A program made the position numbers and the translations under genes. Positions 1-64,000 of a stretch of DNA of 64,000 bases are shown piece by piece (positions within the stretch are counted from its first letter, which is position 1; every line of letters begins with the position of its first letter). The stretch comes from Ferrovibrio sp. (GTDB lineage: Bacteria > Pseudomonadota > Alphaproteobacteria > Ferrovibrionales > Ferrovibrionaceae). Under the pieces are notes generated by a model. That model was not told the origin of the DNA. It saw only the letters and a program-made list of their open reading frames with translations, and did not search any database. The DNA is taken from assembly GCF_029255545.1 (NCBI RefSeq), contig NZ_JANLJJ010000009.1, forward strand, positions 21,287-85,286, written 5' to 3'.

Positions 1-713
1 CCGTCGGACTGGCTCTGCGGCTGCTGGCCCTGGCTGTCCTGGTCCTCGCCCTCGTCCTCGTCGTTCATGTCGCCGTCTTCGTCGTCGACAAGCTCGAGAT
101 CCTTGATCAGCTTGCGGGCGACGCGGGCGAAGGCGCGCTGGTCGTCGATGCGCGACAGCAGCTGGTCGAGATCCCCGCCGCCCTTCTCCTCGATCCAGTC
201 GCGCCACAGCGACACCATCTTCTGCGCCTGTGCCGGCACCGTCTCGCCGGTCAGCCGCTCACGCGCCAGCAGGCCGAGCACATCGGCCAGCGGCGCCTCG
301 GACTTGTCCTTGATCTTGGCGTAACCCTTGCTGCGGCAGCGCTCTTCCAGCGCCGCGTTCAGGTTCTGCGCCACGCCGGCCATCCGGTTGGAGCCGATCG
401 CCTCGACGCGCGCCTGCTCGATGGCATCGAAGACGGCGCGCGCGGTGCCGCCCTGCGGCAGCAGGCGGGAATGCAGGCTGTCGTCGTGATGGCGCAGCCG
501 CAGAGCCATGGCATCGGCCAGACCGCGGATCTGCGCCACTTCCGCCATCGGCAGGTCGCGGCCCGGCACCGGCAGGCGCGCGCGCTTGCCGCGCAGGCCG
601 GGCGTTTCCGGCCCGAAGCTGACCTGCAGGTCGCGATCATGCGAAATCGCCCGCGTCGCCGCGGTCAACGCGCGCTTGAAGGGTTCGATCGGGCTTTCCG
701 GCTTGTTGGCCAT
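1..713 (-). CDS. cobT: Cobaltochelatase subunit CobT, N-terminal part (cut by window start)
   Basis: CobT is the large subunit of the aerobic cobaltochelatase that, with CobS and CobN, inserts cobalt into hydrogenobyrinate a,c-diamide during cobalamin synthesis in the cytoplasm. About 237 residues are visible. They start MANKPESP and contain the family's N-terminal helical region with its RDLPMAEVAQIRG-type stretch, followed by an acidic Asp/Glu-rich linker (DEDEGEDQD) where the window ends. The C-terminal VWA/MIDAS domain lies outside. It sits 19 bp downstream of cobS on the same strand, which is the usual cobS-cobT order in alphaproteobacteria and supports the call. Confidence 0.92.
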   Translation of the reverse strand, partial: MANKPESPIEPFKRALTAATRAISHDRDLQVSFGPETPGLRGKRARLPVPGRDLPMAEVAQIRGLADAMALRLRHHDDSLHSRLLPQGGTARAVFDAIEQARVEAIGSNRMAGVAQNLNAALEERCRSKGYAKIKDKSEAPLADVLGLLARERLTGETVPAQAQKMVSLWRDWIEEKGGGDLDQLLSRIDDQRAFARVARKLIKDLELVDDEDGDMNDEDEGEDQDSQGQQPQSQSD

Positions 714-732
714 GGCGTGTGCCGGCCCCGGC

Positions 733-1734
733 TCAGTTCAGGTCGGCCTTGGCGGCGGTTTCCGGCAATTCCTCGCCAAAGCAGCGCTGGTAGTATTCGG
801 CCACCATCGGCCGCTCCAGCTCATCGCATTTGTTAAGGAAAGTGAGCCGGAAGGCGAAGCCAACGCTGCCGAAGATGCGGGCATTCTCGGCCCAGGTGAT
901 CACCGTGCGCGGACTCATCACCGTCGAGATGTCGCCGTTGATGAAGCCGGCTCGGGTCAGCTCGGCCACTGCCACCATGTTCTGGATCGTTTTCTTGCCC
1001 GCATCGCCGGTATAGCTGGGCGACTTGGCCAGCACGATGGCGACCTCGTCATCCGCCGGCAGGTAGTTGAGCGTGCAGACGATGCTCCAGCGGTCCATCT
1101 GGCCCTGGTTGATCTGCTGCGTGCCATGATAGAGCCCGGTGGTATCGCCCAGGCCGACGGTATTGGCGGTGGAGAACAGGCGGAAGGCCTTGTGCGGGCG
1201 GATCACGCGATTCTGGTCGAGCAGCGTGAGCTTGCCCTCGACCTCAAGGATGCGCTGGATCACGAACATCACGTCCGGGCGGCCGGCATCGTATTCGTCG
1301 AACACCAGCGCCACCGGCGACTGCAGCGCCCAGGGCAGGATGCCTTCGCGGAATTCGGTGACCTGCTTGCCGTCGCGCAGCACGATGGCGTCCTTGCCGA
1401 CCAGGTCGATGCGGCTGATATGGCTGTCGAGGTTGATGCGCACGCAGGGCCAGTTCAGGCGGGCGGCGACCTGCTCGATATGGGTGGATTTGCCGGTGCC
1501 GTGATAGCCCTGCACCATGACGCGGCGGTTATAGGCAAAGCCGGCCAGGATCGCGAGCGTGGTCTCGCGGTCGAAGCGGTAGCTCGGGTCGAGATCGGGC
1601 ACATGCTCGCTGGGCTGGCTGAAGGCGGGCACCTTCATGTCGCTGTCGATGCCAAAGACATCGCGCACGGAAACCGTGATATCCGGCAGGTCGTTTGCCG
1701 GCATGGAAACAGACTTGGTCTGAAGGGCCGTCAT
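733..1734 (-). CDS. cobS: Cobaltochelatase AAA+ ATPase subunit CobS
   Basis: CobS is the MoxR-type AAA+ ATPase that forms a ring with CobT and powers cobalt insertion by CobN. The 333-residue protein has a Walker A motif GYHGTGKST at residues 76-84, a Walker B-like LVFDEYD, and the sensor-region sequence [12 protein letters not shown]. The family signature [12 protein letters not shown] lies near the N terminus. The reading frame is open upstream to 1794. I chose the ATG at 1734 because a GAGAG ribosome-binding-like sequence precedes it and the longer form would overlap the upstream J-domain gene. A start at MPANDLPD, ten codons later, is also possible. It is co-transcribed with cobT. Confidence 0.93.
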
Positions 1735-1790
1735 CGTCACTCTCGGGTTCTTTCTTGGGCTTAAATCCGCGCCTTGGGGGAGGTCATAAT

Positions 1791-2405
1791 TCAAGTATAG
1801 CCGCGGGTCTGGAGGAAGGCATAGGCCTGGTTAATGGTTTTCAGCCGTTCTTCGGCCTTCTTGTCACCGCCATTGGCGTCCGGGTGATAGCGCTTAACCA
1901 TCAGTTTGTACTGCGACTTCAGGTCAGCCTTCCGCAGCGGCAGCGTCAGTTTCTCAAGGTCGAAACCAAGCTGCAGCAAAGCTTCGCGTTCGCGCGGATC
2001 GAGCTGCAGCTCGGCCCTGGTCTTGCGGCGGCCGGCACCCAGCTTGATGCCCACTTCGGCCAGGATGCCGAGATCGTCCTTGACCCAGACCTGCGGTTCC
2101 TCGCGCTGGGGCTTGGTGCCAAGCCGCCAGGTCGGCCGGTGGCCCAGCACGTCCTGGCGTTGGTAGCGTTCGACATCGTCGGCGCTCATGCCGCGGAAAA
2201 AATCCCACCCGGCATTATACTGGCGCACATGGTCAAGGCAGAAATGCCAGCGTCCGTCGCGCGGTTCGCGGCTTTTCGGAGCGGGAAAACGCCCTTCCTC
2301 GGCGCAGCCCGGATGATCGCAACGGCGCAGCCCGCGGCGGCCGAAGACGGCTTCCGCCTCGGCATCGAGGAAGATTTTCTGCTGGGCGGAACGGGCGCGC
2401 GACAT
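1791..2405 (-). CDS. J-domain (DnaJ-like) protein upstream of cobS
   Basis: A 204-residue cytoplasmic protein whose C-terminal third is a J domain: [15 protein letters not shown] carries the invariant HPD at residues 174-176, needed to stimulate an Hsp70. The N-terminal part has paired Cys/His (CDHPGC, then FCLDH), possibly a small zinc site, and an aromatic-rich WDFFRGM segment. This architecture is known beside cobS in many alphaproteobacteria, where it is annotated only as a J-domain molecular chaperone. A TTG start three codons upstream is possible, but the ATG at 2405 is better placed. The client is unknown; the location suggests, without proving, a role in cobaltochelatase assembly. Confidence 0.85.
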
Positions 2406-2511
2406 GACCGCCAAAGTATGGGTCGAAGGGGTGGCACTGGCAAGGCAATAGCCCCTGCCATAGGGTTATAGGTACCCTGCATTTTTCTTGAGCGACTGAG
2501 GAGTTTTGATC

Positions 2512-2814
2512 ATGTCCCTGGCCCAGCGCATCCGAACCAATCTGACCCATGCGCTGCAGCCGCAGGCGCTGGAGCTGATTGATGAATCCGCCATGCATGC
2601 CGGCCATGCCGCGATGAAGGGCCTGGCCGCCGGCGAAACCCATTTCCGCCTGAAAATCGTGGCCGACGCCTTCGCCGGCATGTCGCGCGTGCAGCGCCAG
2701 CGGCAGATTTACAGCCTGCTGGCCGCGGAACTCGCCGACGGCGTGCATGCCCTGGCCATTACCGCCCAGACGCCAGCGGAGGCGGCAATCCGGCCTGATT
2801 CTGCATCTGGTTGA
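2512..2814 (+). CDS. bolA: BolA family protein
   Basis: A 100-residue BolA/IbaG-fold protein. BolA proteins pair with monothiol glutaredoxins through a shared [2Fe-2S] cluster, or bind DNA. The diagnostic features are GETHFRLKIV in the first half, followed by FAGMSRVQRQRQIY and the helix-strand ending GVHALAI, whose His is the usual cluster ligand. The ATG at 2512 is preceded by a TGAGGAG ribosome-binding site seven to nine bases upstream. It is transcribed away from the J-domain/cobS operon, which is a common arrangement in this class. Confidence 0.93.
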   Translation: MSLAQRIRTNLTHALQPQALELIDESAMHAGHAAMKGLAAGETHFRLKIVADAFAGMSRVQRQRQIYSLLAAELADGVHALAITAQTPAEAAIRPDSASG

Positions 2815-2850
2815 TTCTATTACGCAACCAGCCGAATCTCTTTTATGTGG

Positions 2851-2906
2851 ATAATGCAACCTTTTCATTTGATAGTTTTTTTATCATCCATTATAGGTTG
2901 CAGTAT
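2851..2906. repeat. AT-rich nested inverted repeat at the start of the RHH gene
   Basis: ATAATGCAACC (2851-2861) is mirrored by GGTTGCAGTAT (2896-2906), matching at 10 of 11 positions. Inside it TGATA (2870-2874) pairs with TATCA (2882-2886) around the same centre, near 2878. The surrounding DNA is much more AT-rich than the genome. The right arm runs into the probable start codon of the ribbon-helix-helix gene. It could be an autoregulatory operator, an mRNA hairpin hiding the start, or a weak end signal for bolA. Confidence 0.5.
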
Positions 2907-3279
2907 GCCTATGACCCGCCGCCCACAGCATGCCTCAGCAGCCGCCAGCAACAGCCCCAGCCTGGTGACCCGCAACCTGCGCCTGGGTCGCGGGCGGACC
3001 AGCATCCGGCTGGAGCATCTGGAATGGGCGGCGCTGGACGCGATCTGCGTGGCCGAAGGCATCGACCGGCATCATTTCGCCACCCAGGTCGACCGCGATC
3101 CGTCGCGGCGGGAAAAGACGCTCACCTCACGGGTGCGCAGCGCCATCCTGGCCTATTTCGTGGTGCGCTCAGGCGTTGGCGTCGCCGGCATCCCCACTGG
3201 CCTAGGGAACGGCCACGACCATGCGCCGGGCTTCAGCGCAAAACCGCCAGCAGCAGGACAGGAAGAGTCGCGAAACTGA
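2905..3279 (+). CDS. Ribbon-helix-helix (RHH_4-like) domain protein
   Basis: A 124-residue protein if started at the ATG at 2905 (an ATG at 2911 is an alternative). The centre reads as a ribbon-helix-helix fold of the RHH_4 type: TSIRLEHLEWAALDAIC, then a helix IDRHHFATQV, then LTSRVRSAILAYF. Arg and Ser residues stand where the beta strand would contact DNA. Proteins of this type are small DNA-binding regulators or antitoxin-like proteins. I see no toxin partner. An inverted repeat sits directly over the start region. The last 47 bp overlap the end of the convergent AEC transporter gene, and the Gly/Pro-rich tail is probably disordered. Confidence 0.7.
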   Translation: MPMTRRPQHASAAASNSPSLVTRNLRLGRGRTSIRLEHLEWAALDAICVAEGIDRHHFATQVDRDPSRREKTLTSRVRSAILAYFVVRSGVGVAGIPTGLGNGHDHAPGFSAKPPAAGQEESRN

Positions 3280-4123
3280 GCAGGGTGGAAATCACCACCA
3301 GGCTGGCCGTGGCGGCCGGATCGCGATTGAACCGCACGGCGAACACGTAATTCACCACCGCCACCGGCATGGCGCACTGGATGATGAAGGTGCCGCGCGC
3401 CGCGCCCTCCAGGCCGAGCAGCGCGCTGAGGCCGAAACCGATCCCGATCCCCAATCCCAGCCGCAGCAGTGACAGGATCAGACCGTTTTTCAGGTCCTGC
3501 ACCTTCAGCGTGGCCAGCGACACGCCCAGCGTGAGCAGCATCAGCGGAATTGCGATGCCGCCGGCCACCTGCAAGCTGCGCATGATCCACAACGGCGGCT
3601 GCAGGGCGATCAGGTTGCCCAGAATGCCGAACAGGATCGCGTAGATCATCGGCGAGCGCAGCACCTCGCGCAGGTTGCCGCGCCCGGCCATGATCGACTG
3701 GCCGATCGTCCAGTTGCCCAATGACGCGACGGCGAAAAACAGGATGCCGAGCGCCAGGCCTTCAGCGCCATAGGCGAACAGGCAGAGCGACAGCCCGGCA
3801 TTACCGGCATTGGGAAAGGTGAGCGAGGAGATGAAATTCCGCACCGGCAGGCCGAGCAGTTTCAGCGCCGGAGCGCTGACCACCATCACCATGGCCAGCG
3901 CGATCACGCTGGCCAGCACCATGGTGCCCAGCATGACGCGGTCGATCTCGGATGACAGCAGGCTGTGCAGCACCAGGCAGGGCGTGCCGATATTGGTGGC
4001 AAGCAGGCTGACGGTATCAACCTGAAAAGGCCGGCCGCGTTTCGCCCACAGCCAGCCAAAGCCGGCCAGCACAAACAGCGGCGCAATGACCGAAAAGACC
4101 TCGGCGATCAGGGCAAACGGCAT
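3233..4123 (-). CDS. AEC family transporter (auxin efflux carrier-like permease)
   Basis: A 296-residue inner-membrane permease of the AEC family, whose bacterial members carry small carboxylates such as malate or malonate. The sequence is almost entirely hydrophobic helices (about ten) with the two half-repeats typical of the family. The first half has the conserved NIGTPCLVLHSL, with Asn and Pro in the broken helix, and the central part has LTFPNAGNAGLSLC. Its start is 8 bp downstream of the aroB stop on the same strand, so it may be read through from aroKB, although no metabolic link to shikimate is evident. Substrate unknown. Confidence 0.88.
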   Translation of the reverse strand: MPFALIAEVFSVIAPLFVLAGFGWLWAKRGRPFQVDTVSLLATNIGTPCLVLHSLLSSEIDRVMLGTMVLASVIALAMVMVVSAPALKLLGLPVRNFISSLTFPNAGNAGLSLCLFAYGAEGLALGILFFAVASLGNWTIGQSIMAGRGNLREVLRSPMIYAILFGILGNLIALQPPLWIMRSLQVAGGIAIPLMLLTLGVSLATLKVQDLKNGLILSLLRLGLGIGIGFGLSALLGLEGAARGTFIIQCAMPVAVVNYVFAVRFNRDPAATASLVVISTLLSFATLPVLLLAVLR

Positions 4124-4131
4124 GGCGGCGC

Positions 4132-5253
4132 TTATACCGCCGCGGCGAGCTGCTCGCGCAACAGGGTCTCGACGCTCTCGGGCGTGACATCGTCGCGCTG
4201 CACGGCGTGACCGATGGCTTCGGCCAGGATGAAAACCAGCTTGCCGTCGCGCACCTTCTTGTCCTGCTTCATATGCTCAAGCAGCGCGGCCGGCGAAAAC
4301 AGCCGGGCGCCATCAACATCGGTCAGCCGCGCCGGCAGGCCGCTCTCGGCCAGATGGCGTTCCACGCGCGGCGCCAGATCCGCGCCGCACAGGCCGAGTT
4401 TCGCCGAAAGCCGGAAGGCCAGCCCCATGCCGACGGCGACGCCCTCGCCATGCAGCAGGCGCTGGGAATAGCCGGTCTCGGCTTCCAGCGCATGGCCAAA
4501 GGTATGGCCCAGATTGAGCAGGGCGCGTTCGCCCTCCTCGCGTTCATCGGCCGCCACGATGCGCGCCTTGTGGGCGCAGCAGCGCGCCACGGCTTCCGTG
4601 CGCAGGGCCAGATCGCCGGCCAGCAGCTTCGTCCCGTTCTGCTCCAGCCAGGCGAAGAAACCGGCATCGCCGAGCAGGCCGTATTTCACCACCTCGGCGT
4701 AACCGGCGCGCAATTCGCGCGGCGACAACGTATCCAGCAGCGCCACATCGGCCAGCACGAGGCGCGGCTGGTGGAAGGCGCCGATCAGGTTCTTGCCCTG
4801 CCGGCTGTTGATCGCCGTCTTGCCGCCGACAGAGGAATCCACCTGCGCCAGCAGCGAGGTCGGCACCTGGATGAAATCCATGCCACGCCGCAATACGCTG
4901 GCGGCAAAGCCGACCAGGTCGCCGATCACGCCGCCGCCCAAGGCGATGACATGGTCGCGCCGCTCGACCTTCAGCGCCAGCAGCGCCTCGCAGATCTGCT
5001 CGAAGCCGGCATAGGATTTCAGCTTCTCGCCAGGCGGCAGGATCACGGCCTCGCAGCCGATGTTCTTCAGCGCCAGCGCGCGTTTCAGCGTATCGAGATG
5101 CTTTGCCGCCACATTCTCATCGGTGACGATCACGGCGTAGGGCCGGCGCAGCAGCGGCGCGATATGCTCGCCGGCACGCTGCAGCAGGCCACCGCCAACC
5201 AGGATGTCATAGGCGCGATCACCCAATGCGACGCGCACCTTTTGCTCTGTCAT
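4132..5253 (-). CDS. aroB: 3-dehydroquinate synthase
   Basis: AroB converts DAHP to 3-dehydroquinate, the second step of the shikimate pathway, using NAD+ and a divalent metal. The 373-residue protein contains all the family blocks in order: ALGGGVIGDLVGF for the nucleotide, QVPTSLLAQVDSSVGGKTAIN for substrate and NAD, and the metal-binding NLGHTFGHA and LHGEGVAVGM. The start MTEQKV was chosen because it lies 4 bp after the aroK stop; the frame's 36-residue upstream extension is a translation of aroK in another frame. It is transcribed with aroK. Confidence 0.97.
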   Translation of the reverse strand: MTEQKVRVALGDRAYDILVGGGLLQRAGEHIAPLLRRPYAVIVTDENVAAKHLDTLKRALALKNIGCEAVILPPGEKLKSYAGFEQICEALLALKVERRDHVIALGGGVIGDLVGFAASVLRRGMDFIQVPTSLLAQVDSSVGGKTAINSRQGKNLIGAFHQPRLVLADVALLDTLSPRELRAGYAEVVKYGLLGDAGFFAWLEQNGTKLLAGDLALRTEAVARCCAHKARIVAADEREEGERALLNLGHTFGHALEAETGYSQRLLHGEGVAVGMGLAFRLSAKLGLCGADLAPRVERHLAESGLPARLTDVDGARLFSPAALLEHMKQDKKVRDGKLVFILAEAIGHAVQRDDVTPESVETLLREQLAAAV

Positions 5254-5257
5254 GTTC

Positions 5258-5998
5258 TTACTCTGTCGATGCGGAATGCGCCGGTTCGGCATGATGCCGT
5301 TCGGCCAGTTTGCGATAGGCCGGCGGCAGCGCCAGCAGAATCTGCTCGACCACCGCCTCATGCGGTCCGTCGGCGCTGATCACGCTGATATCGGCCTCGG
5401 CATAGACGGGATAGCGCTCCTGCATCAGGCGTTGCAGCGTGCCGCGCAGATCGCCGTTCTGCAGCAGCGGCCGGTTGCTGCGCCGCGCGCAGCGCTTGGC
5501 CAGCACGTCGAGTTCGGCCTTGAGCCAGATCGAGAGGCCACGCTCGCGGATGCGGGCGCGCGTCTCCGCGTTCATGAAGGCGCCGCCGCCGGTGGCCAGC
5601 ACGATGCGCGGTTGTTCCAGCAGGCGGGCAATCACCTTGCGCTCGCCGTCGCGGAAAGCCGCTTCGCCATGGGCGGCGAAAATTTCCGGAATGGAGGCGC
5701 CAGCCGCCTTCTCGATTTCGATATCGGCGTCCAGGAAATCGAATCCCAGCCGTCCGGCCAAGCGGCGGCCGACCGAGCTTTTGCCCGCGCCCATCAGGCC
5801 AACCAGAACCAGGCTGCGCAGGGCATCGCCACTCCCGGCCGGCGCGGCGTCAGACTGGGCAACGCCGGACTGGACGTCGTCAGGCTGGGTGTCAGGCTGG
5901 GCATCAGATGGGTCGGCAGCGGAGACGGTATCGATAATGCTCACGCCTGTTCCCGTGATCTCGGGCCGGATTCCCGCCGGCCACATAAACATAGCCAT
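5258..5998 (-). CDS. aroK: Shikimate kinase with Gln/Asp-rich N-terminal extension
   Basis: Shikimate kinase phosphorylates shikimate at the 3-OH. The P-loop GLMGAGKSSVG, the substrate-binding DADIEIE and GGGAF, and the LID-region RRSNRPLL are all present, followed by a C-terminal helix. The kinase core is about 180 residues. In front of it is an unusual extension of about 50 residues with imperfect DAQPD/TQPDD repeats. The start is uncertain: ATG at 5998 (246 aa) has no clear ribosome-binding site, and a GTG at 5944 (228 aa), preceded by GGGAACAGG, is equally plausible. It overlaps no gene and is 4 bp upstream of aroB. Confidence 0.93.
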   Translation of the reverse strand: MAMFMWPAGIRPEITGTGVSIIDTVSAADPSDAQPDTQPDDVQSGVAQSDAAPAGSGDALRSLVLVGLMGAGKSSVGRRLAGRLGFDFLDADIEIEKAAGASIPEIFAAHGEAAFRDGERKVIARLLEQPRIVLATGGGAFMNAETRARIRERGLSIWLKAELDVLAKRCARRSNRPLLQNGDLRGTLQRLMQERYPVYAEADISVISADGPHEAVVEQILLALPPAYRKLAERHHAEPAHSASTE

Positions 5999-6111
5999 GC
6001 GGCCCGCGATTGCCTCACCGGGGCCGCGCCGGTACAATAAAGCAATTGCGTCACAATTCCAGCGCGCCCGCCCTTCCGGAGGGCCGCGCTGCAGCCCGGA
6101 GCCCAAGCCGC

Positions 6112-6252
6112 ATGGCCCGCATGTCGATCGTCCTGTTCCTGTTTCTCGTGCTGCTGGTCGGTGGCGGCGTTGCCTTCCTGGCGAGCTGGGATATCCCGGC
6201 CCCGCGCTCCAAGGTCGAGAAGGTGATTCCGGCCGACCGGCTCGGAAAATAA
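6112..6252 (+). CDS. Small single-span membrane protein upstream of xerD locus
   Basis: A 46-residue protein, starting MARMSIVLFLF, with one transmembrane helix (about residues 4-24, rich in Leu/Val/Gly) followed by a short polar tail containing DIPAPRSKVEKVIP. I recall similar tiny proteins with a WDIPAP...KVIP tail between aroK and xerD in other alphaproteobacteria, which supports it being real. Function unknown. It is separated by only 3 bp from the next gene and is likely co-transcribed with it and xerD, divergently from aroKB. A second ATG three codons in could also serve. Confidence 0.7.
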   Translation: MARMSIVLFLFLVLLVGGGVAFLASWDIPAPRSKVEKVIPADRLGK

Positions 6253-6255
6253 GCC

Positions 6256-8172
6256 ATGGCGGCGGCACGCGGTTTCAGCTGGCGCCGGCTGGCCGGGCGT
6301 GGCCTCCTGCTGGCCGCACTCGCCGCGCCGGCCCTTCCGTATCCCGGCCCTGACCTGCGGGCGCAGCCGATCCGGCTGACTCCGCCCGGGGCGACCCAAC
6401 CCGGGACCGAACAGCGGCCTGCCGAGCCACCGGCGCAGGGACCGGCACAGGGACCGGCACAGGGCAATACCCTGCCATTCGGCCACCCTGGCAGCACGCA
6501 GCCGGGCGGCATTGAAACCACGCCGCTGCCGGCACCACCCGCCGCCACCGAACTGGCGCCCCCGAATGGCAAGGCGCCGGACTTCGTGATCCAGCCCCTG
6601 TCGGCCCCGGATCCCTCGACCGCCGGCCTGCTGGATGACACCAATGGCGGGCTCGGCGCCACGATGTGGCAGGGTACCAGCCGCGCCCAGGCCGTGCAGG
6701 CGGTCGGCGTCCTGCCGGCGCCTGTCGCCGCCAGCGCCCTGCGCGATCTACAGCGGCGCCTGCTGCTGACCACCGCCCAGGCTCCGGTCGGCAGCGGCGG
6801 TACACCCAGCCTGCTCGGCCTGCGCGTCGAGCAACTGTTCCGGCTGGGCCAGATCGCGGCGGCCGAACAACTGGGCACGCCACAGCCGCCCGATCTGAAG
6901 GACCCGGTCTTCCACCAGTTGCCCTTCGAGGTGGCTCTGCTGAAAAACGAACTGGCCCGCGCCTGCGGTCTGGCCGCGACCGGCCTGCGCGAGGATGCCT
7001 CGGCCTACTGGCAGAAAGCGGCCGTGTTGTGCCGCTACAGCACCAAGGACACTGCCGGCGGCGACCTGGCGCTCAGCCTGTGGCGCGACGGCGGTGGCGG
7101 CGAGGACCCGGCCTTCAACGCCCTGGCTGCCGCCCTGCGCGGCGATGCGCGAGCCAAGGTGGAAACCCTGGGTGGCGCCAGCCCACTGCATTTCGCCATG
7201 CTGCGCGCGGCCGGACGGCCCCTGCCAAAAGACACGCTGGATGTCGCGCCGCCGGCCCTGCTGGTGGCGCTGGCAGGTTACGACAAGGCCGATGCCGAAT
7301 TGCGGCTCAGTGCCACCGAGCGCGCCGTGCGTTATGGCGCGCTGCCGCCCGAATTGCTCGCCGAGGCTTATGCCGCTGCCGAAATCCCCGAAGCGCAACG
7401 CGCCGCGCTGACCGCGGCGATTGCCGGCGGCAAGGACAAGAGCGTGCGCGCCGCGGCTTTCCTGTATCAGTCCACCAGGGCCACCAGCGAACCCAGGGCG
7501 CGCGCCGAACTGGTGCGCCGCGCCTACGACCTGGCGATGGCGCGCGACCTGCTGCTGCCCACGGCTGCCGCCTACAAGCCGCTGCTGAACAACCTGGTCC
7601 CGAACGAGGCCAGCATTGCCGCCGCACCTGCCGTGATCCGCATGGCGCTGGCCGCCAATGAGCCCGGCACCGCGCGACTGTGGCGCAATATCCTGATGGC
7701 CCTGCCGCCGGAGCGCGACAATGCCGGCGAGATCGCGGCCGAGGCCTGGCCTTTGCTGCTGATCGCCGGCGAGGATGGCGAGTGGCGCGACAGCCGCTAT
7801 GAAGCCTGGCTGGCCGCGCAGAAGGACCTGCCCGTCGCCCAGCGCAATACCCGCGCCGCGCAATTGCTCACCCTGGCTGAAGGCGCCGGCATCGCCGTGC
7901 CGACGGAACGCTGGGACAGCCTGATGAATGCCGGCGTCGGGCCGGAGCGCAAGGCGCCGCCGGTGGCAGTCTGGCGCAACCTGCTGCGCGCTTCGGAAGC
8001 CAAGGCAAAAGCAGAGACCGTGGCATTGGCGCTGGCACTGCTTGGTCCCAATGGCAGCCTGGATGCCGATGGCCAGAGCCTGGCCACGGCGCTTGGGGCC
8101 TTGCGCAATGTAGGGCTGACCGCAGAGGCCCGCCAGATCGCGCTGGAAGCGGCGCTGCTGCGCGGCTTCTGA
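6256..8172 (+). CDS. Large secreted Ala/Pro-rich protein, helical-repeat type
   Basis: A 638-residue protein with a basic N terminus (RGFSWRRLAGRG) followed by a hydrophobic Ala/Leu stretch, consistent with a signal peptide ending near LRAQP, so probably periplasmic. Residues about 35-110 are a Pro/Gln/Gly-rich linker that includes a short tandem repeat of AQGP. The rest is Ala/Leu-rich amphipathic helices resembling a TPR/HEAT-like solenoid. I do not recognise a catalytic motif. Its place between the small membrane protein and xerD is one I recall from related genomes. A role in the envelope is inference from the signal peptide only. Confidence 0.75.
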   Translation: MAAARGFSWRRLAGRGLLLAALAAPALPYPGPDLRAQPIRLTPPGATQPGTEQRPAEPPAQGPAQGPAQGNTLPFGHPGSTQPGGIETTPLPAPPAATELAPPNGKAPDFVIQPLSAPDPSTAGLLDDTNGGLGATMWQGTSRAQAVQAVGVLPAPVAASALRDLQRRLLLTTAQAPVGSGGTPSLLGLRVEQLFRLGQIAAAEQLGTPQPPDLKDPVFHQLPFEVALLKNELARACGLAATGLREDASAYWQKAAVLCRYSTKDTAGGDLALSLWRDGGGGEDPAFNALAAALRGDARAKVETLGGASPLHFAMLRAAGRPLPKDTLDVAPPALLVALAGYDKADAELRLSATERAVRYGALPPELLAEAYAAAEIPEAQRAALTAAIAGGKDKSVRAAAFLYQSTRATSEPRARAELVRRAYDLAMARDLLLPTAAAYKPLLNNLVPNEASIAAAPAVIRMALAANEPGTARLWRNILMALPPERDNAGEIAAEAWPLLLIAGEDGEWRDSRYEAWLAAQKDLPVAQRNTRAAQLLTLAEGAGIAVPTERWDSLMNAGVGPERKAPPVAVWRNLLRASEAKAKAETVALALALLGPNGSLDADGQSLATALGALRNVGLTAEARQIALEAALLRGF

Positions 8173-8178
8173 TCCCGG

Positions 8179-9093
8179 ATGGCGCGCGCTGACCGCCATA
8201 TCGACGCTTTCCTGGAAATGCTCAGCGCCGAACGTGGCCTGGCGAAGAATTCCCTGCTGGCCTACCAGGCCGACCTGGCGGATTTCGCCGGCTTCCTGGC
8301 CGCCCGCAATGAAAGCGCCGAGCGGATCGGCATCGACAGCCTGCGGCTCTATGTGCAGGGCCTGGCCGATGCCGGGCTGAAGCCGGCCACAGCGGCGCGG
8401 AGGCTCTCCGCCCTGCGCCAGTTTTTCCGTTTCCTGCTGCAGGATGGCATCCGCCGCGACGATCCCGCCGCCCTGCTGGATGCGCCGAAACGCGCCCGGC
8501 CGCTGCCGAAACTGCTGAGCGAGGATGAGGTCGACCGCCTGCTGCAGGAAGCCCGTTCGCTGCGCGACGATCCGGCCGAGGCCGCGCGCCTCACCGCTTT
8601 GCTGGAAGTGCTCTATGCCTCGGGCCTGCGGGTGAGCGAGCTGGTATCCCTGCGCTGGCCGCCCTTCGGCGACGATCCGCGTTTCCTGGTGATCCGTGGC
8701 AAGGGCGGCAGGGAGCGCCTGGTGCCGTTGAGCGAACCGGCGCGGCAGGCGATCGAGGATTATGCCGGCTGGCGCGGCGATTTCCTGCAGCCGAAACAGG
8801 CCTCGCCCTGGCTGTTTCCCTCGCGCGGCGAAAGCGGCCATCTGACGCGCCAGCGGTTTGGCCAGCTGCTGAAGGACCTCGCGGTGGCGGCCGGGATCAG
8901 TCCGGCCAAGGTTTCGCCCCATGTGCTGCGCCATGCCTTCGCCAGCCACCTGCTGGCCCATGGCGCCGATTTGCGCGCGGTGCAGAAAATGCTGGGCCAT
9001 GCCGATATCAGCACGACGCAGATCTACACCCATGTGCTGGAGGCGCGGAAACAGGCCCTGGTGCGCCAGCATCATCCCCTGGCGAAAGGGTGA
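8179..9093 (+). CDS. xerD: Site-specific tyrosine recombinase XerD
   Basis: XerD acts with XerC at the dif site to resolve chromosome dimers. The 304-residue protein has the N-terminal SAM-like DNA-binding domain (SAERGLAKNSLLAYQADL) and a C-terminal catalytic domain with the full tyrosine recombinase set: R151 (SGLRVSEL), K175 (RGKGGRER), H248 and R251 (HVLRHAFASHLL), H274 (LGHADISTT) and the nucleophile Y283 (QIYTHV). Its length is typical of XerD. It follows the large secreted protein by 6 bp. There are no mobile-element features around it, so it is the housekeeping recombinase rather than an integrase. Confidence 0.94.
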   Translation: MARADRHIDAFLEMLSAERGLAKNSLLAYQADLADFAGFLAARNESAERIGIDSLRLYVQGLADAGLKPATAARRLSALRQFFRFLLQDGIRRDDPAALLDAPKRARPLPKLLSEDEVDRLLQEARSLRDDPAEAARLTALLEVLYASGLRVSELVSLRWPPFGDDPRFLVIRGKGGRERLVPLSEPARQAIEDYAGWRGDFLQPKQASPWLFPSRGESGHLTRQRFGQLLKDLAVAAGISPAKVSPHVLRHAFASHLLAHGADLRAVQKMLGHADISTTQIYTHVLEARKQALVRQHHPLAKG

Positions 9094-9201
9094 CCCGCGT
9101 AAGTAATTTTCTTTCGCGCAGACTTCCCCCAACGTCAGACTTGCCAAGCCCGGGCGCTCCAGTTAGCAGATGCAGCAAGACCATATGGGAGAGTCAGCGC
9201 C

Positions 9202-10179
9202 ATGAGCTTCAAGACCATCACCCCCGCCCCGGCCCGGCTGAACCGCTGCGAACTGGCGGTGCCCGGCAGCAGCGTGAAGCTGTTCGAGAAGGCCGCGAAA
9301 TCCGCCGCCGACGTGATCTTCCTCGACCTGGAAGACGCCGTGGCGCCCGACGACAAGCCGCAGGCGCGCAAGAATATCGTGCAGGCCCTACATGACATCG
9401 ACTGGGGCCGCAAGGTGATGTCGGTGCGCATCAACGGGCTGGATACCCATTACATGTATCGCGACGTCGTCGAGGTGATCGAGGGCGCGGGCGACAAGGT
9501 CGACCTGATCATGGTGCCCAAGGTGGGCACCGCCGCCGATATCTATGCCGTCGACATGCTGCTGACGCAGATCGAAACGGCGAAAGGCTTCAAGAAACGC
9601 ATCGGCATCGAGGCGATCATTGAGACCGCTCTGGGCATGCAGAATATCCACGAGATCGCCGCGGCCAGCCCGCGCATGGAAAGCCTGCATTTTGGCGTTG
9701 CCGATTACGCCGCCTCGACGCGCGCCCGCACCACCTCGATCGGCGGGCCGAATGCGCTGTATGGCGTGCTGACCGACAAGGATGGCGACAAGCCGCGCGA
9801 CTATTTCTGGGGCGACATGTGGCATTACGCCATTTCGCGCATGGTGGTGGCCGCCCGCGCCAATGGCCTGCGTCCCATCGACGGGCCGTTCGGTGATTTT
9901 TCCGACAACGAGGGCTACACCGCCCAGGCCAACCGCGCCGCCATCCTCGGCTGCGAAGGCAAATGGGCCATCCACCCGGCGCAGATTCCGCTGGCCAATA
10001 CCGTCTACACGCCGCCGGAAGCGGAAGTGACCAAGGCGCGGCGGATTCTGGCGGCGATGGCGGAAGCCCAGGCCAAAGGCCAGGGCGCCGTGGCGCTGGA
10101 CGGCAAGCTGATCGACATCGCCTCGATCCGCCAGGCCGAGGGCATCGTCAAGCAGGCCGAGCTGATCGCAAAAGGATAG
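9202..10179 (+). CDS. HpcH/HpaI-family malyl-CoA / beta-methylmalyl-CoA lyase
   Basis: A 325-residue CitE-like TIM-barrel lyase. It matches the Rhodobacter-type L-malyl-CoA/beta-methylmalyl-CoA lyase (Mcl1), which cleaves malyl-CoA to acetyl-CoA and glyoxylate in the ethylmalonyl-CoA and related pathways. Visible motifs are IFLDLEDAV (41-47, metal-ligand region), SVRINGLD with the CoA/oxyanion Arg76, GIEAIIET with the second metal Glu, LHFGVADYAAS, and GKWAIHPAQI near the C terminus. The ATG follows a GGGAGAG ribosome-binding site. It stands alone between xerD and a terminator. Exact substrate preference cannot be read from sequence. Confidence 0.85.
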   Translation: MSFKTITPAPARLNRCELAVPGSSVKLFEKAAKSAADVIFLDLEDAVAPDDKPQARKNIVQALHDIDWGRKVMSVRINGLDTHYMYRDVVEVIEGAGDKVDLIMVPKVGTAADIYAVDMLLTQIETAKGFKKRIGIEAIIETALGMQNIHEIAAASPRMESLHFGVADYAASTRARTTSIGGPNALYGVLTDKDGDKPRDYFWGDMWHYAISRMVVAARANGLRPIDGPFGDFSDNEGYTAQANRAAILGCEGKWAIHPAQIPLANTVYTPPEAEVTKARRILAAMAEAQAKGQGAVALDGKLIDIASIRQAEGIVKQAELIAKG

Positions 10180-10182
10180 CCG

Positions 10183-10203
10183 CGCGTCGGGACAGACGCG
10201 TTT
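10183..10203 (+). terminator. Possible weak terminator after malyl-CoA lyase
   Basis: CGCGTC (10183-10188) and GACGCG (10195-10200) form a perfect 6-bp GC stem with a 6-nt loop, followed by only three T residues. It lies just after the lyase stop and against the end of the convergent polysaccharide gene. Confidence 0.45.
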
Positions 10204-12161
10204 CAGTCTGCCGCGGTGGCGGACTTGTCCTGCACGGACTTGTCCTGCCCCTCGGGGGCATGCCGGAATTCCGGCACCAGCGATTTCAGCATGGCAAGGA
10301 TCATTGCATTGTCGCGCCGGGCGGCAGCGGCGGAAAGCTGCGCCAGCGCCTGCTCCAGCTCGGCGTGGTCGATCACCCGCGGCGCGGCCAGCATCACGCC
10401 TTCCTCCGGTGTCTTCACCAGGGTTTCATCCTGGTGCAGCACTTCCTCGTAAAGCTTCTCGCCCGGCCGCAGGCCGGTGAACACGATCTTGATGTCCCTG
10501 TCGGGCTGCTTGCCGGCCAGGCGGATCATCTGCCGCGCCAGATCCTGGATGCGCACCGGCTCGCCCATGTCGAGCACGAAGATCTTGCCCTCGGCATGCA
10601 GGCCGTCGCGCGGCATGGCGGCGGCCTGCAGGATCAGCTCGACCGCCTCGCGCGTGGTCATGAAAAAGCGCGTGACATCGGGATGCGTCACCGTCAGCGG
10701 CCCGCCCTGGCCGAGCTGGCGCTGGAACAGCGGCACGACGGAACCCGAGGAACCGAGCACATTGCCGAACCGCACGGTGACGAACTGCGTTCCGGCATTG
10801 CCGCCGGCGGAGCGGTCGAGATCGAGGCTCTGGCACACCATCTCGGCCACGCGTTTGGTGGCGCCCATCACATTGGTGGGATTCACCGCCTTGTCGGTTG
10901 AGATCATCACCATGACGGCAACGTGATGACGGCGGCAGGCATTGGCCACGATCTGGGTGCCGACGGCATTGGTCAGCACGCCCTCGCCGACATTGGCTTC
11001 GACCAGTGGCACATGCTTGTAAGCGGCGGCATGCAGCACGATCTCGGGGCGGTGCTGCGTAAAGGCCAGGTCGACGGCCTCGGCATTGCGCACGTCGCCC
11101 AGATGGGCAATCCGCGGCAGCGCGGGGGTGCGCTCGGCCAGCTCCATGTCGATCTGGTACAGCGCATGTTCGCTCTGCTCGAACAGCACGATCAGGGCCG
11201 GGCCGAGCGCCGCCACCTGGCGCACCAGTTCCGAGCCGATGGTGCCGCCGGCGCCGGTGATCAGCACGCGCCGGCCACCGATCAGGCGGGCTACCGCTGC
11301 GCGGTCGAGGACGCGTTGGGGCCGGCCGAGCAGATCCTCCACCGCGATCGGCTGCACCTCGTGCGGACCATCGCCTTCCTTGCGGAATTCGGTCAGCCGC
11401 GGCAGGCGCGCCACCGTGATGCCGAGCTGCGCGGCGGTGTCGACCAGCTCGCGGATGGCGCGGCCGCCAAACCGGTCATCCGCCACGATGATGCGGCGCG
11501 GCCGATCCATCTCGGAGGCCTGTCGCACTATGGCGGGCAGGTCGGTCAAGCTGCCCAGCACGCGCACGCCACGCAAATCGCGGCCATGGCGGCGCTCGGA
11601 ATCGTCGATGATTCCGACCACCCGATAGGCGGCGTCGCCGCCACGCTCCATTTCACGGATGAAGGCATCGGCGGCCATGCCGGAACCAAGCAGCAGAACC
11701 GGGATGCGCTTGTCGTCGCCGCGCTTCAGCGCCTGAACCAGGCTGCCATCCTTCCAACTGCGGTACAGCAGGCGCGGGCCGGCCAGCAGGGCGACCAGGA
11801 TGAAGAACTGCAGCACCAGGGCGCTGCGCGGATAGGATTCCAGCCGCGTCACAAAGAATAACAGCGGCAGGAAGATCAGCAGCGACAACACGGCGGCACG
11901 CAGGATCGCCATCATGTCGCGCAGGGAGGCGAAATGCCAGATGCCGCGATACAGTCCGGCATAGCGGAAGACCACGGCGGCAACCGCGGTGAAAACTGCC
12001 ATGCCTTCCCAGGATTCCACCGGCGACCAGGGAATGTCGGCCAGCCAGTAGCGCAGCCACAATGCCAGCATGAAGGAGGCCGCCGCCATGACGATGTCAT
12101 GCAGCGCCACCAGCAGGACGCGGCCGTTCAGGCGCAAAGGTTTAAACGGATCAGCGTTCAC
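10203..12161 (-). CDS. Membrane-anchored NDP-sugar epimerase/dehydratase (WbpM/CapD/FlaA1 family)
   Basis: A 652-residue protein of the long WbpM-like class, which converts UDP-GlcNAc to a 4-keto-6-deoxy sugar for O-antigen or capsule. The N terminus has four membrane helices (about residues 15-130), then a CoA-binding-like Rossmann domain, then the SDR domain with GAGGTIG at 303-309. The catalytic triad region reads STDKAVNPTNVMGATKR, with Met432 in place of the usual Tyr and Lys436 following. This Ser-Met-Lys variant is known for the large membrane-bound members. AAYKHVPLVE is the conserved substrate segment. It heads into a three-gene minus-strand polysaccharide operon as its last gene. 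Confidence 0.92.
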   Translation of the reverse strand: MNADPFKPLRLNGRVLLVALHDIVMAAASFMLALWLRYWLADIPWSPVESWEGMAVFTAVAAVVFRYAGLYRGIWHFASLRDMMAILRAAVLSLLIFLPLLFFVTRLESYPRSALVLQFFILVALLAGPRLLYRSWKDGSLVQALKRGDDKRIPVLLLGSGMAADAFIREMERGGDAAYRVVGIIDDSERRHGRDLRGVRVLGSLTDLPAIVRQASEMDRPRRIIVADDRFGGRAIRELVDTAAQLGITVARLPRLTEFRKEGDGPHEVQPIAVEDLLGRPQRVLDRAAVARLIGGRRVLITGAGGTIGSELVRQVAALGPALIVLFEQSEHALYQIDMELAERTPALPRIAHLGDVRNAEAVDLAFTQHRPEIVLHAAAYKHVPLVEANVGEGVLTNAVGTQIVANACRRHHVAVMVMISTDKAVNPTNVMGATKRVAEMVCQSLDLDRSAGGNAGTQFVTVRFGNVLGSSGSVVPLFQRQLGQGGPLTVTHPDVTRFFMTTREAVELILQAAAMPRDGLHAEGKIFVLDMGEPVRIQDLARQMIRLAGKQPDRDIKIVFTGLRPGEKLYEEVLHQDETLVKTPEEGVMLAAPRVIDHAELEQALAQLSAAAARRDNAMILAMLKSLVPEFRHAPEGQDKSVQDKSATAAD

Positions 12162-12188
12162 GGGAGCCGCGCGGATTGACCATGGTCG

Positions 12189-13208
12189 CTATCCTAACGG
12201 CTTCGGCGAGCCGGCGAAATGCCTGCACAGGGCGGCGGAAGCCAGCGCGGCGGCGGCGAGCGAGGCCAGCGCCGCCGGCCAGGAATGCAGGCTGGCCAGC
12301 GCCAGGCCGACCAGGATCACGTTCAGGCCGGCAATGCGCAGGGAAACGGCGGCATGGCTGCCGAGCTTGCGGGCGCCCTGCTGGTAGAAATGGCTGCGAT
12401 GGGGCTGCCAGATTTTCTCGCCGCGCAGCAGCCGCCGCAGCAGGGTGATGGTGGCATCCATCCAGTAATACATCGGCAGAATCAGCGCCGGCGCCCAGGC
12501 GCCGCTGAGCACCAGCGCCAGCAGCAGGGCACCCAGCAGGTATCCGGCCGGCACGCTGCCGACATCGCCGAGGAACACCTTTGCCTGCCCCCAGTTCCAC
12601 CACAAAAACCCGAACCCCGCGGCAGCCACGATCAGGCCTGGCGCAGAAACATTCCCCGCATGCTGCGCGACGCCGACCAGCGTACAGCCAACGCCGATCG
12701 CCATCATCTCGACACCGGTAATGCCGTTGATGCCGTCCATGAAGTTGAACAGGTTGGTGAACCAGATCCAGGCCAGGAACAGCGCCACGCGTTCCAGCCA
12801 TGCCGGCACGATGCCGCCGGTGATCGCATTGTCTGCCGGCAGCAGCGCCAGCACCAGGCTGACCGCCAGCACCTGCACGCCGAGCCGCAGCCCCACCGGC
12901 AGGCCGCCGCGACGGTCATCCAGCCACGACACGACCGCCAGCGCCATCATGCCGAGCAGGACAATCGGCAAGCCGGGATCGGGGTACAAAACAAGCCAGA
13001 CAACGCTGCCGAACAGCATGCCGCCCGTAACAGCGATGCCGCCGCCGCGCGGCGTGATGTCGCTGTGACTGGACCGCTCGTTGGGAATATCCCAGACAGC
13101 GCGGCGCTTCAGCCATGCGACCAGCGGCTTCAGCGCTAGGGCAACGAACAGCCCGGTGGCGATGGCGATGGCCAGCGCGATCAGCCAGCGCTCCGACGCT
13201 TCGCTCAC
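12189..13208 (-). CDS. WecA/MraY-type undecaprenyl-phosphate sugar-1-phosphate transferase
   Basis: A 339-residue polytopic membrane enzyme of the GlcNAc-1-phosphate transferase family (GT family 4 in some annotations). It starts polysaccharide or O-antigen units by moving an N-acetylhexosamine-1-phosphate onto undecaprenyl phosphate at the cytoplasmic face. Signature motifs are IPNERSSH followed by PRGGG, the metal-binding SWLDDR, FTNLFNFMDGINGI, the catalytic KVFLGDVGS and the cytoplasmic HRSHFYQ. It overlaps the upstream glycosyltransferase gene by 4 bp and is 27 bp from the WbpM-like gene, so the three are one operon. Confidence 0.92.
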   Translation of the reverse strand: MSEASERWLIALAIAIATGLFVALALKPLVAWLKRRAVWDIPNERSSHSDITPRGGGIAVTGGMLFGSVVWLVLYPDPGLPIVLLGMMALAVVSWLDDRRGGLPVGLRLGVQVLAVSLVLALLPADNAITGGIVPAWLERVALFLAWIWFTNLFNFMDGINGITGVEMMAIGVGCTLVGVAQHAGNVSAPGLIVAAAGFGFLWWNWGQAKVFLGDVGSVPAGYLLGALLLALVLSGAWAPALILPMYYWMDATITLLRRLLRGEKIWQPHRSHFYQQGARKLGSHAAVSLRIAGLNVILVGLALASLHSWPAALASLAAAALASAALCRHFAGSPKPLG

Positions 13209-14362
13209 AACCGCTCTCCCCGTGCCTGCAGCAGGCGCTCATAGGCGGCAAGGCTGGCGGCGACAAAGCCTTCGACCGAGAAATCGCGCACGGCGATGGC
13301 GCGGCCTGCGGCGCCCATGCGGCGCCGCTGACCATCATCTTCAAGCAGTCGGCGGATCGCGACCGCCGTCGCCATGCCATCGCGCACCGGCACCAGAAGG
13401 CCGTTGACCTCGTGCTGCACGACTTCGCGACAGCCGGGCACATCGGCGGTGACGATGGCACGACCGATGGCCGCCGCCTCGATCAGGCCGCGCGGCAGGC
13501 CCTCGCGGTAGGATGGCATGACGATGACATGCGCGCGCGCCAGCATGACCGGCATATCCTCGGCATAACCCCAATGCTCGACGACGCCGGACGCGAGCCA
13601 TTGCTGCAGCTGCGCCTCGCCGATATCGGTCGGGTTGTCGGGGTCGCGCCGGCCAACCAGCACGAAACGCGCCGACACACCTTCGGCACGCAGCCGCGTG
13701 GCGGCAGCGACGAATTCGCGCACGCCCTTGTCGCCCAGCAGGCGGGCGGGAAACATCACCACCGGCGGATATCCGGCATCGATGGCGGGCTCGGGCTGCT
13801 GCGCAAAAACCTGCATGTCGACGCCGCAGCCGCGGATCATCACCCAGCGATCGGCGGGCACCAGCTGCTCCTGCGTGAACATCGCTAGGTCGTCGGGGTT
13901 CTGGAAAATCGTCAGCGCATTGGCGTGATGCAGGGCGAAGCGGTAGAGCCGGAACAGGGTGCGATGCAGCAGCCCGCGCCGTTCATCCGCGCGGATGAAC
14001 AGGTAGCCCAGCCCGGTGATCGCATGCACGACGGCCGGCAGGCCGATCAGCCGGGCGGCCAAACCACCCCAGATCACCGGCTTGATCGAGACCAGATGCA
14101 GCAGGTCTGGCCGCAGCTTCAGGAACAGCCCGGCCAGCACCAGCAGCAGCCGCAGTTCGGCCAGCGGATTCTGGCCGCCGCGCCCCAGCGGAATCGGGTG
14201 GAAATGCAGCCCGGCCGCCGTTATCCGCGCCGCCATGACCGGGTCAGCCGGGGCGGCGACATGCACCTCCCAGCCACGGTCGCGCATCGCCAGGCCGACC
14301 GGCAGCCGGTGCGTGGTGAAAAACAGCGCTTCCTGGACGACAAAGAGCAGACGGCGGGCCAT
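13205..14362 (-). CDS. Glycosyltransferase family 4 (GT-B fold)
   Basis: A 385-residue cytoplasmic or peripheral-membrane glycosyltransferase. The N-terminal GT-B domain opens with LLFVVQEALFFTTHRLPV and contains the conserved HLVSIKP and HAITGLGY. The C-terminal donor domain carries VIVMPSYREGLPRGLIEAAAIGRAIVT, the EX7E-type motif that binds the nucleotide sugar, followed by NGLLVPVRDG. Such enzymes often add the second sugar to the lipid-linked QuiNAc/FucNAc primer in O-antigen assembly, which fits the next two genes. Donor and acceptor are not predictable. Confidence 0.9.
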   Translation of the reverse strand: MARRLLFVVQEALFFTTHRLPVGLAMRDRGWEVHVAAPADPVMAARITAAGLHFHPIPLGRGGQNPLAELRLLLVLAGLFLKLRPDLLHLVSIKPVIWGGLAARLIGLPAVVHAITGLGYLFIRADERRGLLHRTLFRLYRFALHHANALTIFQNPDDLAMFTQEQLVPADRWVMIRGCGVDMQVFAQQPEPAIDAGYPPVVMFPARLLGDKGVREFVAAATRLRAEGVSARFVLVGRRDPDNPTDIGEAQLQQWLASGVVEHWGYAEDMPVMLARAHVIVMPSYREGLPRGLIEAAAIGRAIVTADVPGCREVVQHEVNGLLVPVRDGMATAVAIRRLLEDDGQRRRMGAAGRAIAVRDFSVEGFVAASLAAYERLLQARGERL

Positions 14363-14460
14363 CCCCGCGCTCTACCGGCTGGCGGGGGGCGGGTCAAGCC
14401 ACCCTTCCCTTCCCCGGCCTTCCCCGGTTTCCCGCCGGAACCGGTTCCCGGGCCGGTTTA

Positions 14461-14489
14461 TTGACAGCACCGGGCCAGCGGGTTACCCC
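14461..14489 (+). promoter_or_regulatory. Candidate sigma-70 promoter for nucleotide-sugar dehydrogenase
   Basis: A consensus -35 TTGACA (14461-14466) is followed, after 17 bp, by TACCCC, a poor -10. A perfect 12-bp palindrome GGAACCGGTTCC (14437-14448) lies just upstream and could be an operator. It sits in the divergent gap between the GT4 gene and the dehydrogenase. Confidence 0.35.
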
Positions 14490-14518
14490 CCTTGGGCACT
14501 TGAACCGAAAGTCCCCCC

Positions 14519-15814
14519 ATGACCGCTCCCGCCCCCGCTCCCGCAGAAACCATTGCCGTTATTGGGCTTGGCTATGTCGGTCTGCCCCTGGCCGTGACCC
14601 TGGCCCGGCATTTTCCGGTCCTGGGCTTCGATATCGACCGGAGCCGCGTGGAGGAACTGCGCCGCGGCGAGGATCGCACCCGCGAGATCGGGCCGGAAAC
14701 CCTGCGCGCCTCCAGCCTGCGCCTGAGCGCCGATCCGGCCGAACTGCCGGGCAAAACGATTTACGTCGTCACCGTGCCGACCCCGGTCGATGCGCAGAAC
14801 GTGCCCGATCTCGGCCCGGTGCGCTCGGCCTCGCGCACGGTCGGCCAGGCCTTGCGGCAGACTCCCGCGCCGAATGCCGTCGTGGTTTACGAAAGCACCG
14901 TCTATCCGGGCGTGACCGAAGAGATTTGCGGCCCGATCCTGGAGCAGGAATCCGGTCTGGCCTGCGGGCGCGACTTTTTCCTCGGCTATTCGCCGGAACG
15001 CATCAATCCCGGCGACAAGATCCACACGGTGGACAAGATCGCCAAGGTGGTGGCCGGCCAGACCCCGGATGTCGCCGCGCGACTGGCAGGGATTTACGGC
15101 AAGGTCACCAGTGGCGGCATCCATTTGGCGCCGACCATCAAGACGGCGGAAGCCGCCAAGGTGATCGAAAACGCCCAGCGCGACATCAACATCGCCTTCG
15201 TCAACGAGATCGCCATGATCTTCGGCAAGATGGGCATCTCGACCTATGACGTGCTGGAAGCCGCCGGCACCAAGTGGAACTTCCTGAAATTCCAGCCTGG
15301 CCTGGTCGGCGGCCACTGCATCGGCGTCGATCCGTATTACCTGGCCCATCGCGCCGAGGAACTGGGCCACCATGCCCGCATCATCCTGTCGGGTCGCGCC
15401 ATCAACGACGGCATGAGCGCCTATATCGGCGAGGCCGTGTCCGCCCGCATCAAACCCGGCAGCAACGTGCTGGTGCTCGGCCTGACTTTCAAGGAAGACG
15501 TGCCCGATCTGCGCAACTCCAAGGTTGCCGACCTGATCGGCAGCCTGAGGGGCCTTGGCCACAGGGTCAGCGTGCATGATCCGCTGGCCGATCCCCATGA
15601 GGCGCAGCACGAATACGGCGTGATGCTCAGCCCCCGGCTGGACCAGCTCGGCGATTTCGATGCCGTGGTGGCCGCCGTGCCGCATCAGGAATACCGCGCC
15701 CTTGCTGGCAGCGGCTTGGCCCGCCTGGTCCGCGAGGGCGGCCTGGTGGCCGACCTGAAAGGCATCTGGCGCGACCAGCCGATGCCGACCGGACGGCAAT
15801 ACTGGACCCTGTAG
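14519..15814 (+). CDS. UDP-sugar (TviB/WbpA-like) nucleotide sugar dehydrogenase
   Basis: A 431-residue NAD-dependent dehydrogenase of the UDP-GlcNAc/UDP-ManNAc 6-dehydrogenase group, which makes a uronic acid sugar for surface polysaccharide. The N-terminal Rossmann motif is GLGYVG (16-21). FLGYSPERINPGD and KTAEAAKVIENAQRDINIAF are typical of the TviB/WbpA branch. The catalytic Cys is C267 in LVGGHCIGVDPYYL, and the C-terminal domain begins LGLTFKEDVPDLRNSK. It is divergent from the three-gene polysaccharide operon and most likely supplies its sugar. Substrate epimer cannot be told apart by eye. Confidence 0.9.
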   Translation: MTAPAPAPAETIAVIGLGYVGLPLAVTLARHFPVLGFDIDRSRVEELRRGEDRTREIGPETLRASSLRLSADPAELPGKTIYVVTVPTPVDAQNVPDLGPVRSASRTVGQALRQTPAPNAVVVYESTVYPGVTEEICGPILEQESGLACGRDFFLGYSPERINPGDKIHTVDKIAKVVAGQTPDVAARLAGIYGKVTSGGIHLAPTIKTAEAAKVIENAQRDINIAFVNEIAMIFGKMGISTYDVLEAAGTKWNFLKFQPGLVGGHCIGVDPYYLAHRAEELGHHARIILSGRAINDGMSAYIGEAVSARIKPGSNVLVLGLTFKEDVPDLRNSKVADLIGSLRGLGHRVSVHDPLADPHEAQHEYGVMLSPRLDQLGDFDAVVAAVPHQEYRALAGSGLARLVREGGLVADLKGIWRDQPMPTGRQYWTL

Positions 15815-15901
15815 GCCGGACCAGCAGGCCTTTTACGGCCCGGCCTACTGGACATCGCCGCCCGCCTGCCCGAAATATCCTGTTCCAACAGGAGCCTTCC
15901 G

Positions 15902-17056
15902 ATGTCCGAACAGGTCGATACCCGCATTCCGGTTTCCGTGATCACCGGCTTCCTCGGTGCCGGCAAAAGCACCCTGCTGAACCGGCTGCTGCGCCATCCG
16001 GATATGGGCGAAACCGCCGTGATCGTGAACGAGTTCGGCGAGATCGGTCTTGATCACGCCCTGATCGCCTCCAGCCAGGAAGACACAATCCTGCTCAGCT
16101 CGGGCTGTCTGTGCTGCACCGTGCGCGGCGATCTGGTGAACACCATCCGCGACCTGACGACCAAGCGCGACCGCGGCGAGGTGAAACCCTTCAGGCGAGT
16201 GGTGATCGAGACCACCGGCCTGGCCGATCCCGCCCCCGTGCTGCACACCCTGATGAGCGATCCGGTGGTGGCGGAACGCTGCCGGCTGGAAAGCGTCGTC
16301 ACGCTGGTCGACGCAGTCAATGGCAACAGTACGCTGGACCACCACCAGGAAGCGATCAAGCAGGCCGCCGTGGCCGATCGCCTGGTGCTGACCAAGGTTG
16401 ACCTGGCCGAGCCCGGGGCCGTGCAGCACCTGCGGCATCGCCTGCAGCATCTCAATCCCGGTGCGCCGATCTTCACTGCGATCGGCGGCGACATCGCGCC
16501 GAAACAAATTTTCAATGCCGGCCTGTATGATCCCGCCACCAAAAGTTTCGACGTGCAGAACTGGCTGCGCGCCGAAGCCTATGACGCAGGCCATCACCAT
16601 CACCACGATGATCACGATCACCCCCATGAGCACCACCACGATCACCACCATCATGACGATCATGCGCATGGCCATGACCACGAGCATTTCCGCAAGCCCG
16701 ATGGCAGCCTGGACGTCAATCGGCATGACGCCACGATCCAGTCTTTCTGTCTGACCTTCGACCAGCCCTTCGACTGGAACACGCTGGCCACCTGGCTCGA
16801 CCTGCTGGCGGCCTATCGCGGCGACAACCTGCTGCGCGTGAAGGGGCTGGTGAATGTCGCCGGCGTCGACCGGCCAGTGGTGATCCACGGCGTGCAGCAC
16901 CTGTTCCATCCGCCGGCCACCATCCCGGCCTGGCCGGATGCCGACCGGCGCAGCCGCATCGTCTTCATCACCCGCGACCTGCCGCGCGAGGTGATCGAGC
17001 AGACCCTGAATGCCCTGCAGCAGGCCGCCCCGGACTCCGCCGCCGCCCAGGCATGA
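15902..17056 (+). CDS. COG0523 / CobW-family metallochaperone GTPase with His-rich stretch
   Basis: A 384-residue G3E GTPase. Motifs are Walker A GFLGAGKST (16-24), VNEFGEIGLD, the metal-binding CLCC (69-72) and the guanine-specifying TKVD (164-167). The CobW_C domain occupies the last 100 residues. Residues 231-262 form a metal-buffering loop with 20 histidines among Asp/Glu, typical of zinc-related ZNG1/YeiR-like members rather than of CobW itself. An AGGAG ribosome-binding site precedes the ATG. The next gene overlaps by 4 bp. No Zur-box was recognised, so zinc regulation is an inference. Confidence 0.9.
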   Translation: MSEQVDTRIPVSVITGFLGAGKSTLLNRLLRHPDMGETAVIVNEFGEIGLDHALIASSQEDTILLSSGCLCCTVRGDLVNTIRDLTTKRDRGEVKPFRRVVIETTGLADPAPVLHTLMSDPVVAERCRLESVVTLVDAVNGNSTLDHHQEAIKQAAVADRLVLTKVDLAEPGAVQHLRHRLQHLNPGAPIFTAIGGDIAPKQIFNAGLYDPATKSFDVQNWLRAEAYDAGHHHHHDDHDHPHEHHHDHHHHDDHAHGHDHEHFRKPDGSLDVNRHDATIQSFCLTFDQPFDWNTLATWLDLLAAYRGDNLLRVKGLVNVAGVDRPVVIHGVQHLFHPPATIPAWPDADRRSRIVFITRDLPREVIEQTLNALQQAAPDSAAAQA

Positions 17057-17865
17057 GCGATTTACCCGAGCATCCGGCCGATCCGGAACTGACGGCGCTG
17101 ATCCGCAGCCTGCGCAGCACGGCACGAACCAGGGTCTTTGCGATTACCTATGGCGGCCGCCGCCTATGGGTGAAGACGGCGGGGGCACCACGCCTGCGTT
17201 CCTCCGTGCTGATGCAGCGCATCATCGCCACTGTTTTCGCCCAGCCTATCCTGCTGCCGCCGCGCAACCAGACCGGCGCGCTGGGCCTGGCGGCAGAAGC
17301 GGCCGCGATCCGCACGCTCGCCGATGCCGGTTTTCCGGTGCCGGCGGTGATCGCCTGTTCGGGGCAGTGGCTGGTGCTGGGCGATGCCGGCGAAGCGCTG
17401 GAGCCGCGCCTGAACGACGCCGCCGATGCGGCCGAACGCTGGCGCATGATCGCAGAGGCCGGCGCTTTGCTCAGCCGGCTGCACGCGGCCGGTCATTGGC
17501 ATGGCGGCGCGCAGATTCGTAATTTCAGCTACGCCGATGGCCGGCCAGGCCTGCTCGATTTCGAGGATCACGTCCTGCCCGGCATGACGCTGGCCGAGAA
17601 GCAGGCACGCGACCTGCTGCTGTTCCTGTATTCGTTGGTGCGCTACGACCGTGGCGCGACCGAGCCACAACTGCCGCGCATCGCTGCTGCCACGCTGTCG
17701 GCGGCTTCGCCGGATGCCCGCCATGCCATGCGCAAGCTGCGGCGACGCATGGCATGGCTGCTGGCGCTGGCGCGCTGGCTGGCGCCCCATGCCGGCCGCG
17801 ACGTGCGCCAGGCCGCGGCCGCCGACGCGGCCATCGGCGCGGCGCTGGCACAGAAAGAAGATTAG
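17053..17865 (+). CDS. Protein kinase-like (Bud32/Kdo-kinase-type) protein
   Basis: A 270-residue protein with a small kinase fold of the BUD32/LPS-kinase type. LWVKTAG supplies a VAIK-like Lys41. LSRLHAAGHWHGGAQIRNF resembles the catalytic loop, with His150 and Asn157 in place but Gly152 where an Asp is expected. LLDFEDH provides the DFG-like Asp169. The C-terminal part is helical and Arg/Ala-rich. The start codon overlaps the end of the COG0523 gene (ATGA), so the two are translationally coupled. Substrate unknown. It may be an active lipid-sugar or protein kinase, or a pseudokinase. Confidence 0.72.
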   Translation: MSDLPEHPADPELTALIRSLRSTARTRVFAITYGGRRLWVKTAGAPRLRSSVLMQRIIATVFAQPILLPPRNQTGALGLAAEAAAIRTLADAGFPVPAVIACSGQWLVLGDAGEALEPRLNDAADAAERWRMIAEAGALLSRLHAAGHWHGGAQIRNFSYADGRPGLLDFEDHVLPGMTLAEKQARDLLLFLYSLVRYDRGATEPQLPRIAAATLSAASPDARHAMRKLRRRMAWLLALARWLAPHAGRDVRQAAAADAAIGAALAQKED

Positions 17866-17883
17866 CCCGCAGAATCCTGCCGC

Positions 17884-18921
17884 TCAGAATCCGGGGGGTG
17901 CCAGGCCGATGCTGCCCACGTTGATGCCGCGCCAGTTGTTCAGCGGCTGCTCGACCAGCGGCCGGATCGCCTCGCGCCCGGCCTCGTCCAGCCAGCCGAG
18001 ATGTTCCAGCAATCCACCCAGGGCGGTCTGCGCCGCGCGGGCCGTGCCGTCCAGCACCTTCAGCGCGATCGCCCGGCCGGCCGAGGCCGAGGCTGCGGTA
18101 TAGACGCCCTCGGCGCCAGTCTTGGCGATGAACTTCCCGCCACCGGCCTGCATGACGGCGGTGCAGAAACGACCGGTGCCGGCGACGAAAAACGGTTCGG
18201 CCGCCACGGCGGCGGCCAGCCGACGTGCCGCCGTCGCCCGCTCCGGCGCCAGGCCGGTGCCGGTGATGAAGCGGGCGAAACCCCAGGCCAGATTGTGCAG
18301 CGGGATTGCCATGGTCGGCATCGAACAGCCATCAGTGGCGAAATGCTCGGCCGGAATCTTCACGCCGCAGATATCCTCGATGACGGCCGTGACCCGGCGC
18401 TGTACCGGATGATCCGGCCGCACATAGCCGCGGATATCCTCGCCCAGATGGGTGGCGACCGAGACCATGCCGGCATGTTTGCCCGAGCAGTTGTTATGCA
18501 GATTGGACGGTGCCTGGTGATCGCGGGCCAGCTGGCGCGCGGTCTCCTCGTGATAGGGCCAGTGCGCGCCGCATTCCAGATCTTCCGGCTGGCGGCCAAT
18601 GCGCGCAAGCCAGGCGGCGACGGTTTCGGTATGGCGCGTTTCGCCGCCATGGCTGGCGCAGGCCATGGCCAGTTCGGCCTGGCTTAAATGGAAGGCATCG
18701 GCGGCGCCGGATTCGACCAGCGGCAGGGCCTGCAAAGCCTTGTTGGACGAGCGCGGGAAAATCGCCTGGCTCGCATCGCCCCAGGCCGCCACGGTCCCGC
18801 CATCGCCATCGACCACGGCGGCGATCACCGGATGGCGGCTTTCCACTTGCGCGCCGCGCCTGACCTCGACGATAAAGGGCCGCGCGCCGGGGGCCGGCAG
18901 GGGGCCAAAAGGGTTACCCAT
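17884..18921 (-). CDS. Asparaginase (COG4448, Rhizobium AnsA-type)
   Basis: A 345-residue enzyme of the L-asparaginase II family first described in Rhizobium etli, unrelated to E. coli AnsB. Conserved blocks are PRSSNKALQALPLVESGAAD, the Cys/Lys-containing NCSGKHAGM, FATDGCSMPTMAIPLHNLAWGFARF, and MQAGGGKFIAKTGAEGVY. It would hydrolyse asparagine to aspartate and ammonia in the cytoplasm. The start at 18921 is set by an AGGAG site 6 bp upstream; the longer frame to 18957 is disfavoured. It is convergent with the kinase-like gene and divergent from the methyltransferase. Confidence 0.88.
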   Translation of the reverse strand: MGNPFGPLPAPGARPFIVEVRRGAQVESRHPVIAAVVDGDGGTVAAWGDASQAIFPRSSNKALQALPLVESGAADAFHLSQAELAMACASHGGETRHTETVAAWLARIGRQPEDLECGAHWPYHEETARQLARDHQAPSNLHNNCSGKHAGMVSVATHLGEDIRGYVRPDHPVQRRVTAVIEDICGVKIPAEHFATDGCSMPTMAIPLHNLAWGFARFITGTGLAPERATAARRLAAAVAAEPFFVAGTGRFCTAVMQAGGGKFIAKTGAEGVYTAASASAGRAIALKVLDGTARAAQTALGGLLEHLGWLDEAGREAIRPLVEQPLNNWRGINVGSIGLAPPGF

Positions 18922-19007
18922 GGCTGTACTCCTGATTCTTCCCGGCCGCTTATACACGCAAGGCCCCTATAGTCAAAGAATGGGGCAGGCCAGGAGCGGG
19001 GCGGGCG

Positions 19008-19541
19008 ATGCGCGGCTTTTTCGGAATCGGCGTCGAACGCCTCAGCAAGCCGATGAATGCCGGCACCCTGTTCCGCACGGCGCATGCCTTCGGCGCCAGC
19101 TTCGTCTTCACCATCGGCGCCACCTATTCGGTGACCGCGGCGCGCTCGGACACCAGCAAGACGCCGGAAAATCTACCCTGGTATGTCTATGACAACGCCG
19201 CCCAGCTCAGTCTGCCGCAGAACTGCAAACTCGTCGGCATCGAGCTGCTGGACGAGGCCATCGAGCTGCCGCGTTTCCGCCACCCGCTGCGCGCCGCCTA
19301 TGTGCTGGGCCCGGAGATGGGCTCGCTCAGCCCCGAGCTGGTGGCGCGCTGCGACCATGTGATCAAGATTCCGACCAGCTTCTGCGTCAATGTCGGGGTG
19401 GCCGGCGCCATCGTGATGTATGACCGTCTGATCACGCTGGGAAAATTCGGTGAGCGGCCGCTCTCGCCGCTGGCCAAGGGTGCGGCGGCCGGCAATCCGG
19501 GCGGACGGCACCCCAAGCGGCAGGCGCGCCCGCAGGAGTAG
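19008..19541 (+). CDS. TrmH/SpoU-family (SPOUT) RNA methyltransferase
   Basis: A 177-residue SPOUT methyltransferase acting on tRNA or rRNA 2'-OH. All three family motifs are present: PMNAGTLFRTAHAFGA (motif 1, with the catalytic Arg), YVLGPEMGSLSPELVARCD (motif 2) and IPTSFCVNVGVAGAIVMYDR (motif 3), the last two forming the knotted SAM site. A basic tail (GGRHPKRQARPQ) may bind RNA. The ATG is preceded by AGGAGCGGGGCGGGC. No separate RNA-binding domain is present, so the target nucleotide cannot be assigned. Confidence 0.88.
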   Translation: MRGFFGIGVERLSKPMNAGTLFRTAHAFGASFVFTIGATYSVTAARSDTSKTPENLPWYVYDNAAQLSLPQNCKLVGIELLDEAIELPRFRHPLRAAYVLGPEMGSLSPELVARCDHVIKIPTSFCVNVGVAGAIVMYDRLITLGKFGERPLSPLAKGAAAGNPGGRHPKRQARPQE

Positions 19542-19614
19542 CACAGGCCGGCGGCAATCTGCGGTTATAAAACCCGGCCACAACCCCGATTTATAATAGA
19601 ATCAAAGACCTGCT

Positions 19615-19650
19615 CATTCACTTTTAGTCTTGCACCTGTCATAGTGAATG
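19615..19650. repeat. Inverted repeat upstream of the PilZ gene
   Basis: CATTCACT (19615-19622) and AGTGAATG (19643-19650) are perfect inverted copies spaced by 20 bp. They lie in an AT-rich stretch about 50-85 bp before the PilZ gene start, next to possible promoter elements. A regulator-binding site is plausible. Confidence 0.4.
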
Positions 19651-19698
19651 TGAATTGACTCGGGGCAGAAGGCTAGAGTTGAAGGCAGGCATGTCGAC

Positions 19699-21228
19699 AT
19701 GAACGTGAGTGCACCGACGGGCATCACTGAAGCTTCCGGCGGCGTTGTGCTGTGTCAGGACGCCCATTCGCTGTCGGAGCGCCGCGCCCGGGCCATGATC
19801 GGCCGTGTCTGCCGCGACTATTTCGACGAAAACATCCTGACCCCGATCGAGCTGCTGCATCACAGCGGCCATGGCAAGCTGCTGAATGGCGCGGAGAACC
19901 TCTGCGCCGCCCTGGTGCAGAAAGCCGCCGTTGCCCAGGCCCAGGCGACCAATTCACCCGTGCGCGACAAGGTCAAGAAGCTCTATGCCATCACCACCGC
20001 GGCGATCACGCAGGTGGAGGCCTTCGAGAAACGCCTGCCCGCCACGCCGCTGACCCACCGCCTGCTGGCGCAGCTGATCACCTCCGACCCGCTTTACGGG
20101 ACGCGGATCGCCTATTGCGCGCTGGCGCATCACCTTGAATTTTCCAAGAACTGGACCGAGAAGGCCGATCGCTGCCTCGCCCTGTTTGATACCGGCATCG
20201 ATCCATCCGCGGCGACCATACTCGACGAGGCCCTGGCGGAAATCCTGCAGGCCAAGTCGGCGGTGCCTGAATTGCTGGGCAAGTTCCGCGACGCGCGCCT
20301 GCGCATCATCCAGTTGATGGCAATTCTCGATAAGCGCTATGCGATCGACGAGGCTGCCTACGACACCGAATTCTCCCAGCGCCTGTATGCCGTGGGGGCC
20401 AAACACAACATGCCGGCCCTGCGCGAAGCCGTTATCCAGTTGCTGCGCCGGCTGCTGATATCTTCCGTGCCGCTGCTGTCGGAGGAACCGGCCGAGGAAT
20501 TCCCCGCCACCCGCGAGGTCTATGCGCTGCTGACCAGGGATCGTGAATTCGCCCTGGAACTGGGCGCGGCGGATCTGTTCGAAAAACGCATGGTGCGGCT
20601 GGTGACGGCTGAAAAGCTGACCAAGCTCGTGCCGGGTTACTATTCGGCGCCAAAGCTGATGACGGCGCTGAAGCTGTTCGAGGAAGCAATCGGCGACGGG
20701 CCGAAGGAAATCCTGCTCAAGTATATCGCCTATCTTTATGAGCACCGCGACCTGGAGAAGGAATTCGTCGATCCCGCCTATACGACGGAAGAGAAGGTCG
20801 AGATCGCCAACGAACTGCGCAAGCTGACCGTCAGCACCGGACTGTCGGATCACCGGCGCGAGCAGTTTCTCGGCATTCTCGACCCGCTGATCCAGCGCCT
20901 CGCCAAGGGCGACCAGCGCCGGTCCACCCGCAACCAGTGCGGCCCGGAGGACCATGTGGTGCTGGAAGGCGCCCGCATCCCGCTGAAGAACTGGAGCGCC
21001 ATCGGCCTGCTGTTCGGCCCGATCAGCGGCACTTTCCTGGAAGGCGAGCTGCTGAAACTGACGGTGAAGATCAAGAATCCGAAGCTTCAGGTCACTTTCG
21101 ATGCGGAAGGCGATGTCGTGCGCTATACCGACGAAGGCTTTGTCGCCATGAAATACCGCTGCCTGGATGCCCAGGCAGCCAAAAAGGTCGCGCTCTATTT
21201 CGATCCACTGGCCGGCGCCAAGAGCTAG
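19699..21228 (+). CDS. PilZ-domain protein with long helical N-terminal region
   Basis: A 509-residue cytoplasmic protein. The last 110 residues read as a PilZ domain that binds cyclic di-GMP. The arginine motif is R407-R408-S-T-R411 (RxxxR), followed by the NWSAIG motif (N431-x-S433-x-x-G436, the [D/N]xSxxG signature), so the ligand-binding residues look intact. The first 400 residues are helical without membrane segments and contain no domain I recognise, with charged segments (DKVKKLYAITTAAITQVEAFEKRL). It is probably a c-di-GMP effector; the output is unknown. It is transcribed alone, convergent with the DUF3606 gene 4 bp away. Confidence 0.75.
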   Translation: MNVSAPTGITEASGGVVLCQDAHSLSERRARAMIGRVCRDYFDENILTPIELLHHSGHGKLLNGAENLCAALVQKAAVAQAQATNSPVRDKVKKLYAITTAAITQVEAFEKRLPATPLTHRLLAQLITSDPLYGTRIAYCALAHHLEFSKNWTEKADRCLALFDTGIDPSAATILDEALAEILQAKSAVPELLGKFRDARLRIIQLMAILDKRYAIDEAAYDTEFSQRLYAVGAKHNMPALREAVIQLLRRLLISSVPLLSEEPAEEFPATREVYALLTRDREFALELGAADLFEKRMVRLVTAEKLTKLVPGYYSAPKLMTALKLFEEAIGDGPKEILLKYIAYLYEHRDLEKEFVDPAYTTEEKVEIANELRKLTVSTGLSDHRREQFLGILDPLIQRLAKGDQRRSTRNQCGPEDHVVLEGARIPLKNWSAIGLLFGPISGTFLEGELLKLTVKIKNPKLQVTFDAEGDVVRYTDEGFVAMKYRCLDAQAAKKVALYFDPLAGAKS

Positions 21229-21232
21229 CCGC

Positions 21233-21601
21233 CTACAACGTCTTGCCCAGGTAATTCGCCACATCCTGCGGCAGGAAGCCCGCCTTGCGCACCGCTTCCT
21301 TCAATTCCCCTTCCTTGACGCCGAATTTCCGCATCCAGTAGCCGATATCCTGTTCGGTGCTGACATTGACCCGGCTGCGCCCTGTGGCCAGCTTGGCGCG
21401 CGCCCGGTCCCCGGCCCTGGCATTGGGGCGGTCGGCGATGGACGGCGTCGCCGTCGACGGCTGGCTGACCGCCGCCGGATCGCTGGCCGGAAAACTGTCG
21501 CGCAGGCCGGCATCCAGCTCCTCCTGCTTGCTGCGTTCGGAGCGCCCGATTTCCTCGCGCTGCTGCGGCGTCGGCTTATCGGCGATTTTACGGTCGGTCA
21601 T
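21233..21601 (-). CDS. DUF3606-type small protein
   Basis: A 122-residue protein. The C-terminal 50 residues (RINV-like SRVNVSTEQDIGYWMRKFGV, then LKEAVRKAGFLPQDVANYL) match the DUF3606 domain, common as a stand-alone small protein in alpha- and betaproteobacteria. The N-terminal half is charged and probably disordered (KQEELDAGLRDSFPASDPAAV), a stretch often seen in stress-linked proteins. The start is well supported by an AGGAGG site 6 bp before the ATG at 21601. Function unknown. Confidence 0.82.
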   Translation of the reverse strand: MTDRKIADKPTPQQREEIGRSERSKQEELDAGLRDSFPASDPAAVSQPSTATPSIADRPNARAGDRARAKLATGRSRVNVSTEQDIGYWMRKFGVKEGELKEAVRKAGFLPQDVANYLGKTL

Positions 21602-21823
21602 AATGGCCTCCTGACTGCAACATGAGAAAATAACGGCATTCTTCGCGCCTGGTTCCCGTTCGCGAAAGCCGAAGCGAGCCGCAATCGTCCTGCAACCACA
21701 AGGCTGCATTGCGTTCATTGGTTAACGCCGCACCGCGATACGGAGGCAGATTGGCGTAACGCCCGCTTCTCAATTCCCGGCCGGCGCGTTAGCCTGCGGC
21801 ACAGGCAAGGGGGAAATGCCATC

Positions 21824-24800
21824 ATGCGTCACATATTTGCCGTTCTGGGTGCGCTGGCAGTGATTGGCGGAACCGGCTGGATGCAGTCCGGCCAGGCCCA
21901 GCCCGCCGCGCAGCCGGCGTCGCAGCTTGCCGCGCCGCCGCGCAGCATCGCCGATATCGTCGCCATCCTTGATCAGCAGAAGCCGGACCCTGTTCGGCGC
22001 GCCAAGCTGATCGCCGATGCCGAGGCGGCCGAACCGCCGGGCCTGGATACCCGGCAGCGCAGCCGCTTCCTGTATGGCCGCGCCCAGGCCGCCAACCTGA
22101 TCGGCCGCAGCGAGGCCGCGCTGGCCGATCTCGAGCCGGCCATCACGCTGGCCATCTCGGTCGGCGACGATGTCTACCGCATGCAACAGCTCTATGCCGG
22201 CCTGCTGCGCATGACCGGCAAGCCGCAGGAATCGCTGACCTACTATGTTAAGCTGGCCGAAAACGAGAGCAAGGGGCGATTGAAGGGCCGCCTGTTCAAC
22301 ATCTATCGCAACATTGTCCAGGGCGCGGCGGCGGCCGGCAGGTTCGAGATGGCCAAGCGCTATCTCGACCAGGCCGAATTCCAATACAGCGAGATCAGCA
22401 ACAATTCGCGCGGTCCGAACAATTTCATGTTCCTCTCCTCGTGGCAGACCGATATCGATCTGAGCAAGTCGATCGTCGCCAGCTTCCGCGGCCAATATGC
22501 CGAAGCCGAAGCTGCCATGGCCGTAGCGCTCCTGAACAACAAGGAGACCCAGCAGCGCTCCAAGCACTGGCCCGACCCGCCGGCTGCCGGCGTGATCGAA
22601 AGCGGCGGCGATCTCATCTTGTCGAGCCTCGGCGAGGCCAAGCTGGCCCAGGGCCGCATGACCGAGGCTGAAGTCGATATCCGCCAGGCCCTGCTCAACA
22701 GCTTGCGGCGGGAAGGCAAATACAGTTTTCGCACGGCCACCTTTGCCAGCAGCCTGTCGAATGTATTGCTGGAACAGGGCCGCCTGATGGAAGCGGAGAA
22801 AATGGCGCGCACCGCCGCCGAAATCTTCCATGAAATCGGTTATGACGAGAATGCGCCCGCGGCGCTGGCCACCATACGGGCCGTGGCCAACACGCTGGTG
22901 CTGCAACGGCGCTGGCAGGAAGCCGCCGAACTCTATGCAAAGATGATCGCGGCAACGGCGGACTGGAGCGAAGGCCGCGCGCGCGTCATCCGCCGCAGCC
23001 CGGCGCGCATCCTCACCATGGCGCGGACCGGACATGGCAATGATGCCGCCGACGTTGCCACGCAGATGGTGCAGGTCAAAGCCGAGCGGATGGGCGAGAA
23101 GCATTTCGAAGTGGCGATGGATCGCGGATTGCTCGGCATTGCGCTGTCCGCCGCCGGCCGGGATGCCGAGGCAATGGCCGCGTTCCGCGAGGCCGTGCCG
23201 ATCCTGCTGTCGGCCTCGCGCCAGGCGGAAACCGAGGAGGCAGGCCTGGCGACACGCGATTTCTACGTGCAGACCATCATCGAGGATTACATCGTGCTGC
23301 TGTCCCGCGTGCAGGGAAGCGCGGCCGGTGCCAGCGTTGATGCCGGCAGCGAAAGCTTCCGGCTGGCCGATGCCGCCCGCGGCCGCAGCGTGCAGCGCGC
23401 CCTGGCCGCTTCGGCGGCCCGCGCCGCAGTGCGTGACCCGAAACTGGCCGAGCTGGTGCGCGCCGAGCAGGACCAGCAGAAGCAGATCGCCGCCCAGTTC
23501 GGACTGCTGTCCAACCTGCTGGCCCTGCCGCCGGAACAGCGCGATGACAAGGCAATCCAGGCCATGCGCGTGGATGTCGACAAGCTGCGCGATGCGCGCG
23601 CCAGAACGCGGCAGCAGATCGAAAAACAGTTCCCCGAATACGCCAGCCTGATCGATCCGCGCCCGCCCGGCGTGGACGACATCCGGAGCGTGCTGCGTGC
23701 CGACGAGGCGCTGGTCTCCTTCTACCTCGCGCAGGAAAACAGCTTTGTCTGGGTCGTGCCCAAGCAGGGTCCGGTCGCCTTTGCCGCCGCGCCCCTGGGG
23801 GCAAAAGCCATCGAGGGCAAGGTGCAGAAACTGCGGCTGGCGCTGGAACCGCAGGCGGAAACCCTGGGCGACATCCCGGCTTTCGACCTGGCGCTGGCAC
23901 ATGAACTGTACAGGACTTTCCTGCAGCCGGTGGAAGCCGGCTGGAAGCCGGCAAAAAGCCTGTTCGTCGTCACCAATGGCGCGCTGGGCCTGCTGCCGCT
24001 GTCGCTGCTGCCGACCGCGCCGGCGCAGGTTGATGCCCAGAAGGCCGAACCGCTGTTCGGCGGCTACAAATCCGTGCCCTGGCTGGCCCGCAGCCATGCG
24101 GTGACGCAGTTGCCGTCGACGGCGGCGCTGAAGACCCTGCGCGGACTGCCGGTCGGTGGCGTCGGGCGTGAACCGCTGGTCGGCTTCGGCGATCCCTTCT
24201 TCAATGCCGAACAGGCTGCGGAAGCCGCCAGCGAGGCGCCGCTGCAGGTTGCGTCGACCGATCCGGTCGCGGTGCGCGGCGCCAAGCTGAAGCGCCGCAA
24301 CGCACCGCAGACCACCGGCGTCGACAGCGCCGAACTCGGCCTGCTGCCCCGCCTGCCCGATACCGCCGAGGAACTGCGCTCGGTGGCGATGGCCATGCAG
24401 AGCGATCCGGCAAAGGCCCTGTTCCTCGGCAAGCAGGCAAACGAGAAAGTCATCAAGCAGACCAGGCTGGATAACTACCGCGTGGTGGCCTTCGCCACCC
24501 ATGGACTGGTACCCGGCGATCTGAACGGCCTGACCCAGCCGGCCCTGGCCCTGACCGCGCCGCAGATTGCCGATGTGGACGGCGACGGCCTGCTGACCAT
24601 GGATGAGATCCTCGGCCTCAAGCTGGATGCCGACTGGGTCGTGCTGTCGGCCTGCAACACCGGCACCGGCGCGGGTGCGGGCGCGGAAGCGGCCTCGGGC
24701 CTGGGCCGCGCCTTTTTCTATGCCGGCACGCGGGCCCTGCTGCTGACCAACTGGTCAGTGCATTCGGCCTCGGCGCGCGATCTGGTGACCGACCTGTTCC

Positions 24801-24964
24801 GCCGCCAGTCGGCCGATATGAAACTCGGCCGCGCCGAGGCGCTGCGCCAGGCGATGGTGGGCCTGCTGGACGGGCCAGGTTATCAGGAAAACGGCCGGAC
24901 GCTGTTCAGCTATGCCCACCCGATCTTCTGGGCGCCCTACAGCCTGATGGGCGACGGCGGCTAG
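21824..24964 (+). CDS. Exported TPR-CHAT domain protein (caspase-like)
   Basis: A 1046-residue protein with a signal peptide (basic start, hydrophobic VLGALAVIGGTGW, cleavage near GQAQ), so probably periplasmic or secreted. Residues about 40-600 are TPR-like helical repeats rich in A..LA..Y patterns. The C-terminal 330 residues are a CHAT domain, a caspase/separase-fold peptidase, with His893 in FATHG and Cys944 in LSACNTGTG. Between them, residues 917-928 (DVDGDGLLTMDE) fit an EF-hand calcium loop. The ribosome-binding site is weak. It is convergent, 4 bp apart, with a CHASE2 cyclase. Proteolytic activity is inferred from the dyad. Confidence 0.85.
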   Translation: MRHIFAVLGALAVIGGTGWMQSGQAQPAAQPASQLAAPPRSIADIVAILDQQKPDPVRRAKLIADAEAAEPPGLDTRQRSRFLYGRAQAANLIGRSEAALADLEPAITLAISVGDDVYRMQQLYAGLLRMTGKPQESLTYYVKLAENESKGRLKGRLFNIYRNIVQGAAAAGRFEMAKRYLDQAEFQYSEISNNSRGPNNFMFLSSWQTDIDLSKSIVASFRGQYAEAEAAMAVALLNNKETQQRSKHWPDPPAAGVIESGGDLILSSLGEAKLAQGRMTEAEVDIRQALLNSLRREGKYSFRTATFASSLSNVLLEQGRLMEAEKMARTAAEIFHEIGYDENAPAALATIRAVANTLVLQRRWQEAAELYAKMIAATADWSEGRARVIRRSPARILTMARTGHGNDAADVATQMVQVKAERMGEKHFEVAMDRGLLGIALSAAGRDAEAMAAFREAVPILLSASRQAETEEAGLATRDFYVQTIIEDYIVLLSRVQGSAAGASVDAGSESFRLADAARGRSVQRALAASAARAAVRDPKLAELVRAEQDQQKQIAAQFGLLSNLLALPPEQRDDKAIQAMRVDVDKLRDARARTRQQIEKQFPEYASLIDPRPPGVDDIRSVLRADEALVSFYLAQENSFVWVVPKQGPVAFAAAPLGAKAIEGKVQKLRLALEPQAETLGDIPAFDLALAHELYRTFLQPVEAGWKPAKSLFVVTNGALGLLPLSLLPTAPAQVDAQKAEPLFGGYKSVPWLARSHAVTQLPSTAALKTLRGLPVGGVGREPLVGFGDPFFNAEQAAEAASEAPLQVASTDPVAVRGAKLKRRNAPQTTGVDSAELGLLPRLPDTAEELRSVAMAMQSDPAKALFLGKQANEKVIKQTRLDNYRVVAFATHGLVPGDLNGLTQPALALTAPQIADVDGDGLLTMDEILGLKLDADWVVLSACNTGTGAGAGAEAASGLGRAFFYAGTRALLLTNWSVHSASARDLVTDLFRRQSADMKLGRAEALRQAMVGLLDGPGYQENGRTLFSYAHPIFWAPYSLMGDGG

Positions 24965-24968
24965 ACCG

Positions 24969-27068
24969 TCATTTCTCGGTCAGGGCGCGCGGCGTGACGC
25001 CAGCGCCGGGATCGCCGTCCAGCCGCTGGCGCCAGAGCTGCGCCGCCTTGTCGTCAGGCAGCGCTTTCAGGATGGCCGTGGCGGCGACCGCATCACCGGA
25101 TGCCACGGCGCCATAGGCGGCGACATAGGCCGTGAGGATTTCGTTCTGCCGCGCATCGGCGCGGCCCTGACGGGCCAGCGGCTCGAAAATCCGCACCGCC
25201 GCCGAGCGACCCACCACCTGCACGCTGTCAATCGGTCGCGCCAGCACGGCATCGCCAGCGGCAAGCATGGTCATCTCGCTGGCCAGAATGGTGGTGCCAT
25301 ACTGCTTGTTGGCGCTTTCCAGCCGGGCCGCCAGATTCACCGCGTCGCCCATCGCCGTGTAATTGAAACGCCGCGGCGAGCCGATATTGCCGATCAGCGC
25401 CCGGCCGCTATTCAGTCCGATCCGGGTATGCAGCGGGCGCCCTTTCACGGCGAAACGTTCGGGCTCGCGCTGCAGGGCATCGCGCATATGCATGGCCGCG
25501 CGCACGGCATGAACGGCGTGTTTACGGTCATCCAGCGGCGCGCCGAACACCGCCACGATGGCATCGCCGATATACTTGTCGACGAAGCCGCCATGCTCCT
25601 CGATGATCGCCGTCATGGTCGAGAAATAACCGTTCAGCGCCTGCACCAGCTCGGCGGGCGAGCAACTTTCGGAGATGCTGGTAAAACCGGCAATATCGCT
25701 GAACAGGATGGTGACCTCGCGCTCCTCGCCGCCCAGGCTCGGCAGGCGACCGCTGGCCACCATGCGCTCCACCATGGCGGCCGGCAGATAGAGCGAGAAC
25801 AACCGGGCAATCAGCCGCTTGTCGCGATCGGCCACCATGAAGCGATAGGCAATCGAGGCGCCAAGCAGCAGCAGCAATGCGACGGCGACATTCAGCCAGG
25901 GCATGGCGATGCCCTGGCGCAGCAGCACGGCCGCCGTGAACGGCAGCAGCAGGCCGCCGCCCAGCGCCGTGGCCAGGCCCGGCAGCAGCGGCAGATAGAA
26001 TACCGCCAGCCCGCCGGCCAGTGCCGCCATGGCCGCGGCGATGAACACGGCGGATGACGACCATTCCCGCAGCTCGCCGCCATCCAGCAGGTTGTTGATC
26101 GCGGCGGCATGGATATAGACACCCGGGATGCTGTCGCGCGCATACGGAGCCGCCGACGGGCGCGGCAGGATGCAGGAAGGCGGCGGATTGGCGCCATCGG
26201 GCGCCGTGATCAGGCGCTTGGAAGTCAGGCGGCGATCCTCGACATCCAGCACGGTGCCGACCAGCACGACCCGGCCGGCGAAATGCTGCCTGAAATACTC
26301 AGTATTGCCGGCCGCCGCACAGGCCTGCAGGTCGGCTAGCGAGTAGCTGGGAATATCACCCGGGCCGGTATTGAACCCGACCAGGATATTGCCTTCGCCA
26401 TCGGCATCGATGCGGCGAGTGCCCAGCGTATACTGCCCGGCATCATCCCGCGTCAGCGGCTGGCCCAGACGGCGCTGCGCCAGTTCGGCGGCGATGCCGG
26501 TCTCGCGCCCGCCATCGGCGGTAGGGAAATCGAGCGGCACGCGGCGGATGATGCCGTCTGGGTCCTCGAAGACATTCAGCGCGCGGATATTGCGGCCGCC
26601 GCCAACGGCGATCTGCTGCGCCTGGTGCGGCAGGATCGGCAACTGCGAATGCTGCACCTTGCCCAGCACCAGCCTGTTGGCGCGGGCGGCATTGCGCAGC
26701 GCGATCAGGAAGTCGCGTTCGAAGCCGCGCTGGAAGGAATCGAGCGAGGTGGAATAGACCACGTCGAAACCGACCGCGGCGGCCTCGGCGGCAATCGCGT
26801 TCAGCACCGGCGCCAGCAAAGGCGGCCAGGCCGCCTGCGGCGTTTCACTGAAGGGCGGCGTGCGGTAGGTCGCCTCGTCAATGGCGACGACCACGGCATG
26901 GCTTTGCGTCGGTTCCGCCTGCGGCCCGAACAGCAGATGGCGCAGCGGATAGGCCAGATCAAGCGACGGGCCACGCAGCCAGATGCCGGCCGGGCTCGCC
27001 AGCAGGGCGGCAGCGCCCAGCGCGGCCGCGGCGATGACGGCGAGATCGCGCAGGCGAGGCCGGTTCAT
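24969..27068 (-). CDS. CHASE2-domain class III adenylate cyclase
   Basis: A 699-residue membrane receptor. There is one helix near residues 8-28, an extracytoplasmic CHASE2 sensor (about 35-330), three transmembrane helices (about 337-410), a linker, and a class III cyclase domain (about 450-620). Catalytic residues look complete: metal-binding D458 (FSDIAGF) and D502, purine-specifying K498 (VDKYIGDA) and T571 (NYTAMGDAVN), and transition-state N578 and R582. The Lys/Thr pair points to ATP and hence cAMP. It lies 6 bp downstream of the FecR-like gene on the same strand and faces the CHAT gene. Confidence 0.9.
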   Translation of the reverse strand: MNRPRLRDLAVIAAAALGAAALLASPAGIWLRGPSLDLAYPLRHLLFGPQAEPTQSHAVVVAIDEATYRTPPFSETPQAAWPPLLAPVLNAIAAEAAAVGFDVVYSTSLDSFQRGFERDFLIALRNAARANRLVLGKVQHSQLPILPHQAQQIAVGGGRNIRALNVFEDPDGIIRRVPLDFPTADGGRETGIAAELAQRRLGQPLTRDDAGQYTLGTRRIDADGEGNILVGFNTGPGDIPSYSLADLQACAAAGNTEYFRQHFAGRVVLVGTVLDVEDRRLTSKRLITAPDGANPPPSCILPRPSAAPYARDSIPGVYIHAAAINNLLDGGELREWSSSAVFIAAAMAALAGGLAVFYLPLLPGLATALGGGLLLPFTAAVLLRQGIAMPWLNVAVALLLLLGASIAYRFMVADRDKRLIARLFSLYLPAAMVERMVASGRLPSLGGEEREVTILFSDIAGFTSISESCSPAELVQALNGYFSTMTAIIEEHGGFVDKYIGDAIVAVFGAPLDDRKHAVHAVRAAMHMRDALQREPERFAVKGRPLHTRIGLNSGRALIGNIGSPRRFNYTAMGDAVNLAARLESANKQYGTTILASEMTMLAAGDAVLARPIDSVQVVGRSAAVRIFEPLARQGRADARQNEILTAYVAAYGAVASGDAVAATAILKALPDDKAAQLWRQRLDGDPGAGVTPRALTEK

Positions 27069-27074
27069 GGAAAT

Positions 27075-27737
27075 CTAGAAGCGGACCAGACGCAGCAACA
27101 GCGGCCCGCCGCCATCGGCGGCGCCGGGATCGATGCGGAAGATCGTGCTTTTGCCGTTCAGCGCGACGCGATAGATGCCGCCGGCAAAAAGCGGCTTGCC
27201 CGTCTTGGCCAGATCAAACAGCTTGCCGCTGGCCTTGTAGAGCAGCACCGTTTCGGGCTGGTCGAGCCGCTCGATGGTGAGATCGCCTGGCCTATCCACG
27301 GCAAAGGCCGGCGCGGTATAGAGCAGCGTCACGCTGGGCTCGGGCGTGTTGGCCGGCGTCTTGCCGGTGCCGGGACCACGGCGGAACACCATCGCGCCGC
27401 TTTTGCCGGCCTGGGCCTGGCCAAGCTGCAGATTGCCGCCGCATTTGAGCTGTTCCTGCTGGACCTTGCCGCCACTGACCGCGGAGCCCTGCTGGCCGAC
27501 CGTGACCTTGCCGCCGGTGATGGTCTCGCGCAGGCAGGATTGCATGTAGCCCAGCGTGATGCGCGTGCCGGCCGGCAGCGTGATCACCTGGCCGGGTTCG
27601 AGGAAATCGAACACCTCGATGCCGGCGACCGGAGCGGACAGGTCCTCGACCACGGCGGCCGCTTTTGACTGCGCCAGCGCATTGCCCGCCATCATCAGGC
27701 AGCCGATGGCCACCAGCATTCCGATCCGACGTATCAT
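27075..27737 (-). CDS. Secreted FecR-like protein
   Basis: A 220-residue protein with a signal peptide (RRIGMLVAIGCLMMAGNALAQ). The mature part resembles a FecR-type beta domain: VEDLSAPVAG, LEPGQVITLPAGTRITLGYMQSC, and GGKVTVGQQGS, with two Cys (SCLRE and LKCGG) that could form a disulphide. The C-terminal half is beta-rich. It is not the anti-sigma FecR of iron uptake, as no sigma gene or transmembrane segment is nearby. An AGGGG site precedes the ATG at 27737. It is the first gene of an operon with the CHASE2 cyclase and could feed that sensor. Confidence 0.65.
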   Translation of the reverse strand: MIRRIGMLVAIGCLMMAGNALAQSKAAAVVEDLSAPVAGIEVFDFLEPGQVITLPAGTRITLGYMQSCLRETITGGKVTVGQQGSAVSGGKVQQEQLKCGGNLQLGQAQAGKSGAMVFRRGPGTGKTPANTPEPSVTLLYTAPAFAVDRPGDLTIERLDQPETVLLYKASGKLFDLAKTGKPLFAGGIYRVALNGKSTIFRIDPGAADGGGPLLLRLVRF

Positions 27738-27810
27738 GGCAATCCCCCTGCCCAGCATGGCCGTAGTATACCGCCAACCGGGCGGGGTACGGCAATACGG
27801 CGCATGCCTG

Positions 27811-27844
27811 CAAAAGAAAAACCCCGGCGGATCGCTCCGCCGGG
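27811..27844 (-). terminator. Intrinsic terminator of the cmk-rpsA operon
   Basis: Read on the minus strand, CCCCGGCGGA and TCCGCCGGGG form a perfect 10-bp stem with a GCGA loop, followed by TTTTTCTTTT. It lies about 30 bp past the rpsA stop and is the strongest terminator in the window. Confidence 0.93.
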
Positions 27845-27874
27845 GTTCCATCTTCGGTGGACGGGCAGCGCGGC

Positions 27875-29602
27875 TTACTGGCCGGCCTCGTCGTCTTTCT
27901 TCTTGCGCATGGCGGCACCCAGGATGTCGCCGAGCGAGGCGCCCGAGTCGGTGGAGCCATACTGCTCCATCGCCTTGCGGTCCTCTTCCATTTCCAGTGC
28001 CTTGACCGACAGGGTCAGCTTGCGGGCCTTGCCGTCGATGGTGACGATCTTGGCATCCAGCTTGTCGCCGACCGAGAAGCGGTCCGGACGCTGCTCGTCG
28101 CGGTCGCGGCTCAGTTCGGCCTTGCGGATGTAGCCCTGCACGCCGTCGCCGACGGTGACGGTGATGCCGCGCGGATCAACGGCCGCCACGGTGCAGGTGA
28201 CCACCCCACCCTTCTTCAGGTCGCCGAGCGACTGGAAGGGATCGTTGCCGAGCTGCTTGATGCCGAGCGAGATGCGCTCCTTCTCGACGTCGATGTCGAG
28301 AACCTGCGCCTTCACCACCTGGCCCTTCTGGTACTCGGCGATGACCTGCTCGCCGGGCTTGTTCCAGTCGAGATCCGACAGGTGCACCATGCCGTCGACG
28401 CCGCCGTCGAGGCCGATGAACAGGCCGAATTCGGTGATGTTCTTGATCTCGCCCTCGATGGTCGAGCCAACCGGATGCTTCTCGGCGAAGGCATCCCACG
28501 GATTCGACATGCACTGCTTCAGGCCCAGGCTGATGCGGCGCTTGGCCGGATCGACCTCGAGCACCATCACTTCGACTTCCTGCGAGGTCGAAACGATCTT
28601 GCCCGGATGGACGTTCTTCTTGGTCCAGCTCATCTCGGAGACGTGCACCAGACCCTCGACGCCCGGCTCCAGTTCCACGAAGGCGCCGTAGTCGGTGATG
28701 TTGGTGACGCGGCCCATGAAGCGCGCGGTGACCGGGTATTTGGACTTCACGCCTTCCCACGGATCGGCCTCGAGCTGCTTCATGCCCAGGCTGATGCGCT
28801 GGGTTTCCGGATTCACGCGGATGACCTGCACCTTCACGGTCTGGCCGATCGACAGGACTTCCGACGGATGGTTCACGCGGCGCCAGGCGATGTCGGTGAC
28901 ATGCAGCAGGCCGTCGACGCCGCCGAGATCAACGAACGCACCGTAATCGGTGATGTTCTTGACCACGCCGTCGAGGATCTGGCCTTCCTTGAGGTTGGAG
29001 ACCAGCTCGCTGCGGGCTTCGGCGCGGCTTTCTTCCAGCACGGCGCGGCGCGACACGACGATGTTGCCGCGGCGGCGATCCATCTTGAGAATCTGGAACG
29101 GGGTCGGCTGGCCCATGAGCGGACCGATGTCGCGCACCGGACGCACATCGACCTGGCTGCCCGGCAGGAAGGCGACGGCGCCCGACAGGTCGACGGTGAA
29201 ACCGCCCTTGACCTTGCCGAAGATCACGCCTTCGACGCGCTGGTTGGCGTTGAAGCTCTGCTCCAGCTTCTCCCAGGCTTCCTCGCGGCGGGCCTTGTCG
29301 CGGCTGATCACCGCTTCGCCCATCGCATTCTCGATCCGGTCGAGGAACACCTCGACCACGTCGCCGGTCTTGATCTCGGCGGCGCGGCCCGGGCCGGCAA
29401 ATTCCTTCAGAGGGACGCGGCCCTCGCATTTCAGGCCCACATCGATGAGGGCGAAATCGTTTTCGATACCGACCACGATGCCCTTGACCACCGAGCCTTC
29501 CATGGCGGACGAGCTGGTGAACGATTCTTCGAGCAGGGCGGCAAAATTCTCGTTATCCGCGGAATAGGTCTCCGCAGCCTGAGCGGCACTACGCTTAGCC
29601 AT
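27875..29602 (-). CDS. rpsA: 30S ribosomal protein S1
   Basis: S1 binds mRNA on the small subunit and helps start translation of structured or weak-leader messages. The 575-residue protein has six S1 OB-fold repeats, seen as recurring signatures such as GIVVGIENDFALIDVGLKCEGRVP, VKNITDYGAFVDLGGVDGLLHV and VTNITDYGAFVELEPGVEGLVH. The length is that of alphaproteobacterial S1. A Ser/Lys-rich tail ends the protein. An AGGAG site precedes the ATG at 29602, within a tandem CATCTAGG repeat. It is downstream of cmk, the usual order, and ends at a strong terminator. Confidence 0.97.
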   Translation of the reverse strand: MAKRSAAQAAETYSADNENFAALLEESFTSSSAMEGSVVKGIVVGIENDFALIDVGLKCEGRVPLKEFAGPGRAAEIKTGDVVEVFLDRIENAMGEAVISRDKARREEAWEKLEQSFNANQRVEGVIFGKVKGGFTVDLSGAVAFLPGSQVDVRPVRDIGPLMGQPTPFQILKMDRRRGNIVVSRRAVLEESRAEARSELVSNLKEGQILDGVVKNITDYGAFVDLGGVDGLLHVTDIAWRRVNHPSEVLSIGQTVKVQVIRVNPETQRISLGMKQLEADPWEGVKSKYPVTARFMGRVTNITDYGAFVELEPGVEGLVHVSEMSWTKKNVHPGKIVSTSQEVEVMVLEVDPAKRRISLGLKQCMSNPWDAFAEKHPVGSTIEGEIKNITEFGLFIGLDGGVDGMVHLSDLDWNKPGEQVIAEYQKGQVVKAQVLDIDVEKERISLGIKQLGNDPFQSLGDLKKGGVVTCTVAAVDPRGITVTVGDGVQGYIRKAELSRDRDEQRPDRFSVGDKLDAKIVTIDGKARKLTLSVKALEMEEDRKAMEQYGSTDSGASLGDILGAAMRKKKDDEAGQ

Positions 29603-29734
29603 ATTTTCTCCTAGATGCCCCTAGATGTTGGGCCTGCCGGGGTGCAGATCAAAAGCACCGCCGCGGGGCGAGCAGGCATCCGGCGCCGACGCGAGCGAAC
29701 CGGGTTGGGTTGAGTGAGCCGCCTGAAACGGGCG

Positions 29735-30385
29735 TCAGCGCTTCAGGGCTGCCGCGACGGCCTCGAGGGCTGCGGCAACGGCGGCTTCTATAGCCAAATC
29801 CGAGGTATCCAGCAAGTGGGCATCGGCGGCCGGCTTCAGCGGCGCGGCGGCGCGGGCGCTGTCCTGCTCGTCGCGTTTGCGCAGATCCGCCAGCACCCGC
29901 TCGAAAGTGACCGCCTCGCCCTTGTCCATCAGTTCGCGGTAGCGCCGCTCGGCGCGCACCTCATCGCGGGCGATGACGAACAGCTTCACCGGAGCATCGG
30001 GACAGACCACGGTGCCGATATCGCGGCCATCCAGCACCGCCCCGGCCCTGCCCGCCGGCGGATGGCTGGCGAAACGACGCTGGAAATCCAGCAGCGCGGC
30101 GCGAACCTGGGGGATCGCCGCCACTTTGGAAGCGGCAAGGCCAACAGCCTCCGAGCGCAGCTCGGGCGCGGCGCGGTCGGATTCATCAAGCGATTCCGCG
30201 GCTTTGGCCGCGACGGCCGGATCGGCCGGATCGCCGCCCTGGCGCAGCACCTTGGCCCCGACGGCCCGGTAAAGCGCGCCGGTATCGAGATAGGCATAAC
30301 CAAAATGCTCGGCCAGCCGGCGGGCCAGCGTGCCCTTGCCGGCGGCGACCGGGCCGTCGACGGCGATCACCACAGAGGTTGTCAT
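29735..30385 (-). CDS. cmk: Cytidylate kinase
   Basis: Cmk phosphorylates CMP and dCMP to the diphosphates. The 216-residue protein opens with the P-loop [13 protein letters not shown], then [12 protein letters not shown] for the nucleobase region, and carries [18 protein letters not shown] and an [10 protein letters not shown] segment with the catalytic arginines. It is 132 bp upstream of rpsA. The start ATG overlaps by four bases (ATGA) the end of a small repeat-containing frame (30382-30585) that I do not count as a gene with confidence. Confidence 0.96.
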
Positions 30386-30810
30386 GCGCCTTGGTAGCCC
30401 GCGGCCGCGGCCCGAAACAAGGCTTGGTCCGTAAAAATCTGGGGTCGATTCCAGCGATTCCAGCGCCTTAGCAATCCAGGCCGGACCGATTCAGCGCTCA
30501 TTGGCGACCCGTTTGATCCCGTTCGGAGCCAGTTCGATCCCGTTGGAAGCCAGTTCGATCCCGTTGGAAGCCAGTTCGATCCCATTCGATCCAGTTGGAT
30601 CCGGTTCGATCCCGATGCAATCTTTTCACGATGTCCAACACCAAGGGACGCGGCAGGTATGCCCGGCTGATTTCGAACGAAATGGGAACAATCGTGCTGA
30701 TTTCAAGCTCCCCCCCTACGCTGCCCGGCCGCGTGAGTCCAATTTAAGAACTGGCTGCAGCCCGGCCCCGCGCCGATGCTGCATACAGACAAATCAGGAG
30801 GGTTTCGCCG
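30386..30810. other. 425-bp gap without a confident gene
   Basis: This stretch is upstream of both cmk (minus) and the small secreted protein (plus). It holds 21-bp tandem repeats (30515-30577) and scattered GATTCCAGCGATTCCAG- and TTCGATCC-like short repeats. There is also a 67-codon minus frame (30382-30585, Trp-rich, heptads of GSNWLPT) ending in an ATGA overlap with cmk. No tRNA, ncRNA family or terminator was recognised. aroA, often upstream of cmk in this class, is absent here. Confidence 0.5.
30515..30577. repeat. Three 21-bp tandem repeats upstream of cmk
   Basis: Three contiguous 21-bp units (30515-30535, 30536-30556, 30557-30577) share the pattern GATCCCGTT-GAAGCCAGTTC; the second and third are identical and the first differs at two bases. 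A degenerate fourth unit and further GTTCGATCCC copies extend to about 30614. The period is a multiple of three, so both strands show heptapeptide repeats. There are no spacers, so it is not a CRISPR. Confidence 0.85.
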
Positions 30811-31212
30811 ATGAAACGGCTGTCGTCTGGCGCGTTCGCCGCGCTGCTGATGCTTGGTGCATGTCCCGCCATCGCCGTCGATACGGCGCCTGGCGAGGCG
30901 GCGCTCAAAGACATGCTGGCGAAACAGAAGAGTTGGATTCTGTATTCGGAATACACCGACGCCGCTGTGCCGAGCGACAGGGCGCAGAAACTACGTTTTG
31001 AATATTACGAGCGTGATACAAAGCTGATGGGGCGCTGGTTGCTGGCTTTCGGCGGCTGCGAGTTCGAAGTCACGGTGACGGCGGATGGATTCCACTTCCC
31101 CTGGTGCCCGCCCTATAACGGTGAGCCCGCGCTCAGCTTCGATCCGGCCGACAAGCAATACCCGTTCAAGAGCCGCAACCCGCGCAAGCTGTGGCTGAAA
31201 GCTGTCGACTAG
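30811..31212 (+). CDS. Small secreted protein of unknown function
   Basis: A 133-residue protein with a clear signal peptide (KRLSSGAFAALLMLGACPAIA). A Cys near the cleavage site (LGAC) could make it a lipoprotein, although the motif is imperfect. The mature part has two further Cys (GGCEFEV and PWCPPY), probably disulphide-bonded, and many aromatic residues. I recognise no family. A very good AGGAGG site lies before the ATG. It stands alone between the cmk upstream gap and the ECF42 locus. Confidence 0.7.
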   Translation: MKRLSSGAFAALLMLGACPAIAVDTAPGEAALKDMLAKQKSWILYSEYTDAAVPSDRAQKLRFEYYERDTKLMGRWLLAFGGCEFEVTVTADGFHFPWCPPYNGEPALSFDPADKQYPFKSRNPRKLWLKAVD

Positions 31213-31292
31213 GGTCTGCACTCTTTACCGGCGCAACCACTTTTTCGACGCACCCAGTCCCGGTTGCACCGATTAAATTTCTTCAGCACCGC

Positions 31293-31319
31293 TGTCGGCC
31301 TGGGTCATACTCCGGCGTC
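31293..31319 (+). promoter_or_regulatory. Candidate ECF42 promoter upstream of the YciI-sigma operon
   Basis: TGTCGG (31293-31298) is followed after exactly 17 bp by CGTC (31316-31319), about 25 bp before the YciI start codon. The same signature recurs before the SRPBCC gene. It resembles the TGTCGA / CG(A/T)C elements reported for ECF42 sigma factors in Streptomyces, and would make the operon self-activating. Confidence 0.6.
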
Positions 31320-31344
31320 TTTATGATGAACCGGAGGGCCGCCG

Positions 31345-31719
31345 ATGCTGTATGCCATTCTCTGCTACAACGACGAAGCCGCGGTCGAGGCCTGGCCGAA
31401 GGCGAAGGACGATGCGGTGATCGCCCATCGCCGGCAGGTGACCGACCGGCTGGCCGAGGCCGGCAAACTCGGCCCGGTGCTGCGGCTGATGCCGACCACG
31501 GCGGCGACCAGCCTGCGGCACGGCCCCGATCCGCTGGTGCTGGACGGCCCCTTCGCCGAGACCAAGGAACAACTGCTCGGCTTTTACGTGATCGACTGCG
31601 CCTCGCTGGAGGAAGCCATCGAAACGGCGAAGCAGATCGGCGCCAGCGACACCGGCACCTTCGAAATCCGCCCGCTGCGCTATTTCAGCGCCGGCAGCCT
31701 GCAGAAGGAGCCGGTGTGA
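31345..31719 (+). CDS. YciI/DGPF-domain protein of the ECF42 locus
   Basis: A 124-residue YCII-related protein. It has the DGPF signature LDGPFAETKEQLLGFYVIDC from which the DGPF name comes, and the conserved N-terminal MLYAILCYNDE. DGPF proteins are the standard genomic partners of ECF42 sigma factors; their biochemical role is not settled. A GGAGG site precedes the ATG. The stop codon overlaps the GTG start of the sigma gene (GTGA), so the pair is translationally coupled. Confidence 0.88.
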   Translation: MLYAILCYNDEAAVEAWPKAKDDAVIAHRRQVTDRLAEAGKLGPVLRLMPTTAATSLRHGPDPLVLDGPFAETKEQLLGFYVIDCASLEEAIETAKQIGASDTGTFEIRPLRYFSAGSLQKEPV

Positions 31720-32960
31720 GCGAACTCGGCTGGATCGACGCGGCGCTGAAAGCGGCCCGGCCACAGGCGATGGCCGCCCTGCTGCGCTATTTCCGCGACC
31801 TCGACCAGGCCGAGGAGGCCTTCCAGGAAGCCTGCCTGCGCGCCCTGAAACACTGGCCCGGACAGGGCCCGCCGCGCGATCCGGCCAGCTGGCTGATTTT
31901 CGTCGGGCGCAACGCCGCGCTGGATGATGCGCGGCGACGCCAGCGCCAGGTCGCCCTGCCCGACGACGACGTACTGGTGGATGACGAGGATGCCGAAGCG
32001 ACGCAGGCCGAGCGGCTGGACAACAACCAGTATCGCGACGACATCCTGCGCCTGCTGTTCATCTGCTGCCATCCCGAACTGCCGGCGACGCAGCAGATCG
32101 CGCTGGCTTTGCGCATCGTCTCGGGCCTGAGCGTGGCCGAGATCGCGCGTGCCTTCCTGGTCAGCGACGCGGCGATGGAGCAGCGCATCACCCGGGCCAA
32201 GCGCCGTATCGCCGAAAGCGGCCAGGAGTTCGCCACACCCGGCGCGGTGGAGCGCGCCGAGCGGCTGGGCGCGGTGGCAGCGATGATCTACCTGTTGTTC
32301 AACGAAGGCTATGCCGCCAGCGGCGGCGAGGCGCATATCCGCCTGCCGCTATGCGAGGAGGCGATCCGGCTGGCCCGCTTGCTGCTGCGGCTGTTTCCCG
32401 CCGAGCCGGAGATCATGGGGCTGGCCGCGCTGCTGCTGTTGCAGCATGCGCGCAGCAAAACGCGGCTGGATGCGGATGGCGCCATCGTGCTGCTGGAGGA
32501 CCAGGATCGCGGGCGATGGGATGCCGACCTGATCAACGAAGGCTGCGCGTTGATCGACAAGGCGATGCGCCATCGCCGCACCGGACCTTATCAGGTGCAG
32601 GCCGCCATCGCCGCCCTGCATAGCCGGGCGAAACGACCGGACGACACCGACTGGGCGCAGATCGACCTGCTTTATGCGACGCTGGAACGCCTGACGCCAT
32701 CGCCGGTGGTGACGCTGAACCGCGCGGTGGCGGTCTCGAAGGCGCAAGGGCCGGAAGCCGCGCTGGCGTTGATCGCGCCGCTGGCCGCGCCCTTGTCGGG
32801 CTATTTCCATTTCCACGGCGTGCAGGGCGCCTTGCTGCAGCAGCTTGGCCGCGCCGAAGAGGCCCGCATCGCCTTCGACCGCGCCATCGCGCTGGCCCGC
32901 ACCCCGGCCGAAGCCGCCCATATCCGGCTCAACCTCGACCGGCTGCAGAAACGCGGCTGA
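31716..32960 (+). CDS. ECF42-group RNA polymerase sigma factor
   Basis: A 414-residue sigma-70 family factor. Region 2 is at the N terminus (DLDQAEEAFQEACLRALKHWP, then PASWLIFVGRNAALDD). Region 4 follows (LPATQQIALALRIVSGLSVAEIARAFLVSDAAMEQRITRAKRRI), with a helix-turn-helix. A C-terminal extension of about 200 residues with TPR-like helices (EARIAFDRAIALARTPAEAAHIRLN) is the hallmark of ECF42 and is thought to replace an anti-sigma factor. No anti-sigma gene is present. The GTG at 31716 is chosen for the 4-bp overlap with the YciI gene; the open frame upstream is not coding. Confidence 0.9.
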   Translation: MSELGWIDAALKAARPQAMAALLRYFRDLDQAEEAFQEACLRALKHWPGQGPPRDPASWLIFVGRNAALDDARRRQRQVALPDDDVLVDDEDAEATQAERLDNNQYRDDILRLLFICCHPELPATQQIALALRIVSGLSVAEIARAFLVSDAAMEQRITRAKRRIAESGQEFATPGAVERAERLGAVAAMIYLLFNEGYAASGGEAHIRLPLCEEAIRLARLLLRLFPAEPEIMGLAALLLLQHARSKTRLDADGAIVLLEDQDRGRWDADLINEGCALIDKAMRHRRTGPYQVQAAIAALHSRAKRPDDTDWAQIDLLYATLERLTPSPVVTLNRAVAVSKAQGPEAALALIAPLAAPLSGYFHFHGVQGALLQQLGRAEEARIAFDRAIALARTPAEAAHIRLNLDRLQKRG

Positions 32961-32976
32961 AAAATTCCAGCCTGGC

Positions 32977-33003
32977 TGTCGGAACCACTGCCCCCTGAAC
33001 GTC
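32977..33003 (+). promoter_or_regulatory. Candidate ECF42 promoter upstream of the SRPBCC gene
   Basis: TGTCGG (32977-32982), then 17 bp, then CGTC (33000-33003), in the 79-bp gap between the sigma gene and the SRPBCC gene. It has the same two elements and the same spacer length as the signature at 31293-31319; the bases immediately before the first element (GC) also match, while the spacers do not. Confidence 0.6.
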
Positions 33004-33039
33004 CTTGGGATATCGCAACCCGGACAAAGGACTCAACCG

Positions 33040-33531
33040 ATGAATGATGCCGCCAAGACCAGCAGCAACACCGCCGAACCCGGCTTTCCGCTGTCGCTGA
33101 CCCGCCTGATCGACGCGCCGGTCGAGCTGGTTTACAGGGCCTGGACCCAACATCTGGCGGAGTGGTTCGCGCCGCACCCGCTGACCACCCATCTGCAGGA
33201 AGTCGACATGCGGGCCGGCGGTCGCTTCCGTTTCACCATGAAGGACCCGAACGGCCCGGAATATCCCTGCGACGGCGTGTTCCTGGAGGTGGTCCCGGAG
33301 CATCGCATCGTCTCGACCGATGCCTTCCTGCCCGGCTGGGTGCCGAGCGGCAAGGCCTTCATGGTCGCCGTCACCACCTTTGAAAACGAAGGCGGCAAGA
33401 CGCGCTATACCGCAACGGCCATGCACTGGTCGGCGGAAGACCGCAAGGCGCATGAGGAGATGGGCTTCCATGCCGGCTGGAACCAGGTGGCCGACCAGTT
33501 CGAGGCGGTGGTGGCAAAGCTGAAGGGCTGA
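33040..33531 (+). CDS. SRPBCC (AHSA1/START-like) domain protein
   Basis: A 163-residue protein with the helix-grip fold of AHSA1-type SRPBCC proteins: FPLSLTRLIDAPVELVYRAWTQ at the start, then WFAPHP, MRAGGRFRF, and a C-terminal helix GWNQVADQFEAVVAKL. These bind hydrophobic ligands, and many are partners of ECF42 or MarR/ArsR regulators. It has its own ECF42-like promoter, so it likely belongs to the same regulon as the upstream pair. Ligand unknown. Confidence 0.86.
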   Translation: MNDAAKTSSNTAEPGFPLSLTRLIDAPVELVYRAWTQHLAEWFAPHPLTTHLQEVDMRAGGRFRFTMKDPNGPEYPCDGVFLEVVPEHRIVSTDAFLPGWVPSGKAFMVAVTTFENEGGKTRYTATAMHWSAEDRKAHEEMGFHAGWNQVADQFEAVVAKLKG

Positions 33532-33535
33532 GCCA

Positions 33536-34249
33536 TCATTCCCAGCGTTTGAGAATTGCCGCCAGGGAGCCGTCGCGGCGCAGGGAAGCCAGGGCACCGG
33601 CCAGCCGCTCGGCGCGGTCGGGCCTGGTTTTCGGCACGGCGATGTAGCGCGGCACCTCGGCCAGCGGCGGACCGAGGATATCAAGCCGCAGCATTTCGCG
33701 GCGGGCGAAATAGCTGAGCGCCTCGCGGTCGCCGATGATCAGGTCGACGCGCTGCGCTGCCAGCATGCGCACCAGCTGGCTGTAGTCGCCGGCCGCCGCT
33801 TCCCGGGTGAGGCTGGCATCGTTGTCGAAGGCGGCGCCGTAGGTGTAGCCGCGGATCGTGCCGATGCGATACCCGCGCAGATCGGTCAGGCTGCGCCACT
33901 GGATGGTGTGGTCCGGCCGGGTGGCGAACACGGTCTGGCCGGTGCGGAAGGGGCCGACCATGAAGTATTTCTCAAAGCGGTCGGCGCGTCCGACGAACTG
34001 GAAGGCGGCGTCCACCTCGCCGCGTTCCAGCAAATCCTGCACCCGCACCCAGGGCTGGGGATCGATCTGCGGCGTGGCGCCGGCGCGCTGTACCAGAGCC
34101 GCGATGATCTCGGCATCCAGCCCGGCCACGTGGCCCTGCTCGACGAAATTGTAGGGTGGGAAATTCTCGTCGCAGACGATGCGCCAGGGCTCGGCCACCG
34201 CCGGCAGCGGCAACAGCAGCATGGCAAGCATCGGGACGAGCCAGCGCAT
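33536..34249 (-). CDS. Periplasmic substrate-binding protein (SBP_bac_3 family)
   Basis: A 237-residue protein with a signal peptide (MLAMLLLPLPAVA) and a bilobed amino-acid-type binding domain: WRIVCDENFPPYNFVEQGHVAGLDAEII at the start, VGRADRFEKYFMVGPF at the ligand site, and LTDLRGYRIGTIRG at the lobe hinge. Members bind amino acids or act as stand-alone sensors. No ABC permease or ATPase genes are nearby, so it is an orphan. It ends 4 bp from the SRPBCC gene on the opposite strand. Confidence 0.85.
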   Translation of the reverse strand: MRWLVPMLAMLLLPLPAVAEPWRIVCDENFPPYNFVEQGHVAGLDAEIIAALVQRAGATPQIDPQPWVRVQDLLERGEVDAAFQFVGRADRFEKYFMVGPFRTGQTVFATRPDHTIQWRSLTDLRGYRIGTIRGYTYGAAFDNDASLTREAAAGDYSQLVRMLAAQRVDLIIGDREALSYFARREMLRLDILGPPLAEVPRYIAVPKTRPDRAERLAGALASLRRDGSLAAILKRWE

Positions 34250-34401
34250 GAAGACTCCACGGTTGGCGTTACGACGCCCGACAGTTCATCCGGTTGCATC
34301 GCAGCATGCCAGTAAATTCTGCGTTGCCGCAAAATGTTTTCAAGCCGGGGCGGAGCGCTTCTCATTTGCCAGCGCGCCGGCCGGCCATTACGCCTGTGCC
34401 T

Positions 34402-35313
34402 ATGGAATGGGCATGGATACCGATCACCATCTGGGCCGCCTTCTGCCAGACCATCCGCACCGGCCTGCAGAAGCAGCTCAAAGGCCGCCTGAGCACCAAT
34501 GGCGCCAGTTTCACCCGGTTTGTATACGGGCTGCCGCTGGCGGTGGCCTATCTGGGCGCCACGCTCTGGGCCACCGGCAAAGGGATGCCCGATGGCCATG
34601 CCGAGTTCTATCTGTGGACCACCATGGGCGCGGTGGCGCAGATCCTGGCCACCAACCTGCTGATCCTCGCGCTGTCCATGCGCAATTTCGTGGTGGCGAC
34701 CGCCTATTCGAAAACCGAGGCCCTGCAGGCCGCCGCTTTCGGCATGCTGATCCTGGCCGAGCCGGTCAGCATGGGCGGCGTGGCTGCCATTCTGATCGGC
34801 ACGCTGGGCGTGCTGCTGATCTCGCTGAAGGGCAGCGAGAATCCCATGCGCGCCTTCCTGCTCGGCTGGACGGAGCGCTCGGCGCTGGTCGGCATCGGCT
34901 CGGGCGCGCTGTTCGCCGTCTCGGCCATCGGCTTCCGCGCCGCCTCGCTGTCGCTGCAGGAAGACTTCCTCCCCCTGGCCGCGGCGACGACGCTGGTGCA
35001 TGCCATCGCGCTGCAGATCCTGCTGATGATGGCCTATCTTGGCTGGCGTGAACCGGGCGAGCTGCGCCGCGTCGCGGCGGCCTGGCGGCCCGGCCTGATC
35101 GTCGGCATGGCCTCGGCGGCCGGCTCCGCCGGCTGGTTCACCGCCATGGCCCTGCAGGTGGCGGCCTATGTGCGCATGCTGGGCATGACCGAAATGGTCT
35201 TCACGTTTTTGATGTCGTATCTGGTGTTCCGCGAACGGCCGACCAGAAGCGAGATCATCGGCGTGGTGGTTCTGCTGGCCGGCATCCTGCTCGGCCTGGC
35301 GGTGCGGAAGTAG
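34402..35313 (+). CDS. EamA/DMT-superfamily transporter
   Basis: A 303-residue inner-membrane protein of ten predicted helices in two EamA halves. The first half begins IPITIWAAFCQTIRTGLQKQLKG and includes the family's VATAYSKTEALQAA, a conserved helix-loop with Glu. The second half includes FTAMALQVAAYVRMLGMTEMVFTFLMSYLVFRERPTR-like sequence, with the typical C-terminal helix order. Such proteins export metabolites or amino acids. The ATG at 34402 gives MEWAWIP at the start of the first helix; the frame is open further upstream but lacks sense there. Confidence 0.86.
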   Translation: MEWAWIPITIWAAFCQTIRTGLQKQLKGRLSTNGASFTRFVYGLPLAVAYLGATLWATGKGMPDGHAEFYLWTTMGAVAQILATNLLILALSMRNFVVATAYSKTEALQAAAFGMLILAEPVSMGGVAAILIGTLGVLLISLKGSENPMRAFLLGWTERSALVGIGSGALFAVSAIGFRAASLSLQEDFLPLAAATTLVHAIALQILLMMAYLGWREPGELRRVAAAWRPGLIVGMASAAGSAGWFTAMALQVAAYVRMLGMTEMVFTFLMSYLVFRERPTRSEIIGVVVLLAGILLGLAVRK

Positions 35314-35316
35314 CCT

Positions 35317-35354
35317 CGAAAATGAAAACGGGCGGCAGGTTGCCCTGCCGCCCG
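35317..35354 (-). terminator. Intrinsic terminator of the NCS2 permease
   Basis: CGGGCGGCAG (35329-35338) and CTGCCGCCCG (35345-35354) form a perfect 10-bp stem with a 6-nt loop. Read on the minus strand it is followed by TTTTCATTTT, so it terminates the permease transcript. It lies between two converging transporter genes. Confidence 0.88.
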
Positions 35355-35377
35355 CATGTTGCAGCGTCATGCCGCGG

Positions 35378-36667
35378 TCAGGCGAAGGCGAATTTCACCA
35401 CGAAGGCAATCGCGATCACCGCCATCACCGGATGGATGTCCTTGGCCCGGCCGCTGGCCAGCTTGATCACCACATAGGCGATGAAACCGAGGCCGATGCC
35501 GGTGGCGATCGAATAGGTGAAGGGCATCATCACCGCAGTGATCACTGCCGGCACGAATTCGGTGACGTCCTCCCAGTCGACCTTGGCGAGCGCCGCCGTC
35601 ATCACGCAGGCAACGAAGACCAGCGCCGGCGCCGTGGCATAGGCCGGCACCGAACCGGCCAGCGGCGCGAAGAAGATCGCCAGCAGGAACAGGATCGCCA
35701 CCACCACGGCGGTGAGGCCGGTGCGGCCGCCGACGCGGATGCCGGCTGCCGATTCGATATAGCTGGTGGTGGTGGAGGTGCCGAGCGCCGCGCCGGCGAT
35801 GGTCGCCGTTGAATCGGCGATCAGCGCGCGGCCCAGCCGCTTGAGCTTGCCATGGCTGTCCATCAGGCCGGCGCGCGGCGCGACGGCGACGAGCGTGCCG
35901 GCGGTGTCGAACAGATCGACCATCAGGAAGGCGAAGACGATGGTGAGCAGGCCAAGCGACATAGCGCCGGCGATATCCATCTGCAGCAGGGTCGGCGTCA
36001 GGCTGGGCGGCATGGAGACGATGCCGCCGAACGGCGACAGGCCAAGCGCGATGCCAAGCACGGTCACCACCAGAATGCCGACCATGATGGCGCCGGGCAG
36101 CTTGCGGTAATCCAACACGGCAATGACGAAGAAGCCGAGGATCGCCATCAGCACGGTGGGAGCGGCGATCTTGCCCAGGCCGATCAGCGTGGCGGGATGG
36201 TCGACCACCATGCCGGCTTCCTTCAGCCCGATCAGGCCCAGGAACAGGCCGATGCCGGCGCCGATCGCCACCTTCTGCGAATGCGGGATCGAGTTGATGA
36301 TGGTCTCGCGCACCGGCAGCACCGAGAGGATCAGGAACAGGATGCCGGAAATGAAGACCGCGCCGAGCGCGACCTGCCAGCTATGGCCCATGCCGAGCAC
36401 GACGCCGAAGGCGAAATAGGCGTTCAGGCCCATGCCGGGCGCCAGCGCCACCGGGTAATTCGCATACAGGCCCATGATCGCCGTGCCGATCGCGGCGGCC
36501 AGGCAGGTCGCGACGAAGGCCGCACCCGGATCGATGCCCGCCTTGGACAGGATCGCCGGGTTGACGAAAACGATGTAGGCCATGGTGAGGAAGGTGGTGA
36601 TGCCGGCCAGCACCTCGGTGCGGACGGTGGTGCCGTTTTCGGCAAGCTTGAAATAACGATCAAGCAT
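35378..36667 (-). CDS. NCS2-family (AzgA-like) purine permease
   Basis: A 429-residue inner-membrane transporter of the adenine/guanine/hypoxanthine permease branch. It has around twelve helices and the family blocks TEVLAGITTFLTMAYI (N-terminal), NAYFAFGVVLGMGHSWQ, GIGLFLGLIGLKEAG, FLMVDLFDTAGTLVAVA and STTTSYIESAAGIRVGGRTGLTA. It imports a purine base with protons. The ATG at 36667 has an AGGGGG site. The 130-bp divergent gap to the next gene contains an 8-bp inverted repeat that may be an operator. Confidence 0.93.
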   Translation of the reverse strand: MLDRYFKLAENGTTVRTEVLAGITTFLTMAYIVFVNPAILSKAGIDPGAAFVATCLAAAIGTAIMGLYANYPVALAPGMGLNAYFAFGVVLGMGHSWQVALGAVFISGILFLILSVLPVRETIINSIPHSQKVAIGAGIGLFLGLIGLKEAGMVVDHPATLIGLGKIAAPTVLMAILGFFVIAVLDYRKLPGAIMVGILVVTVLGIALGLSPFGGIVSMPPSLTPTLLQMDIAGAMSLGLLTIVFAFLMVDLFDTAGTLVAVAPRAGLMDSHGKLKRLGRALIADSTATIAGAALGTSTTTSYIESAAGIRVGGRTGLTAVVVAILFLLAIFFAPLAGSVPAYATAPALVFVACVMTAALAKVDWEDVTEFVPAVITAVMMPFTYSIATGIGLGFIAYVVIKLASGRAKDIHPVMAVIAIAFVVKFAFA

Positions 36668-36715
36668 GAGTCTGATCCCCCTGATGTCGGGTCCCGGCCG
36701 CCCATGCCCCCCGGC

Positions 36716-36738
36716 ATGCGAATGCGGCCGATTCGCAT
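36716..36738. promoter_or_regulatory. Candidate operator between purine permease and SLC13 genes
   Basis: ATGCGAAT (36716-36723) and ATTCGCAT (36731-36738) are perfect inverted copies, 7 bp apart, in the divergent gap. A further half-site-like ATTCG follows at 36740-36744. This is a plausible binding site for a dimeric repressor controlling one or both genes. Confidence 0.45.
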
Positions 36739-36797
36739 ATTCGACTTTAGTATGAAACCTTGCCCGGGAACACACGTTCTTACCCTACGGTTCGCCC

Positions 36798-38573
36798 ATG
36801 ACCCTCCCCCAGATCGAAATCCTCGCCCTCCTTGTGGTGGCCCTGGTGCTGTTCGCCTGGGGCCGCTGGCGCCATGACGTGGTGGCCCTGGCGGTGCTGT
36901 TCATCGCCGTGGCCATCGGCCTGGTGAAGCCCGACGCGGCCTTTGCCGGCTTTGGCCATCCGGCGGTGATCACCGTGGCGGCCGCCCTGGTGATCAGCCG
37001 CGCCATCGCCGGCACCGGCGTGCTGGACAGCGCCACCGCCTGGCTGGCCGGCAAGGCCAGGCATCCGACCCTGCTGCTGGTCCTACTCTGCCTGCCGGCG
37101 GCCCTTGCCTCGGCGGTGATGAACAACGTGGCGGCGCTGGCGCTGGTCATGCCGGCGGCGATCGCCGCCTGCCAGGCGGCCGGGCGATCGCCCAGCCTGG
37201 CGCTGATGCCGTTGTCCTACGCCACCGTGCTGGGCGGTGTGATCACCCTGATCGGCACGCCGGCCAACGTGATCGTCTCGGGCGTGCGCGCCGACAAACT
37301 GGGCGAAGGCTTCGGCCTGCTCGCTTTCGCGCCGATCGGCATACCGGTGACGCTGGCCGGCGTGGCCTTCATCGCGCTGCTCGGCTGGCGCATCGTGCCA
37401 CAGCGCGTGGCGGCCGGCCGCGACGAGCATGGCGGCGTGCAGGAATACCTGCTGGAAGCGACGGTGGACAAGGATTCGGCCCTGATCGGCAGGCTGCTGG
37501 GCGACGTATTCGTCATGATCGACGAATACGAGGCTTCGCTGCTGGGCCTGAAACGCGGCAGCGTGCATATCCCGGGCGCGGCGCAATGGACGCCGGTGCG
37601 CGAGGGCGACACGCTGCTGATCGAGGCGGCGCCCGGCAAAGCCGGCGCCATGCTCAAGCCATTCGGCCTGTCGCTGATCAAGCCGGGCCGCGACGTGAAG
37701 CCGGAGAACAAGGCGAGCGACCTGCATATCGCTGAAGCGGTGGTGCGGCCCTATGGCGGCATCATCGACGTGACGCCGGCCGAATTGCGGCTGCGCCAGC
37801 GCTACCACGTCAACCTGCTGGGCGTGGCGCGTGAAGGCAGCAACCGCTTCGGCGGCCTGAAGGACTGGCGTTTCCACGCCGGCGACGTGCTGCTGCTGCA
37901 AGGCGAGAAGGACCGCGTGAACGAGGCGATCGGCGGCATGAGCCTGCTGCCTCTGGCACAGCGCGACCTGCCGCTGCGCCGCCCCGGCAGCATGCTGCTC
38001 ACGCTCGGCATTCCGCTGGCCGGCCTGCTGGCATTGATCTTCGAAGTGGCGCCGGCGGCGATCTGCCTGGCCGCGGCCGCCACCCTGCTGCTGGTGACGC
38101 GGCGCCTAAGCCTGCGCGAGGCCTATCAGTCGGTCGATGCCTCGGTGCTGGTGATGCTGGCCGCCCTCATGCCGGTGGGCGACGCCTTTGATTCCACCGG
38201 CACCACCGGATTGCTGGCCGGGCTGCTGGTCGAGCTGTCGGGCGAGATCGCGCCGCTCTGGCTGCTCGGCCTGACCCTGCTGCTGACCATGTGGGTCTCC
38301 GACATGGTGAACAACGCCGCCACCGCCCTGCTGATGGCGCCCCTGAGCATCGACATTGCCAGACAAATCGACGTGAACCCGGATGCCTTCCTGATGGCGG
38401 TGGTGGTCGGCGCCTCCTGCGCCTTCCTGTCGCCGATCGGACACCAGAATAATCTGCTGGTGATGGGCCCGGGCGGCTATCGCTTCGGCGATTACTGGCG
38501 GCTCGGCCTGCCGCTGCAGGTCGTGGTCTTCGCCACCAGCATGCTGGTACTGCCGGTCTTCTGGCCGCTTTAA
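36798..38573 (+). CDS. SLC13-family permease with two RCK_C domains
   Basis: A 591-residue transporter of the DASS/SLC13 type (dicarboxylate, sulphate or citrate with Na+). The N-terminal half has membrane helices with AVMNNVAALALVMPAAIAAC and LSYATVLGGVITLIGTPANVIVS, whose SNT/GTPxN-type loop binds substrate. The middle (about 205-385) holds two TrkA-C/RCK_C-like regulatory domains. The C-terminal half repeats the transport motif as DMVNNAATALLMAPLSI and SCAFLSPIGHQNNLLV. It converges with, and overlaps by 4 bp, the TetR gene. Substrate not predictable. Confidence 0.9.
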   Translation: MTLPQIEILALLVVALVLFAWGRWRHDVVALAVLFIAVAIGLVKPDAAFAGFGHPAVITVAAALVISRAIAGTGVLDSATAWLAGKARHPTLLLVLLCLPAALASAVMNNVAALALVMPAAIAACQAAGRSPSLALMPLSYATVLGGVITLIGTPANVIVSGVRADKLGEGFGLLAFAPIGIPVTLAGVAFIALLGWRIVPQRVAAGRDEHGGVQEYLLEATVDKDSALIGRLLGDVFVMIDEYEASLLGLKRGSVHIPGAAQWTPVREGDTLLIEAAPGKAGAMLKPFGLSLIKPGRDVKPENKASDLHIAEAVVRPYGGIIDVTPAELRLRQRYHVNLLGVAREGSNRFGGLKDWRFHAGDVLLLQGEKDRVNEAIGGMSLLPLAQRDLPLRRPGSMLLTLGIPLAGLLALIFEVAPAAICLAAAATLLLVTRRLSLREAYQSVDASVLVMLAALMPVGDAFDSTGTTGLLAGLLVELSGEIAPLWLLGLTLLLTMWVSDMVNNAATALLMAPLSIDIARQIDVNPDAFLMAVVVGASCAFLSPIGHQNNLLVMGPGGYRFGDYWRLGLPLQVVVFATSMLVLPVFWPL

Positions 38574-39187
38574 TCCAGCCGCGCCTGCAGATAACCGCAT
38601 AGCATGCGGCACAGCTCCTCCAGCGCCGCCTTGCGGCCGGGCAGCGTTGCATCCGCATGCATCGCCGCGGCGGATTTCATCATCTGCAGCACGGCCGCCG
38701 CCATGGCGGCAAGCTCGGCGGCCGGCATCCGCCGGGCGCGGCGGCGCAGGATGGCCACCACCCGCTGGCGCATGGCCCTGCGGATCGTCGCGATCATCGC
38801 CGGATCGATGGTGCCGTTTTCGATCAACACGACCAGCGCCGGATTCGCTGCCCGCATGGTCACCAGCGCATGGCAGAGCGCCTGCGCCAGGTCGGCCAGC
38901 GGCGCGGTTGCCGCCTGCGCCTCGATCCCGTCCAGATGGGCATGCACGGCGGCCATGTACTGCTCCAGCAGCGCATCGGCGACCGCGGCTTTCGTGGGAA
39001 AGAACTGATAGAGCGAACCGATCGAGGCGCCGGCGCGGGCGGCGATTTCGGTCATCGTCGCACCGTCATAGCCCTTTTCGGCAATAACCTGCGCCCCGGC
39101 CGCGAGCAGGGCGGCAACGCGCTCGCGGCCACGCCGGCGCTGCGGCGGCTTCGACAGGGCGCTTGCTTTTTGTGAGGACATCCTCAT
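38570..39187 (-). CDS. TetR/AcrR-family transcriptional regulator
   Basis: A 205-residue repressor with the standard N-terminal helix-turn-helix: VAALLAAGAQVIAEKGYDGATMTEIAARAGASIGSLYQFFPTKAAV, matching the TetR consensus (G-Y/F-x-x-T...IA..AGVS.G..Y.YF..K). The C-terminal ligand domain is helical and rich in Met and Ala. The start may be at 39187 or two codons later; AGGAG is upstream of both. It overlaps the end of the SLC13 gene. It is divergent from the hydrolase, and several palindromic half-sites lie over its start, so it most likely represses itself and that gene. Confidence 0.9.
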   Translation of the reverse strand: MRMSSQKASALSKPPQRRRGRERVAALLAAGAQVIAEKGYDGATMTEIAARAGASIGSLYQFFPTKAAVADALLEQYMAAVHAHLDGIEAQAATAPLADLAQALCHALVTMRAANPALVVLIENGTIDPAMIATIRRAMRQRVVAILRRRARRMPAAELAAMAAAVLQMMKSAAAMHADATLPGRKAALEELCRMLCGYLQARLD

Positions 39188-39215
39188 ATATCTCCTTACA
39201 TGAGGATAGCCTCAT
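39181..39215. promoter_or_regulatory. Candidate TetR operator with three half-sites
   Basis: ATGAGG (39200-39205) and CCTCAT (39210-39215) form a perfect inverted repeat around ATAG. A third half-site TCCTCAT (39181-39187) pairs with ATGAGGA at 39200-39206. The sites cover the TetR start region and lie 50-85 bp before the divergent hydrolase gene. Confidence 0.6.
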
Positions 39216-39265
39216 ATTGAACCGCCATAAAGCCCCAGCCCGCCCTCTTCCGTCCGGAGATCGCC

Positions 39266-39847
39266 ATGGACAAACTTGACCCGCGCCGCACCGCTCTCGT
39301 GCTGATCGATCTGCAAAAAGGCATCATGCCCCTGGCCCAGGGCCCGCACAGCGTGGCTGTCGTGCTGCAGAATGCCGGCGCCCTCGCGCAGCGCGGCCGC
39401 GCGCTGGGCATGCCGGTGGTGCTGGTGCGGGTCGGCTGGTCGGCCAATTATGCCGATGCGCCGCGCCAGCCGGTCGACCAGCCGCTGAATGTGCCGGCAG
39501 GCGGATTGCCCGACAGCTGGTTCGAACTGCCCGCCGCGCTGGCGCCGGAGCCGTCCGACATCATGATCCTGAAGCGGCAATGGAATGCCTTTTATGGCAC
39601 CGAGCTGGACCTGCAGCTGCGCCGCCGCGGCATCGACACCATCATCCTCGGCGGGATTTCCACCAATCTGGGCGTCGAGTCGACGGCCCGCGCCGCCTGG
39701 GAAACGGGGTATGCCACCGTGCTGGCGGAAGATGCCTGCAGCGCCGTGCATGGCGCGGCGGCGCATCGTTTTGCCGTCGAGACGATCATGCCGCGGATCA
39801 GCCGCGTGCGTCCGACGGCAACGATACTCGCGGCTCTGGCGGCCTAG
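39266..39847 (+). CDS. Isochorismatase-family hydrolase, YecD-like
   Basis: A 193-residue cysteine-hydrolase-fold protein. The catalytic Asp is D15 (LVLIDLQKG) and the Lys is K103 ([12 protein letters not shown]). The nucleophile position, however, is Gly136 within [11 protein letters not shown], where active members have Cys. E. coli YecD is similar in my memory, so this may be a non-canonical or inactive branch. The gene is divergent from a TetR repressor whose likely operator lies between them, suggesting inducer-dependent expression. Its end overlaps trxC by 4 bp (convergent). Confidence 0.85.
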
Positions 39848-40284
39848 GCCGTCAGAGCCTGCTCGATCCAGCGCGTGAGCTGCGGCAGCGGCATGGCGCC
39901 GCTGACGCGCGCGATCTCGCGGCCCGACCGGAACAAAGCCAGGGTCGGGATCGAACGGATGTTGAAGCGCGAAGCCAGGCCCTGCTCGGCTTCGGTGTCG
40001 AGCTTGCCGACGCGCAGGCGCGGCTCGAAGGCGGCGGCGACCTGGTCGACCACGGGCGCCATCATGCGACAGGGCCCGCACCACGCGGCCCAGAAATCCA
40101 CCAGCAGCGGCAGGTCGGCCGAACCGGCATGGCGCTCAAAATTGGCCGCCGTGAGCGTGAGCGGCTGGCCGGCAAACAGCGGCTGGCCGCATTTGCCGCA
40201 TTTGCCGTGATCGGCCAGGCGGCCGGCCGCCAGCCGGTTCACCGTGGCGCAATGCGGACAGGGAATAAGAACCTGATTCGTCAT
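39844..40284 (-). CDS. trxC: Thioredoxin 2 (TrxC)
   Basis: A 146-residue TrxC. The N-terminal zinc ribbon has Cys9 and Cys12 (CPHC) and Cys29 and Cys32 (CGKC). The thioredoxin domain carries the active site WCGPC at residues 68-72 and the conserved cis-Pro in [10 protein letters not shown]. TrxC is a zinc-containing, redox-regulated reductant, usually induced by oxidative stress. The start is set by the conserved N terminus [13 protein letters not shown] candidate promoter is upstream. Confidence 0.95.
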
Positions 40285-40329
40285 GACAAGTCCTCGAAGC
40301 TCCGGCGTGGACGCCGCCGGTATCTCCCC

Positions 40330-40359
40330 GATATGTGTTAGCAGTTTCTAAAATAACAA
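40330..40359 (-). promoter_or_regulatory. Candidate promoter of trxC
   Basis: On the minus strand, TTGTTA (40359-40354) is followed after 18 bp by CATATC (40335-40330), about 50 bp before the trxC start. It lies in the only AT-rich part of the 269-bp gap before the EF-G-like gene. No OxyR or SoxR site was recognised. Confidence 0.35.
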
Positions 40360-40553
40360 GTGGCCGCCGCCGCGATCCCGAAAAATTCCGCGCTATCGCT
40401 GAGCCCGGCGATGTGGAATCCTGCCAACCAGAGGGTTGAGTGCCGCGTTCCCAAGGACCGGCAGCAGAACCGGTCCCCATCACAGTTGTCGCCGCCAGGC
40501 TTGCCGCGTGATCCGACGCCGCCAGTCAGCTTGAGCCAGACAGGGAGACCGCC

Positions 40554-42590
40554 ATGCCGAATGCATCCTCCTCCGTATCCCATCCCAGGGTCGCTGCTAT
40601 CGTCGGTCCATACACGGCCGGCAAGACCACCCTGCTCGAAGCCCTGCTGTTCGCCGCCGGCGCGATTCCGCGCAAGGGCTCGGTCGCGGCCGGCACCTGC
40701 GTCGGCGATGCCTCGGCCGAGGCGCGCAGCCGCCAGATGACGGTGGAGCCCAACCTGGCCCATTGCGACTTCCTCGGCGAACCCTGGATACTGCTCGACT
40801 GCCCCGGCTCGGTGGAGCTGGCGCAGGAAAGTTTCAGCACGCTGATGGTGGCCGATCTCGCCATCGTGGTGGTCGAGCCCGATCCGGCACGCGCCGTGAC
40901 GCTGGCGCCTTTGCTGAAATTCCTCGATGCGCGGCGCATCCCGCATCTTCTGTTCGTCAACAAGCTCGATAAAACCAGCATCCGCATGCGCGACCTGCTG
41001 GCCGCATTGCAGCAGGCCTCGAGCCGGCCGCTGGTGCTGCGCGAGGTGCCGATCCGCGAGAATGACACGATCACCGGCTATGTCGACCTGGTGTCGGAAC
41101 GCGCCTATCGCTATGGCGAACAGAAACCCTCCGACCTGATCGAGATGCCGGCCGAGATCCGCCCGCGCGAAAACGAAGCGCGCCAGCAGATGCTGGAGGC
41201 GATCGCCGATTTCGACGACGCGCTGCTGGAGCAGCTGCTGGAAGACCGCAGCCCGGCACCGCAGGACATCTACGCGCTGCTGCGCAAGGATATCGCCAAC
41301 GACCTGATCGTGCCGGTCTTCTTCGGCTCGGCCGAGCGCGGCAACGGCGTGTTGCGGCTGTGGAAGGCGCTGCGCCACGAAACACCGCATCACGACGCCA
41401 CGGCCACCAGGCTGGACGTGAATGCCGACGGCGGGGCTTTGAGCGCCACGGTGTTCAAGACGCTGCATCAGTCCCATACCGGCAAGCTGAGCCTGGCACG
41501 CATCTGGCAGGGCAGCATCGCCGAGAATGCCATGCTGGGCGGCAAGCGGCTCGGCGGGCTATATCGCCTGATGGGCGGCCATGTCGAGAAAACCGCGCTG
41601 GCAGCCGCCGGCGATATCGTGGGCCTGGGAAAACTGGATGACATCGCCACCGGCCAGCACCTGAACGGCGACGGCCTGGGCCGCAATATCGCCGACTGGC
41701 CGGAACCCGCGCCGCCGGTGCATGCGCTCGCCCTGCACACCACCGACCGCAAGGACGAGGTGAAGCTGACCGCGGCTTTGGCCAAGCTGCACGAGGAAGA
41801 TCCCAGCCTGATCATCGAGCAGACGGCCGGCCAGCTGCTGCTGAAGGGCCAGGGCGAAATCCACCTCAAGCTGGCCATCGACAAGCTGCAGCAGCGCTTC
41901 AATGTCGGCGTGCATGGCAGCCCGCCGCTGACCGCCTACAAGGAAACTATCCGTCACGGCACGCAGCAGCATGCGCGCTTCAAGCGGCAATCGGGCGGCC
42001 ATGGCCAGTTCGCCGACATCAAGGTGGAGATCGCGCCGCAGCCGCGCGGCAGCGGCTATAAGTTCATCAACCGTATCGTCGGCGGCGCCATCCCGAAGAA
42101 TTTCATTCCCGCCGTTGACGAGGGCATCCGTGAATCGCTGCAGCGCGGCCCGCTCGGCTTTCCCGTGGTCGACGTGGCGGTGACGCTGACCGACGGGCAG
42201 TATCATTCGGTCGATTCATCGGACCAGGCCTTCCGCACCGCCGGTGGACTGGCGATGAGCGAAGGCCTGCCGAAATGCGCGCCCGTGCTGCTGGAACCGA
42301 TCCACGCGGTGAGCTTTACCGTGCCGAACGAGTATACCGCCAAGGTACATGCCATCGTGTCGTCGCGCCGCGGCCAGATTCTGGGCATCAGCGCGCGCGA
42401 CAGCTGGCCCGGCTGGGACCAGATCGACTGCTACCTGCCTGAAGCCGAGATGCATGACCTGGCCGTCGAGCTGCGCTCGGTGACGCTGGGCATCGGCGGC
42501 TTCTCCACGCGCTTTGATCATCTGCAGGAACTGGCCGGCAAACAGGCCGAGCGCGTGGTGGAAGACCGGCGGAGGGCCCTGGCGGCGTAG
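40554..42590 (+). CDS. Elongation factor G-like GTPase
   Basis: A 678-residue translational GTPase of the EF-G-like group. P-loop GPYTAGKTT (18-26), G3 DCPGS (82-86) and G4 NKLDK follow the EF-G order, then domains II (TGKLSLARIWQGSI), III, IV (GHGQFADIKVEI) and V (ISARDSWPGWDQIDCYLPEAEMHDL). Two features differ from canonical EF-G: the P-loop lacks AHIDAGKTT, and the catalytic His of DTPGH is Ser86. Members of this group lack translocation activity or have unknown roles. A canonical fusA would be elsewhere. The start has a GGGAG site. Confidence 0.9.
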   Translation: MPNASSSVSHPRVAAIVGPYTAGKTTLLEALLFAAGAIPRKGSVAAGTCVGDASAEARSRQMTVEPNLAHCDFLGEPWILLDCPGSVELAQESFSTLMVADLAIVVVEPDPARAVTLAPLLKFLDARRIPHLLFVNKLDKTSIRMRDLLAALQQASSRPLVLREVPIRENDTITGYVDLVSERAYRYGEQKPSDLIEMPAEIRPRENEARQQMLEAIADFDDALLEQLLEDRSPAPQDIYALLRKDIANDLIVPVFFGSAERGNGVLRLWKALRHETPHHDATATRLDVNADGGALSATVFKTLHQSHTGKLSLARIWQGSIAENAMLGGKRLGGLYRLMGGHVEKTALAAAGDIVGLGKLDDIATGQHLNGDGLGRNIADWPEPAPPVHALALHTTDRKDEVKLTAALAKLHEEDPSLIIEQTAGQLLLKGQGEIHLKLAIDKLQQRFNVGVHGSPPLTAYKETIRHGTQQHARFKRQSGGHGQFADIKVEIAPQPRGSGYKFINRIVGGAIPKNFIPAVDEGIRESLQRGPLGFPVVDVAVTLTDGQYHSVDSSDQAFRTAGGLAMSEGLPKCAPVLLEPIHAVSFTVPNEYTAKVHAIVSSRRGQILGISARDSWPGWDQIDCYLPEAEMHDLAVELRSVTLGIGGFSTRFDHLQELAGKQAERVVEDRRRALAA

Positions 42591-42601
42591 CCCGCCGGCC
42601 T

Positions 42602-42649
42602 GTCAGTCCACCGGTCCATCAGTCTACTGGCCCGTCAGCCCACGGGAAC
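42602..42649. repeat. Three imperfect 16-bp tandem repeats at the GST end
   Basis: Units 42602-42617, 42618-42633 and 42634-42649 follow the pattern GTCAGTCCACCGG-CC with a few changes each. The third unit covers the GST stop codon. They lie in the 44-bp gap between two converging genes. Confidence 0.6.
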
Positions 42650-43243
42650 CGTGGCCTTCACCGATGGCCGCTCGAAGAAGCGCGCCGCCCAGGCCGCGGT
42701 CTGCGGATAGTTCTGCCGCCAGTTCATGTCGCCGAAGCGGAAATCGAGATAACCCAAAGCGCAGGCGATCGTCACCGTGCCGATATCGACGCGGTCGCCG
42801 AAGGCCGGCGCCAGCGTCTCGATCTCGGCCATGGCGCCGAGCACCTTTTTCATCTGGCCGTCGGCCCAGTCGGACCAGCGCTTGTCTTCCGGCCGCAGGA
42901 AACCTTCGTAGCGCACCAGCAGGGCGGCATCGAGCAGGCCATCGCCCAGGGCCTGCTGGCGCAGCACGGCCCAGCGCGAGGCATCGGCGGGGAAGAATTT
43001 CCTGCCCTGATGCAGCGTGTCGAGATATTCGCAGATCACCCGGCTGTCGAAGAGATGCAGGCCGTCATCGGTCACCAGGGTCGGCACCTTGGCGACCGGA
43101 TTGGCCTTGGCCACGTCCGGGTTCTGCGCCACCGGCGTGGTGGCCGCCGGGATGCGCTCGATCTTCGCGTCCAGGCCGGTTTCCAGCGCCAGGATCACGA
43201 CTTTGCGCACATAGGGCGAGGTGGGGGAATAATAGAGCTTCAT
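42635..43243 (-). CDS. Glutathione S-transferase
   Basis: A 202-residue cytoplasmic GST. The thioredoxin-like N-terminal domain has the SPTSPYVRKV active-site loop, with Ser as candidate catalytic residue, the cis-Pro KVPTLVTDDG, and DSRVICEYLDTL, which binds the gamma-glutamyl group. The C-terminal helical domain includes VDIGTVTIACALGYLDFRF, the N-capping region of the fold. Substrate class is unknown. It is transcribed away from a 372-bp gap. Confidence 0.92.
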   Translation of the reverse strand: MKLYYSPTSPYVRKVVILALETGLDAKIERIPAATTPVAQNPDVAKANPVAKVPTLVTDDGLHLFDSRVICEYLDTLHQGRKFFPADASRWAVLRQQALGDGLLDAALLVRYEGFLRPEDKRWSDWADGQMKKVLGAMAEIETLAPAFGDRVDIGTVTIACALGYLDFRFGDMNWRQNYPQTAAWAARFFERPSVKATVPVG

Positions 43244-43615
43244 GGGGTTTCCTCGTTGACGTTGACCGGCAGACTAACGGCCGGGCGCCAGCGACGCCAT
43301 GCAGACAATTGCGACAATACGAGCCGACACGACCATGCGAACCGGGAAAAAAGCGCCGGCGGTGCCCGGGTGGGACCCGGCACGGCCGGCGCAAGTGTCC
43401 GTCTCGCCACCCGGCCGTGAGAGAGACCCAAGGCCGGGGTTACTCGCAGCCCGATGCAGCTTGGCACCGGATGCTGACTACAACAAAGCAGGTTTCATGC
43501 CAGCGCCGCCGGGCCGTTTCCGACCGGTTATCGCCTGCTGCCGCCGGCCTCTTGCGCAAGAAGCGGGCGATGTCGCGGTCCGCCTGCCCACCGGCAAGGC
43601 AGGCCGGGCCTTTGA
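43244..43615. other. 372-bp gap containing a minus-strand terminator and possible RNA
   Basis: No protein-coding frame here is convincing. A strong intrinsic terminator (43347-43392) is oriented to stop minus-strand transcription arriving from the DUF3429 gene, more than 220 bp past its stop codon. Between them, the minus-strand RNA can form a GTCTC...GAGAC stem (43406-43432) and other GC pairs. I recognised no riboswitch or sRNA family. It may be a long 3' UTR or an unlisted small RNA. Confidence 0.45.
43347..43392 (-). terminator. Intrinsic terminator, minus strand, of unknown transcript
   Basis: GCGCCGGC (43353-43360) pairs with GCCGGCGC (43385-43392), and GTGCCCGGGT inside extends the stem with small mismatches. 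Read on the minus strand it is followed by six T (43352-43347). Confidence 0.75.
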
Positions 43616-44071
43616 TCAGGCCAGCAGAGCGGCGAAAAGCAGGCTGCCGGCGGCGGCCAGGGTGAGCGGCGGCCGCAGCCGGGCATACCAGAACGGGGTC
43701 CATCCACGAAGGCCGGCCCAGAAATCGAAACCCAGCAGCAATACGAAACCACCGGCCAGATAAAGCCAGCCGGCTTCGGCCGACAGCCACAGCGCCGGCC
43801 AGGCATAAAGCGCCGGCAATATGCTGGCCGCATACTGGCGCGGACGATGCTCACGCATCGCCAGGCCCCAATGCACCCCGCCCATGAAGCTCAGGATCGC
43901 GATGCCATAGCCGGTGAGCAGGGTTTCCGCGACGAAATTGCCCGGCACCGGCGCAAACCGCACCGCCAGCGCCAGCAGGATGAAAAGCAGCGCGCCGGCG
44001 GCGCCGAGCCAGAGCGCCATCGGCGGCACACGCCCAGGCATAACGGACTCAGGCATGGCCGCTTCAGGCAT
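43616..44071 (-). CDS. DUF3429 membrane protein
   Basis: A 151-residue inner-membrane protein of about five helices matching DUF3429. Visible marks are LWLGAAGALLFILLALAV, TGYGIAILSFMGGVHWGLAM with the conserved GGVHWG, and GFDFWAGLRGWTPFWYARLR near the end. The start is uncertain: the first residues MPEAAMPESVMPG come from a 15-bp DNA repeat and several ATG codons compete. It overlaps the upstream gene's end by 8 bp. Function unknown. It is followed by an unusually distant terminator. Confidence 0.82.
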   Translation of the reverse strand: MPEAAMPESVMPGRVPPMALWLGAAGALLFILLALAVRFAPVPGNFVAETLLTGYGIAILSFMGGVHWGLAMREHRPRQYAASILPALYAWPALWLSAEAGWLYLAGGFVLLLGFDFWAGLRGWTPFWYARLRPPLTLAAAGSLLFAALLA

Positions 44072-44393
44072 GGCCGGCTGGAGGGCTCTGGCGCGCGGCC
44101 GTGTCCATCGCGCGCAAAGCCGTGGCCTGCAATTCGGTGGCCAGCCGCTGGGTCACCGGCAAAGGCGCATGGATCATCGCGGCGCGGATCGCGGTCGCCA
44201 TGCTCAAGGCCTGCAGCATGTCGCCATTGCTGGTGTCGCCCAGCAGGGCGATCTCGCGATCCAGGGTTTCCAGGATGGCGGTGAGCAGCTGGCTAACCCG
44301 CATGGGCGAGCCGGTTTCGGCATGCAGCGGAAAGCTGATCTCGAACACATCGCCGGTCCTGGTGCGCGCGGTATAGGGTAGATGGCTTGGCAT
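44064..44393 (-). CDS. Small helical protein of unknown function
   Basis: A 109-residue soluble protein. The N-terminal third reads as beta strands (TARTRTGDVFEISFPLHAE) and the rest as helices (VSQLLTAILETLDREIALLG, then MATAIRAAMIHA). There are no Cys, no signal peptide and no motif I know. It lies 72 bp downstream of the transglutaminase gene and overlaps the DUF3429 gene by 8 bp, so it may be in the same transcript as either. It could be a small partner of the transglutaminase/ATP-grasp system, but this is inference from position. Confidence 0.65.
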   Translation of the reverse strand: MPSHLPYTARTRTGDVFEISFPLHAETGSPMRVSQLLTAILETLDREIALLGDTSNGDMLQALSMATAIRAAMIHAPLPVTQRLATELQATALRAMDTAARQSPPAGHA

Positions 44394-44465
44394 GCGCCTC
44401 TCCGGTTGCTGGACTGCGGTGTTTCAGACAAGACATAGGGCGCCACGCAGCGCCGGCCAGCGAAT

Positions 44466-45350
44466 TCAGCCGAGCGGCAGCAATTCGACGGCCACGCCGA
44501 CGCGATGCGGCCCGCCACCCAGCACCACGCCGCGCACCGGACTGATATCGCCGTAATCGCGGCCGATCGCCGCCGTCACATGCTCGTCGGAGCAGATCAG
44601 GTTGTTGGTGGGATCAAGATCGATCCAGCCCAGCGAAGGCCCGCACCAGACGCTGATCCAGGCATGGCTGGCATCGGCGCCGCGCAGGCCTTCGGCAGTC
44701 TTGTCATCGGGCTTCAGCGTGCGGATATAACCCGAGACATACCGCGCCGCGAGGCCCAGCCCGCGCAGCATGGCGATCTGCAGATGGGCGAAATCCTGGC
44801 ATACGCCGGCGCGCTTCTGCATCACGGCGGCCACCGGCGTGAAGACTTCCGTGGCGGCGGGGTCGTAGCGGAAATCGCGATAGATGCGGCCGGTGAGATC
44901 GACCACCGCCTCCAGGATCGGGCGGCCCGGCGCGAAGCTGGACTGGGCATAGGCCAGTGCCTCGTCGCTCGGCTGCGCCATCGGCGAGTCATGCGCGAAT
45001 TCGCTTTCGCGCACCGGCTCGGGGAACCCGTCGCCGCACAGGGCCTCGCGGATATCCTCCCATGCCGGCGTGGCGGCCGGATCGGGCGGCTCCAGCGGAT
45101 CGACCTCGACCTCGGCGCGCAGCTCGACATCGAAGCGGGTATGCGGTTCGTCGATGGTGAGGTTGGCGATGCGGTTGCCGAAATGATCGACCTGGGCGGC
45201 GATCCGTCCGGCATTGGGATTGGTGGTGACGGTGCAGGATTTCACCCGCTGGCGCGGCAGCTCCGGCAGCGCCAGATGCAGCATGTGATGCGAGATATCG
45301 ACCGCCCAGGAATAGCTGTAGGAGGTGGTATGGCGCAGGCGGTATTTCAT
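44466..45350 (-). CDS. Transglutaminase-like protein (small, of amidoligase cluster)
   Basis: A 294-residue transglutaminase-like cysteine peptidase. It has an N-terminal beta domain (YRLRHTTSYSYSW, bacterial transglutaminase N), then the catalytic Cys184 in RAGVCQDFAHLQ, His229 in ASHAWISVW and Asp246 in GWIDLDPTN, in the correct order. No signal peptide is visible, so it is cytoplasmic. The start is set by a one-base overlap (TGATG) with the ATP-grasp gene, a translational coupling. In known genomes this gene accompanies ATP-grasp/alpha-E and TGase-DUF2126 genes, a cluster proposed to make or modify peptides. Confidence 0.9.
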   Translation of the reverse strand: MKYRLRHTTSYSYSWAVDISHHMLHLALPELPRQRVKSCTVTTNPNAGRIAAQVDHFGNRIANLTIDEPHTRFDVELRAEVEVDPLEPPDPAATPAWEDIREALCGDGFPEPVRESEFAHDSPMAQPSDEALAYAQSSFAPGRPILEAVVDLTGRIYRDFRYDPAATEVFTPVAAVMQKRAGVCQDFAHLQIAMLRGLGLAARYVSGYIRTLKPDDKTAEGLRGADASHAWISVWCGPSLGWIDLDPTNNLICSDEHVTAAIGRDYGDISPVRGVVLGGGPHRVGVAVELLPLG

Positions 45351-47920
45351 CAGGAGCCAAATCCGAAAGAGCGCGCCACCTGCACATGGCTGAAATAGCT
45401 GCGCGAGAGCTGATCGGAGATATCCATCAACGCATCGCAGGCGGCATCCAGGCTGCCGCGCAGGCGGGTGCTGAGCTGCGCCATCTCGTCGCGCGGGATG
45501 TCGTCGCGGTCGAAACGCGCCACCAGATCGGCAAACGGCTTGGTCAGCGCCAGGCAATCGGCGCCGCGCGGCGGCGCATCGGGATTGGGCAGGGCATCAA
45601 GATGCTGCGCCATGGTCTGCAGCTGGAAGGCCAGCGCATGCGGATTGCTGCCATCGAGCAGCAGCAGGTCGAACACGGCCGCCGCCTGCAGGGCGGCGCG
45701 ATAGCGCCGGCGATAGGTGAGCGTGGAATCGCTGACCTCGAGCGCGACGCGGAAGGCGGATTCGCTGCTCTGGCCCAGCACGGTGGTGGCGGCCGAGACG
45801 CTGCGGGTGATGAAGACGCCGCGTTCCAGGCGGCGGCCGAAATCGAGGAAACGCCAGCCCGAGCCGCGCGTCATGTGTTCGGCCAGCATGCCGGCAATCG
45901 CGGCGGTGGCACGGATCATCTGGTCGCAGAATTCCAGCATGGCATCGACATCGCCGGCGGCCGCCGGCTGGCTGATGCGCAGCTCGCCCAGCAGATGATT
46001 GAGCATGCGCCACATATCGGCCGAGAAACGGTGCCGCGACACGGCGGCCAGCCGCTCGATGCCGTCGATGGTCTGGCCCAGCAGCTGGCTGGGCGCGCAG
46101 GCGCGCGTGATGGCGCCGACGAACAAGGCCGAATCCGGCGGCGCGGCAGCCGCCTTCTGGTCGAGCAGGCCGCAGCGCGCCATCGCGCGCGCCAGCACCG
46201 CCATCTCGACCAGGTCGCGGGCGGAGGAGAATTCACCGACCAGACGTGAGAGCACGGCGCGCAGCAGCCGGGCGCCGCCATCCAGCCGCTCGACGCTGCG
46301 GCCAAGCCAGTAGAGGTCGTCGGCAACGCGGCTCTGCAGCGTGCCCGAGGAGCGCCGCAGCGCCAGCCGCTGGCGCGTCGCCGCGCCGCGGATCACCGTG
46401 GGGCCCTGGTCCTTGGCCACCACCCAGACATCCTTGTTGACGCCGCCGCGCTGCAACGTGGCGGCGAAGGGATCGTTGCTGCTGGGCACGCGGGCCAGGC
46501 CACCGGGCATCACCACGTAATCCTCGCCATCGGCCACCACCTGCACGCGGAGCAGGATCGGCTGCGGCTCCAGCCCCTTGTCGCCCAGGCCGGGCGAGAC
46601 GGATGGAACGATACGCTCCTGCGCCACATAATCGCCGGGCCGCGCCCTGACCTGGGCCAGGAAGCTGGCGCGTTCGGCATCCGACAGGCTGCCGACCACG
46701 ACCGGCCGGTCATTCAGGCCATAAGCGCCGCGCACCACCAGTTCGTCGAACCGCGTCTGCACCTCGGTCATCGCGTAGGACTGGCCGCACCACCAGGTGG
46801 CGATCGACGGCAGGGCCAGCGTCTCGCCCAGCAGATGCTCGCTCAGTTTCGGCAGGAAGGCCTGCAGGGCCGGCGCGCCAGCCAGGCCGCTGCCGATGGC
46901 GTTGCTGACGCCGACCTGGTTGTCGCGCAAGGCCTGCAGCAGGCCGACGACGCCGAGCGTTGAATCGGCGCGCAGTTCCAGCGGGTCGCACCATTCGCCA
47001 TCGAGCCGGCGCAGGATCACGTCGACCGGTTCCAGTCCGGCCAGGGTTTTGATGAAGATGCGGCCATCGCGCATGGTGAGGTCGGCGCCTTCCACCAGCG
47101 TGGCGCCGAGTTCGCGCGCCAGATAGATATGCTCGAAATAAGCCTCGTTATACGGCCCCGGGGTGAGCAGCACGACACGCGGATTGTCGGATTGCTGCGG
47201 CGCGCGGGCGGCCAGATCGGCCTGCCAGTATTCGAAATAGGCATTCAGCGGCCGCACGCGGCATTGCCGCAACGCCTGGCCGAGCAGGCGCGACATGACC
47301 CGGCGGTTCTGCAAAGCATAGCCGGCGCCGGCCGGCGCCTGGGTGCGGTCGGCGATCACGCGCCAGATGCCGTCGGGGCCACGCACCAGCTCGGCGGCGT
47401 AATGCTGCAGCATGCGGCCCTGCGGTTTCCCATCGGTGCGGCGCGCCGCGCGCAGGAAATCGCGATGGCCATAAACCAGCGCCGGCGGCAGGCGATGCCG
47501 CAGCAGCAGATCCATCGGACCATAGAGATCGCGCAGCATCGCATCGAGCAGGCGGGCGCGCTGGATCAGGCCGGTCTCGATGCCGGCCCATTCCTCGGCC
47601 GAAAGCAGCACCGGCACCGGATCGAGCCGCCAGGGCCGCTGTTCCGGCAAAGGCGGCGCGATGGCCGCGCCGCTTGGCCCCGGACTGCCCGGCAGCTCGT
47701 AGAGATTGTAGGTGACGCCTTCGTCTTCCAGATACTGGCGGCCGCGTTCGGCGCGTTCGGACAGGCCGGCCGCGCCAAGCTCGCTCAAGGTGGCCAGCAA
47801 GGGCTGCCAGTGCGGCCGGATCACGCCCTGGCCGGTGACCATCTCGTCATAGGCCTCACCCGGCGCGGGCCTGGCCGGCGTCGTGGTGGGGGAAAACTTG
47901 GCCTGCAGGGGCGAATTCAT
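45350..47920 (-). CDS. Fused circularly permuted ATP-grasp and alpha-E protein
   Basis: An 856-residue two-domain protein. The N-terminal part (about 20-480) matches circularly permuted ATP-grasp amidoligases: ADRTQAPAGAGYALQNR, VVLLTPGPYNEAYFEHIYLARELG, LRRLDGEWCDPLELRADS and YVAQERIVPSVSPG. The C-terminal part (about 540-840) is an alpha-E domain (LYWLGRSVERLDGGARLL, then LGELRIS), with helical repeats. These often occur as separate genes; here they are fused. The longest frame runs to 48253 but its N terminus overlaps the DUF2126 gene, so I start at the ATG at 47920, with 47923 an alternative. It is coupled to the next gene. Confidence 0.9.
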   Translation of the reverse strand: MNSPLQAKFSPTTTPARPAPGEAYDEMVTGQGVIRPHWQPLLATLSELGAAGLSERAERGRQYLEDEGVTYNLYELPGSPGPSGAAIAPPLPEQRPWRLDPVPVLLSAEEWAGIETGLIQRARLLDAMLRDLYGPMDLLLRHRLPPALVYGHRDFLRAARRTDGKPQGRMLQHYAAELVRGPDGIWRVIADRTQAPAGAGYALQNRRVMSRLLGQALRQCRVRPLNAYFEYWQADLAARAPQQSDNPRVVLLTPGPYNEAYFEHIYLARELGATLVEGADLTMRDGRIFIKTLAGLEPVDVILRRLDGEWCDPLELRADSTLGVVGLLQALRDNQVGVSNAIGSGLAGAPALQAFLPKLSEHLLGETLALPSIATWWCGQSYAMTEVQTRFDELVVRGAYGLNDRPVVVGSLSDAERASFLAQVRARPGDYVAQERIVPSVSPGLGDKGLEPQPILLRVQVVADGEDYVVMPGGLARVPSSNDPFAATLQRGGVNKDVWVVAKDQGPTVIRGAATRQRLALRRSSGTLQSRVADDLYWLGRSVERLDGGARLLRAVLSRLVGEFSSARDLVEMAVLARAMARCGLLDQKAAAAPPDSALFVGAITRACAPSQLLGQTIDGIERLAAVSRHRFSADMWRMLNHLLGELRISQPAAAGDVDAMLEFCDQMIRATAAIAGMLAEHMTRGSGWRFLDFGRRLERGVFITRSVSAATTVLGQSSESAFRVALEVSDSTLTYRRRYRAALQAAAVFDLLLLDGSNPHALAFQLQTMAQHLDALPNPDAPPRGADCLALTKPFADLVARFDRDDIPRDEMAQLSTRLRGSLDAACDALMDISDQLSRSYFSHVQVARSFGFGS

Positions 47921-47945
47921 CATCCCGTCCGAATCGGGCGGGAGT

Positions 47946-50900
47946 TTACCCGGTTCGCAGATCAAGGGTAAGCGGCTGTTCGCGCGACAAAGCCGCGACC
48001 GGCGGCGGCAATGGCCCCGGCGTGTGGCCCATGGCGAAGAACCGGGCCCGGCGCCTGGCCTCGGCCTCGTTGCCGTTGACCGGGAAGGTGTCGTAGCTGC
48101 GCCCGCCGGGATGGGCGACGTGATAGCTGCAGCCAGCCAGGGCGCGACCGTTCCAGCCATCGAACAGGTCGATACCGAGCGGCGTATGCACGCCGATGGA
48201 GGGATGCATCGCGCTGGGCGGCGCCCAGGCCTTGTAGCGCAGGCCGGCGACATATTCGCCCGGCACGCCGGTGCCGCGCAGGGGCAGCGCGCGGCCGTTC
48301 ACCGCCAGCACATGGCGGCCATCGACCAGGCCCTTCACCTTCACCTGCAAGCGTTCGACGGAAGAATCGACGTAGCGCGCCGTGCCGCTGCCGGTCGCCT
48401 CCTCGCCCAGCACATGCCAGGGCTCGAGCGCATGGCGCAGCTCCACCTCGATGCCGCGCGCGGCGATTTCGCCGATCTTGGGAAAACGGAATTCGGCATG
48501 GGCGGCGAACCAGTCGGGGTCGAAGCCGAAGCCGCGATCCTTCAGGTCGTCCAGCACATCGTGGAAATCCTGCAGGCAGAAATGCGGCAGCAGGAATTCG
48601 TCATGCAGCCGCGTGCCCCAGCGGATCGGCTTACGCGTATAGGGCCGTTCCCAGAAGGCGGCCAGCAGGCCGCGCAGCAGCAGTTGCTGCGCCAGGCTCA
48701 TCCGCGCATCGGGCGGCATCTCGAAGGCGCGCAGCTCGACCAGGCCAAGGCGGCCGGTTGGCCCGTCGGGCGAATAGAGCTTGTCGATGCAGAATTCGGT
48801 GCGATGCGTGTTGCCGGTGATGTCGACCAGCACGTTGCGGAAGATGCGATCCACCAGCCACAGCGGCGGATCTGGATTCTTTGCCACCTGTTCGAAGGCG
48901 ATCTCCAGATTGACCAGCGCATCATCGCGGCCCTCGTCGACGCGCGGATGCTGCGAGGTCGGACCTATAAAGAGGCCGGAGAACAGATAGGACAGCGAGG
49001 GATGGTTCTGCCAGTAGCCGACCAGGCTGCGCAGCAGGTCGGGCCGGCGAAGGAACGGACTGTCGGGCGGCGTGGCCGCGCCCATCACCACATGGTTGCC
49101 GCCGCCGGTGCCGACATGACGGCCGTCGAGCATGAATTTCTCGGTGCCGAGCCGGGTCTGCCGCGCCTCCTCATACAGCGCGGTGGTGCGTTCAGCCAGC
49201 TCGCGCCAGTCGGCGGAAGGATGGATGTTCACCTCGATCACGCCGGGATCGGGCGTGACACTGAAATGCAGCAGGCGCGCATCGCGCGGCGGCAGGTAGC
49301 CTTCGATCACCACCTTGCGGCCCAGCATCGCCGCCGTGTCCTCGATGGCGGTGACCAGATCGAGATAATCCTCGGCCTGTTCCAGCGGCGGCATGAAGAC
49401 ATGCAGCAGGCCGCCGCGCGGCTCGATGCACATGGCGGTGCGCACCACGCCTGAATCGGATTGCTGGCTGGCCGGCAAGGGCGTCTGCTCGCGAGGAGCG
49501 GTCGCGTAATTCTGCCCGCGCGCCCAGGCCTGCATGCGCTCAGCGACGACGCGGTGCGCCTGGCGGAACTGCCCTTGCGGCGGCAGCGGCGGCTGATCCT
49601 GCATGGTATCGGGCACATGCTGGTAGGGATAATCCTGCGCCACCACCCAGGGCAGGGAATCCAGCGGCAGGCGCAGGCCCATCGGGGAATCGCCGGGCAG
49701 CAGATACATGGTCTGCGGCCGGAAAAACCACGGGCCGGAGCGCCAGCGTTTCGATCCGTTCAGCCCCTCGCGCTGCAGCGGCAGGGCGTAGCCGGCCACC
49801 TTGTCGAGACCCTGTTCAAAGATGCGCGCCAGCCGCGCGCGCTCTTCCGGGTCGGTCAGGTGCGACTGGAAGGGATCGACATTCACCGGCAGGCGGCGTT
49901 CGCGCCACAGGTAATACCACAGGTCCTCGTAACCCGGGATACGATAGCCGGGATCGAGTTGCAGGCGTTCGGCCAGCGTGGCAGCAAACAGATCGGCATC
50001 CTGCGGCGTCGCGCCATCACCGGCATCTTCATCGGCGGCGAGCAACGCGCGGTCGCGCCAGACCGGCTCGCCATCGCGGCGCCAGTGGCAGCTCAAGGCC
50101 CAGCGCGGCAATTGCTCGCCGGGATACCATTTGCCCTGGCCGTAATGCAGCAAGGGCGAGATCGCGAAACGATCCGCCAGGCGGCGCAGCAGGCGGCCGG
50201 CCAGCAGGCGCTTGTTGGGACCGAGCGCCGCGGTGTTCCATTCGTCGCCGTCCATGTCGTCGATGGACACGAAGGTCGGCTCGCCGCCCATGGTCAGCCG
50301 CACATCGCCGCCTTGCAGCCTCGCATCCACCGCATCGCCAAGATCGAGCATCTTCCGCCAGCTCTCGTCCGAGATCGGCTTGGTGACACGCGGCGTTTCG
50401 CGGAAGCGCGTCACCTTCATCTCATGGGAGAATTCCACCTCGGCTTTTTCCAGCCCGCCGCTGATCGGCGCGGCCGATTGCGGCTCGGGCGTGGCAGCCA
50501 GCGGGATATGCCCCTCGCCCGCCATCAGGCCAGAAGTGGGATCAAAGCCGATCCAGCCGGCGCCGGGCAGATAGACCTCGACCCAGGCATGCAGGTCGGT
50601 GAAATCGGCGACCGGCCCTTCCGGGCCATCAAGCGGCTTGATGTCGGCCACAAGCTGGATCAGGTAGCCCGAGACGAACCGCGCCGCGAAACCCAGATGG
50701 CGCAATGCCTGCACCAGCAGCCATGAGGTGTCGCGGCAGGACCCGCTTTTGAGCCTGAGCGTCTCTTCCGCGCCCTGCACGCCGGGCTCCATGCGGATCA
50801 GGTATTTGATCTCCTGGCTGAGCCGCTGGTTGAGCCCAACCAGGAAATCGATCGTGCGGGCGCGTTCGCGCGGCACGGCGGCAAGCCACTGGCTGAGCAA

Positions 50901-51275
50901 CCGACCGGGCGGATCGACGCGCTGGAACGGCGCCAGCTCCTGCTCCAGTCCCGGGTCGTAGTCGAAGGGAAAATGCTCGGCATCGGGCTCAAGGAAAAAG
51001 TCGAAGGGATTGATCACCGCCATGTCGGCGACCAGATCGACCACCACCTCGAACCTGTCGGTTCGTTCCGGGAAGACCAGGCGGGCGAGGTAATTGCCCT
51101 GCGGGTCCTGCTGCCAGTTGTTGAAATGATCCTGCGGCTGGATTTTCAGCGCATAGCTGATGATCGGCGTGCGGCAATGCGGGGCCGGCCGCAATCGCAC
51201 CGTCTGCGGCCCCAGCGCGATCAGCCTGTCGTAACGGTAGGTGGTACGGTGATGCAGCGCGACCTGGATGCTCAT
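47946..51275 (-). CDS. Large transglutaminase-DUF2126 protein
   Basis: A 1109-residue cytoplasmic protein. The N-terminal 280 residues are a transglutaminase-like domain with Cys180 (KSGSCRDTSW), His229 (FTDLHAWVEVY) and Asp245 (GWIGFDPTSGL), the complete triad. The remaining 800 residues match DUF2126: LTMGGEPTFVSIDDMDGDEWNTAALG, YGQGKWYPGEQLPRWALSCHWR, and HPSADWRELAERTTALYEEARQTRL. It is the first gene of the operon leading into the ATP-grasp gene 25 bp downstream. Family predictions place it in peptide or glutamate-ligase biology, without experimental proof. Confidence 0.92.
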   Translation of the reverse strand: MSIQVALHHRTTYRYDRLIALGPQTVRLRPAPHCRTPIISYALKIQPQDHFNNWQQDPQGNYLARLVFPERTDRFEVVVDLVADMAVINPFDFFLEPDAEHFPFDYDPGLEQELAPFQRVDPPGRLLSQWLAAVPRERARTIDFLVGLNQRLSQEIKYLIRMEPGVQGAEETLRLKSGSCRDTSWLLVQALRHLGFAARFVSGYLIQLVADIKPLDGPEGPVADFTDLHAWVEVYLPGAGWIGFDPTSGLMAGEGHIPLAATPEPQSAAPISGGLEKAEVEFSHEMKVTRFRETPRVTKPISDESWRKMLDLGDAVDARLQGGDVRLTMGGEPTFVSIDDMDGDEWNTAALGPNKRLLAGRLLRRLADRFAISPLLHYGQGKWYPGEQLPRWALSCHWRRDGEPVWRDRALLAADEDAGDGATPQDADLFAATLAERLQLDPGYRIPGYEDLWYYLWRERRLPVNVDPFQSHLTDPEERARLARIFEQGLDKVAGYALPLQREGLNGSKRWRSGPWFFRPQTMYLLPGDSPMGLRLPLDSLPWVVAQDYPYQHVPDTMQDQPPLPPQGQFRQAHRVVAERMQAWARGQNYATAPREQTPLPASQQSDSGVVRTAMCIEPRGGLLHVFMPPLEQAEDYLDLVTAIEDTAAMLGRKVVIEGYLPPRDARLLHFSVTPDPGVIEVNIHPSADWRELAERTTALYEEARQTRLGTEKFMLDGRHVGTGGGNHVVMGAATPPDSPFLRRPDLLRSLVGYWQNHPSLSYLFSGLFIGPTSQHPRVDEGRDDALVNLEIAFEQVAKNPDPPLWLVDRIFRNVLVDITGNTHRTEFCIDKLYSPDGPTGRLGLVELRAFEMPPDARMSLAQQLLLRGLLAAFWERPYTRKPIRWGTRLHDEFLLPHFCLQDFHDVLDDLKDRGFGFDPDWFAAHAEFRFPKIGEIAARGIEVELRHALEPWHVLGEEATGSGTARYVDSSVERLQVKVKGLVDGRHVLAVNGRALPLRGTGVPGEYVAGLRYKAWAPPSAMHPSIGVHTPLGIDLFDGWNGRALAGCSYHVAHPGGRSYDTFPVNGNEAEARRRARFFAMGHTPGPLPPPVAALSREQPLTLDLRTG

Positions 51276-51422
51276 GCCACTCTCTCGGACAAGGACGATC
51301 TGATGCGATGCAATCGGTATGCCGGGCTGCTGTCCAGCCTAAAACGGCCATGCGGCAGGGAAGTTGCCCAAGGCCGGGCCGGAGCGGCGGATTTTTAGGC
51401 AGAGTTGGCCAGAAGCCGCCAG

Positions 51423-53027
51423 TCAGAAACCGGCGGCGGCACCATCGCTGCGCGGATCGGTGGCGCCTTCCAGCACGCCATCCGCATACTGCACGATGGC
51501 GCCGGCATGGCCCATGGTGCCGGTGAAGGGCCCCAGCAGTTCCACATCATGGCCGGCGGCTTTCAGCGCTGCCACCAGGGCCGGATCAAAACGGCTCTCC
51601 AGTTTCAGCGTCACGCTGTTTTCGCCCCAGGTCTTGCCCAGCAGCCAGCGCGGCGCGGTGATCGCCGCCTGCAGCCCCTGGCCAAACATGCCGTAGCGCG
51701 TGAAGACGGCCGACTGGGTCTGCGGCTGGCCCTCGCCGCCCATGGTGCCGTAGACCATGACGCGACCATCGGCAAACCGCGCCAGCGCCGGATTGAGCGT
51801 GTGAAAGGGCATGCGGCCGGGGACGAGCCTGCGCGGACCCGCCGGTTGTCCATCTTGGCCATCGAGCACGAAACTGGAGCCGCGATTCTGCCAGTTGATG
51901 CCGGTTTCCTCCAGCACGCAGCCGGAGCCGAATTCAAAATAGATCGACTGGATGAAACTGACCGCGACGCCATTGCCGTCGATGGCGCCCATCCAGGTGG
52001 TGTCGCCTGCGGAAGCCGGCTGCGGCCAGGGCAGAGCCTGTTTGCGGTCGATGCGGGCGGCCAGTTCATCCAATTTCGCCGGCTGCAGATAAAGCTCCGG
52101 CGCTTCGGGCATGCTGGCCGGATCGCCGACGATGCGGTCGCGCACGAGGAAGGCCTGCTTGGTGGCCTCCACCAGGCCGTGGATGTGATCGAAGCCTTCC
52201 GCCGCGCGCACACCCAGGCGGTCGAACAAGGCCAGGATCATCAGCGAGGCCAGCCCCTGCGTGGGCGGCGGGAAGTTGAAGAGCTTCGCCGACGCGATAT
52301 CGACGCTGAGCGGCGCAACGCGGCGGGCCTGGTGGCGGGCGAGGTCCCCGGCTGATACCGGACTGCCGATGCGGGCCAGATCGGCCGCGATTTTCCTGGC
52401 CAGATCGCCGCGATAGAAATCCTCCGCGCCCTTCGCGCCGATGGCCTTCAGCGTGGCACCCAGCGCTGGCAGTTTCATCAGAGAACGCTCGGCCGGCGGT
52501 GCTCCAGCGGGCAGGAAACGCGCGGCGAAGCCGGGCACGTCTTTCAGTTCGGGCAGCTTGTCGCGGGTGAGGTCATGCTGGCTCTGCGTCACCGCGAAGC
52601 CGTTTTCGGCATGCCAGACGGCATCCTGCACCAGACGCGACAGCGGCAGGCTGCCGCCCAGCTCGGCGCTGAATTTCAGCGCCTCGCCCCAGCCGCTGAC
52701 CGTGGCGGCCACGGTGTTGGCCGCCAGCGGGCCGCGCCAGGGGATGCTGCCCAGGCCGTTGGATTTATACAGCTCTGGCGTTGCCTTTGCTGCGGCACGG
52801 CCACAGGCCTCGATGGCGATCACGTCACGGCCGGGCACGGCGATCAGCCAGAAACCGTCGCCGCCGATGCCGGTCATATGCGGATAGACCACGGTGAGGC
52901 ATGCGGCCATCGCCACGGTGGCCTCGATGGCGTTGCCGCCCTCGCGCAACACGGCAAGGCCGGCCTCGGCAGCCAGATGATGGGGAGCGGTGACCATGCC
53001 CCGGCGGGCGCGCGGTGTGTTCAGCAT
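51423..53027 (-). CDS. Gamma-glutamyltransferase family protein
   Basis: A 534-residue GGT-like Ntn hydrolase. The family N-terminal block MVTAPHHLAAEAGLAVLREGGNAIEA is present. The autoprocessing site and nucleophile Thr appear as GDTTWMGAIDGNGVAVSF, and the C-terminal GTMGGEGQPQTQSAVF is the substrate loop. No clear signal peptide is visible, so it would be cytoplasmic or exported by another means. Its start is 38 bp downstream of the TRAP large permease, so it is likely the last gene of that operon. It would process a gamma-glutamyl compound. Confidence 0.88.
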   Translation of the reverse strand: MLNTPRARRGMVTAPHHLAAEAGLAVLREGGNAIEATVAMAACLTVVYPHMTGIGGDGFWLIAVPGRDVIAIEACGRAAAKATPELYKSNGLGSIPWRGPLAANTVAATVSGWGEALKFSAELGGSLPLSRLVQDAVWHAENGFAVTQSQHDLTRDKLPELKDVPGFAARFLPAGAPPAERSLMKLPALGATLKAIGAKGAEDFYRGDLARKIAADLARIGSPVSAGDLARHQARRVAPLSVDIASAKLFNFPPPTQGLASLMILALFDRLGVRAAEGFDHIHGLVEATKQAFLVRDRIVGDPASMPEAPELYLQPAKLDELAARIDRKQALPWPQPASAGDTTWMGAIDGNGVAVSFIQSIYFEFGSGCVLEETGINWQNRGSSFVLDGQDGQPAGPRRLVPGRMPFHTLNPALARFADGRVMVYGTMGGEGQPQTQSAVFTRYGMFGQGLQAAITAPRWLLGKTWGENSVTLKLESRFDPALVAALKAAGHDVELLGPFTGTMGHAGAIVQYADGVLEGATDPRSDGAAAGF

Positions 53028-53065
53028 GGGCCCTGTTTACGGCATGGAGAGCTCTGATGCCACCG

Positions 53066-54397
53066 TTACCACCCAATGGCGCGGGGCAGCCAGGTGGCAA
53101 TCGAAGGCGTGTAGAACAGGATCACCACGGCCAGAATCTGCAGCGCGATGAACGGCACCACGCCCTTGTAGATGTCCAGCGTGGTGACCTGCGGCGGCGC
53201 CACGCCGCGCAAGTAGAACAGCGCCCAGCCGAACGGCGGCGTGAGGAACGAAGTCTGCATGTTGAGCGCGATCAGGGTGGCGACCCAGACCAGGTCAATA
53301 TTGGCGGCCTGCAGGATCGGCAGGAACAGCGGCACGACGATGTAGCTGATCTCGATCCACTCGATGAAGAACCCGAGGATGAAGATCAGGATCATCATGA
53401 ACCACAGCACGCCGTCGATGCCGCCGGGCACCAGCCTGAAGAAGTCATGCACCAACTGCTCGCCCTGCAGGCCACGGAAGGCCAGCGCGAAGACCTGGGC
53501 GCAGATCAGGATGAACATCATCGAGGCGGTGATCCGCCCGGTGGCGTGAACGGCTTCCTTCAGCATGCCCCAGTTCAACCGGCCGGCGATGGCGGCAACG
53601 ACAATGGAGCCCAGCGCGCCCATCGAGGCCGCTTCGGTCGGTGCGGCGATGCCGCCGATGATCGACCCCAGCACGGCCAGCACCAGGGCGATGGGTGGCA
53701 GGCCGACCTTGAAGGTCTTGCGCAGCAAGTCCTGCCGGCTCATGGCGAAGCGTTCTTCCTGCGGGATCGGCGGCACCTTGTCGGGCCGGACCATGCCCAT
53801 GACGATCAGGTAGAGGCAGAGGATGCCGGCCAGCAGCAGGCCGGGCATCAGCGCGGCCGCGAACAGGGTGCCGACCGACTGGCCAAGGATATCGGCCAGC
53901 AGGATGATCAGCGTGCTGGGCGGGATGATCTGGCCCAGCGTGCCCGAAGCGCAGATGGTGCCGCAGGCGATGCCTTTGTCGTAGCCACGCCGCAGCAAAG
54001 TGGGCAGCGTGAGCAGGCCGAGCGTGACGATGGTGGCGCCGACGATGCCGGTGGTGGCGCCCATCAGCACGCCGACCAGCACGATGCCGATGCCCATGCC
54101 GCCGCGCAGTCCGCCGGAGAGATGCCCGATCACCTCCATCAGTTCATCGGCGATGCGGGATTTCTCCAGCATCATGCCCATGAAGACGAATAGCGGGATG
54201 GCGATCAGCGTGTAATTGGCGGTGACGCCGTAGATGCGGGCCGGCAGCAGGTTGAACAGCAACGAGCCGAAGCCGAGCCAGCCGAAGAAAAAGCCGCTGA
54301 TGGCGAGCGTGAGCGCAACCGGGATACCGAGCGCGAGCAGGACAAAGAAGGAGGCGATGCAGGACAGCGCCAGGATTTCATTCAGCGGCATGTTCAA
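53066..54397 (-). CDS. TRAP transporter large permease (DctM-like)
   Basis: A 443-residue inner-membrane subunit with about twelve helices that moves substrate across the membrane using an Na+ gradient. Family blocks are VALTLAISGFFFGW, LFVFMGMMLEKSRIADELMEVIG, GGMGIGIVLVGVLMGATTGIVGATIVT, ACGTICASGTLGQIIPPS and EWIEISYIVVPLFLPILQAANIDLVW. It overlaps the small permease gene by 20 bp and is followed by the GGT gene. The protein is of the separate (not fused) DctQ/DctM type. Confidence 0.95.
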   Translation of the reverse strand: MNMPLNEILALSCIASFFVLLALGIPVALTLAISGFFFGWLGFGSLLFNLLPARIYGVTANYTLIAIPLFVFMGMMLEKSRIADELMEVIGHLSGGLRGGMGIGIVLVGVLMGATTGIVGATIVTLGLLTLPTLLRRGYDKGIACGTICASGTLGQIIPPSTLIILLADILGQSVGTLFAAALMPGLLLAGILCLYLIVMGMVRPDKVPPIPQEERFAMSRQDLLRKTFKVGLPPIALVLAVLGSIIGGIAAPTEAASMGALGSIVVAAIAGRLNWGMLKEAVHATGRITASMMFILICAQVFALAFRGLQGEQLVHDFFRLVPGGIDGVLWFMMILIFILGFFIEWIEISYIVVPLFLPILQAANIDLVWVATLIALNMQTSFLTPPFGWALFYLRGVAPPQVTTLDIYKGVVPFIALQILAVVILFYTPSIATWLPRAIGW

Positions 54398-54938
54398 GCG
54401 GGCGATCGGGTTGGGATTCGGGCGAAGCGGGGCCGCCGAAGACGGGAATCAGGGCGCGCAGGGTGGCGGCCAGACTCTGGATGAGCAGCAGCAGGAAGCC
54501 GAGCGGGATCATCGCTTTCAGCAGGAAGCGGTAGGGCAGTCCGCCGGGATCGGGAGACGTCTCGCCGATCGCGTAGGACTGCATCACATAGCCCAGGCTG
54601 AGCTTGATGATGATGGCCGCGAAGGCGACGGCGACGAGGCAGGACACGACCTCAAGGCCCTGTTTCAGGCACGGCGGAAAACGGCCATAGAGGATGTCCA
54701 CCCGCACATGGCCCTCATGCTTGATCGCATAGGCCATGCAGAGCAGCGAAACCGGCGCCATCAGATGCCATTCCAGCTCCTGCATCGCTACCGATCCGGT
54801 ATGGAACAGGTATCGCAGCAGGACATTGAAGGCCATGACGAGGACCAGCGCGAAGCCGGTCCAGGATGCGAGGCGTCCCGCCTGCTCGACTACGAGATCA
54901 AGCAGGCGGGCGCCGGACTCCAGACGCGCTGTAATCAT
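54378..54938 (-). CDS. TRAP transporter small permease (DctQ-like)
   Basis: A 186-residue inner-membrane protein with four helices. It carries the family's WTGFALVLVMAFNVLLRYLF with the conserved Arg, and the HLMAPVSLLCMAYAIKHEGHVRVDILYGRFP block typical of DctQ. It is 12 bp downstream of the substrate-binding protein and overlaps dctM by 20 bp. It forms the membrane complex with DctM. Confidence 0.92.
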   Translation of the reverse strand: MITARLESGARLLDLVVEQAGRLASWTGFALVLVMAFNVLLRYLFHTGSVAMQELEWHLMAPVSLLCMAYAIKHEGHVRVDILYGRFPPCLKQGLEVVSCLVAVAFAAIIIKLSLGYVMQSYAIGETSPDPGGLPYRFLLKAMIPLGFLLLLIQSLAATLRALIPVFGGPASPESQPDRPLEHAAE

Positions 54939-54950
54939 GAAAAGTGGCGA

Positions 54951-56060
54951 TCAGGCCTTGGTCATCTGGCCGCGAATCTGGGTCTGGTAGACAGACTCAG
55001 AGATGCCGGCCCATTTGTCGTGGTTGGCCTTGAAGGCCATGAAGGCATCGTGGACTTTCCTGATCGACGAGTCCTTGGCGGCGCCGTCGTTCAGCACGGC
55101 CTCGGTCACCTCTTTCAGCTTGGCGACGATCTGGGGCGGCAGCGGCTGCGCCGTGACGCCCTGGTTCTTCACCAGATCGTCGAGCGCCTCGGCATTGGTC
55201 GCCTCGCACCAGGTGTGGCTGATCGTGTTGCAGGCGGCGGCGGCGGCACGCACGATCTCCTGCAGATCGCTGGGGAGCGAGGCCCAGGCCTTTTTGTTGA
55301 CGATCAGCTCGGTGACGTTGGAGGGCTCGTGCCAGCCGGTGGTGTAGTAGAATTTCGCCGCCTTATGCAGGCCGAGGCGACGGTCCTGATAGGGACCAAC
55401 GAATTCGGCGGCATCGATCACGCCGCGTTCCAGTGCGGGGAAGATTTCGCCGCCGGGCAGCAACTTCACGTCGACGCCAAGCTGGGCATAGACCTTGCCG
55501 GCCAGACCAGGGATACGCATCTTCAGGCCCTTGTAATCCTCAACGCCGGTGATCGGCTTGCGATACCAGCCGGTCATCTGCACGCCGGTATTGCCCATCG
55601 CCATCGGCACCAGGTCAAACGGCGCATACAGCTCTTCCCATAGCTTCTGGCCGCCGCCGTGATAGAGCCATGCGGTCATGCCCTGGAAATTCAGCCCGAA
55701 CGGCACGGTGGTGAAATACTGGGCGGCAGGCACCTTGCCGGCCCAGAAATAGCTGTTGGCGGCATTCATCTCGACGATGCCTTTCGACACCGCATCAAAG
55801 CCTTCCAGCGCCGGAATCAGTTCGCCGGCGGCGAAATGCTGGATCACCAGCCGGCCGCCCGACATCTTCTTCACCATCTCGCAGAAGTCAGTCGGACTGC
55901 CCGGGCCGGCGACGTAGAAAGGCGAGCCGGGGCCATAGGCGTTGGTCATTTTCCACTGGAAGCTCTTGCCCTGCGCGGTGGCGATATTCGGTTTGGCGAA
56001 GGTGGCGGCCGCGGCGGCGCCGCCGAGCAGGCCGGCTTTCACGAAGGAACGGCGTTTCAT
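54951..56060 (-). CDS. TRAP transporter substrate-binding protein (TakP-like)
   Basis: A 369-residue periplasmic binding protein with a probable Tat signal (KRRSFVKAGLLGGAAAAATFAKP). The DctP fold is seen in KMRIPGLAGKVYAQLGVDVKLLPGGEIFPALERGVIDAAEFVGPYQDRRLGL, including the Arg that grips a carboxylate. This block is close to TakP of Rhodobacter, an alpha-keto acid binder, so a keto acid such as pyruvate is the best guess. First gene of the TRAP operon. Confidence 0.92.
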   Translation of the reverse strand: MKRRSFVKAGLLGGAAAAATFAKPNIATAQGKSFQWKMTNAYGPGSPFYVAGPGSPTDFCEMVKKMSGGRLVIQHFAAGELIPALEGFDAVSKGIVEMNAANSYFWAGKVPAAQYFTTVPFGLNFQGMTAWLYHGGGQKLWEELYAPFDLVPMAMGNTGVQMTGWYRKPITGVEDYKGLKMRIPGLAGKVYAQLGVDVKLLPGGEIFPALERGVIDAAEFVGPYQDRRLGLHKAAKFYYTTGWHEPSNVTELIVNKKAWASLPSDLQEIVRAAAAACNTISHTWCEATNAEALDDLVKNQGVTAQPLPPQIVAKLKEVTEAVLNDGAAKDSSIRKVHDAFMAFKANHDKWAGISESVYQTQIRGQMTKA

Positions 56061-56189
56061 GGCATGCCTCTTTTCTTGCTGCGTTTTGAGTCCGGGGAAG
56101 ACCTATTCGTGTATGCAATCGATATGCCATGGTCGCGCGCCGCTGCCTGAATTGGTACGGCGTTGTTTTTGTGCCGCCTTCAGGAAATC

Positions 56190-56226
56190 GGCGAACCAAT
56201 TCGCCCTGCCGCGAAGACGCGGCAGG
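56190..56226. other. Two adjacent stem-loops in the TRAP-GNAT gap
   Basis: GGCGAA / TTCGCC (56190-56205, loop CCAA) and CCTGCCGCG / CGCGGCAGG (56205-56226, 9-bp stem, loop AAGA) are perfect inverted repeats. Neither has a U-tract. They lie in the 234-bp gap between the GNAT gene's end and the TRAP operon's start on the same strand, and could be a transcript end for the GNAT gene or an operator for the TRAP genes. Confidence 0.45.
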
Positions 56227-56294
56227 CGGGGCATGCTGAATATCGCGGCAGTCACACGCATGAAGACTGCTGATTTCTGCGGCAGAAATTCCGG

Positions 56295-56807
56295 TCAGTC
56301 GTGACGGCGCGACATGTAGACGACCGGCAGGTCTTCACGGCCTGCCGGCATCACCCCACGGCTTTCGGCGCGATAACCAAGCCGCTCATACAATGGCACG
56401 GCATTGATGTTGGCGCGCACATAGAGATGCGGATAGCCGGCCTGCGCCGCCGCCGCTTCCGCCGCCCGCACCAGCGCGCTGGCCAGTCCACGCCGCGCCC
56501 AGCCGGGATGCACGAAGACCTTGCGGATGCGCGCGGTCTGCGGCCGCTCGGGGAATTCCAGCCAGCCGGCGGTGGCGACCAGGCCCTCATGCGGATGGCG
56601 CGCCAGGATCAGATGCGAACGCGCCAGATCCTCGGCATAGTCATTGGCCACGATCAGCGCCTCATGGGCGGCGATCTGCGCCGGCGTGTGGTGTCCGGCC
56701 GCCAATGCCCGAAAAGCCAGTGCATGCAGCATGCGCACGGCATCGGCGTCTCCGGGCTGATACGGCGTTAGGCAGATATTGTCTGGCAGTCGCACGCTGT
56801 GGGGCAT
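56295..56807 (-). CDS. GNAT-family N-acetyltransferase
   Basis: A 170-residue acetyltransferase. The acetyl-CoA motif A is RKVFVHPGWARRGLASALVRAAEA, matching V-x-P-x-x-R/Q-x-x-G-x-G/A. The preceding strand contains VATAGWLEF and the C-terminal strand is NAVPLYERLGYRAESR. The substrate cannot be predicted. The frame is open further upstream; starts at 56807 or 56864 both fit and no clear ribosome-binding site distinguishes them. Confidence 0.88.
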   Translation of the reverse strand: MPHSVRLPDNICLTPYQPGDADAVRMLHALAFRALAAGHHTPAQIAAHEALIVANDYAEDLARSHLILARHPHEGLVATAGWLEFPERPQTARIRKVFVHPGWARRGLASALVRAAEAAAAQAGYPHLYVRANINAVPLYERLGYRAESRGVMPAGREDLPVVYMSRRHD

Positions 56808-56884
56808 CCCAACAGGGTAGGAATCCGTAGACGGAGTGGTCAAGCCGCCGCGAAGCTGCCGCATTTCTTTGTCTGGATCGCCGC

Positions 56885-57691
56885 ATGAAACATGCGCCAT
56901 CCAGGTCTGTATTGGGCTTACCCGCGCTGGCCGTACTGATCCTGCTGGCGGCCTGCGGCGGCCGGATCGGGCAGGACGAGATCCTGCTGCCATCCCGGGC
57001 CGCCCAGGCCGAGGACTGGAGCCGCTTCCTGCCCGCGCTCTACCCCGGTTTAAGCGCCTGCCTGGCCACGCCTCCGGCCCAGCCCGCCTATGCCACCGAG
57101 GTGACGCCGCAGAATCGCGGCATGCTGCTGGTGCGCATGACCGGCACCAATGGCGCGCACTATGAATGCAGCGTCGGCACAGGCGGCAATCCGGCGCCGC
57201 AGCTCACCCCGACCGATGCCCAGCCGCCGCGCGGCCCGCTTTTCACGCCGGCCACCATGGCCGAGCCCTTCCTGCGCTGCGGCACGCCGGATCCGGTGCT
57301 GACCCGCACAGGCAAACTGCTCGGCTGGCTGACCTATCTGAAAGCCGATTGCCCGCCGGCCGAGGCGCCGGCAGTGCAGGAAAGCTGGCGCGCGGCCGGC
57401 AACGAACCGTTCTGGAGCCTGCAGATCCGCCCCGACGGCCTCCTGTTCGACCGGCTGGGCGAATTGCCGCTTGCCTATCCGGCCCAGGCGCCGGTACAGG
57501 ACGGCAACCAGCGGCGCTGGGTGGTCGATGCCACCGATGGCGAGGCCCGCGACCGGCTGGAGATCGTCATCAGTGACGGCCCCTGCGGCGACAGCATGGC
57601 CGACCGGCGCTATGATTACCGCGCCGAGGTGATCTTCCACGGTCAGTCGCTGCGCGGTTGCGCCGAAAAGGACGTGCCGATCCCGCGCTAG
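56885..57691 (+). CDS. COG3650-type lipoprotein
   Basis: A 268-residue predicted lipoprotein. The lipobox LLAAC puts the modified Cys at residue 24 after a hydrophobic stretch (LALAVLIL-type). The last 110 residues resemble the COG3650 membrane protein domain: WRAAGNEPFWSLQI, YDYRAEVIFHG and LRGCAEKD, with Cys residues (DGPCGD and GCAE) possibly paired. Such lipoproteins are widespread in alphaproteobacteria and of unknown function. It lies 28 bp upstream of the pseudouridine synthase. Confidence 0.82.
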   Translation: MKHAPSRSVLGLPALAVLILLAACGGRIGQDEILLPSRAAQAEDWSRFLPALYPGLSACLATPPAQPAYATEVTPQNRGMLLVRMTGTNGAHYECSVGTGGNPAPQLTPTDAQPPRGPLFTPATMAEPFLRCGTPDPVLTRTGKLLGWLTYLKADCPPAEAPAVQESWRAAGNEPFWSLQIRPDGLLFDRLGELPLAYPAQAPVQDGNQRRWVVDATDGEARDRLEIVISDGPCGDSMADRRYDYRAEVIFHGQSLRGCAEKDVPIPR

Positions 57692-57719
57692 GGCTTTCAG
57701 GCTTGACGGAGGGCGACGG

Positions 57720-58484
57720 ATGCCGAAGGTGTCGGGCATGAGATCAATCCTCACCGCCGCCCAGATCGAGGCCCGCCTGCTGTATCGCGACGGGCTGATG
57801 CTGGTGCTCGACAAGCCGGCCGGCCTGCCCGTGCATGCCGGCCCGGGCGGCGGCGACAATCTGGAACGTTATTTCACCTTCCTGCGTTTCGGCCTGCCAC
57901 GCCCGCCGGCCCTGGCGCACCGGCTGGACCGCGACACATCAGGTTGCCTCGTGCTGGGCCGGCACCCCAAGGCTTTGCGCAAGCTGGGCAAGCTGTTCCA
58001 GGAAGGCAAGATCGAGAAGGTATACTGGGCGGTGACGCGCGGCCGGCCGGACCACGCCGAAGGCCGCGTGGATGCACCGCTGAAGAAACTCACCACGCGC
58101 AATGGCGGCTGGCACATGGCGATCGCCGAGGACGGCCAGCATGCCGTGACCGATTACCGCGTGCTGGGCGGCAACGGCGAGATGAGCTGGATCGAGTGCC
58201 GGCCGCGCACCGGCCGCACGCACCAGATCCGCGTACATCTGGCATCCCTGGGCTGCCCGATCCTGGGCGATACGCAATACGGCGAGGCATCGGGCCAGCC
58301 GCTGCACCTGCACAGCCGCGGCATCACCCTGCCGCTGTATCCCTCGCGCGCGCCGGTCAGCATCAGCGCGCCACCGCCGGTCCACATGCTGACCGCGCTG
58401 ACCGCCTGCGGCTATTCAGCCCCTGAGCACGAGCCGCAGGGCAAAACCGACACCGGCAACGGCCAGCACGCCGCCGGCCCATAA
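57720..58484 (+). CDS. RluA-family pseudouridine synthase
   Basis: A 254-residue pseudouridine synthase for rRNA or tRNA. The catalytic Asp is in AHRLDRDTSGCLVLGR, the RluA/RsuA signature. A conserved CRPRTGRTHQIRVHLASLGCPILGD follows, and LHLHSRGITLPL closes the fold. The ATG at 57720 has a GGAGGG site. The 3' end overlaps the DUF2474 gene of the oxidase operon by 69 bp, so the C-terminal tail (PQGKTDTGNGQHAAGP) is likely disordered. Confidence 0.92.
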   Translation: MPKVSGMRSILTAAQIEARLLYRDGLMLVLDKPAGLPVHAGPGGGDNLERYFTFLRFGLPRPPALAHRLDRDTSGCLVLGRHPKALRKLGKLFQEGKIEKVYWAVTRGRPDHAEGRVDAPLKKLTTRNGGWHMAIAEDGQHAVTDYRVLGGNGEMSWIECRPRTGRTHQIRVHLASLGCPILGDTQYGEASGQPLHLHSRGITLPLYPSRAPVSISAPPPVHMLTALTACGYSAPEHEPQGKTDTGNGQHAAGP

Positions 58485-58562
58485 GGCGGCAAACCACAGC
58501 AGCCGGCGCCATAGCGGAGAAGCCGGTTCTTCAGTGATACGGCCCTCAATGGTAGTGCGCAT
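58416..58562 (-). CDS. DUF2474 / CydX-like small protein of the bd oxidase
   Basis: A 48-residue protein, too short for most gene callers. It has a charged N terminus (MRTTIEGRITEEPASPLWRR) followed by one transmembrane helix (LLWFAALWAGGVLAVAGVGFALRLV), the DUF2474 pattern found directly downstream of cydAB in the cyanide-insensitive oxidase branch. It overlaps the cydB end by 17 bp. By analogy with CydX it may stabilise the oxidase. Its 3' part overlaps the RluA-family gene on the other strand. Confidence 0.78.
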   Translation of the reverse strand: MRTTIEGRITEEPASPLWRRLLWFAALWAGGVLAVAGVGFALRLVLRG

Positions 58563-59553
58563 GGCGATCGACCTTGCCGCGGAAGACCCAGTAGGCATAA
58601 CCAGTATAGGCCAGGATGATCGGCAGCAGCACCACGGCGCCGACCAGCAGGAAACCCAGCGAGGCATCGGGTGCCGCCGCGTCCCAGATGGTGATGGACG
58701 GCGGCACCATCAGTGGCCAGAAGCTGATGCCCAGTCCGATATACGACAGCACGAACAGCGCCAGCGCGGCAAGGAACGGTTGCGCCGGGCGTTTGTAGTC
58801 ATGCAGGCCACGCCACAGAATGCCCGCCATGAGCAGCACCAGCAGCGGCATTGGCGCGGTGAGCGCGATATTGGGCCAGGCAAACCAGCGGCCGAGGAAT
58901 TGCGGATCGAGCAGCGGCGTCCACAGGCTGACCAGACCGATCAGCACGACCAATAAAACACTTAAGCGCCGCGCCAGCAGATAGCCGCGGTCCTGGATGC
59001 CGCCTTCGGTCTTGATGATCAGCCAGCAGGCGCCCAGCAGAGCATAGCCCACCACCAGCGCCACGCCGGTGAGGATGCTGAAGGGCGTGAGCCAGTCCCA
59101 CCAGCCGCCGGCATAGGCGCGATCCGCCACGCGGATGCCCTGGATCAGGCCGCCCAGCGCGATGCCCTGCATCAGGGTCGCGGCCAGCGAACCGAGCGCG
59201 AAGCTCCAGTCCCACACGCCCTTCCAGCGCCGCGTGCGCCAGCGGAATTCAAAGGCCACGCCACGGAAGATCAGGCCGAGCAGCATGATGGTGATCGGGG
59301 CATAGAGCGCGGGCAGCACGATGGCATAGGCCAGCGGAAACGCCGCCAGCAGGCCGCCGCCACCGAGGATCAGCCAGGTTTCGTTGCCGTCCCACACCGG
59401 CGCCACCGTGTTCATCAGCGTGTCGCGCTCCTTTTCCTGCTTGAACAGCGGGAACAGGATGCCGATGCCGAGGTCGAAGCCATCCAGGATCACATAAGCC
59501 AGCACAGCGAAGGCGATCAATCCGGCCCAGATGAGAGGAAGATCGAGGGTCAT
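58546..59553 (-). CDS. cydB: Cytochrome bd ubiquinol oxidase subunit II
   Basis: A 335-residue inner-membrane subunit. It opens with LPLIWAGLIAFAVLAYVILDGFDLGIGILFP, the family signature, and follows with VAPVWDGNETWLILGGGGLLAAFPLAYA, then RGVAFEFRWR. Together with CydA it forms the quinol oxidase that reduces oxygen to water without pumping protons. Sequence features and the DUF2474 neighbour point to the cyanide-insensitive (CioAB) branch. It lies 12 bp downstream of cydA. Confidence 0.96.
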   Translation of the reverse strand: MTLDLPLIWAGLIAFAVLAYVILDGFDLGIGILFPLFKQEKERDTLMNTVAPVWDGNETWLILGGGGLLAAFPLAYAIVLPALYAPITIMLLGLIFRGVAFEFRWRTRRWKGVWDWSFALGSLAATLMQGIALGGLIQGIRVADRAYAGGWWDWLTPFSILTGVALVVGYALLGACWLIIKTEGGIQDRGYLLARRLSVLLVVLIGLVSLWTPLLDPQFLGRWFAWPNIALTAPMPLLVLLMAGILWRGLHDYKRPAQPFLAALALFVLSYIGLGISFWPLMVPPSITIWDAAAPDASLGFLLVGAVVLLPIILAYTGYAYWVFRGKVDRHAHYH

Positions 59554-59565
59554 GACGGCTTCCTC

Positions 59566-60975
59566 CTATTCGGCCGGACGGTCAAGCTGCTGCGGCAGCA
59601 GGCCGGCGACGGGGGTGATGCCGGCGGCGCGCAGCGGTTCATGCGTCTCCGGTTCGTCGCCGCCCGGCGTCTTGCCCATCAGGCGCAGCAGGTAGAACAC
59701 GCCGGCTCCGAAGACGGCGAAATACACCACGATGAAGGCGAGCAGCGAGGCCGTCACACCAGGCAGGCCAATCGGCGAGACGGAGTCAGCGGTGCGCAGC
59801 AGGCCATAGATGGTGAAGGGCTGGCGCCCGACTTCCGTGGTGACCCAGCCGGCCAGCACGGCGATAAAACCGCTTGGACCCATCAGGATCGCGGCGCGAT
59901 GCAGCCAGGCATTGCTGTAGATCCGGCCGCCGAGGCGCATGACGAGGCTGACAAACCCCAGCGCCGCCATCAGCAGGCCGAGCCCGACCATGACGCGGAA
60001 GCTCCAGAACACGGTGGCGGCCGGCGGCCAGTTTTCGCGCGGAAAATCCTTCAGGCCCTTCAGTTCGCCATCCCAGTCATGGGTCAGGATCAGGCTGCCA
60101 AGCTTCGGGATCTCGATGGCGTATTTCGTCTCGGCGGCGTCGTTATCGGGCAGTCCGAACAGGATCAGCGGCGCGCCGCGATGGGTATCGTAATGCCCTT
60201 CCATCGCCGCAATCTTGGCCGGCTGGTGTTCCAGCGTGTTGAGGCCGTGCAGGTCGCCGGCGAAAACCTGGATCGGCGCCACGATGGCCGCCATCCACAT
60301 CGCCATCGAGAACATCACCCGCGCCGGCGCATTACTGCGGTCCTTCAGCAGGTGCCAGGCGCCGACCGCGCCGACCACAAGGGCGGTGGTGAGATAGGCC
60401 GCCAGCACCATATGCACCAGGCGATAGGGAAAGGACGGATTGAAGATTACGGCCCACCAATCCTCCGGCACGAACTGGCCGTTCGGCGCGATGGCATAGC
60501 CGGCCGGCGTCTGCATCCAGCTGTTCACCGCCAGGATCCAGAAGGCCGAAAAGAATGTGCCGGCCGCCACCATCAGGGTGGCGAAGGCATGCAGGCCCTT
60601 GCCGACGCGCTGCATGCCGAACAGCATCACACCGAGAAAACCGGCTTCGAGGAAAAAGGCCGACAATACCTCATAGCCCATGAGCGGCCCGATGATCGGC
60701 CCGGCCCGGTCGGAAAACACCGACCAGTTGGTGCCGAACTGATAGCTCATCACCAGGCCGGACACGACACCCATGCCGAAGGTGACGGCGAAGATCTTCA
60801 GCCAGAAACGGAAGACCTGCATGTAAACCTCGCGTTTGGTCGCGAGCCACAGGACTTCCAGAACGGCGAGATAGCTGGCCAGCCCGATGGTGAAGGCTGG
60901 AAAGATGATATGGAACGATACCGTGAAGGCGAATTGCAGCCGGGCGAGGAAAACGGGATCGAGCAACGCTTGCAT
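59566..60975 (-). CDS. cydA: Cytochrome bd ubiquinol oxidase subunit I
   Basis: A 469-residue heme subunit with nine or so helices. The N terminus has LQFAFTVSFHIIFPAFTIG with the heme-ligand His22, and RLVHMVLAAYLTTALVVG holds the second conserved His. The quinol region includes GWVTTEVGRQPFTIYGLLRT. The Q-loop appears short, as in CIO-type oxidases. First gene of the three-gene oxidase operon; a GGAGG site precedes the ATG. It is usually induced at low oxygen or under cyanide or nitric oxide stress. Confidence 0.96.
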   Translation of the reverse strand: MQALLDPVFLARLQFAFTVSFHIIFPAFTIGLASYLAVLEVLWLATKREVYMQVFRFWLKIFAVTFGMGVVSGLVMSYQFGTNWSVFSDRAGPIIGPLMGYEVLSAFFLEAGFLGVMLFGMQRVGKGLHAFATLMVAAGTFFSAFWILAVNSWMQTPAGYAIAPNGQFVPEDWWAVIFNPSFPYRLVHMVLAAYLTTALVVGAVGAWHLLKDRSNAPARVMFSMAMWMAAIVAPIQVFAGDLHGLNTLEHQPAKIAAMEGHYDTHRGAPLILFGLPDNDAAETKYAIEIPKLGSLILTHDWDGELKGLKDFPRENWPPAATVFWSFRVMVGLGLLMAALGFVSLVMRLGGRIYSNAWLHRAAILMGPSGFIAVLAGWVTTEVGRQPFTIYGLLRTADSVSPIGLPGVTASLLAFIVVYFAVFGAGVFYLLRLMGKTPGGDEPETHEPLRAAGITPVAGLLPQQLDRPAE

Positions 60976-61157
60976 CAGGGGCCTCCGGTCGGGATAACAA
61001 CGCGGAACATGGCAAAGCGTTCGATCAGGCTAACGCCATTTGCCGGATGTGGAAACAAATGCCGTGCGCATGCCGATGGTCAATTGCAGGACTCCGCGCG
61101 AATTGCCGCACTGCGGCATGGGGTCGCGCGACGATAGTGCCGGATATTGCAGATCGG

Positions 61158-61176
61158 CCCTGCAGCAATTGCAGGG
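61158..61176. repeat. Inverted repeat in the cydA-MFS divergent gap
   Basis: CCCTGCA (61158-61164) and TGCAGGG (61170-61176) form a perfect inverted repeat with a 5-bp centre, about 65 bp before the MFS start and 180 bp before cydA. A partial copy (CAATTGCAGGAC) lies at 61081-61092. It could be an operator for a regulator of either side. Confidence 0.4.
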
Positions 61177-61240
61177 ATCATGGCGGCAAATGCCTGTATG
61201 ATGCCATTCTCCTGTTCCTGTCCGCAGCCCTTCCCCACCA

Positions 61241-62683
61241 ATGCTGATTCCGCTGATCGTTGCCTGCGCGCTGTTCATGGAGAACCTGGATTCCAGCGTG
61301 CTGGCCACCGCCCTGCCCAGCATCGCGGAATCCCTGGGCGAAAGCCCGCTCAAGCTCAACCTCGCCATCACCTCCTACCTGTTCAGCCTGGCCGTGTTCA
61401 TCCCGGTCAGCGGCTGGGTGGCCGACCGCTTCGGGGCACGCACGGTGTTCCGCGCCGCCATCGCCGTCTTCACCATCGGCTCCCTGCTCTGCGGCCTGGC
61501 CGATTCCTTCTGGACCCTGGTGGGCGCGCGCGTATTGCAGGGGCTGGGCGGCGCCATGATGGTGCCGGTGGGCCGGCTGGTCATGCTGCGCTCGATTCCG
61601 AAATCCGAACTGGTCCGCGCCATCGCCTGGCTCACCGTGCCGGCGCTGGTGGGGCCGGTGATCGGACCGCCGCTGGGCGGTTTCCTCACCACCTATCTGT
61701 CCTGGCGCTGGATCTTCTGGATCAACCTGCCGATCGGCCTGCTGGGGATGGCGCTGGTGACGTTCTATATCCCCAATGTGCGGGAAGAGAATGTGCCGCC
61801 GCTGGACTGGCGCGGCTTCCTGCTCTCGGCGCTCGGGCTCTGCGGCCTGGTCTTCGGTTTCGAGACCATCGGCCGCGGCCTGCTGCCCGATGCGGTGGTG
61901 GCCGGCCTGCTGATCATGGGCAGTCTTGGCATCGGCCTCTATATCCGCCATGCGCGGCGCCACCCCCATCCGGTGCTGGATCTGAAGCTGCTGCGCGTGC
62001 CGACCTTCCGCTATGGCGTACTGGGCGGCTTTTTATTCCGTATCGGCGTCGGCGCCCTGCCCTTCCTGCTGCCGCTGATGCTGCAACTCGGCTTCGGCCT
62101 CACGGCATTCGAATCCGGCATGCTCACCTTCGTCTCGGCCGCTGGCGCATTGACCATGAAAATGGCGGCCGGACCAATCCTGCGCCGGCTGGGCTTTCGC
62201 AACGTGCTGATCGGCAATGCGATCCTGAGCGGCGCCTTCATCGCCATCTGCGGCCTGTTCCGGCCCGACACGCCGCATCTGCTGATCCTCGGCCTGCTGC
62301 TGTTTGGTGGTTTCTTCCGCTCGCTGCAATTCACCAGCATCAACACGCTGGCGGTATCCGACATCGAGACTGCGCGCATGAGCCGCGCCACCAGCTTCAC
62401 CAGCATGATGCAGCAACTCTCGCTGTCGGCCGGCGTGGCGGTCGGCGCCATGGTGCTGCACGCCACCGTCACCTGGGGCGGCGGACCGGAGCGGATCGGT
62501 CCCGCCGATTTCACGCCTGCCTTCCTCACGGTTGGCCTGACCGCCATGCTCTCGGCCATTATTTTCCTGCGCCTGCCGGCCGATGCCGGCGCCGAAGTGA
62601 GCGGCCATCGCCTGTTCGCGCCGACCCAGCGCCTGAGCCAGGGCACGCCACCACCCAGCGACCATCCCACCGAGAAGCCATGA
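61241..62683 (+). CDS. MFS drug transporter, DHA2 (EmrB/QacA) type
   Basis: A 480-residue exporter with fourteen predicted helices. Helix 1 has the DHA2 motif VACALFMENLDSSVLATALPSIA, then motif A GWVADRFGARTVFRAAI, and motif C-like ITYLSWRWIFWINLPIGLLGM follows, all typical of EmrB-like proton-driven exporters. The start lacks a good ribosome-binding site. It overlaps the next gene by 4 bp (ATGA). The exported compound is unknown; no MFP or TolC partner is nearby, so it probably works alone. Confidence 0.9.
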   Translation: MLIPLIVACALFMENLDSSVLATALPSIAESLGESPLKLNLAITSYLFSLAVFIPVSGWVADRFGARTVFRAAIAVFTIGSLLCGLADSFWTLVGARVLQGLGGAMMVPVGRLVMLRSIPKSELVRAIAWLTVPALVGPVIGPPLGGFLTTYLSWRWIFWINLPIGLLGMALVTFYIPNVREENVPPLDWRGFLLSALGLCGLVFGFETIGRGLLPDAVVAGLLIMGSLGIGLYIRHARRHPHPVLDLKLLRVPTFRYGVLGGFLFRIGVGALPFLLPLMLQLGFGLTAFESGMLTFVSAAGALTMKMAAGPILRRLGFRNVLIGNAILSGAFIAICGLFRPDTPHLLILGLLLFGGFFRSLQFTSINTLAVSDIETARMSRATSFTSMMQQLSLSAGVAVGAMVLHATVTWGGGPERIGPADFTPAFLTVGLTAMLSAIIFLRLPADAGAEVSGHRLFAPTQRLSQGTPPPSDHPTEKP

Positions 62684-63504
62684 CCGTATTCGATATCGCA
62701 TGGCTGGCCGTCCTGGCCCGCGGCCTCGCCACCGCCGGTTTCGTCGGCGGCGTGATCGCGCTGATGGAACGCAGCTCGCCCTTCATCGGCGGCATCGTGC
62801 TGGCTTTGCCCATCGTCACCGCGCCGGCCTATTTGTTTCTGCTGCTGCAGCATGATGCCGGCTTCATCGCCACCGCCGCCCAGGGCAGCCTGGCCACCAT
62901 CGGCGCGGTGCTGCTGTTCATCGCCGTCGTGATCGGACTGGCGCGGCATCTGCCGATGCCGGCCGTGCTGGCCTGCGCGCTGGGCACATGGTTCATGGTC
63001 GGGCTGGCAATCCGCCTACTGCCCGCCAGCATCTTCATCTCGCTCGGCATCCTGGCCGTTGCCGCGCTGATCGCCTGGCTGGTAGGCCGCACTGCATCGC
63101 TGACCGCGCCGGCCGCGCGCAGCCGTTCACCGCTGTTCGAGATCGTGCTGCGCGGCGCCATGGCGGGCGTATTGGTGATCGGCGTCAGCCTGCTGGCCGA
63201 ACTGTTCGGGCCGCGCATCGCCGGCATCTTCGCTTCCTTCCCGGTGGCATTGCTGGCGGTCTGCTGGTTCCTGCCGCGCCGGCTGGATGCCACAGGCATC
63301 CGTGCCGCCATGCGCGCGACCCAGATCGGCATGGTCAGCCATATCCCCTTCTTTTTCAGTCTGACGTTGTTGGGCCCGGTACTCGCGGCAGAGGACTGGC
63401 CGCGCTTCACTGCCTTCGGACTGGGGATTGCCGGTTCGCTGCTGGTGGCGCTGACCCTCGGCCTGCTGCGCCGGCGGCAGATGAAACGGGTTAACGCGGC
63501 CTGA
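62680..63504 (+). CDS. Polytopic membrane protein of unknown function
   Basis: A 274-residue inner-membrane protein with about eight helices in two halves. Conserved-looking segments include VGGVIALMERSSPFIGGIVLALPIVTAPAY and GPRIAGIFASFPVALLAV, suggesting an internal repeat (SPFIGGI and GPRIAGI). I do not recognise the family. It is translationally coupled to the MFS exporter by an ATGA overlap, so it may assist it or share its regulation. A terminator follows directly. Confidence 0.78.
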   Translation: MTVFDIAWLAVLARGLATAGFVGGVIALMERSSPFIGGIVLALPIVTAPAYLFLLLQHDAGFIATAAQGSLATIGAVLLFIAVVIGLARHLPMPAVLACALGTWFMVGLAIRLLPASIFISLGILAVAALIAWLVGRTASLTAPAARSRSPLFEIVLRGAMAGVLVIGVSLLAELFGPRIAGIFASFPVALLAVCWFLPRRLDATGIRAAMRATQIGMVSHIPFFFSLTLLGPVLAAEDWPRFTAFGLGIAGSLLVALTLGLLRRRQMKRVNAA

Positions 63505-63523
63505 GGGCTTTCTGGCCCTTTTT
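63504..63523 (+). terminator. Intrinsic terminator after the MFS operon
   Basis: AGGGC (63504-63508) and GCCCT (63515-63519) pair around a 6-nt loop, followed by TTTTT. The stem begins on the last base of the stop codon. Confidence 0.6.
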
Positions 63524-63578
63524 GCCGGCCCGGCCGCGTGCTACATGGCGCCATCCCTGAAAATAAGCATCCGTCGCC

Positions 63579-64000
63579 ATGACCATCCGCCTGAACCCGA
63601 TCTTCGCCGACGCGCCCACCACGATCTTCGAGACCATGTCGCGGCTGGCGCTGCAGCATGACGCGATCAACCTGGGCCAGGGCTTCCCCGACGATCCGGG
63701 CCCAGAGGATGTGCGCGCCAAGGCCGCGCAGGCCGTGGTATCGGGCTGGAACCAGTACCCGCCGATGATGGGCATCCCGGAGCTGCGTCAGGCGGTGGCC
63801 GCGCATTACAAACGCTTCCACACGCTGGAGCTCGACTGGCAGAGCGAGGTAATGATCACCTCGGGCGCCACGGAAGCCCTGGCCGACAGCCTGCTGGCCC
63901 TGCTGGAGCCGGGCGACGAGGTCGTGCTGTTCCAGCCGATGTACGATGCCTATCTGCCGCTGGTACAGCGCGCCGGCGGCGTCGCGAAATTCGTCACCCT
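63579..64000 (+). CDS. PLP-dependent class I/II aminotransferase, N-terminal part (cut by window end)
   Basis: About 140 residues of a fold-type I aminotransferase. The conserved start block is LALQHDAINLGQGFPDDPGP, then WNQYPPMMGIPELRQAVAAHYKRF, and the cofactor phosphate loop is MITSGATEALADSLLALLEPGDEVVLFQPMYDAY. The pattern resembles kynurenine/methionine (YbdL-like) aminotransferases of COG0436. The PLP-binding Lys lies beyond the window end, so activity cannot be checked. The start ATG at 63579 is followed by the conserved N-terminal sequence. Confidence 0.9.
   Translation, partial: MTIRLNPIFADAPTTIFETMSRLALQHDAINLGQGFPDDPGPEDVRAKAAQAVVSGWNQYPPMMGIPELRQAVAAHYKRFHTLELDWQSEVMITSGATEALADSLLALLEPGDEVVLFQPMYDAYLPLVQRAGGVAKFVT

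Follow-up and report, generated by a model that had tools for sequence, protein, structure and literature searches.

Why a caspase-like protease, a membrane-bound nucleotide cyclase and a small exported protein should be encoded side by side is the question raised by this locus of Ferrovibrio sp. The window, that is, the whole stretch of 64,000 nucleotides analysed here (contig NZ_JANLJJ010000009.1 of assembly GCF_029255545.1), has its nearest records in Ferrovibrio MAGs. The ORFs place the three genes exactly where the original prediction had put them (Table 1): the CHAT gene and the cyclase gene are convergent with 4 bp between them, and the cyclase gene is located on the same strand as the small-protein gene at a distance of 6 bp. 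Because a strong terminator-like hairpin separates rpsA from the small-protein gene, the small-protein and cyclase genes probably form an operon of their own, which starts at position 27737. Moreover, the 4.1-Mb genome of the window contains one CHAT gene, one CHASE2 gene and one small-protein gene, and since these single copies all fall within 6 kb, the locus is more than the result of chance.

Table 1. Positions of the genes, domains and other features of the locus in the window
Feature	Position	Strand	Basis
TPR-CHAT protein, 1046 aa	21824..24964	+	ORF; Pfam CHAT, TPR_12
CHAT domain, residues 690-1044	23891..24955	+	Pfam range
His-Cys dyad	H893 codon 24500-24502; C944 codon 24653-24655	+	homologue alignment
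CHASE2 class III nucleotide cyclase, 699 aa	24969..27068	-	ORF; Pfam; hydropathy; catalytic residues
Cyclase domain, residues 450-620	25209..25721	-	Pfam; alignment
CHASE2 domain, residues 31-352, predicted periplasmic; C250 and C299 invariant	26013..26978	-	
Small secreted two-domain beta protein, 220 aa	27075..27737	-	ORF; AF2; family alignments
G-K-S-x-x-x-V-F-R stretch, residues 111-119, R119 invariant, low-confidence interdomain linker	27381..27407	-	
Terminator-like hairpin, 14 pairs, T tail, between rpsA and the small-protein gene	27818..27849	-	

The product of the first gene matches the CHAT model of Pfam over its whole length (PF12770, E=3.6e-49, model positions 2-289 of 289) and also TPR_12, and its residues H893 and C944 are invariant across 13 aligned CHATs. 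It is predicted to be exported by a signal peptide at about residues 1-26. Signal peptides were judged here from the sequence by eye and from hydropathy, and divergent CHAT homologues likewise begin with signal peptides or lipoboxes. The structure model of the CHAT protein is poor and unusable in the catalytic domain. In the cyclase gene product, Pfam recognises CHASE2 (E=5e-25) and Guanylate_cyc (E=4e-27), and the cyclase domain matches solved adenylate cyclases. The residues for metal, purine and transition-state binding of an ATP cyclase are all there (D458, D502, K498, T571, N578 and R582), and we infer that cAMP is the product. Hydropathy reveals four hydrophobic segments (about residues 9-27, 341-359, 365-383 and 394-412), and the architecture is TM-CHASE2-3TM-cyclase, as in CHASE2 receptor adenylate cyclases. 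Both the exported TPR-CHAT protein with an intact dyad and the CHASE2 cyclase with a complete catalytic set, as proposed originally, are thus recovered, the export as a prediction. With its predicted export, the CHAT protease would share the compartment of the CHASE2 sensor.

The third protein had been described as a secreted FecR-like protein. Its secretion stands as a prediction, with a signal peptide recognised by eye, whereas its assignment to FecR is not borne out by sequence. It has no match in Pfam or NCBIfam, and none of 20 family members matches FecR (PF04773) at E<=1, nor any other Pfam family convincingly. When the profile of the family was compared by hhalign with that of the FecR proteins beside CHASE2 genes, the similarity was weak (13% probability, E=0.002), and the comparison with the FecR region of NsrA gave 0.5%. 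At the level of sequence, membership in FecR is thus ruled out by Pfam and the profile comparison. The family, of about 220 residues, consists of two beta domains and a poorly modelled linker (AF2 mean pLDDT 84, pTM 0.47). Foldseek gave no significant match for the protein; on structure comparison, its C-terminal half is similar to Ig/Fn3 sandwiches (Z about 6), and there is no convincing fold match for its N-terminal domain. Two cysteine residues, C68 and C99, are invariant in the family and could form a disulphide. In the linker of residues 101-135, the G-K-S-x-x-x-V-F-R stretch has a column entropy of 1.38, compared with 2.2 in the linker on either side, and its pLDDT is under 50. As a candidate cleavage site for CHAT, R119 was rejected as not specific, since it is also kept in small proteins beside TpsB or M48 partners.

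Is the arrangement maintained in other genomes? Neighbourhoods were collected from relatives, named genome contigs, plasmids and 241 sampled alphaproteobacterial genomes; of this sample, 31 genomes contain the small-protein family. After duplicate removal, and with the window left out of the count, 64 distinct small-protein homologues were obtained. A CHASE2-cyclase accompanies 52 of them, directly downstream and on the same strand in every case (52/52), and among these 52 loci a CHAT gene is located upstream in the same operon in ten and is convergent in seven (eight with the window). In 61 genomes there are 36 CHAT genes, of which 16 have a CHASE2 gene at a distance of up to 4 kb, compared with 0.30 expected under simple uniform gene placement, on which all the expected counts here are based; outside the genus the figure is 8 of 27 against 0.26 expected. 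The same genomes have the small protein near CHASE2 in 16 of 22 cases (0.15 expected) and a CHASE2 gene near a Pfam-FecR gene in 28 of 86 (0.95 expected). Furthermore, the trio remains intact in loci that lack its flanking genes, namely rpsA, cmk and the 509-aa gene. The co-occurrence across alphaproteobacteria on which the original prediction hinged is thus strong, and many bacteria that are only distantly related to one another retain the three genes side by side. In these 61 genomes FecR and the small protein were never neighbours of one and the same CHASE2 gene, so they look like alternatives for one role, the small protein filling the place held by Pfam-FecR proteins beside other CHASE2 cyclases. 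Between the small protein, the CHASE2 domain and the CHAT domain, pairwise distances are correlated (Spearman 0.64-0.77), as expected of co-inheritance, but shared species history alone could give the same correlation.

The partner of the small-protein/cyclase pair is variable. Among the 52 CHASE2-linked loci, TpsB follows the cyclase in 17 and an M48 peptidase follows it in seven, while a C14 caspase occurs together with an autotransporter-type barrel in three and together with TpsB in one; another seven have no recognised other partner. The small proteins without CHASE2 comprise two C14 pairs, three M48 pairs, one CHAT pair and six bare copies. Where checked, the C14 partners mostly have His-Cys motifs and signal peptides, and the M48 partners mostly have HExxH and Tat signals. 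Two exceptions were seen, namely the M48 partner in L052, for which the frame read lacks HExxH, and the WD40-C14 protein in L121, in which the Cys motif is present and the His motif was not matched by the pattern of the script. A tree of 58 small proteins, many of whose branches are long or open, requires at least nine changes of partner type; the TpsB partners form one clade in it and the M48 partners a separate deep clade. Five further CHAT-CHASE2 neighbourhoods lack the small-protein family, and next to the cyclase at least three of these encode a different small secreted protein from an unnamed family. The neighbourhood in G024, one of the five, consists of CHASE2-cyclase, CHAT, DUF928 and ShlB, and in Nostoc sp. 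ATCC 53789 CHAT and CHASE2 are joined in one fused protein, encoded between a TPS exoprotein and DUF928. An apparent CHAT-small-protein fusion in a 1345-aa frame of G134 was ruled out, for its parts are in different frames.

We tentatively propose, at a little less than an even chance, that the three genes constitute one envelope-to-cytoplasm module in which CHAT acts upstream of cAMP. The core receptor would consist of the small secreted protein together with the CHASE2 domain in the periplasm, and the exported TPR-CHAT protease would act in the periplasmic compartment of this receptor. By way of its TPR region, CHAT would be activated by an envelope or external protein, or would act on one, and would then cut or engage a periplasmic partner. 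Candidates for this partner are the small protein, the CHASE2 domain and a ligand precursor, and the periplasmic action would switch the cytoplasmic cyclase and change the level of cAMP. The physical interaction, the proteolysis and the direction of signalling are what we infer here. The module draws its support from the linkage, the exchange of partner proteases, the predicted topology, the CHAT-CHASE2 fusion in Nostoc and the precedent of NsrA-CyaK. A role of CHAT upstream of cAMP is favoured because its predicted export puts it where the CHASE2 sensor is, and CHAT is unlikely to be a direct effector of cAMP because cAMP would be made in the cytoplasm and CHAT is predicted to be outside. That unrelated exported proteases stand in for CHAT elsewhere speaks for proteolysis itself having a role, and it is possible, though we hold this more loosely still, that interchangeable exported proteases (CHAT, C14 caspase and M48) feed the CHASE2 cyclase via the two-domain secreted protein. 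As a counterpoint, many small-protein/cyclase pairs occur without CHAT, with TpsB in Azospirillum or with no recognised partner, so the core can do without it. Of the envelope signalling module suggested originally, the co-occurrence and the predicted periplasm-facing position of all three proteins are retained, and FecR membership is unsupported; that the stimulus is envelope stress is a guess. Sigma factors and two-component systems are known to receive input from proteolysis in the periplasm. If the proposed module is true, the coupling of a protease to a receptor cyclase would open a new route to cAMP, by which periplasmic proteolysis is read out as cytoplasmic cAMP. To our knowledge, CHAT proteases mostly have no known substrates and CHASE2 has no known activation mechanism, and the three-gene module with its conserved small partner offers a concrete set for both questions.

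The same genes could be read in the reverse direction, with CHAT as the output. The CHASE2 domain and the small protein would sense, cAMP would control the production of exported CHAT via a cNMP-binding regulator, and CHAT would then remodel envelope or extracellular proteins. This is consistent with the separate transcription unit of CHAT in the window, with ten cNMP-binding matches in its genome, and with the finding in S. meliloti that non-cytoplasmic proteins encoded near CyaD1 are Clr-cAMP targets and dispensable for signal perception (PMC5498481). However, ten homologous loci have CHAT at the head of the same operon, and the CHAT-CHASE2 fusion of Nostoc suggests direct contact; we consider CHAT as the output unlikely, if still a serious contender. 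Rather improbable in our view is a surveillance of export, in which a secreted protein is handled by the protease or by a TpsB/OM barrel, its passage being reported by the small protein with the CHASE2-cyclase. The position of TpsB after the cyclase in Azospirillum, the gathering of CHASE2-cyclase, CHAT, DUF928 and ShlB in G024, the TPS exoprotein beside CHAT-CHASE2 in Nostoc and the autotransporter-type barrel in L121 all point that way, but the genome of the window gave no ShlB match, which is a weak argument as the controls of this search were also unmatched. A system of defence or programmed death, composed of a Pycsar-like cyclase and a caspase-like executioner, is very improbable. The cyclase domain does match the PycC models of PADLOC, up to E=1.5e-31, and proteins with a caspase fold occur commonly in conflict systems (PMC7159879, PMC8195603). 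Nevertheless, class III cyclase domains are alike in general, no PADLOC model, the effector models included, matched CHAT or the small protein, and the receptor topology, the exported protease and the retention in most of the Ferrovibrio genomes tested are unlike a cytoplasmic defence island. Membership in Pycsar itself was ruled out, the PycC match being limited to the generic cyclase domain. Convergent genes need not be related, but with a linkage far above expectation and conserved through rearrangement, a coincidental neighbourhood is hardly credible.

The preferred reading, with CHAT upstream of cAMP, has several known relatives. Signalling by FecR, TPR and CHASE2-cyclase proteins is already known from NsrA-CyaK and from Campylobacterota, whereas the link to a protease, the family of the small protein and the swapping of partners look new; in the open-access literature we found no report of CHAT with CHASE2 cyclases. 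On pSymB of S. meliloti, the CHASE2-cyclase CyaK is preceded by a protein of 1201 residues that contains FecR and TPR domains; the record has no annotation, and we take this protein to be NsrA from its size, its neighbour and the published description. The window resembles NsrA-CyaK in having a CHASE2 cyclase beside an exported TPR partner and, if the proposed module holds, in converting envelope sensing into cAMP, NsrA itself combining FecR, TPR and a barrel. In contrast to the window protein, NsrA is an outer-membrane barrel protein without CHAT, while the trio in the window has no outer-membrane barrel and has another family in place of the FecR domain. The CHASE2 domain of CyaK is only weakly similar to that of the window. 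No CHAT was found on pSymB of S. meliloti at E<=1, by which SMb20495 was ruled out as a CHAT protein. NsrA-CyaK is the best-studied relative and senses a protein signal from outside, the CyaK-dependent cAMP signalling requiring NsrA as its outer-membrane receptor (PMC7529298). CyaD1, Clr and the FecR protein SMc02177 are neighbours by locus number (PMC5498481), all these proteins making up the NsrA-CyaK / CyaD1-SMc02177-Clr cAMP system of Sinorhizobium (PMC7529298, PMC5498481, PMC13001267). The module in the window thereby connects to the rhizobial NsrA-CyaK pathway, which controls plant infection. In Campylobacterota, the CHASE2-cyclase clusters contain a FecR-domain outer-membrane protein, a TPR protein and a phosphodiesterase (PMC9239204). 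They are like the window in the TPR partner of the CHASE2 cyclase, but no protease is reported there (PMC9239204), and conversely no phosphodiesterase was found in the trio of the window.

Caspase-fold proteases are also tied to CHASE2 in cyanobacteria. The metacaspase-CHASE2 fusion described in Trichodesmium shares this tie with the window, but it is a single protein with C14 rather than CHAT, its protease is predicted to be cytoplasmic, and it has no cyclase (PMC3501461). The fusion in Nostoc sp. ATCC 53789 is closer in that CHAT and CHASE2 are joined and a small DUF928 protein adjoins, but it has no cyclase and DUF928 is another family. Its CHAT is probably cytoplasmic and, as a counterpoint, probably an output on that side, the reverse of the arrangement in the window. 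The architecture of TPR and CHAT protease is further shared by the window protein with HetF, a cyanobacterial membrane protein, and with TPR-CHAT of Craspase (Csx29), a CRISPR-associated protease; we know of no cyclase linked to either. The signal peptide of the CHAT protein in the window disfavours its reading as part of Craspase (type III-E CRISPR).

The family of the small secreted beta protein also has a clade lacking the cyclase (loci L045, L120 and L126 from other genomes or plasmids), and in L045 and L120 the small-protein gene is adjoined by one for a heavy-metal P-type ATPase, with that for an ABC solute-binding protein also adjoining in L120. Other proteases occur at related loci. 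The CHASE2-cyclase gene is directly followed by one for an M48 metallopeptidase in L047, L050, L128, L129, L132, L133 and L135, and these metallopeptidases have a Tat-type signal where read.

Moreover, a Crp-type regulator is located beside a Pfam-FecR protein and a CHASE2-cyclase in L147, L150, L151 and L152 (the last judged by sequence only), a set which resembles the CyaD1-FecR-Clr locus of S. meliloti.

In the window, CHAT is neighboured by a gene for a 509-aa protein, which is about 82–84% identical to its counterparts in close Ferrovibrio relatives. A Pfam search with this protein gave no match. Its C-terminus may be PilZ-like, judging by eye.

Features in the window and at other loci
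Feature	Location	Coordinates
509-aa protein beside CHAT	window	19699-21225
Circularly permuted ATP-grasp/Alpha-E protein, adjoining transglutaminase/DUF2126 amidoligase protein	window	45353-51338
CHAT-CHASE2 fusion, Nostoc, flanked by TPS exoprotein and DUF928 protein	L165	4831-7182
Operon on a Pseudosulfitobacter plasmid, encoding a C14 caspase, a trypsin-like protease, a TPR protein, a hypothetical protein and CHAT	L054	2119-10365
C14 caspase directly 5' of small-protein gene, no adjoining CHASE2-cyclase	L068	8441-10564
Same arrangement	L124	7541-9196

Follow-up and report, generated by a model that had tools for sequence, protein, structure and literature searches.

The window, by which we mean the whole stretch of 64,000 nucleotides that was analysed, appears to carry an ECF42 sigma locus of the Sinorhizobium RpoE10 type, in which the sigma factor would use promoters of the form TGTCGG-N17-CGTC-[C/T]T in front of a neighbouring AHSA1 gene, of at least two unlinked units and probably of its own operon; we give this reading a probability of about 0.87. 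The twin-promoter sigma locus is in itself a known arrangement, conserved in many related bacteria. The analysis takes the observation in the window to a small testable regulon, with four predicted promoters in this genome and, at the level of the genus, about four to six units that are present or absent together with the sigma gene. A published uncertainty is narrowed as well: the promoter of the target is secure, that of the sigma factor itself less so, and a conserved spacer hexamer sets them apart. ECF42 factors are widespread.

Gene content of the locus and identity of the sigma factor

Three genes on the plus strand make up the locus. The first encodes a YCII-domain protein of 124 amino acids (31345..31719; PF03795, E 3.5e-20 in the domain scan), and its stop overlaps by 4 bases the GTG start of the second, which encodes the ECF42-type sigma factor of 414 amino acids (31716..32960); the third encodes a 163-amino-acid protein with the AHSA1/SRPBCC ligand-binding fold (33040..33531; PF08327, E 6.5e-30), which is the predicted target. 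The convergent gene downstream (33536-34249) encodes a solute-binding protein according to the domain scan, and for a secreted-looking protein upstream (30811-31212) we found neither a Pfam match nor, at E values up to 1, a relative in loci L011-L109.

The sigma factor, which is of the stress type, shows the ECF architecture, with sigma regions 2 and 4 (PF04542 and PF08281) and TIGR02937 all above their cut-offs, followed by a TPR-like extension of some 200 residues at the C terminus, which comprises DUF6596 at residues 183-284 (E 9e-36) and a weak TPR_14/TPR_2 match at about 370-401, under the Pfam cut-off. A YCII gene stands beside the sigma gene here and less than 1 kb upstream of it in 78 of 80 relatives. 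None of the five proteins covered by the domain scan here is an anti-sigma factor, as the initial annotation had expected for this group and in agreement with the ECF42 literature. Together with an identity of 70-71% to Sinorhizobium/Ensifer relatives, these domains and this context make the assignment to ECF42 well supported at the level of sequence. Both this assignment and the promoter type, as first annotated, are also backed by conservation over 80 loci, by co-occurrence in the genus and, in the part of the account covered here, by the S. meliloti relative (PMC6180224).

Two matched promoter sites in the window

The matched sites that had been described before the YCII-sigma operon and before the SRPBCC gene are exact. 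The ECF42-type promoter of the operon lies at 31293..31319 (TGTCGG at 31293-31298, a spacer of 17 at 31299-31315, CGTC at 31316-31319) and is followed by TT, and that of the AHSA1 gene lies at 32977..33003 (TGTCGG at 32977-32982, a spacer of 17 at 32983-32999, CGTC at 33000-33003) and is followed by CTTGG. Both are on the plus strand, oriented in the sense of their genes, with a distance to the start codon of 52 bp for the YCII site and 63 bp for the AHSA1 site. An A/T-rich, UP-like stretch precedes the first -35 (31272..31283, plus strand) and another A/T-rich stretch precedes the second (32960..32966, plus strand). The letters GC before TGTCGG, originally included in the description, are indeed present at both sites of the window; they occur at only 19 of 131 homologous sites, and we rejected them as a part of the -35 motif. 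Also rejected was a hairpin over the first spacer, a weak terminator-like stem at 31300-31315 (three such stems were found against 2.5 expected) that, judged by eye, is not kept elsewhere.

TGTCGG occurs 57 times on the two strands of the window, and only the two sites of the locus have CGTC at 17 bp, so that what had been noted for a few of the other copies is true of all of them. First-order Markov simulations of the window (n=60) gave a mean of 0.17 TGTCGG-N17-CGTC matches and never two or more. When spacers of 15 to 19 were allowed, the window held four matches against 0.87 expected, the additional two having spacers of 15 and 18.

Conservation across homologous loci

Relatives were sought in one genome per species; 133 were found and the best 80 of the 133 were kept. 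In these 80 loci, with spacers of 8 to 26 counted on both strands, TGTCGG-N-CGTC occurred 131 times at N17 and between 1 and 12 times at every other spacing, and the reversed pattern at N17, used as a control, occurred 8 times. No site was present in 5 loci, one in 31, two in 34, three in 8 and four in 2. The YCII-sigma operon accounts for 58 of the 131 sites, and 73 are at other places. In the 120 bp before YCII, the N17 motif was exact in 58/76 loci, matched at 9/10 or better in 67/76 and at most at 7/10 in 9/76, a count that leaves out L042 and L063 as too short (L042 begins inside YCII and is an artefact in the 80-locus count). The conserved pattern extends beyond the two boxes: upstream of TGTCGG, positions -15 to -11 average 80% A+T, compared with 35% for the loci as a whole, and [C/T]T directly follows CGTC in 125/131 sites; both sites of the window fit on both counts. 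The form TGTCGN, 17 bp, CGTC was found where ECF42 promoters are expected, before the target genes.

The genes behind the 73 sites outside the operon were examined as 85 candidate reading frames, up to two per site, for 72 of the sites, the remaining one having no complete frame. The families recovered were Glyoxalase (27), Glyoxalase_6 (13), AHSA1 (14), DUF899 (7), YCII (7), SnoaL_3 (4), DUF4440 (4) and others, with the caution that two families such as Glyoxalase and Glyoxalase_6 may be counted on a single protein. Where an AHSA1 relative was present the motif lay ahead of it in 13 of 15 loci, and the motif was also kept when the second gene belonged to another family (VOC, DUF899, SnoaL) or was divergent from the operon. 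The layout is thus that of a fixed YCII-sigma operon accompanied by an interchangeable second gene, which has the same promoter in front of it and is divergent in some loci.

This bears on the possibility that the YCII-sigma operon merely has AHSA1 as its third gene, the match in front of AHSA1 adding little. The intergenic gap between the sigma and AHSA1 genes is 79 bp, the AHSA1 promoter begins 16 bp past the sigma stop codon, and the terminator scan found no terminator-like site between the two; AHSA1 may thus be transcribed from the operon promoter as well as from its own, and the two separate transcription units of the initial annotation are not proven. Against AHSA1 being no more than a third gene of the operon stand the divergent second genes, which are out of reach of the operon promoter, the retention of the motif before second genes of other families, and the S. 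meliloti counterpart of AHSA1, which has a mapped start of its own (PMC6180224). We consider this explanation quite improbable, and a promoter proper to AHSA1 is the reading that we retain.

Promoters elsewhere in the genome and in the genus

The genome-wide scan for TGTCGG-N17-CGTC that had been suggested with the first description yielded two further plausible promoters, before a second YCII gene (G000:C49:15019, L114) and before a PF06983 VOC gene (G000:C90:1275, L115), and was noisy for the bare motif. In the 4.11 Mb of this genome the bare motif occurs 10 times; four occurrences precede genes, all of families typical of ECF42 loci, and the other six are located within coding sequence or across the start codon of an opposed gene; by itself, then, the bare motif lacks specificity. 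Nor was N17 enriched over N16 or N18 genome-wide (10 of the 66 matches at N16-18). With [C/T]T added, five sites remain and four of them are plausible. The fifth (G000:C92, L116) has the extended motif over an opposed start codon and lacks an upstream A/T tract, and we counted it as chance.

The extended motif TGTCGG-N17-CGTC-[C/T]T follows the sigma gene through the genus. Five genomes that carry it (G000, G001, G002, G005, G006) have 5, 5, 7, 4 and 8 sites, whereas the five without it (G003, G004, G007, G008, G009) have 0, 0, 0, 0 and 0; the backward control gave 1, 4, 0, 2 and 1 (total 8) with the sigma gene and 1, 1, 3, 3 and 1 (total 9) without. Of the five genus mates without the sigma gene, three have genomes that are only 72-87% complete, so the missing sigma gene could in those three be an assembly gap. 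Judged by eye from their flanks, 25 of the 29 extended sites precede a plausible target; the other 4 fall within coding sequence or on an opposed start. Recurrent targets are the YCII-sigma operon, AHSA1, the PF06983 VOC gene and a second YCII gene (5 genomes each), an MFS transporter (3) and Polyketide_cyc2 (2), the second YCII of this genome being only 41-42% identical to that of its genus mates. The VOC gene has a 10/10 site in all five sigma-bearing genomes; G007, which lacks the sigma gene, has retained the VOC gene (79% identical) and shows no motif upstream of it, the best match in 400 bp being 7/10. Both promoters of the locus are kept in the four sigma-bearing genus mates (L091-L094), where the AHSA1 gene starts 33 bp after the second CGTC.

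We asked whether the two sites could be chance matches in G+C-rich DNA. The frequency of the bare motif in the genome, mostly away from plausible promoters, would be in line with it; the expectation of 0.17 for the window, the N17-specific conservation in 80 loci and the genus co-occurrence all speak against it, and it is already refuted by the fact that the genus keeps both sites. We therefore treat chance as negligible.

Two side observations were made on the genus sequences. An MFS transporter gene stands behind an ECF42-type site (CGTCTTTA), near the VOC target, in G001:C81, G002:C33 and G006:C1 (L151, L155 and L162, with Pfam run on L162 only). In L091, L093 and L094, an additional TGTCGG lies about 12-13 bp upstream of the YCII -35; the window has no such copy.

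A conserved hexamer in the spacer of the sigma operon promoter

The spacer of the operon promoter contains CATACT (31306..31311, plus strand) at register 13-18, a feature that promoter alignment and register counts showed to be specific to YCII-sigma promoters. A CATACT-like hexamer (at least 4/6) was found at this register in 30/58 YCII-sigma promoters compared with 2/73 other promoters, and shuffled spacers (n=2000) gave a mean of 1.7 and a maximum of 6 such matches. Matches of at least 5/6 occurred in 27/58 at register 13-18 and in none at any other register from 6 to 17. The survey drew on the window and on YCII-sigma promoters in L011-L109 and L182-L228: further loci had the hexamer in 24/33, the window's own row included, and TGTCGA-type promoters in 0/22. 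As related sequences are not independent, we attach no probability to these counts. In the ECF42 promoter literature, of which our coverage is partial, we found no mention of the hexamer, which may nevertheless be in print.

The operon promoter thus differs from the target promoters by the hexamer and may be controlled differently. One explanation, which we find doubtful, is that the sigma factor drives its targets and not its own operon, which another holoenzyme or regulator would start from a site that overlaps and of which CATACT is the mark, TGTCGG-N17-CGTC being weak, competed or conditional there. In S. meliloti, SMc01151 (YCII) carries the same motif and was unchanged on RpoE10 overexpression, and 5'-RACE places its 5' end across the motif (PMC6180224); this and the confinement of the hexamer to a single register of one promoter class are in favour. 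On the other hand, the ECF42 motif is kept before the operon in 67/76 loci, which is hard to explain if it were unused, and CATACT is missing from the Sinorhizobium/Ensifer promoters (L062, L077), which belong to the group that gave the negative result. Moreover, TTGACA-like partners 15-19 bases upstream were no clearer with CATACT than without it, and a search around CATACT in the window gave no sigma-70-like site; a plain sigma-70 reading of the hexamer was rejected as unsupported, there being no -35 partner.

A related proposal, which we put forward tentatively and with more doubt than belief, is that promoters of the TGTCGG kind form two classes, those of targets and those of sigma operons with a fixed CATANT, and that, through the hexamer, transcription of the sigma operon is started or gated by something different from the ECF42 holoenzyme, uncoupling sigma supply from output. 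If true, it would account for targets, and not the sigma operon, responding to sigma overproduction. Our preferred reading remains that of a sigma factor which probably also transcribes its own operon.

Proposed activity of the sigma factor

We propose that the active sigma factor would direct RNA polymerase to TGTCGG-N17-CGTC-[C/T]T promoters, direct binding in this host being presumed. It very probably switches on the AHSA1 gene next door, as predicted here, sigma dependence having been seen with the S. meliloti counterpart; it would also drive the PF06983 VOC gene and the second YCII gene elsewhere in the genome. Activation of the SRPBCC gene, part of the initial annotation, is well supported by the conservation in 80 loci, the genus co-occurrence, and the overexpression and start mapping in S. 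meliloti (PMC6180224). Autoregulation of the YCII-sigma operon, from the same annotation, is probable and in some doubt: the full motif stands before YCII in most relatives, and against it are the unresponsive YCII gene of S. meliloti and the CATACT difference. As overexpression there raised the ligand-binding gene and not YCII, there is good support for activation of the neighbour, and autoregulation is unproven. The sigma factor has no anti-sigma factor among the genes scanned; we expect its activity to depend on the long C-terminal part (DUF6596/TPR), perhaps in partnership with the YCII protein. The VOC, AHSA1, SnoaL, DUF899 and MFS targets suggest the handling of small, perhaps toxic, molecules.

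Residue 155 of the sigma factor and the promoter type

Among 185 distinct sigma sequences, 65 of them without a clear site, Glu155 (in MEQRI, region 4.2) occurred 91 times with TGTCGG and never with TGTCGA, and Ala, Gly, Ser or Thr at this position occurred 23 times with TGTCGA and once (L072) with TGTCGG; TGTCGG was also the site of a distant factor that has Gln here (L263). This is a correlation that follows clades, with L072 an exception inside its clade, and we do not claim E155 as the determinant of the sixth -35 base. The ECF42 factors of Streptomyces venezuelae reportedly (work attributed to Liu, 2018, and Wu, 2019) have TGTCGA as their -35, not TGTCGG as here. In one genome (G021), a TGTCGG-type promoter comes right after a sigma gene of the TGTCGA clade (L109:2704), and a TGTCGG-type factor (L097) is present as well, a possible cross-wiring of two ECF42 loci.

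Comparison with known ECF42 systems

The locus shares its group and genetic context with Pseudomonas putida ECF-10 (PMC6180224, PMC8999054); ECF-10 is tied to oxidative and antibiotic stress and to biofilm formation in the accounts covered here. With Sven_0747 and other ECF42 factors of Streptomyces venezuelae, the window locus has in common a long TPR-type C-terminal extension, which there governs activity, and YCII neighbours; control of ECF42 factors is described as acting through the C-terminal part, and YCII proteins were suggested to take part (PMC8999054). A Xanthomonas ECF42 factor is active in S. meliloti (PMC10880074).

Also among the closest known systems is the RpoE10 locus of S. 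meliloti, which we compared by description, and its relatives in S. kostiense and Ensifer aridi (L077, L062) by sequence. Unlike in the window, CATACT is absent from the YCII promoter of S. meliloti, the mapped 5' end of which overlaps the motif. RpoE10 too has a further unlinked target, SMb20475, a glyoxalase-like gene (PMC6180224), and the unlinked targets differ between the two systems. In the part of the account covered here, SMc01149, beside rpoE10, encodes a hydrophobic-ligand domain and was up on RpoE10 overexpression; its mapped promoter is TGTCGG-N17-CGTCCTTGG and its mapped start, as read from the printed sequence, lies nine bases after CGTC (PMC6180224). The order of the S. meliloti locus (SMc01151-SMc01150, SMc01149-SMc01148) is that of the window, with YCII, sigma factor and then a gene for a ligand-binding domain, and TGTCGG-N17-CGTC stands before both units (PMC6180224).
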